A stretch of 17,415 bases of DNA from an uncultured Mordavella sp. (GTDB taxonomy: Bacteria; Bacillota; Clostridia; Lachnospirales; Lachnospiraceae), in the NCBI GenBank assembly GCA_902406105.1, contig CABPCP010000059.1, positions 1 through 17,415 of the forward strand, given 5' to 3'. Below the pieces are notes generated by a model, which worked only from the letters and a program-made list of their open reading frames with translations, did no database searches and was not told the origin of the DNA. Position numbers and translations under genes: made by a program. This document shows, piece by piece, positions 1 to 17,415 of the stretch; position 1 is the stretch's first letter; every line of letters starts with the position of its first letter.

Positions 1-1069
1 GTACACATGTCTCCAGCGTCTGCTTTCCGTGCATGTCCGTCTGCCGCAAATGGGCGTCCGAATCACCAGTATGTCTGCTTCCCTTTTTCAGCAGAGACAT
101 GGGCGGAAAATGGTAGGCTTTCCTGGGCTTGGCCGCATCTGCCGCAATCGAGGCCGCCACTCCGGAAGTCTCCGCCGCGACGTCTTTCCCCCCGTTTTCT
201 TTTTGTCTCCTGCCTGCCAGGGCTCCGGCCGCCCCTGCCGCGGCTTCCGGCTGGACGGATGAGGGACTGCTTTCCAATGCCGCCTGTTCCTCCCGCGCCG
301 GTTCTTCTGAGATGGTCCAAGGCGGTGTATCTTCTCCCCGGTTGATATGGAATTGAGGTTCCTGGGGCTTCTTAGGTTCTTGCTGTTTTGCCTCTTTTGG
401 TTCCTCAGTAAGTGTGGTATTAAATGACACGCCTTCTACATGACGGTCGCTGCGTCTGGGTTTCCCGGGATTGGTTTTCTGCAGGGCTTCCTTTTCCTTC
501 CGCCGTTCTCTGGCTTCCTCTCTCCGCCTGGCCGCGTCTTCCCGCGCCCGTCCATAAGCTTTGCTGCTTTTATCCTGAACCCCCTGGAGGATGGATTTTC
601 CCGTAATGATCACAATACAGATGATCGCCAGGATAATGACGATCACATATGTACCGGCAGTTCCCACCGCCGGAACCAGAACTCTGGTCAAGAGGCCGCC
701 CCCCTGGCCGCCCGCCTCGTCCAGCAGCTCAAACAGCGTACACGCAAGGACCGTCAGGACGATCCCCGCCCCTACTTTCAGATAAGCGTTGGGGTTCCCT
801 TTATTGGAAACCGTAAAAGCGACCATTCCAAACAACAAAAAAGGCACTGCGTAAGCCGCCCATCCAAGGGCCGCAAATAAGAAATCTGAAATGGCTTCCC
901 CGACAAAACCGCCCATTCCAAAGTTGCTGATCAAGATCAAAAGGCTCACGGCAAGAGAGGCCCAGATCAAAATCTCGCCTCCTACAAAGCTCTGCTCAGT
1001 ATTCTTCTTTTTTGCTTTTGTCTTTGACTTTGTTGATGTACCCCTTTTTTTCCTTGACTTTGCAGCCAT
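1..1069 (-). CDS. FtsK/SpoIIIE-family DNA translocase, N-terminal part (cut by window edge)
   Basis: This is the first 356 codons of a membrane-anchored DNA translocase, the ATP-driven motor that moves chromosomal DNA through the division or sporulation septum. The start is an ATG at 1069 behind an AAGGGGG ribosome-binding site. A Lys/Arg-rich start (residues 1-22) precedes about four hydrophobic segments (roughly 31-50, 63-88, 98-118, 130-158). A charged Arg/Glu stretch and a Pro/Glu/Ala-rich linker (about 160-318) follow. The read ends in an FPPMSLLKK-type motif near residue 325, the conserved entry to the FtsK alpha domain. The motor domain with its Walker motifs lies outside the window, so FtsK cannot be told from SpoIIIE here. 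It follows tepA with its own promoter, and this tepA-ftsK/spoIIIE order is common in Firmicutes. Family assignment rests on topology, the PPxSLL motif and the neighbour. Confidence 0.85.
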   Translation of the reverse strand, partial: MAAKSRKKRGTSTKSKTKAKKKNTEQSFVGGEILIWASLAVSLLILISNFGMGGFVGEAISDFLFAALGWAAYAVPFLLFGMVAFTVSNKGNPNAYLKVGAGIVLTVLACTLFELLDEAGGQGGGLLTRVLVPAVGTAGTYVIVIILAIICIVIITGKSILQGVQDKSSKAYGRAREDAARRREEARERRKEKEALQKTNPGKPRRSDRHVEGVSFNTTLTEEPKEAKQQEPKKPQEPQFHINRGEDTPPWTISEEPAREEQAALESSPSSVQPEAAAGAAGALAGRRQKENGGKDVAAETSGVAASIAADAAKPRKAYHFPPMSLLKKGSRHTGDSDAHLRQTDMHGKQTLETCV

Positions 1070-1108
1070 GATATTCCCCCTTAATTACCTTATGGCAATA
1101 CTATTATT

Positions 1109-1137
1109 AGTATAGCATTTTTGAAAAAAGCTGTCAT
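1109..1137 (-). promoter_or_regulatory. Sigma-A-type promoter of ftsK/spoIIIE
   Basis: On the minus strand, a -35 box ATGACA (1137-1132) and a -10 box TATACT (1114-1109) are separated by exactly 17 nt. The first base of the -35 box overlaps the last base of the tepA stop codon. The ftsK start codon lies about 40 nt downstream of the -10 box. A short inverted repeat, ATACTA-4 nt-TAGTAT, covers the -10 region and could be an operator or chance. Confidence 0.6.
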
Positions 1138-1835
1138 TACCTATTTTCCCAGTTTTTCTCACGCTCCTTCCGGATCATTTCGTGCAATTTATTCAGGGCC
1201 TGGCTCATTCCGCCCACTTCATCGATCAAGCCTTCTTTGACCGCCTCTTCGCCCTCCAGAAGCGTGCCTACGTCTTTTACTAATTCTGTGGGATTCAGCA
1301 TCAGTTCCTCGATCCTTTCTTTGCTCATTTTGGAATGATCCGCCAGGAAACGGGTGATCCGGTCCTGGGTCCGGACCATATTGCGCAGGCTCTGGGGGAC
1401 TCCGATGAACATGCCGTTGGAGCGGACCGGATGGATGATCATGGTCCCGCTCGGCACGATAAAAGAATACTTGGCGGACACCGCCAGAGGCCCGCCGATG
1501 GAATGGCTCCCCCCTAAGACCAGGGATACGGTGGGTTTGCTGAGAGACGCGATCATCTCCGCAATAGACAGCCCCGCCTCCACATCTCCGCCAAGAGTAT
1601 TTAAAAGCACCAGAACGCCGTCGATCTCTGTGCTGTCTTCCACTTCCGCCAGCATAGGCAGTAAATGTTCATACTTGGTGGACTTTGTGTTTCCGGAAAC
1701 CGCTTCATGTCCCTCGATCTCACCAATGATCGTCAGAAGTTTGATCCTGTGTCCTTTCTTCCCGTCCTCCAGGTCCAAACTTCCCGTCTCTTTGATCTCC
1801 TGGTTCTGCTTCTCTTCCAGATTTTCATTTTCCAT
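1137..1835 (-). CDS. tepA: TepA-type ClpP-like serine protease
   Basis: A 232-residue ClpP-fold protein of the TepA (translocation-enhancing protein) subgroup. The nucleophile Ser lies in GGSHSIGGP (Ser112), which replaces the GxSMG of true ClpP. The catalytic His lies in MIIHPVRSNG (His135), and the LNTLGGDVEAG loop (about 79-88) matches the ClpP oxyanion loop. The third catalytic residue was not assigned with certainty. An acidic, low-complexity N-terminus of about 30 residues precedes the fold; no signal peptide is visible. In Bacillus, TepA has been linked to protein secretion and turnover of spore proteins, and it sits next to spoIIIE, as here. The start ATG at 1835 has a GGAGGTG Shine-Dalgarno 8 nt upstream, but this lies in the 3' arm of a terminator-like hairpin (see 1836-1877). 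Family is certain; substrate is unknown. Confidence 0.92.
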   Translation of the reverse strand: MENENLEEKQNQEIKETGSLDLEDGKKGHRIKLLTIIGEIEGHEAVSGNTKSTKYEHLLPMLAEVEDSTEIDGVLVLLNTLGGDVEAGLSIAEMIASLSKPTVSLVLGGSHSIGGPLAVSAKYSFIVPSGTMIIHPVRSNGMFIGVPQSLRNMVRTQDRITRFLADHSKMSKERIEELMLNPTELVKDVGTLLEGEEAVKEGLIDEVGGMSQALNKLHEMIRKEREKNWENR

Positions 1836-1877
1836 AAAAAAGACACCTCCATACCTTTTTGATTAGTATGGAGGTGT
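1836..1877 (-). terminator. metY terminator hairpin that also sequesters the tepA Shine-Dalgarno
   Basis: On the minus strand a perfect 12-bp stem, ACACCTCCATAC (1877-1866) and GTATGGAGGTGT (1854-1843), encloses an 11-nt loop. It is followed by C and six T residues that end exactly at the tepA start codon. It begins 10 nt after the metY stop codon. The shape is that of an intrinsic terminator, but the 3' arm contains the tepA ribosome-binding site GGAGGTG. Transcripts that read through from metY would therefore have an occluded tepA start. Confidence 0.75.
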
Positions 1878-1887
1878 TCCCTGTATT

Positions 1888-3168
1888 TTATACCTGTTCC
1901 AAGGCCTGCTTAAGATCAGCAATGATATCCTCAATATTCTCGATCCCTACGCTGAAACGGATCAGATCCGGCTGTACTCCGGCTTCCTGAAGTTCTTTAT
2001 CATTCATCTGCCGGTGGGTATGGCTGGCAGGATGGAGCACACAGCTTCTGGCATCTGCCACATGGGTCACGATCGCGATCATCTTTAAGGCATCCATCAT
2101 GCGTACCGCCGCGTCTCTTCCGCCTTTCAGGCCAAAGGTGATGACGCCGCAGGTGCCATTGGGAAGATATTTCTGAGCCAGATCATAGTACTTATCTCCC
2201 GGAAGGGCCGGTGTGCTCACCCAGGCGACCTTCTCGTGGCTCTGCAGGTACTTGGCCGCCTTCTTAGCATTCTCGCAGTGGCGTTCCATTCTCAGATGGA
2301 GGGTCTCCAGTCCCAGATTCAAAAGGAACGCGTTCTGCGGAGACTGGATCGACCCCAGATCTCTCATCAACTGCGCCGTTGCTTTTGTGATATATGCCAT
2401 TTTCCCAAATTTCTGAGTATAGACGATTCCATGATAAGTCTCGTCTGGTGTGGTAAGCCCCGGGAATTTGTCGCTGTAAGCGTCCCAGTCAAAATTGCCG
2501 CTGTCTACAATGGCTCCCCCAACGCAGGAAGCGTGGCCGTCCATGTACTTTGTGGTAGAGTGGGTAACAATGTCAGCGCCCCACTCAAAAGGCCGGCAGT
2601 TGATCGGTGTGGCAAAGGTATTGTCCACAATAAACGGTACGCCGTGCGCATGGGCCGCTTTCGCGAATTTCTCCAGATCCAGCACAACTAAAGCAGGATT
2701 GGCAATGGTCTCTCCAAATACCGCTTTGGTATTTTCCTGAAACGCGGCGTTTAATTCTTCCTCTGTACAGTCTGGATCGATAAAGGTAGCATCCACGCCC
2801 ATTTTCTTAATGGTATGGGCATAGAGGTTATAAGTACCGCCATAAAGAGCGGATGCGCATACAATGTGGTCCCCTGCCTGGACAATATTCATGATCGCGT
2901 AAAAATTTGCCGCCTGGCCGGAGGAAGTGAGCATCGCCGCTACTCCGCCTTCCAAAGCGCAGATTTTGGCAGCTACCGCATCGTTGGTTGGATTCTGCAG
3001 ACGGGTATAGAAATAACCCGATTCCTCCAAATCGAACAAACGCCCCATCTGCTCGCTTGTGCTGTATTTAAATGTGGTGCTCTGATAGATGGGGAGAACC
3101 CTTGGCTCTCCGTTTCCAGGCTCATAGCCGGACTGGATACATTTTGTCTCGATCTTATAATCACTCAT
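1888..3168 (-). CDS. metY: O-acetylhomoserine sulfhydrylase (O-acetylhomoserine aminocarboxypropyltransferase)
   Basis: A 426-residue PLP enzyme of the Cys/Met metabolism family. It would join O-acetyl-L-homoserine and sulfide to give homocysteine and acetate, the direct sulfhydrylation route to methionine. The PLP lysine is Lys207 in THSTTKYMDGH, and the PLP-pyridine Asp is in VDNTFATP (Asp182). The phosphate-contact loop YTRLQNPT (about 54-61) and the MetY-like HPASHTHRQM segment near the C-terminus are present. The length fits MetY (about 425) better than the shorter cystathionine enzymes (about 380-400). An upstream in-frame ATG at 3240 exists, but the start at 3168 is preferred: it has an AGGAGGAAG Shine-Dalgarno, and MSDYKIETKCIQSGYEP is the usual N-terminus. 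The ribosome-binding site overlaps the stop codon of the preceding gene, suggesting coupled translation. No SAM riboswitch or T-box fits between the two genes. Confidence 0.93.
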   Translation of the reverse strand: MSDYKIETKCIQSGYEPGNGEPRVLPIYQSTTFKYSTSEQMGRLFDLEESGYFYTRLQNPTNDAVAAKICALEGGVAAMLTSSGQAANFYAIMNIVQAGDHIVCASALYGGTYNLYAHTIKKMGVDATFIDPDCTEEELNAAFQENTKAVFGETIANPALVVLDLEKFAKAAHAHGVPFIVDNTFATPINCRPFEWGADIVTHSTTKYMDGHASCVGGAIVDSGNFDWDAYSDKFPGLTTPDETYHGIVYTQKFGKMAYITKATAQLMRDLGSIQSPQNAFLLNLGLETLHLRMERHCENAKKAAKYLQSHEKVAWVSTPALPGDKYYDLAQKYLPNGTCGVITFGLKGGRDAAVRMMDALKMIAIVTHVADARSCVLHPASHTHRQMNDKELQEAGVQPDLIRFSVGIENIEDIIADLKQALEQV

Positions 3169-3179
3169 CGAACTTCCTC

Positions 3180-3944
3180 CTAAGCATATAAATATTTTTT
3201 CTTCAGATCCATCACCATATCGGTATACAGATCTTTGCATGTTTCGTTGTCGCCTTTCTCAATACACTGGATACACGGAATCAGGCGGGACTGGTACAAA
3301 TCTTCATATATCTCTTGTCTGTCCTTACGCATATTGATGGCCCATACGATCACCGGAGCCAGATCATAGTATTCCTCCACCAGATTCCGCCCTTCCTGGC
3401 TGTTCATTAAGTAGCCGTCCCGATAGGCTCTGAGTGTCTCTAATTCATAGCAATCATCTGGAAGGGAACGGCTTTCACATACCGCGGTAGTGATATAGCA
3501 CCATTTCCTCTTAAACCCGGCGAAAATATCGTCATAAGTGGCATAGGAAAGGGTCAGAGTGGTAACCTTCTTGTCATTCCATATTTCTACCATCCGCTTA
3601 CACATTTCTATACAGAACTCATCTTTTGTATAAGTAAGGATTGGCATTACATAGACCGCCATATTCATATTGTAATCTACAGCAAGCCGCTCCCGTGTCC
3701 GTTTTGGCTGTTTCATCATCAGTTCTCCCGCGTATTCCGGAATGATGCCTGCCAACTCCTCCAAAAGGGCTTCCCGATTCTCTTCCTCGGTTTCTTCACA
3801 CAGACTTGTGATCTCTGTGATCACATCTTTGAATTGCTTGAATCCTTTTTCGAATAATCCATTGTAGGTTTTCCGGCGGAACGCCTTGACCTTTGTCAGC
3901 ATTTCATCAAAAAGCTGGATCATATCTGTTCTGATCTTCTCCAT
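3180..3944 (-). CDS. Uncharacterised protein with a CFI-box-like motif
   Basis: A 254-residue soluble protein with no enzyme family that I recognise. The most distinctive part is the CYITTAVC motif (149-156), followed by PDDCYELETLRAYRDGYL (162-179) and YYDLAPVIVWAI (192-203). This pattern resembles the C-terminal 'CFI-box' domain found in many Firmicute proteins of unknown role; that link is from memory and not checked. Cysteines are clustered: 111 and 115, 149 and 156, 165, 224 and 227, 236. This would suit metal binding or redox chemistry, but that is inference. The N-terminal third is helical and charged. An internal metY start overlaps its end (metY begins 12 nt after this stop), and a GGAGG Shine-Dalgarno precedes the ATG at 3944. 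It lies between yebC and metY on the same strand. Confidence 0.75.
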   Translation of the reverse strand: MEKIRTDMIQLFDEMLTKVKAFRRKTYNGLFEKGFKQFKDVITEITSLCEETEEENREALLEELAGIIPEYAGELMMKQPKRTRERLAVDYNMNMAVYVMPILTYTKDEFCIEMCKRMVEIWNDKKVTTLTLSYATYDDIFAGFKRKWCYITTAVCESRSLPDDCYELETLRAYRDGYLMNSQEGRNLVEEYYDLAPVIVWAINMRKDRQEIYEDLYQSRLIPCIQCIEKGDNETCKDLYTDMVMDLKKKYLYA

Positions 3945-3976
3945 CCCTGTCCTCCATCTGCCTGTTTGATCATTTC

Positions 3977-4708
3977 TTATTCATCCCAGTTATGGTATAC
4001 ATTCTGGACATCGTCATCTTCTTCCAGCATATCTAATGTCTTCTGGATGTTGGCGATATCTTTTTCATCCGTCAATTCTACGTATGTCTGGGGGATCATA
4101 GTCACTTCTGCCGCGGCCATCCCAATGCCTGCTTCTTCCAGCGCCTCATGAACGGCGCCAAAATCCTCCGGAGCTGTCAGGATCTCGAAACTGTCCTCTT
4201 CCTCTACGAAATCCTCCGCGCCGGCGTCAAGAGCCAGCATCATCAATTCATCAGAATCTCCGTCATACTCTTCTTTATCGATCACAATCTGGCCTTTCTG
4301 ATCGAACATAAAGGAAACGCATCCCGGCGTTCCCACATTGCCATTTCCTTTGGTGAAAGCATGTTTCACATTGGTAGCCGTACGGTTCCGGTTGTCCGTC
4401 AGAGTTTCCACGATGATCGCCGTCCCGTTGGGGCCGTATCCCTCGTATGTAATATGCTCATAATTGGCGGCATTGGCATCTCCGGTCGCCTTCTTGATGT
4501 TTCTTTCAATGGTATCGTTTGGCATGTTATTAGCCTTTGCCTTTGCGATCACATCCCGCAGACGGCTGTTGTTCGCGGGATCCGCGCTTCCGCCTTCCTT
4601 CACGGCTACGGCCAGCTCTTTTCCGATCTTCGTGAATATCTTTCCTTTTGCCGCGTCATTTTTTTCTTTTTTATGTTTGATATTGGCAAATTTTGAATGT
4701 CCTGACAT
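3977..4708 (-). CDS. yebC: YebC/PmpR-family regulator (TACO1-like)
   Basis: A 243-residue member of the YebC/TACO1 family. The N-terminal hallmark [22 protein letters not shown] is intact, followed by [16 protein letters not shown] and the [18 protein letters not shown] segment (about 50-67). [22 protein letters not shown] (about 88-109) opens the second domain. The acidic C-terminal part ([11 protein letters not shown]...) is also typical, and the length matches the family's usual 240-250 residues. Family members were described as DNA-binding regulators; more recent work on YebC/TACO1 proteins points to roles in translating difficult sequences such as proline stretches. Which applies here cannot be read from the sequence. 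An AAGGAGAG ribosome-binding site precedes the ATG, and a promoter lies in the tail of the upstream gene. Confidence 0.95.
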
Positions 4709-4753
4709 CTCTTCTCTCTCCTTGTCCTTTACTTTTTCTGTCGCACGTGTTCT

Positions 4754-4782
4754 ATTCTAGCACTCTTCCGGCAGTTTTTCAA
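4754..4782 (-). promoter_or_regulatory. Sigma-A-type promoter for yebC
   Basis: On the minus strand, TTGAAA (4782-4777) and TAGAAT (4759-4754) are separated by 17 nt. The -35 box lies in the last codons of the CBS-domain gene and the -10 box covers its stop codon. The yebC start follows 45 nt after the -10 box, so yebC and the genes after it can be transcribed apart from the genes upstream. Confidence 0.5.
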
Positions 4783-5554
4783 TCTTTACCGACTGGATCG
4801 TATTGTTCTCCACAGACAGGACGGTGAAGCGATAACCTTCGTATTCCACCACGCAGTGCTCTTCTTCGGAAGGAATCCGGTCCAGCTGATCGATGAGGAA
4901 TCCATTGACTGTCTCATATTCCTCTGTCTCAAACTGGATAGGCAGCACCTCTTCTAAATCTTCCAGATCCGTCATTCCCTGTACTTTCAGGCTGCCGTCC
5001 GCCAGCGTCAGGATCATCTCTTCCTCCTGGTCATGCTCGTCCAGGATATTCCCTACAATTTCCTCCAGGATGTCTTCCATGGCCACCAAGCCGGAGGTCT
5101 GTCCATATTCGTCCAGGACGATGACCACATGGTTTTTCTGAGCCTGCATTTCTTTAAACAGTACATCAATGCTCTTTGTCTCGGGGACAAAGGTCACTGG
5201 TCTTATGTATTCTTTCAATTGCTCCACAGGAACCTGGCGCAGCTCTTCCTGTATATAACAGGAAGCCGCCTCCCTAAGATGGAGAAAACCGATGATCTCA
5301 TCAATATCCTCATGATAGATGGGAAATCTGGAGAAACTTTCCCCAAGCATGAATTTGAACGCATCTTCTAAAGACTCTTCCCCATCGATCGCTACAATAT
5401 TCTTCCGGTGGGTCATGATATCCCTCGCGTCCTTATCCAGATACCGGAAAATATTCTGGATCAGACTGGCAGCCTCTTTTTGGGTACTCTCATCCATTTC
5501 TTCCTCCACCTGGAATACCCGCTTCATTCTTTGAAATAAACTGTCCTCTTCCAT
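4757..5554 (-). CDS. Soluble CBS-pair and CorC/HlyC-domain protein
   Basis: A 265-residue protein with two CBS motifs (about 44-100 and 115-172) and a C-terminal CorC/HlyC transporter-associated domain (about 183-262). The motif VLDEYGQTSGLVAMEDILEE (147-166) is the hallmark of the second CBS repeat in CorC-type proteins. SRFPIYHEDIDEIIGFLHLR (75-94) marks the first. No membrane segment is present, so this is the soluble, CorC-like form without the DUF21 membrane domain. CBS pairs bind adenine nucleotides, and relatives are tied to magnesium or cobalt efflux; both are family knowledge, not visible here. A Shine-Dalgarno-like AAAGGAG lies about 16 nt before the ATG, an unusually long gap, and no in-frame start lies closer. 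Codon 10 is a second Met without a better site. Confidence 0.9.
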   Translation of the reverse strand: MEEDSLFQRMKRVFQVEEEMDESTQKEAASLIQNIFRYLDKDARDIMTHRKNIVAIDGEESLEDAFKFMLGESFSRFPIYHEDIDEIIGFLHLREAASCYIQEELRQVPVEQLKEYIRPVTFVPETKSIDVLFKEMQAQKNHVVIVLDEYGQTSGLVAMEDILEEIVGNILDEHDQEEEMILTLADGSLKVQGMTDLEDLEEVLPIQFETEEYETVNGFLIDQLDRIPSEEEHCVVEYEGYRFTVLSVENNTIQSVKIEKLPEEC

Positions 5555-5579
5555 TGTGATTTTCTTTCGACTCCTTTTT

Positions 5580-5933
5580 CTATGTATGAAGCTCGAAGCT
5601 GATCTTCAAGGCTTCATCAATTTTTCTCATGATTTCTCTGTCCAAGTGGCAGACCTGCTCTTTCAGCCGCTGTTTATCGATCGTTCTGATCTGTTCCAGC
5701 AGGACGACCGAATTCTTCACGATCTGATACCTTTTCGCGTCAATCTCCACATGGGTGGGCAGTTTGGCTTTGTTCATCCGCGATGTGATCGCCGCGCAGA
5801 TCACAGTTGGGCTGTGTCTGTTCCCCACATCATTTTGTATGATCAATACCGGCCTCACTCCGCCCTGTTCCGATCCCACTACCGGACTTAAATCCGCGTA
5901 AAAAATATCGCCGCGCCTTACCTGCACCTTCAT
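5580..5933 (-). CDS. mazF: MazF/NdoA-type endoribonuclease toxin (no adjacent antitoxin)
   Basis: A 117-residue MazF/PemK-family mRNA interferase, very close to the Bacillus NdoA (EndoA) type. [20 protein letters not shown], then [10 protein letters not shown], then [10 protein letters not shown] and KLPTHVEID are all present. The residues matching the catalytic Arg and Thr of the Bacillus enzyme are Arg27 and Thr50. [13 protein letters not shown] (78-90) is the usual C-terminal signature. The enzyme would cut single-stranded RNA at short U-rich sites. In Bacillus the order is alr, antitoxin gene, ndoA. Here mazF follows alr after only 83 bp, which cannot hold the roughly 90-codon antitoxin. 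The Shine-Dalgarno is weak (GGAAG about 11 nt from the ATG), which may keep expression low. Confidence 0.95.
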
Positions 5934-6016
5934 TCACACTCGCTTCCATCTAAGATAAGATTAGTATTTCCATCTTTCTCGGATGTATACAGATACAGGC
6001 TTTTCCCCTGGTTTAT

Positions 6017-7183
6017 TTAACCAAAATAATCCATCTGTTCCACTACTTCGCCGTGACGGATGAACTCTCTGGGAATCCGTTTTCCTAAGTCGCATACAAA
6101 TTCATAGTTGAATCGGCCTGACAGGTCGCTTAAGACTTCAACCGGCAGATGTTCCTCTCCATTTGTCCCCACCAGGGTCACCGGATCTCCAAATTTCACA
6201 TCCTCGATCTCGGTAGCATCCACCATGAACTGATCCATACATACCCGGCCCAAGATCGGCGCCTTTTTCCCATGGATCAGCACATATCCTTTATTGGACA
6301 GGCTCCTTGGGTAACCGTCGCCGTACCCTACCGGAATGGTAGCGATCTTAGTCCGCCTCTTTGTAATATAGGTGCTTCCGTAACTGACAGGGGTTCCCTC
6401 TTCCACCCACTTCACATGCGCCACATGGCTGAGCAACTCCAGGGCAGGTTTCAGCGGAACATTTTCTTTGATCACTTCCTCAGAGGGATAAAGGCCATAA
6501 GTAGAGATCCCCGCCCGGACAAGATCCAGGTTTGCCTCTTTTACATCAATGATCCCAGCGCTGTTGCTGCAGTGATAATACTGGAAAACAACGCCTTTTC
6601 CTTCCAGCCTCTCCTTCATCCAAAGGTAATCCCTGATCTGCTTTTCTGTAAATGTTTTGTCGGTTTCATCTGCTTTCGCGAAATGAGTATAAAGCCCTTC
6701 TAAAGAAAGCCGGGGCAGACAGCTGATTGCTTTAATGGTATCCGCGCTTTCCTCCCGGATCAAAAATCCCAGTCTCGACATTCCTGTATCCAGCTTGATA
6801 TGTACGTAGGCCGTTTTGTCCAGACACCGCGCCGTTTCGCTGATCCCCTCAGCCATTTCTCTGGTGTATACAGTAAACCGCACTTCCTGCCGGATGGCCG
6901 TCTCCCATTGGTCCGGAAAGATGCAGCCAAGCACCAGGATCGGTTTTTCTATGCCGCCTTTGCGAAGGAGGGCCGCCTCGTCCAGCGTTGCCACCGCATA
7001 GCCCCAGATATAATCCTTGGTTTCCAGCATCCGGGCGATCTGTACCGACCCATGGCCATATCCGTCCGTTTTGATCACGGAGATCATGGAGACCCCTTCC
7101 TTTATATTCTTTTTCATCATCTCCATATTGTACTCGATGGCGTCCAGGTCGATTCTTGCACATACTCTGTTGTACTGCTTCAT
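6017..7183 (-). CDS. alr: Alanine racemase
   Basis: A 388-residue PLP-dependent fold-type III racemase that makes D-alanine for peptidoglycan. The PLP lysine is Lys38 in SVIKTDGYGHG (canonical VVKADAYGHG). The catalytic Tyr on the opposite face is Tyr268 in VSYGSTY. KLDTGMSRLGF (130-140), HCSNSAG (204-210), RAGISTYGLYP (223-233), PVGYGDGYPR (284-293) and GRVCMDQFMVD (312-322) are all conserved. It starts 13 nt after the nnrD/E stop codon and precedes mazF, as in Bacillus, where alr and the ndoA toxin genes are linked. It is probably cotranscribed with nnrD/E. Confidence 0.97.
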   Translation of the reverse strand: MKQYNRVCARIDLDAIEYNMEMMKKNIKEGVSMISVIKTDGYGHGSVQIARMLETKDYIWGYAVATLDEAALLRKGGIEKPILVLGCIFPDQWETAIRQEVRFTVYTREMAEGISETARCLDKTAYVHIKLDTGMSRLGFLIREESADTIKAISCLPRLSLEGLYTHFAKADETDKTFTEKQIRDYLWMKERLEGKGVVFQYYHCSNSAGIIDVKEANLDLVRAGISTYGLYPSEEVIKENVPLKPALELLSHVAHVKWVEEGTPVSYGSTYITKRRTKIATIPVGYGDGYPRSLSNKGYVLIHGKKAPILGRVCMDQFMVDATEIEDVKFGDPVTLVGTNGEEHLPVEVLSDLSGRFNYEFVCDLGKRIPREFIRHGEVVEQMDYFG

Positions 7184-7196
7184 GCTCTCACGCTCC

Positions 7197-8717
7197 TTAC
7201 TTTATCTGATTGATCTTCTTGATCTTCTCTATCTCTTTCAGCGCCGGACCTAATTGACGGATCAGATCCCGCGCCAGTACGCTGTAGATTCCCAATTCTT
7301 CTCCAGCTTTTTCACCAGCTCTTCCGTGCAGATACACGCCCAGCCGGGCCGCGTTCTCGCAAGTCATCCCCTGGGCCAGAAGACCGGCGATGATCCCCGC
7401 AAGTACGTCTCCCGCTCCCGCCTTCGCCATGGCGCTGCTTCCCGTCAGGTTCAGGCAGGCTCTTCCTTTCCCGCTTTGGACCGCTGTCCTGGAATCCTTC
7501 AATACACAGGTCAGGTCTTCCTTTTCCACATATTTTTCAAGCTCCAAGAGGCGGTTGGCTTTGATCTCCGCTGCCGGTTTGCCGCAAAGCCGCTCCATTT
7601 CTTTCATATGGGGGGTAAAGATATAGTCTTTATGCTTTCTTTTTTTCATCAATTCTGGCCGCTCCGCGATCAAGTTCAGCCCATCCGCGTCAACTACAGT
7701 AGGTACCCTTCCTTCCCGGAGCAGGATCTCCATGATCTTCCCGGCGTTTTCTCCCTTTCCAAGCCCGGAGCCGGCAAGCACTACCGTCGCCCATCCAAGC
7801 AGTTCTTTTAACTCTTCTTCCCGGCAGACTTCATAGGGCCGGATAATGGCTTCCGGCAGAAGCTGCTGCAGGATCGGCCGGTTTTCTTCCGGCGTATAGA
7901 TCTGGACCAGCCCCGCTCCTGCTGTGTAGGCCGCATACGCGTTAAGGTAGGCGGCTCCGCTCATTCCTTTGCTTCCAGCGATCACCAGCAGTTTCCCGTA
8001 AGTCCCCTTGTGAGAGTCCCCAGGACGTTCTGGAAGCAGCGAGGCATAATCCTTCTCTGACAAGGCAATAGCTGTATGTGGATTCTGTTCCAATGGCAGT
8101 TCGCTTATCCCAATCTCTCTTTTTTCCACATTTCCCGCATACTCCTTGCCTGGATATAAAAGAAGTCCAATCTTTCTTGCCTGAAAAGTCACCGTATAAT
8201 CCGCTCGAAACGCGCAGCCCAAGACGCGGCCCGTGTCCGCGGATACGCCGGAAGGGATGTCGATGGCCACTTTCACACCGGAAGATTGGTTCATCTGCTC
8301 GATCACTCCCGCGTATCTGCCCTCGATCTTCCGGCTTAAACCCACTCCAAAAATACCATCTACTATGATACTATATTCATCCGCTTTATATTCGTCACTG
8401 ATAACGCCCCCTGCTTTTTCAAACTGTTCCATCTGAAACGCGGTTTCCTTTGTAGCGGAAGATCTGTTTCCAATCATTACTGCCGTGACCTTTTCTCCCT
8501 TTCCAAGGAGAAGTCTGGCAACAGCGAATCCATCTCCTCCATTGTTGCCGGAGCCGCACACGACGCAGACAGAAGATAGATCCAGGCCTTTCTCTTCCAT
8601 GAAACAGACACATTCCCCGGCCGCCCGTTCCATCAATTCCAAAGAGGGGATCCCCAGCGTCTGTATCGTATACTGGTCAGCCTCTTTCATCTGGCCGCCG
8701 CCTGGCAGATATTCCAT
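7197..8717 (-). CDS. nnrD: Bifunctional NAD(P)H-hydrate epimerase / ADP-dependent dehydratase
   Basis: A 506-residue fusion that repairs hydrated NADH and NADPH (NADHX, NADPHX). The N-terminal epimerase domain (YjeF_N/NnrE, about 1-210) shows QMKEADQYTI (9-18), GSGNNGGDGFAVARLL (55-70) and AIDIPSGVSADTG (151-163). The C-terminal ribokinase-like dehydratase domain (NnrD, about 225-500) shows HKGTYGKLLVIAGSKGMSGA (236-255), VVDADGLNL (341-349), FTPHMKEM (367-374) and AMAKAGAGDVLAG (429-441). In this last motif the usual GGTGD is AGAGD, and the catalytic Asp is kept (Asp437). The ATG at 8717 has a GAGGTG ribosome-binding site 7 nt upstream. It lies between rex and alr on the same strand, so a gene for repairing pyridine nucleotides follows the sensor of the NADH/NAD+ ratio. 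Confidence 0.95.
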   Translation of the reverse strand: MEYLPGGGQMKEADQYTIQTLGIPSLELMERAAGECVCFMEEKGLDLSSVCVVCGSGNNGGDGFAVARLLLGKGEKVTAVMIGNRSSATKETAFQMEQFEKAGGVISDEYKADEYSIIVDGIFGVGLSRKIEGRYAGVIEQMNQSSGVKVAIDIPSGVSADTGRVLGCAFRADYTVTFQARKIGLLLYPGKEYAGNVEKREIGISELPLEQNPHTAIALSEKDYASLLPERPGDSHKGTYGKLLVIAGSKGMSGAAYLNAYAAYTAGAGLVQIYTPEENRPILQQLLPEAIIRPYEVCREEELKELLGWATVVLAGSGLGKGENAGKIMEILLREGRVPTVVDADGLNLIAERPELMKKRKHKDYIFTPHMKEMERLCGKPAAEIKANRLLELEKYVEKEDLTCVLKDSRTAVQSGKGRACLNLTGSSAMAKAGAGDVLAGIIAGLLAQGMTCENAARLGVYLHGRAGEKAGEELGIYSVLARDLIRQLGPALKEIEKIKKINQIK

Positions 8718-8801
8718 TTCTTCACACCTCTATTCATATAGAAAGAACGTGCGAAGATAAGCCTGCCAGAACACGCTCACCGCCGCACGCCGTTTTCTAT
8801 T

Positions 8802-9443
8802 TTATTTATGTTCCTTATTGTACCTGCTGATATTATAAGACAACTGCATCAGACTTTCAGACAAATGTACATTCTCTACAATGATATTTTCCGGAAGATT
8901 CAGATCCGTATGGGCAAAATTCCAGATGGCGCGCACGCCATTTTCCACCAGCATATCCGCCACTTCAATCGCTTTATCTTTTGGGATCGTAAGGGCCGCG
9001 ATATCTACCTCATTCTTCTGAACGAATTCTTTCAATTCATCCATCATGCGAATCGGTACTCCTCGGATAGAAACTCCCTGCAGTCTTGGATTCACATCAA
9101 AGATCCCTTTCAGAATGAATCCCCGTTTTTCAAACGCCGCGTAATTGGCAAGAGCCTGTCCCAGATTTCCTGCTCCGATGATGATCATATTATGATCTTC
9201 TTCCAGTCCCAGGATTTTCCCAATTTCCGTATATAAATATTTGACATTATACCCATAGCCCTGCTGTCCAAATCCGCCAAAATTATTCAAATCCTGCCTG
9301 ATCTGAGATGCGGTCACTTTCATCCGTTTACTCAGGTCATTGGAGGAAATTCGTTCTACACCATTTTCCAGCAGCTCTCCTAAATATCTGTAGTATCTTG
9401 GAAGCCTGCGGATCACCGCCTGCGAAATCTCTCTGCCTTCCAC
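8802..9443 (-). CDS. rex: Redox-sensing transcriptional repressor Rex
   Basis: Rex binds DNA when NAD+ is abundant and leaves it when NADH rises, controlling fermentation and respiration genes. The winged-helix start ISQAVIRRLPRYYRYLGEL and the helix SASQ-like segment VTASQIRQDLNNFGGFGQQG are intact. The Rossmann motif IIIGAGNLGQALANY follows, and the C-terminal domain ends in the usual VHLSESLMQLSYNI. A GTG at 9452 also opens the frame, but AGGAAG abuts it with no spacing. The GTG at 9443 has AGGAAGG about 8 nt upstream and gives the usual M-E-x-x-x-I-S start (213 residues), so it is preferred. The 85-bp gap to nnrD/E shows only a weak 6-bp inverted repeat (CGTGCG/CGCACG), so read-through into nnrD/E is likely. 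Confidence 0.95.
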   Translation of the reverse strand: MEGREISQAVIRRLPRYYRYLGELLENGVERISSNDLSKRMKVTASQIRQDLNNFGGFGQQGYGYNVKYLYTEIGKILGLEEDHNMIIIGAGNLGQALANYAAFEKRGFILKGIFDVNPRLQGVSIRGVPIRMMDELKEFVQKNEVDIAALTIPKDKAIEVADMLVENGVRAIWNFAHTDLNLPENIIVENVHLSESLMQLSYNISRYNKEHK

Positions 9444-9475
9444 TCTCTTCACCTTCCTGTTATATTCTAGAAATT

Positions 9476-9504
9476 ATTATATAAAATTGTGCCTGCAAAG
9501 TCAA
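9476..9504 (-). promoter_or_regulatory. Sigma-A-type promoter of rex
   Basis: On the minus strand, TTGACT (9504-9499) and TATAAT (9481-9476) are separated by exactly 17 nt, a near-consensus promoter. It lies about 32 nt before the preferred rex start. No sequence close to the known Rex operator (TTGTTAA-4-TTAACAA) overlaps it, so self-repression by Rex is not supported here. Confidence 0.8.
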
Positions 9505-9512
9505 ACTTTTAG

Positions 9513-9540
9513 TTGTTTTTTGTCCTATTTCCGCTATAAT
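9513..9540 (+). promoter_or_regulatory. Sigma-A-type promoter of the ABC-F gene
   Basis: TTGTTT (9513-9518) and a consensus TATAAT (9535-9540) are separated by 16 nt. The start codon follows 31 nt after the -10 box, leaving a leader of about 25 nt. The promoter is back to back with the rex promoter. No attenuator hairpin or leader peptide of the kind seen before antibiotic-resistance ABC-F genes fits in this leader. Confidence 0.65.
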
Positions 9541-9571
9541 GAAGACGTATGTTATAAATTTGGAGGAACTT

Positions 9572-11488
9572 ATGATACTGGCATGTCACGCAATTGAAAA
9601 AGCATTTGGAGAAGAAATCATTGTAAAAAACGGCTCCTTTCACATAGAAGAACATGAAAAAACCGCCCTGGTAGGACCAAACGGGGCGGGCAAGACGACT
9701 TTGCTCAAAATGATCGTTGGCGAACTTGCCCCGGATAATGGAACTGTTACGCTGTCCAAGGACAAAACCCTTGGTTATCTGGCCCAGCATCAGGAAATGA
9801 ACAGTACCCATACCATCTACGAAGAGGTCCGGACTGCCAAGGCGGAAATCTTTGAAATCGAACGGCGCATCCGGGAGATCGAACGTGAGATGCCACACCT
9901 CCAGGGGGAACGGCTTCAGGAACAGATGGAAACCTATCACCGCCTGACCACTCTTTTTGAAGCAGAAAACGGTTATGCCTGTGAAAGTGAGATCACAGGC
10001 GTTTTGAAAGGTCTTGGTTTCCAGGAATCAGAGTTTACAAAAACCGTAGATACCCTTTCCGGCGGCCAGAAAACCCGTGTCTCACTGGGAAAACTCCTTT
10101 TAAAAAAACCGGACGTCCTGCTTTTGGACGAGCCTACCAACCACTTAGACCTGAATTCTATTACCTGGCTGGAAACCTATCTCTTAAATTATCCGGGAGC
10201 CGTCCTGATCGTCTCCCACGACCGGTATTTCCTGAACCGGGTGGTCACGAAAGTGGTAGAGATCGAACACGGAGAACTGAATACTTATCTTGGCAATTAC
10301 ACCGATTATTCCAATAAGAAAAAACAGATCCAAGAAGCGAAATTAAAAGAATACCTGAATCAGCAGCAGGAAATCCGCCATCAGGAAGCTGTCATTGAAA
10401 AACTCCGCTCTTTTAACCGGGAGAAATCCATCAAGCGGGCAGAGAGCCGGGAGAAAATGTTGGAAAAGATCAAGTTGGTGGAGAAACCAGTCACGCAGGA
10501 AACGGAGATCCACTTAAAGCTGGAACCCTCCTGTCAGAGCGGAAACGATGTACTTTCTGTAGAGCGCTTAAGTAAATCTTTCCCCCCACAGACTTTATTT
10601 CACGATGTCAGCTTCCAGATCCGCCGCGGCGAACATGTGGCTGTGATCGGCGACAATGGCACGGGAAAGACTACACTTTTAAAGATTTTAAATCAGGTGA
10701 TCTCCCCGGATTCGGGAAGTTTTTCTCTTGGGACCAATGTCCATATCGGCTATTATGACCAGGAGCATCATGTGCTGCACATGGAAAAGACGATCTTTGA
10801 AGAGATTTCCGATGACTATCCTTCCCTTACCAATACTCAGATCCGCAACATGCTGGCCGCGTTCCTCTTTACTGGAGACGATGTGTTTAAGCGGATCCAG
10901 GATTTAAGCGGCGGGGAACGGGGCCGGGTCTCTCTTGCCAAACTTATGCTTTCCGAGGCTAATTTCCTGATCCTGGACGAGCCTACCAACCACCTGGATA
11001 TTACCTCCAAGGAAATCTTGGAGCGGGCCTTAAACGACTATACCGGAACGGTGCTCTATGTCTCCCATGACCGGTATTTTATCAACCAGACCGCCACGCG
11101 GATCTTGGAGCTGGTCAACCATCAGTTTGTCAACTATATTGGAAACTACGATTATTATCTGGAGAAAAAGGAAGAACTGACGGCCGCATACACCACTGCT
11201 TCATCGGATTCATCCGCTTCCCAGGAAATGTCTGGTTCCAGTACAAAGCAGAGCTGGCAGGAGCAAAAAGAAGCGCAAGCCAGACAGCGCAAACGCGCCA
11301 ATGACTTAAAACGTACAGAAGCACGGATCGAGGAATTGGAAGAACGAAGCGCCGCCATCGACCAGCTTATGACGGAGGAAGAAGTCTATACCAACTCTGT
11401 CAAATGCCAGGAGCTGGCCGGGGAAAAAGCTCAAATCGAAGCAGAACTGGCAGATCTCTATGAGCAGTGGGAAGACCTGGCGGAATAA
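9572..11488 (+). CDS. ABC-F family ribosome-associated ATPase (YdiF/Uup-like)
   Basis: A 638-residue cytosolic protein with two ABC ATPase domains and no membrane segments. Domain 1 has Walker A GPNGAGKT (35-42), signature LSGGQ (162-166) and Walker B VLLLDEPTNHLD (182-193). Domain 2 has GDNGTGKT (360-367), LSGGE (445-449) and FLILDEPTNHLD (465-476). A charged interdomain linker (about 245-310), rich in Glu, Lys and Gln, fits the ABC-F P-site tRNA-interaction motif. A C-terminal coiled coil (about 563-637) is of the YdiF/Uup type. ABC-F proteins bind the ribosomal E site and relieve stalling; some give antibiotic resistance. In Bacillus, ydiF also lies near rex, which supports a housekeeping YdiF role. 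An upstream ATG at 9539 overlaps the -10 box; the ATG at 9572 has TGGAGGA and starts MILACHAIEKAFG, so it is chosen. Confidence 0.92.
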   Translation: MILACHAIEKAFGEEIIVKNGSFHIEEHEKTALVGPNGAGKTTLLKMIVGELAPDNGTVTLSKDKTLGYLAQHQEMNSTHTIYEEVRTAKAEIFEIERRIREIEREMPHLQGERLQEQMETYHRLTTLFEAENGYACESEITGVLKGLGFQESEFTKTVDTLSGGQKTRVSLGKLLLKKPDVLLLDEPTNHLDLNSITWLETYLLNYPGAVLIVSHDRYFLNRVVTKVVEIEHGELNTYLGNYTDYSNKKKQIQEAKLKEYLNQQQEIRHQEAVIEKLRSFNREKSIKRAESREKMLEKIKLVEKPVTQETEIHLKLEPSCQSGNDVLSVERLSKSFPPQTLFHDVSFQIRRGEHVAVIGDNGTGKTTLLKILNQVISPDSGSFSLGTNVHIGYYDQEHHVLHMEKTIFEEISDDYPSLTNTQIRNMLAAFLFTGDDVFKRIQDLSGGERGRVSLAKLMLSEANFLILDEPTNHLDITSKEILERALNDYTGTVLYVSHDRYFINQTATRILELVNHQFVNYIGNYDYYLEKKEELTAAYTTASSDSSASQEMSGSSTKQSWQEQKEAQARQRKRANDLKRTEARIEELEERSAAIDQLMTEEEVYTNSVKCQELAGEKAQIEAELADLYEQWEDLAE

Positions 11489-11507
11489 CTTCCTGAATGT
11501 AATGAAG

Positions 11508-11555
11508 AAAGGGACGAAAAGCCATAGATACGGCTTTTCGTCCCTTTCCTTTTTC
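11508..11555. terminator. Bidirectional intrinsic terminator between ABC-F gene and pepD
   Basis: A perfect 16-bp stem (11508-11523 with 11532-11547; core GGGACGAAAAGCC) encloses an 8-nt loop. CCTTTTTC follows on the plus strand; on the minus strand the stem ends in TTTCTT. It lies 20 bp after the ABC-F stop and 13 bp from the pepD stop, in a convergent arrangement, so it can end both transcripts. Confidence 0.9.
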
Positions 11556-11559
11556 ATTT

Positions 11560-13008
11560 CTATTTTAATTCTTTTAAGATTTCTTTCAAAAATTCCCAGG
11601 TACGCTCTGTGGAAGCAATATCCAGCTTCTCGTTAAAGGAGTGGATATCCAGGATATTTGGGCCAAAGGATACGCAGTCCAGATCCGGGCGTTTGCCAAG
11701 GAACAGGCCGCACTCCAATCCTGCGTGAACTGCCGACACCACCGGCTCTTTTCCGAACATTCTCGTGTAAATATCCACCATGACTTTCCGAAGTTCAGAA
11801 TCCGGATCAAACTGCCATGCGGGATACTGGCTGATGGTCCGGGTGGTTCCGCCTGCGGCTTTGCCGCACTGCTCCAATTGTTCTCGAAGCTGCTGCTTTC
11901 TGCTTTCTACAGAACTGCGGATCAGATGGACCGTCCGGACGGTATCCTCTGAGGTCTCTGCCACGCCGATATTTAAAGAAGTTTCTGCCAGGCCCTTCAG
12001 TTTCCTGCTGTATTCCTGAAGCCCATCTGGACAAAGCATCAAATACATGATCACATGTTCCGCGCTCTCTTTTGTCATAACCGCTTCCTTTGCAGTTCCC
12101 TCTGCTCCATAGGTTACTTCCAGAGTGGGTTCCTCTCCCATAAATTCCTGCAGCCAGATTTCCTTCATCTCGCCGATCATCTCCAAGATCCTGGCTTCCT
12201 TCTCCGGCTCCGCCAGAAATACCGCTTCCGATTCCGAAGCGATCACGTTATCTTTGGACCCTCCGTTGATGGAGATCAAGCTGATCGGAACCTTCTGCTG
12301 GATCCTGTACAGAAGTCTTCCCATCATTTTATGGGCGTTTCCGCGTTGTCTGTGGATCTCGTTTCCTGAGTGGCCGCCCAGAAGTCCATGGACTTTAACT
12401 TGGATCTTGGTTCCGGTACGGACCTCTCTTTCCACCGGGATTTTCGTCTCGAACACGATTCCTCCCGCGCATCCAGAAGTCAGGACGCCTTCTTCCTCGG
12501 AATCGATGTTTAAAAGCTTCTTTCCCTTCAAACCTGACAGATCTACGGCTTCCGCGCCGCCCATTCCGGTTTCTTCATCTACTGTGAATACGGCCTCGAT
12601 CGGCGGGTGGGGAATGTCGCTGCTGTCCAGGACCGCCATGGCCATCGCGATCGCGATGCCATCGTCTCCGCCAAGCGTGGTCCCTTTGGCTTTCACATAT
12701 CCGTCTTCCACATACAAGTCCAGTCCGTCGGTTTTAAAATCATGGTCGGAATCCGGCGTCTTCTCGCAGACCATATCCAAATGTCCTTGAAGGATCACTG
12801 GCTCGCTGTCTTCATACCCTTTAGTCCCAGGCTTCTTGATGATCACATCATTCGCCTCATCCTGCTGTACTTCCAGTCCCCGTTCCTTCGCAAACGCCAC
12901 ACAGTAATCACTGATCCGCTTTGTATCAAAGGTCCCGTGAGGGATCTGACACAACTCTTCGAAAAAATGGAAGACTTTTTCTGGTTTTACCTGGTTTAAT
13001 ACTGCCAT
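11560..13008 (-). CDS. pepD: Aminoacyl-histidine dipeptidase (M20 family, PepD)
   Basis: A 482-residue zinc dipeptidase of the M20C/PepD type that splits dipeptides such as Xaa-His in the cytosol. Metal-site motifs are in order: LQGHLDMV (His76, Asp78), TLGGDDGI (bridging Asp115), TVDEETGM (catalytic Glu145 and Glu146) and NIDSEEEG (Asp169). The lid domain follows, with HGLLGGHSGNEIHRQRGNA (about 208-226), and FGPNILDIHSFNEKLDI supplies the last metal-ligand region near the C-terminus. The length fits PepD (about 480-490) rather than shorter M20 peptidases. The ATG at 13008 has a GAGGTAAGGAA site upstream. It has its own promoter and a leader of about 60 nt with a hairpin. Its end faces the ABC-F gene across a shared terminator. 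Confidence 0.95.
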   Translation of the reverse strand: MAVLNQVKPEKVFHFFEELCQIPHGTFDTKRISDYCVAFAKERGLEVQQDEANDVIIKKPGTKGYEDSEPVILQGHLDMVCEKTPDSDHDFKTDGLDLYVEDGYVKAKGTTLGGDDGIAIAMAMAVLDSSDIPHPPIEAVFTVDEETGMGGAEAVDLSGLKGKKLLNIDSEEEGVLTSGCAGGIVFETKIPVEREVRTGTKIQVKVHGLLGGHSGNEIHRQRGNAHKMMGRLLYRIQQKVPISLISINGGSKDNVIASESEAVFLAEPEKEARILEMIGEMKEIWLQEFMGEEPTLEVTYGAEGTAKEAVMTKESAEHVIMYLMLCPDGLQEYSRKLKGLAETSLNIGVAETSEDTVRTVHLIRSSVESRKQQLREQLEQCGKAAGGTTRTISQYPAWQFDPDSELRKVMVDIYTRMFGKEPVVSAVHAGLECGLFLGKRPDLDCVSFGPNILDIHSFNEKLDIASTERTWEFLKEILKELK

Positions 13009-13034
13009 GTTTCCTTACCTCTTTTCTTTTGATT

Positions 13035-13059
13035 CCAGCATTTATCCCCTAAGTGCTGG
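13035..13059 (-). promoter_or_regulatory. Hairpin in the pepD 5' leader
   Basis: CCAGCA and TGCTGG (6 bp), with a further TTA/TAA pairing beyond one mismatch or wobble, enclose a 5-nt loop. It lies 27 nt upstream of the pepD ATG and downstream of the pepD promoter. On the minus strand no T-run follows, so it is not a terminator for this transcript. It may affect mRNA stability or translation. Confidence 0.4.
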
Positions 13060-13077
13060 TTTCATTTTCTATTCTCT

Positions 13078-13106
13078 ATTATGAAACTGGAATCATAAAA
13101 TTTCAA
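13078..13106 (-). promoter_or_regulatory. Sigma-A-type promoter of pepD
   Basis: On the minus strand, TTGAAA (13106-13101) and CATAAT (13083-13078) are separated by 17 nt. This gives a pepD leader of about 60 nt. The spacer overlaps the -35 element of the candidate sigma-E promoter of the divergent ylbJ, so the two may exclude each other. Confidence 0.6.
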
Positions 13107-13121
13107 CCGCTTCCATAGAAT
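13093..13121 (+). promoter_or_regulatory. Candidate sigma-E promoter of ylbJ
   Basis: TCATAAA (13093-13099), 14 nt, then CATAGAAT (13114-13121). The Bacillus sigma-E consensus is about KMATATT-14/15-CATACAAT; the -10-like element differs at one position and the -35-like element keeps five of seven. It ends 30 nt before the ylbJ start. Mother-cell sigma-E control would fit a sporulation membrane protein. Confidence 0.5.
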
Positions 13122-13151
13122 AAATCAAGAATCTTTCCGGCGGCGGCTTCT

Positions 13152-14135
13152 ATGAAACGGCTCTTTTACCTGTGGACACCGATTCTTTTTTTCCTTCTTA
13201 TGTTCCTGTTCCCCCAACCTGTTTTCCAAGGCGCGAAGGATGGCCTGCTTCTCTGGTTCAACACGGTTCTCCCCACCCTTCTTCCTTTTTTGATCATCTC
13301 CAATCTTCTGATCAACACCCAGGCGGTCCATGCGGTCAGCCGGGGCGCCGGTTTCTTCCTGCGTCCATTCCTGCGGGTTTCAGACTATGGGGCCTATACG
13401 GTTTTAGCCGGATTTTTCTGCGGATATCCTATGGGAGGCAAGACTGCCTCTGACCTTATTCGCTCTGGACGGATCACAAAGGCAGAAGGAGCGTATCTCC
13501 TTTCTTTCTGCAATAATACAAGCCCTATGTTTGTAGTAAGTTTTGTGGCCACCCAGAATTTAAAACGACCTGCACTTGCCCTGCCTGCTCTTGGGATCTT
13601 ATGGATCTCCGCGATTGCCTGCAGCTTCCTTTTCCGCGGGAATCTTGCGCGCAAAGTCTATCTCCGCAAACGTCATTCTTCTGACGTTCTCTGTCCTGCT
13701 CTTACTTCTTCCGATGGTGATCGGACTGATCACAACGCTTCCAGACAATCCAGCCTTTTAGACAATTGCATCATGGATGGTTTTGAGGCGATCACAAAAA
13801 TCGGGGGATATATTATGCTGTTTTCCATCTGCATAGAGCTCTTCGGGCTTCTGCCTTTCCATGACGCCCCTTTCTTCCAGATGATCCTGTCATCTCTGGA
13901 GATCACAAATGGTATTGTATTGATCAGCGATACAGGCTTCTCCTTCCCCGCCAAGTTCATCCTATGTATGTCTCTTGCTTCTTTCGGCGGATGGTGTTCT
14001 GTCGCCCAGACTCAATGCATGATCCAAAAAAGCGGTCTATCTATTTCCTCTTATATCGTACAAAAGCTGGTCACCATGTTGGTGACCAGCTTGATCGCTT
14101 TTTTCTATCTTTTACTTTTCCCGCTGGGATCGTAA
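13152..14135 (+). CDS. ylbJ: Sporulation integral membrane protein YlbJ
   Basis: A 327-residue, very hydrophobic protein of the nucleoside-recognition/Gate-domain superfamily, YlbJ branch. Bacillus ylbJ mutants are affected in spore formation; the transported or sensed compound is not known to me. YlbJ signatures are GLLLWFNTVLPTLLPFLIIS (31-50) and FFCGYPMGGKTASDLIRSG (88-106), followed by LLSFCNNTSPMFVVS (116-130). A second Gate-like half starts near residue 205 (MDGFEAITKIGGYI). It is shorter than the Bacillus protein (about 400). The Shine-Dalgarno is poor (GGCGG 7 nt upstream). In Bacillus, ylbJ lies next to coaD and rsmD, as here, though here it is convergent with them. A candidate sigma-E promoter lies upstream, and its last 24 codons contain a hairpin that probably terminates the opposing operon. 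Confidence 0.88.
   Translation: MKRLFYLWTPILFFLLMFLFPQPVFQGAKDGLLLWFNTVLPTLLPFLIISNLLINTQAVHAVSRGAGFFLRPFLRVSDYGAYTVLAGFFCGYPMGGKTASDLIRSGRITKAEGAYLLSFCNNTSPMFVVSFVATQNLKRPALALPALGILWISAIACSFLFRGNLARKVYLRKRHSSDVLCPALTSSDGDRTDHNASRQSSLLDNCIMDGFEAITKIGGYIMLFSICIELFGLLPFHDAPFFQMILSSLEITNGIVLISDTGFSFPAKFILCMSLASFGGWCSVAQTQCMIQKSGLSISSYIVQKLVTMLVTSLIAFFYLLLFPLGS
14064..14092 (-). terminator. Hairpin inside the 3' end of ylbJ, probable terminator of the rsmD-coaD operon
   Basis: A perfect 12-bp stem (AAGCTGGTCACC and GGTGACCAGCTT) with a 5-nt loop lies in ylbJ codons for KLVTMLVTSL. On the minus strand the stem runs straight into TTTTGT, an intrinsic-terminator shape, 75 bp beyond the stop of the coiled-coil gene. 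On the plus strand six T residues begin only 6 nt after the stem, so it may also weakly stop ylbJ transcription. Confidence 0.6.
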
Positions 14136-14166
14136 ATATATTCTCTATTTGCTTTCCTAATTCACT

Positions 14167-14802
14167 TTAGAGAAGATCCTCCTCATCCACCTCGAACTCC
14201 TCTTCCTGGTCTTCTGGCTCTGGATTTCCATATTCCGCCTCTAATCCCTGTGAGGACTGATCCGGGATCTCCAATTCCGACCGATTATTGCGGACCATGT
14301 CATAACACTCCTGAAGAGAATTCACCAATCCATCGTATTTGGTGGTGTAGCTGTCCAGCGTATGTCCGATGATGCTCTCGGCATTCGCGAGAAGATCGTC
14401 TGTATACTGCATAGCGCCAATACGGATATCGTTGGCATCCCTGGTAGCGTTGTCCAGGATCTCCTGCGCCTGATCTGTTGCCGCGGTCACAATCTCATTT
14501 GCCTGCGCGTAAGCCTGCTGCATGATCTCATGCTCGCTGACCAGCTCATTTGTCTGAATCTGAGCTTCTTCGATCATACTATCCGCTTTCGCCTGGGCGT
14601 CTGCCAGGATAGCGTCCTTATTTGCGATAATCTTCTGATATCTCTTGATCTCATCCGGCGTCTTCATGCGCAGTTCACGCAGAAGCTCGTCCATCTGATC
14701 CTTATTGACAATAATCTTAGTGGTAGACAAAGGCTGAAATTTACAACTGTCAATATACTCCTCAATTTCTTCGATGATCTGTTCAATACGGCTGCTCATC
14801 AT
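14167..14802 (-). CDS. Coiled-coil, DivIVA-like cytoplasmic protein of unknown role
   Basis: A 211-residue soluble protein. The region from about 50 to 150 is an Ala/Glu/Gln-rich helix with heptad-like spacing ([38 protein letters not shown]), and the last 34 residues are strongly acidic. Similar proteins are often labelled as ATPase or V-type ATPase subunit H-like; no nucleotide-binding motif is seen, so that name reflects only coiled-coil similarity. A scaffold role at the membrane or in cell division is possible, but inferred. The start overlaps the coaD stop (ATGA). A second ATG follows directly; the first has AAAGGAG 7 nt upstream and is chosen. Overlap with coaD implies translational coupling. 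Confidence 0.75.
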
Positions 14803-15293
14803 TTACACTCTCCTTTTTCTCTTATTTTCTCCCGCACCCTTTTTTCCACAATTTCAGGTACGAACTGAGAAATATCCCCTCCAAAAGCTGCCACCTCTTT
14901 TACAATGGTGGAACTTAAATATGAATACTCCAGTCTTGTAGTCAGGAACACCGTCTCAATGGACGGCTCCAGTTTATGGTTGGTCTGTGCCATCTGCAGT
15001 TCATACTCAAAATCTGTGATCGCCCGCAAACCTCTAACCACCATCCTGGCTTCCATTTTTCTGGCAAATTCCACCAATAATCCCTCAAATGGAACAACTT
15101 TAACTTTTGGTAAGTCTTTTGTAGCTTCTTCTAACATTCTAACACGTTCCTCTACCGAAAACAACGGCATTTTTGCCTTATTATACAATACTCCGACAAT
15201 TAATTCGTCCACCATCTGACAGGAACGTTTAATAATATCCAGATGTCCATAGGTAACCGGATCAAAGCTGCCCGGATAGATTCCTCTTAACAT
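14799..15293 (-). CDS. coaD: Phosphopantetheine adenylyltransferase
   Basis: A 164-residue nucleotidyltransferase of the CoaD family, which joins ATP and 4'-phosphopantetheine to give dephospho-CoA, the penultimate step of CoA synthesis. [16 protein letters not shown] (6-21) holds the T-x-G-H motif (Thr14, His17). [18 protein letters not shown] (about 87-104) and the [13 protein letters not shown] stretch (about 124-136) are conserved substrate-binding regions. The length is typical. It overlaps rsmD by 7 bp and has GGGGGAGG 8 nt before its ATG, inside the rsmD coding sequence. The rsmD-coaD order is widespread in Firmicutes. Confidence 0.97.
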
Positions 15294-15856
15294 ACTGTCT
15301 GCCTCCCCCTTGGCTCAATAAATACGTGCTTATTGGTTTTATAAATCTTATTTTTAATGACGGCAAAACCAAGATCTTCCAGATAATCAAAATTCGTCTC
15401 CTTGGCCGCCTCCACAATGATCACGCCTTCCTCCGCCAAAAGCTCAGATCCGGCCAGGTATTCCAGGGCTTCCCTCTCCAATTCTTTCCCGTAGGGCGGG
15501 TCCATAAAGATAAAATCAAACTGCTGATTACCTTCCAGCCTGCGAAGAGCCGTCATGGCATCCACCGGCATTGTCTCCGCTTTATGGGCAAGCTTGGTAT
15601 GGGCAAGATTCTCTTTGATACAAGCCATAGCCTTCGGATTCTTGTCCACAAAATAAGCCTTCATAGCTCCCCGGCTCAAAGCCTCGATTCCGATTCCCCC
15701 GCTTCCGGCAAAAAGATCCAGAAAAATGCAATCGTAAAGATAAGGAGTCAGCATATTAAAAAGCGTCTCCTTGATCCGATCCGTAGTCGGCCTGGTCTCA
15801 AAACCATCCAACGTTTTCAATTGTAATCTTCTGGCAGAACCTGCAATAACTCTCAT
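15287..15856 (-). CDS. rsmD: 16S rRNA (guanine966-N2)-methyltransferase
   Basis: A 189-residue SAM-dependent RsmD-family enzyme that methylates G966 of 16S rRNA in the 30S head. The N-terminus [15 protein letters not shown] and [15 protein letters not shown] (22-36) are typical of the family. The SAM-binding motif is [18 protein letters not shown] (46-63), FVDKNP (69-74) follows, and the catalytic N/DPPY motif is DPPYG (119-123). The ATG at 15856 has GAGGGG upstream. It is the first gene of the rsmD-coaD-coiled-coil operon and has a strong promoter immediately beside the left end of the PadR cassette. Confidence 0.97.
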
Positions 15857-15889
15857 AAAACCCCTCGTAAAATATGATATTTTGCGTTT

Positions 15890-15918
15890 ATTATAAGGAC
15901 TCGACTGGAAAAAGTCAA
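15890..15918 (-). promoter_or_regulatory. Sigma-A-type promoter of the rsmD operon
   Basis: On the minus strand, TTGACT (15918-15913) and TATAAT (15895-15890) are separated by exactly 17 nt. The rsmD start follows 33 nt after the -10 box. The -35 box begins only 5 bp from the hairpin that forms the left end of the PadR cassette, so the cassette end acts as the upstream region of this promoter. Confidence 0.8.
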
Positions 15919-15923
15919 TTGAG

Positions 15924-16020
15924 GACGTAGCATCTTTTCAATTTACTACGTCTCAAATTAACTTTTGCCCTGTACCCAAATGTAAATCAGGGTGTACCAA
16001 ATTGCATTTTACCCTGTACC
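15924..16020 (+). repeat. Left inverted end: hairpin plus three 22-bp repeats
   Basis: GACGTAG (15924-15930) pairs with CTACGTC (15946-15952), and four more base pairs outside form after one bulged G. TGTACC motifs start at 15971, 15993 and 16015, exactly 22 bp apart. The full layout is repeated in inverse orientation at 17185-17281. No T-run follows the hairpin, so it is not a terminator here. Confidence 0.85.
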
Positions 16021-16036
16021 TTTTTTCTTTTTTCAA

Positions 16037-16064
16037 TTGACTTCTTTCTACTTTGTGTTACAAT
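16037..16064 (+). promoter_or_regulatory. Sigma-A-type promoter of the padR operon
   Basis: TTGACT (16037-16042) and TACAAT (16059-16064) are separated by 16 nt, 44 nt before the padR start. The promoter lies just inside the left end array. The 11 bases TCAATTGACTT (16033-16043) occur in inverted form at 15912-15922, across the rsmD -35 box. Confidence 0.6.
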
Positions 16065-16098
16065 ATAGTTAAGATTACTACTGTGTAGTGCAAAGTAG
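16048..16098 (+). promoter_or_regulatory. Candidate PadR operator around the padR promoter
   Basis: CTACTTTG (16048-16055) and CAAAGTAG (16091-16098) form an 8-bp inverted repeat that flanks the -10 box and start-site region. Between them lies ACTAC-TGT-GTAGT, a smaller palindrome. PadR-family repressors commonly bind dyads in their own promoters, so autorepression is plausible but unproven. Confidence 0.35.
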
Positions 16099-16108
16099 GT
16101 GGTTTTAA

Positions 16109-16435
16109 ATGTATGACAAATCTCAATTGCTGCGCGGGACTTTGGAGGGCTGCATTCTGCAGATTCTTTCTCTTGATACTACGTATGGATATGAGATCGT
16201 ATCTAAATTGCAGTCCTACGGTTTTGAAGATGTTCGCGAAGGTACAATTTATCCTCTTCTTCTGCGCCTAGAAAATAAGGGGATTATTTCTTCTGAATTC
16301 CGTCCCTCTCCTTTAGGGCCACGCAGAAAATATTACTCAATCACAAAAGACGGCCGGTTGTATTTGGATGAATTTAAGCACTGTTGGCGCCAGGTTGTAA
16401 ATTCGATCAATCAGATTTTTGAAATGGAGGAATGA
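16109..16435 (+). CDS. PadR-family transcriptional regulator
   Basis: A 108-residue winged-helix repressor of the short PadR (subfamily 2) type. LLRGTLEGCILQILS (7-21), TYGYEIVSKL (25-34) and the wing entry EGTIYPLLLRLENKGII (44-60) are present. GPRRKYYSITKDGRLYL (70-86) completes the wing, and a C-terminal helix (about 88-105) would form the dimer. Members of this type usually repress themselves and a neighbouring membrane-protein operon, often responding to cell-envelope stress or small molecules; no ligand can be predicted here. The AGGTGG ribosome-binding site lies 6 nt before the ATG. The next gene starts 3 nt after its stop. The pair sits inside the inverted-end cassette and appears more AT-rich than the surrounding genes. 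Confidence 0.95.
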   Translation: MYDKSQLLRGTLEGCILQILSLDTTYGYEIVSKLQSYGFEDVREGTIYPLLLRLENKGIISSEFRPSPLGPRRKYYSITKDGRLYLDEFKHCWRQVVNSINQIFEMEE

Positions 16436-16438
16436 ATT

Positions 16439-17185
16439 ATGACAAATTCAAATCTTTCTCTAGAGACATTGAAATCAGAAAATTTCTCTCTTCAATCCGG
16501 ACTCACGGCTAAAAATCGGCGGATCCTCGAGAAAATGTTCCGCTATATCCGTACCTTTCCGCTGGATGAGTATCATGTAGAATTAATTCATCAAGATCTG
16601 ATCGGGATGGCTAAAGAAGCAGAAATGCGTCAAGAATCTTTTCCTGGAACTTTGGGAAAAGCTCCTCTTTCTTTCTGTGATGACCTGCTTCTGGCTTCCG
16701 GTCAAATCTCGCTTCCCGCCGGCCGGCGTCTATTGCGGATCTCCGGTTGGTATTACCACATCGTTGGAGGGTTCTTTGCTCTAATCAGTTTTTTGAATGT
16801 CGCAGGACTAATCATCGGTTCTCTTGCAGGCGGAGAAATCTGGGTCTTGAAAACAATGTCTGGAGAAAAGCTCGTGCTTTTTCTTTGTCAATTGTTTACT
16901 CTTGCAGGCGGAATTCTCTATCTGTTGGCAGGAGACCGTGCCAAGCGCTACAGCTCCAATAGTTCTAGAGCAAATTGCTGCTTAAAATGGGGATTTTTCC
17001 TGCTTCTATTGCAGATCATTTCCGTTCTATCTAACTACATTCTTCAATCACTCAACCTAATTACCACTATAAGCAGCGTCGTCCCTTCCATCGGAATCGT
17101 CCTTCAAATCATCACGATCATAGAATTCATTTTCCCGCTTCTATATATTCTGGGGGCCTGGAAAAACAAGGAAAAAAACAACTAG
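16439..17185 (+). CDS. Four-helix membrane protein partnered with PadR
   Basis: A 248-residue protein not recognised as a named family. Residues 23-73 form a soluble helical region (KNRRILEKMFRYIRTFPLDE, then HQDLIGMAKEAEMRQESF...LG) that resembles the HAAS/DUF1048-like domain often encoded beside padR genes. Four hydrophobic segments follow (about 105-130, 145-165, 181-203, 212-240), and a short Lys-rich tail ends the protein. It is therefore likely an inner-membrane protein whose N-terminal domain faces the cytoplasm. GGAGG in the last padR codons serves as its ribosome-binding site, so it is coupled to padR. Its TAG stop supplies the first G of the right-end GGTACACC array. A regulatory or sensory role with PadR is inferred; no transporter motif is seen. 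Confidence 0.8.
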   Translation: MTNSNLSLETLKSENFSLQSGLTAKNRRILEKMFRYIRTFPLDEYHVELIHQDLIGMAKEAEMRQESFPGTLGKAPLSFCDDLLLASGQISLPAGRRLLRISGWYYHIVGGFFALISFLNVAGLIIGSLAGGEIWVLKTMSGEKLVLFLCQLFTLAGGILYLLAGDRAKRYSSNSSRANCCLKWGFFLLLLQIISVLSNYILQSLNLITTISSVVPSIGIVLQIITIIEFIFPLLYILGAWKNKEKNN

Positions 17186-17281
17186 GTACACCCCGCTGTT
17201 CATTTTGGTACACCCTTCTTTACAGTTTGGTACACCGCAAAATGAAAAAGGGGACGTAGTAAAACTTCGATTTACTACGTC
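17185..17281 (-). repeat. Right inverted end: three 22-bp repeats plus hairpin
   Basis: GGTACACC motifs start at 17185, 17207 and 17229, exactly 22 bp apart. After 18 nt comes GACGTAG (17253-17259), and CTACGTC closes the hairpin (17275-17281). Read on the minus strand, this matches the left end (15924-16020) in order and spacing without gaps. The middle repeat interval is best conserved (TGTAAA and AGGGTGTACC shared). Confidence 0.85.
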
Positions 17282-17295
17282 CCCTTTTTCATTTT
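17239..17295. terminator. Strong bidirectional terminator hairpin of the padR operon and the SASP gene
   Basis: A perfect 25-bp stem (17239-17263 with 17271-17295) encloses a 7-nt loop. The core is GGGGACGTAGTAAA, and A/T-runs lie at the base on both sides. It lies between the convergent padR operon and the SASP gene and contains the hairpin of the right cassette end. The left end has only a short, imperfect version. Confidence 0.85.
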
Positions 17296-17302
17296 TCATT
17301 CA

Positions 17303-17415
17303 TTATTTCCCAGCCATCTGTTTTTCCTGCTGTTCGATCATTTTCTTAACCATATAACCGCCAACGGAACCATTCTGTCTGGATGTCAGGTCTCCGTTAT
17401 AACCTTCTGTCAACG
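17303..17415 (-). CDS. Alpha/beta-type small acid-soluble spore protein, C-terminal part (cut by window edge)
   Basis: The last 36 codons of a spore DNA-binding protein run in from the right edge. GDLTSRQNGSVGGYMVKKMI (residues 7-26 of the visible part) matches the second conserved DNA-binding helix region of alpha/beta-type SASPs, and EQQEKQMAGK ends the protein. These proteins coat the forespore chromosome, protect it from UV and heat, and are degraded at germination. Normal full length is about 60-95 residues, so the start and promoter lie outside the window. The stop is 8 bp from the shared terminator hairpin. Confidence 0.9.
   Translation of the reverse strand, partial: LTEGYNGDLTSRQNGSVGGYMVKKMIEQQEKQMAGK

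Follow-up and report, generated by a model that had tools for sequence, protein, structure and literature searches.

Hairpin-plus-box repeats of REP/RAYT type around a padR operon and across related Lachnospiraceae genomes

The padR operon and its two flanking structures

The window, by which we mean the whole analysed stretch of 17,415 nucleotides from an uncultured Mordavella sp., carries close to its right edge a padR operon enclosed by two inverted structures of 97 bp (15924-16020 and 17185-17281). They face each other, that is, they are oriented inward, and are identical at 65 of 97 positions when compared without gaps. Each starts on its outer side with a hairpin of the form GACGTAG-N15-CTACGTC (15924-15952 and 17253-17281), followed after a gap of 18 nt by the first of three TGTACC boxes with a period of 22 nt. 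The boxes start at 15971, 15993 and 16015 on the plus strand at the left end, and at 17185, 17207 and 17229 at the right end, where they lie on the reverse strand and read GGTACA. This mirror-image layout was the core of the original prediction, and its coordinates, spacing and count of matching positions were all reproduced. Its judgement that such matched spacing is unlikely by chance held up as well: 200 dinucleotide-preserving shuffles of the window contained neither a hairpin at two or fewer mismatches nor a triple TGTACC box with three mismatches allowed. The 3′ hairpin feet, CGTCTC and CGTCCC, differ from TGTACC at three and two positions, respectively; the foot lies one 22-nt step ahead of box 1 and is hence in register with the array.

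All genome counts given here come from genomes other than the window's own. The nearest genome, G001, shares 94% of the window's sampled 31-letter words and has the same locus; together with G002 and G003 it provides the three congeneric species used for comparison. The locus comprises the following features.

15287..15856, minus strand: rsmD, the left neighbour (Pfam PF03602, 7.7e-53)
15924..15952, plus strand: left hairpin GACGTAG-N15-CTACGTC, its stem imperfectly extended by outer bases (outer pairs covary, 117 copies)
15971..16020, plus strand: left box array, TGTACC three times with a period of 22 nt (no box disrupted in G001, G002 or G003)
16037..16064, plus strand: promoter-like hexamers of padR, TTGACT (16037) and TACAAT (16059), with a 16-nt spacer, a putative promoter
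16048..16098, plus strand: inverted repeat across the padR promoter, a candidate PadR operator (arms 16048-16069 and 16077-16098, 73%)
16109..16435, plus strand: padR, encoding a PadR-family regulator of 108 aa (Pfam PF03551, 3.6e-22)
16439..17185, plus strand: padR partner, encoding a 248-aa protein of unknown family (hydrophobic stretches by eye)
17185..17234, minus strand: right box array, TGTACC three times with a period of 22 nt (identical in G001 and G003; beyond the contig end in G002)
17253..17281, minus strand: right hairpin GACGTAG-N15-CTACGTC (stem extends through 17239-17295)
17306..17415, minus strand: SASP gene, the right neighbour, truncated by the window end (94% over 36 aa to G003)

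The names rsmD and SASP are ones we take to be correct, and they agree with those used earlier. The partner protein, for which neither Pfam nor NCBIfam gave a match, is probably a membrane protein, judging from its hydrophobic stretches; matches to it were found in 7 of 61 genomes, three congeneric (98, 83 and 61%) and four weak (E 1e-4 to 6e-10). The dyad at 16048-16098 is separate from the TGTACC boxes, and padR probably controls itself through an operator of its own.

A dispersed repeat family and its RAYT genes

Does this arrangement occur elsewhere? A query with the left end gave 57 matches in G001, where the pattern GACGTAG-N5..25-CTACGTC returned 50 hairpins, all of 29 nt, as against one for a control pattern. 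Box 1 lies 18 nt from the hairpin in 44 of the 50 copies, and the number of boxes varies: 21 hairpins have one, 17 have two, six have three and six have none. Sites consisting of a hairpin foot plus a box (one mismatch allowed) number 39 in G002 and 28 in G003; the element lists are motif-based, built on hairpin arms in G001 and on foot and box in the other two. Three-box arrays in G001 amount to eight, six of which stand in inward pairs (assessed by eye, one degenerate middle box being accepted in two). TGTCAC occupies the middle position in two G001 three-box arrays, at 1030629 and 2008944.

Over 117 copies, the outer three stem positions are paired in 67-94% of copies versus 35-87% in shuffles. 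The 15-nt interior showed no covariation, with pairing near the shuffled level, and full pairing through it was therefore discarded; its halves look modular. GTAG lies within the paired arm, matched to CTAC.

The closest pair seen of family-1 elements, as we call this family, is about 530 bp apart, and pairs under 2 kb are commoner than expected by chance (6 versus 1.4 in G001; 7 versus 0.5 in G003). Where orientation could be compared, four close pairs point inward and none outward in each of G001 and G003, at the same four loci. Independent insertion does not explain this excess of close pairs together with the absence of outward ones.

One inward pair in G001 (1029671 / 1030629) encloses RAYT1, a 260-aa gene matching Pfam Y1_Tnp at 9.4e-8. 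Against the NCBIfam REP_Tyr_transpos cut-off of 80, RAYT1 falls below at 75.3 and RAYT2, a paralogue 45% identical to it (G001 154811-155578, locus L122), passes at 80.6. Searching PDB sequences with phmmer gave nothing for RAYT1 at E 0.01; the best PDB match of its structural model (pLDDT 89.6) is 4ER8, a RAYT with a REP hairpin, at E 5.4e-6. H61, H63 and Y120, presumably the catalytic residues, are invariant across 15 aligned rows. In G003, RAYT1 occupies the orthologous place between the same inward ends. Its C-terminal extension is helical in the model, which gave no Foldseek match below E 2.9 for this part, and the extensions of ten members had no helix-turn-helix (HTH) family in common. 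An HTH there was considered and gained no support, HTH_20 and HTH_31 each appearing in one of ten members at E ~0.08-0.09 amid unrelated Pfam families.

These findings bear on the two kinds of mobile element to which the ends had been likened. The REP/RAYT model is favoured by some 50 dispersed copies and by the same structures flanking a Y1/HUH RAYT gene, and the comparison with IS21- or Tn7-type ends gains no support, the sole transposase gene found with cognate ends being of Y1 type. Among 299 genomes of the family, ten have at least three hairpins, and a RAYT match at E ≤ 1e-57 is found in nine of these ten versus 4 of the 289 others; the four genomes in the latter group each contain at most one such hairpin. 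One genome, G257, 82% complete, has 15 hairpins and no RAYT match, which suggests that the RAYT is missing or lost.

RAYT2 of G001 is flanked by members of a second element family, whose hairpin, GGGGCCGGGGGATTTTT, and TGTCCC boxes both differ from those of family 1. This second family gives 146 forward rows in G001 (in which many copies appear twice, one base apart), 12 in G002 and none in G003, where RAYT2 is flanked by a different hairpin. A scan of named genomes, taken over the best 80 loci, revealed matching hairpins on both sides at 25 of 75 testable RAYT loci by a strict script; at least 16 of these 25 have boxes by eye, the remainder having other hairpin types or being unclear. When 47 of these 80 loci were passed through a looser script, 33 of which it printed, hairpin-plus-box ends appeared at further loci and none at some, with box types TGTACC, TGTCCC or TGTG[TC].

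Box types are clustered on the RAYT phylogeny. On a RAYT tree of 50 rows, 34 of them labelled by eye with a box type, three changes of box type are needed as compared to a shuffled mean of 11.0 (none of 200 shuffles as low); the shuffles show clustering only, and near copies contribute to it. The tree comprises 46 of the best 80 loci plus four rows taken from G001 and G003; a locus containing two stops was dropped, and a Hespellia locus with a CCGTCA box was left unlabelled. An earlier tree lacking the Mediterraneibacter rows likewise gave three changes (shuffled mean 10.1).

Lone elements, shared loci and the status of padR

A partner in G001 was located by both flanks for 20 of the 28 G003 elements and by one flank for two more; for the 39 G002 elements the numbers are 30 and six. 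Across the 22 G003-G001 pairs, identity amounts to 95-100% in the arms and first box and mostly to 30-70% in the flanks, the former value being partly due to the search motif, with sister sites that have lost the motif falling outside the count. At the stem foot, these pairs agree in only 27% of cases at position -2 and 18% at position +1, and CT follows the arm in 28/28 G003 copies versus 5/50 in G001 and 2/39 in G002.

Conversely, 28 G001 elements have no G003 partner. We examined 20 G003 stretches at interpolated places, targeting 18 of these 28, along with stretches already at hand, and located both flanks in G003 for six elements; in all six the element is absent as a lone block, with no cargo, which may reflect gain or loss. 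For one of them (2468772) G003 retains a small remnant similar to the foot of the element, and this absence may reflect decay. Two G003 loci, L156:2378 and L159:2398, hold a family-1 element where G001 has family 2; at the latter G002 has a family-2 element too, the former having been compared with G001 only. Fresh insertion in G003 was rejected for both, as the alignment places a family-2 element at the same position in G001.

At the padR locus itself, padR and its partner adjoin rsmD in all three congeneric species, and the SASP gene then follows in G001 and G003, at 75-85% DNA identity. The G002 contig (genome 92% complete) stops inside the partner gene, before the right end. Both end structures are present in G001 and G003 and the left one in G002; the TGTACC boxes are kept in G002 and G003 while their flanks diverge, and the base preceding left box 3 differs in G002. 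When 20 genomes were searched with RsmD, G001 and G003 were the only ones with padR at the locus. Among the other 18, seven are operon-free and show the SASP gene within the 1.5 kb examined, an interval in which no SASP gene came up for the remaining 11. The operon-free rsmD-SASP gap of G181 (L322), from another genus, contains one element, box and hairpin, beside the SASP gene and oriented like the right end in the window; element and operon are thus separable. The corresponding gap of G111 (L319), likewise outside this genus, has a hairpin of another type, and those of G322, G062, G130 and G217 showed no such element by eye.

Two other inward pairs in G001 surround genes that we take to be hydF and a pyrE-like gene. 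The left neighbour of hydF is kept in seven other genera, six of which have no element by the patterns used and one of which (G189) has one. For the pyrE-like gene, an ilvC marker, an out-of-frame 68-aa reading that serves as a positional marker only, lies nearby in four of six other genera, and an element in none of the six.

Relation to known systems and rival explanations

How does this family relate to described ones? In those passages of PMC8266576 that we cite, REP-type elements are taken as single-stranded substrates of an HUH RAYT, with the hairpin as the primary signal, and RAYT-REP coevolution is described. The present family resembles such REPtrons in its dispersed palindromes and its cognate Y1/HUH RAYT flanked by them, in the presence of the RAYT at a shared locus in sister species and in the joint change of repeat and RAYT (the cited parts of PMC8266576). 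Three hallmarks are at hand: a RAYT-type Y1/HUH transposase (Y1_Tnp 9.4e-8, 4ER8, RAYT2 at 80.6), many dispersed palindromes (50 hairpins in G001, 39 and 28 foot-plus-box sites in G002 and G003) and a RAYT gene flanked by its own palindromes. Unlike classical REPs, however, there is no unpaired GTAG tag, GTAG here being paired in the stem; the hairpin bears a 22-nt phased array of mostly one to three boxes; and the hosts are Lachnospiraceae. Unlike REPINs or BIMEs, family-1 elements form no pairs only tens of bp apart. IS21 and Tn7 likewise have several phased repeats at each end, and in this the structures resemble them. They differ in that the hairpin is outermost, elements occur singly without cargo, and the transposase gene that came up between cognate ends is a RAYT of Y1 type, no DDE transposase having been found with them.

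RAYTs flanked by terminal inverted repeats have been described (PMC3733652, as far as excerpted here). Like these TIRtrons or TIRYTs, and like TnpA-REP subclass 2.1 in the sections of PMC6006769 drawn on, the RAYTs studied here have a C-terminal extension, and their flanking inverted repeats form moderately abundant genomic families. Subclass 2.1 is characterised in those sections by a long RAYT that ends in an HTH and whose gene has no REP-like sequences nearby, unlike the plain hairpins and dispersed copies found here; compared with that long protein, RAYT1 has 260 aa and a helical C-terminal extension sharing no HTH family and matching no fold. Nor is the TIR motif GGGG[AT][CG]A[CG] matched: the foot here reads GGGGACGT, and more distant RAYTs (L255, L257) carry GGGGTCAG at the foot. 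Box arrays are absent from the descriptions of TIRYTs and subclass 2.1 in the cited portions of PMC3733652 and PMC6006769. In the open-access collection searched, no paper describing such a family in Lachnospiraceae, Dorea or Firmicutes appeared by title and abstract opening among the matches listed. What we describe is a Lachnospiraceae repeat family of REP/RAYT type in which each unit joins a hairpin to a phased array of boxes: REP/RAYT-like in its presumed working, minus the unpaired GTAG tag and plus the boxes.

How REPs spread and why cells retain RAYTs is treated as an open question in the cited part of PMC8266576, and the DNA target of RAYTs with a C-terminal HTH extension as unsettled in that of PMC6006769. 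In the present family, clear candidate targets of hairpin-plus-box form go with RAYTs that carry a C-terminal extension, two paralogues in one genome go with different boxes, and further variation exists across genera, making the hairpin and box codes directly testable.

The observations comprise anatomy, copy number, RAYT association, the presence or lack of single elements, their persistence at loci shared between species, and a RAYT tree on which box types cluster. The reading we hold very probable is that each 97-bp structure is a non-autonomous, dispersed REP-like element of a RAYT and that padR is a bystander between independent copies. The element consists of a 29-nt hairpin, its stem extending outward, and of TGTACC boxes, one to three in number, that keep a 22-nt register with the foot. 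The HUH domain of the RAYT would bind the hairpin in single-stranded DNA, and the RAYT would move the elements. The boxes would be sites that the RAYT recognises or cleaves, present in several copies and perhaps read by its helical C-terminal extension; most simply, they would be repeated copies of the foot motif that the RAYT binds or cuts. The padR operon would be a genus resident between two independent element copies. Counting against this account are the RAYT1 score under the NCBIfam cut-off, the paired GTAG, the six boxless G001 hairpins, the lack of interior covariation, the C-terminal model without a fold match, G257 without a RAYT, the RAYT genomes with 0 or 1 hairpin and the excess of close pairs.

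That last excess (6 versus 1.4; 7 versus 0.5) speaks for the mobile cassette originally proposed, here taken with a transposase acting in trans, whose two ends would move padR and partner as cargo; in the same direction point the inward arrangement around a RAYT gene, the six of eight G001 three-box arrays in inward pairs (by eye) and the 7 of 18 other genomes whose SASP gene lies close to rsmD with no operon. Yet the operon sits at one locus in all three congeners, with a single partner-gene match in each (G002 being 92% complete), lone elements are present or absent without cargo, and in other genera hydF and the pyrE-like gene each retain an adjacent gene, for the most part with no element detected. 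Operon-free rsmD-SASP sites of the kind originally looked for exist in those seven genomes, and that of G181 already holds a single element. We rejected the cassette on these grounds and regard it as quite improbable. Faring worse still is the idea that the boxes are PadR-binding sites. Although they lie immediately upstream of padR and right after the partner gene, the hairpin recurs at 50 places in G001, the regions with listed genes contain unrelated ones, and a distinct dyad overlaps the padR promoter; that the ends serve only as operators of padR homologues is accordingly very unlikely, and we dropped this model.

Alternatively, the elements might be sites for a host protein, a regulon or nucleoid structure that merely resembles mobile DNA, the RAYT being incidental. 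The orthology of 20 of 28 G003 sites would fit this, as would arms and first box kept between flanks of 30-70% identity (partly a search-motif effect) and a changed stem-foot base common to 28/28 G003 copies. Against it, elements are present or absent as lone units, RAYT genes are flanked by such elements in several genera, and box type clusters on the RAYT tree, so that we judge it improbable. Returning to the RAYT-driven element, a more elaborate version of it is conceivable, though doubtful: the array could be a helically phased code read by a RAYT-branch C-terminal domain, with the RAYT rewriting its own sites in place. The code assignments in that version, TGTACC for RAYT1, TGTCCC for RAYT2, and TGTGY and others elsewhere, are similarly tentative. 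If true, phased code and rewriting would explain one changed base in all 28 G003 copies, mostly at shared loci, and the exchange of family 1 and family 2 at two loci.

Finally, some segments of 3.6-8.3 kb in G001 lie between same-direction elements where one or both sister species keep a single element:

2181568-2185263 (G001): same-direction bracketed segment, locus L058
2217592-2221193 (G001): same-direction bracketed segment, locus L059
3270735-3279029 (G001): same-direction bracketed segment, locus L052

From the alignments, these differences look like recombination between element copies. At a further G001 locus (L056, 1867153-1868894), a 498-aa ORF, which to us resembles an IS1182-type transposase, is bracketed by two family-1 hairpins; immediately inside each hairpin stands a 12-nt sequence, the two being nearly identical, so that an IS may have inserted into an element here.
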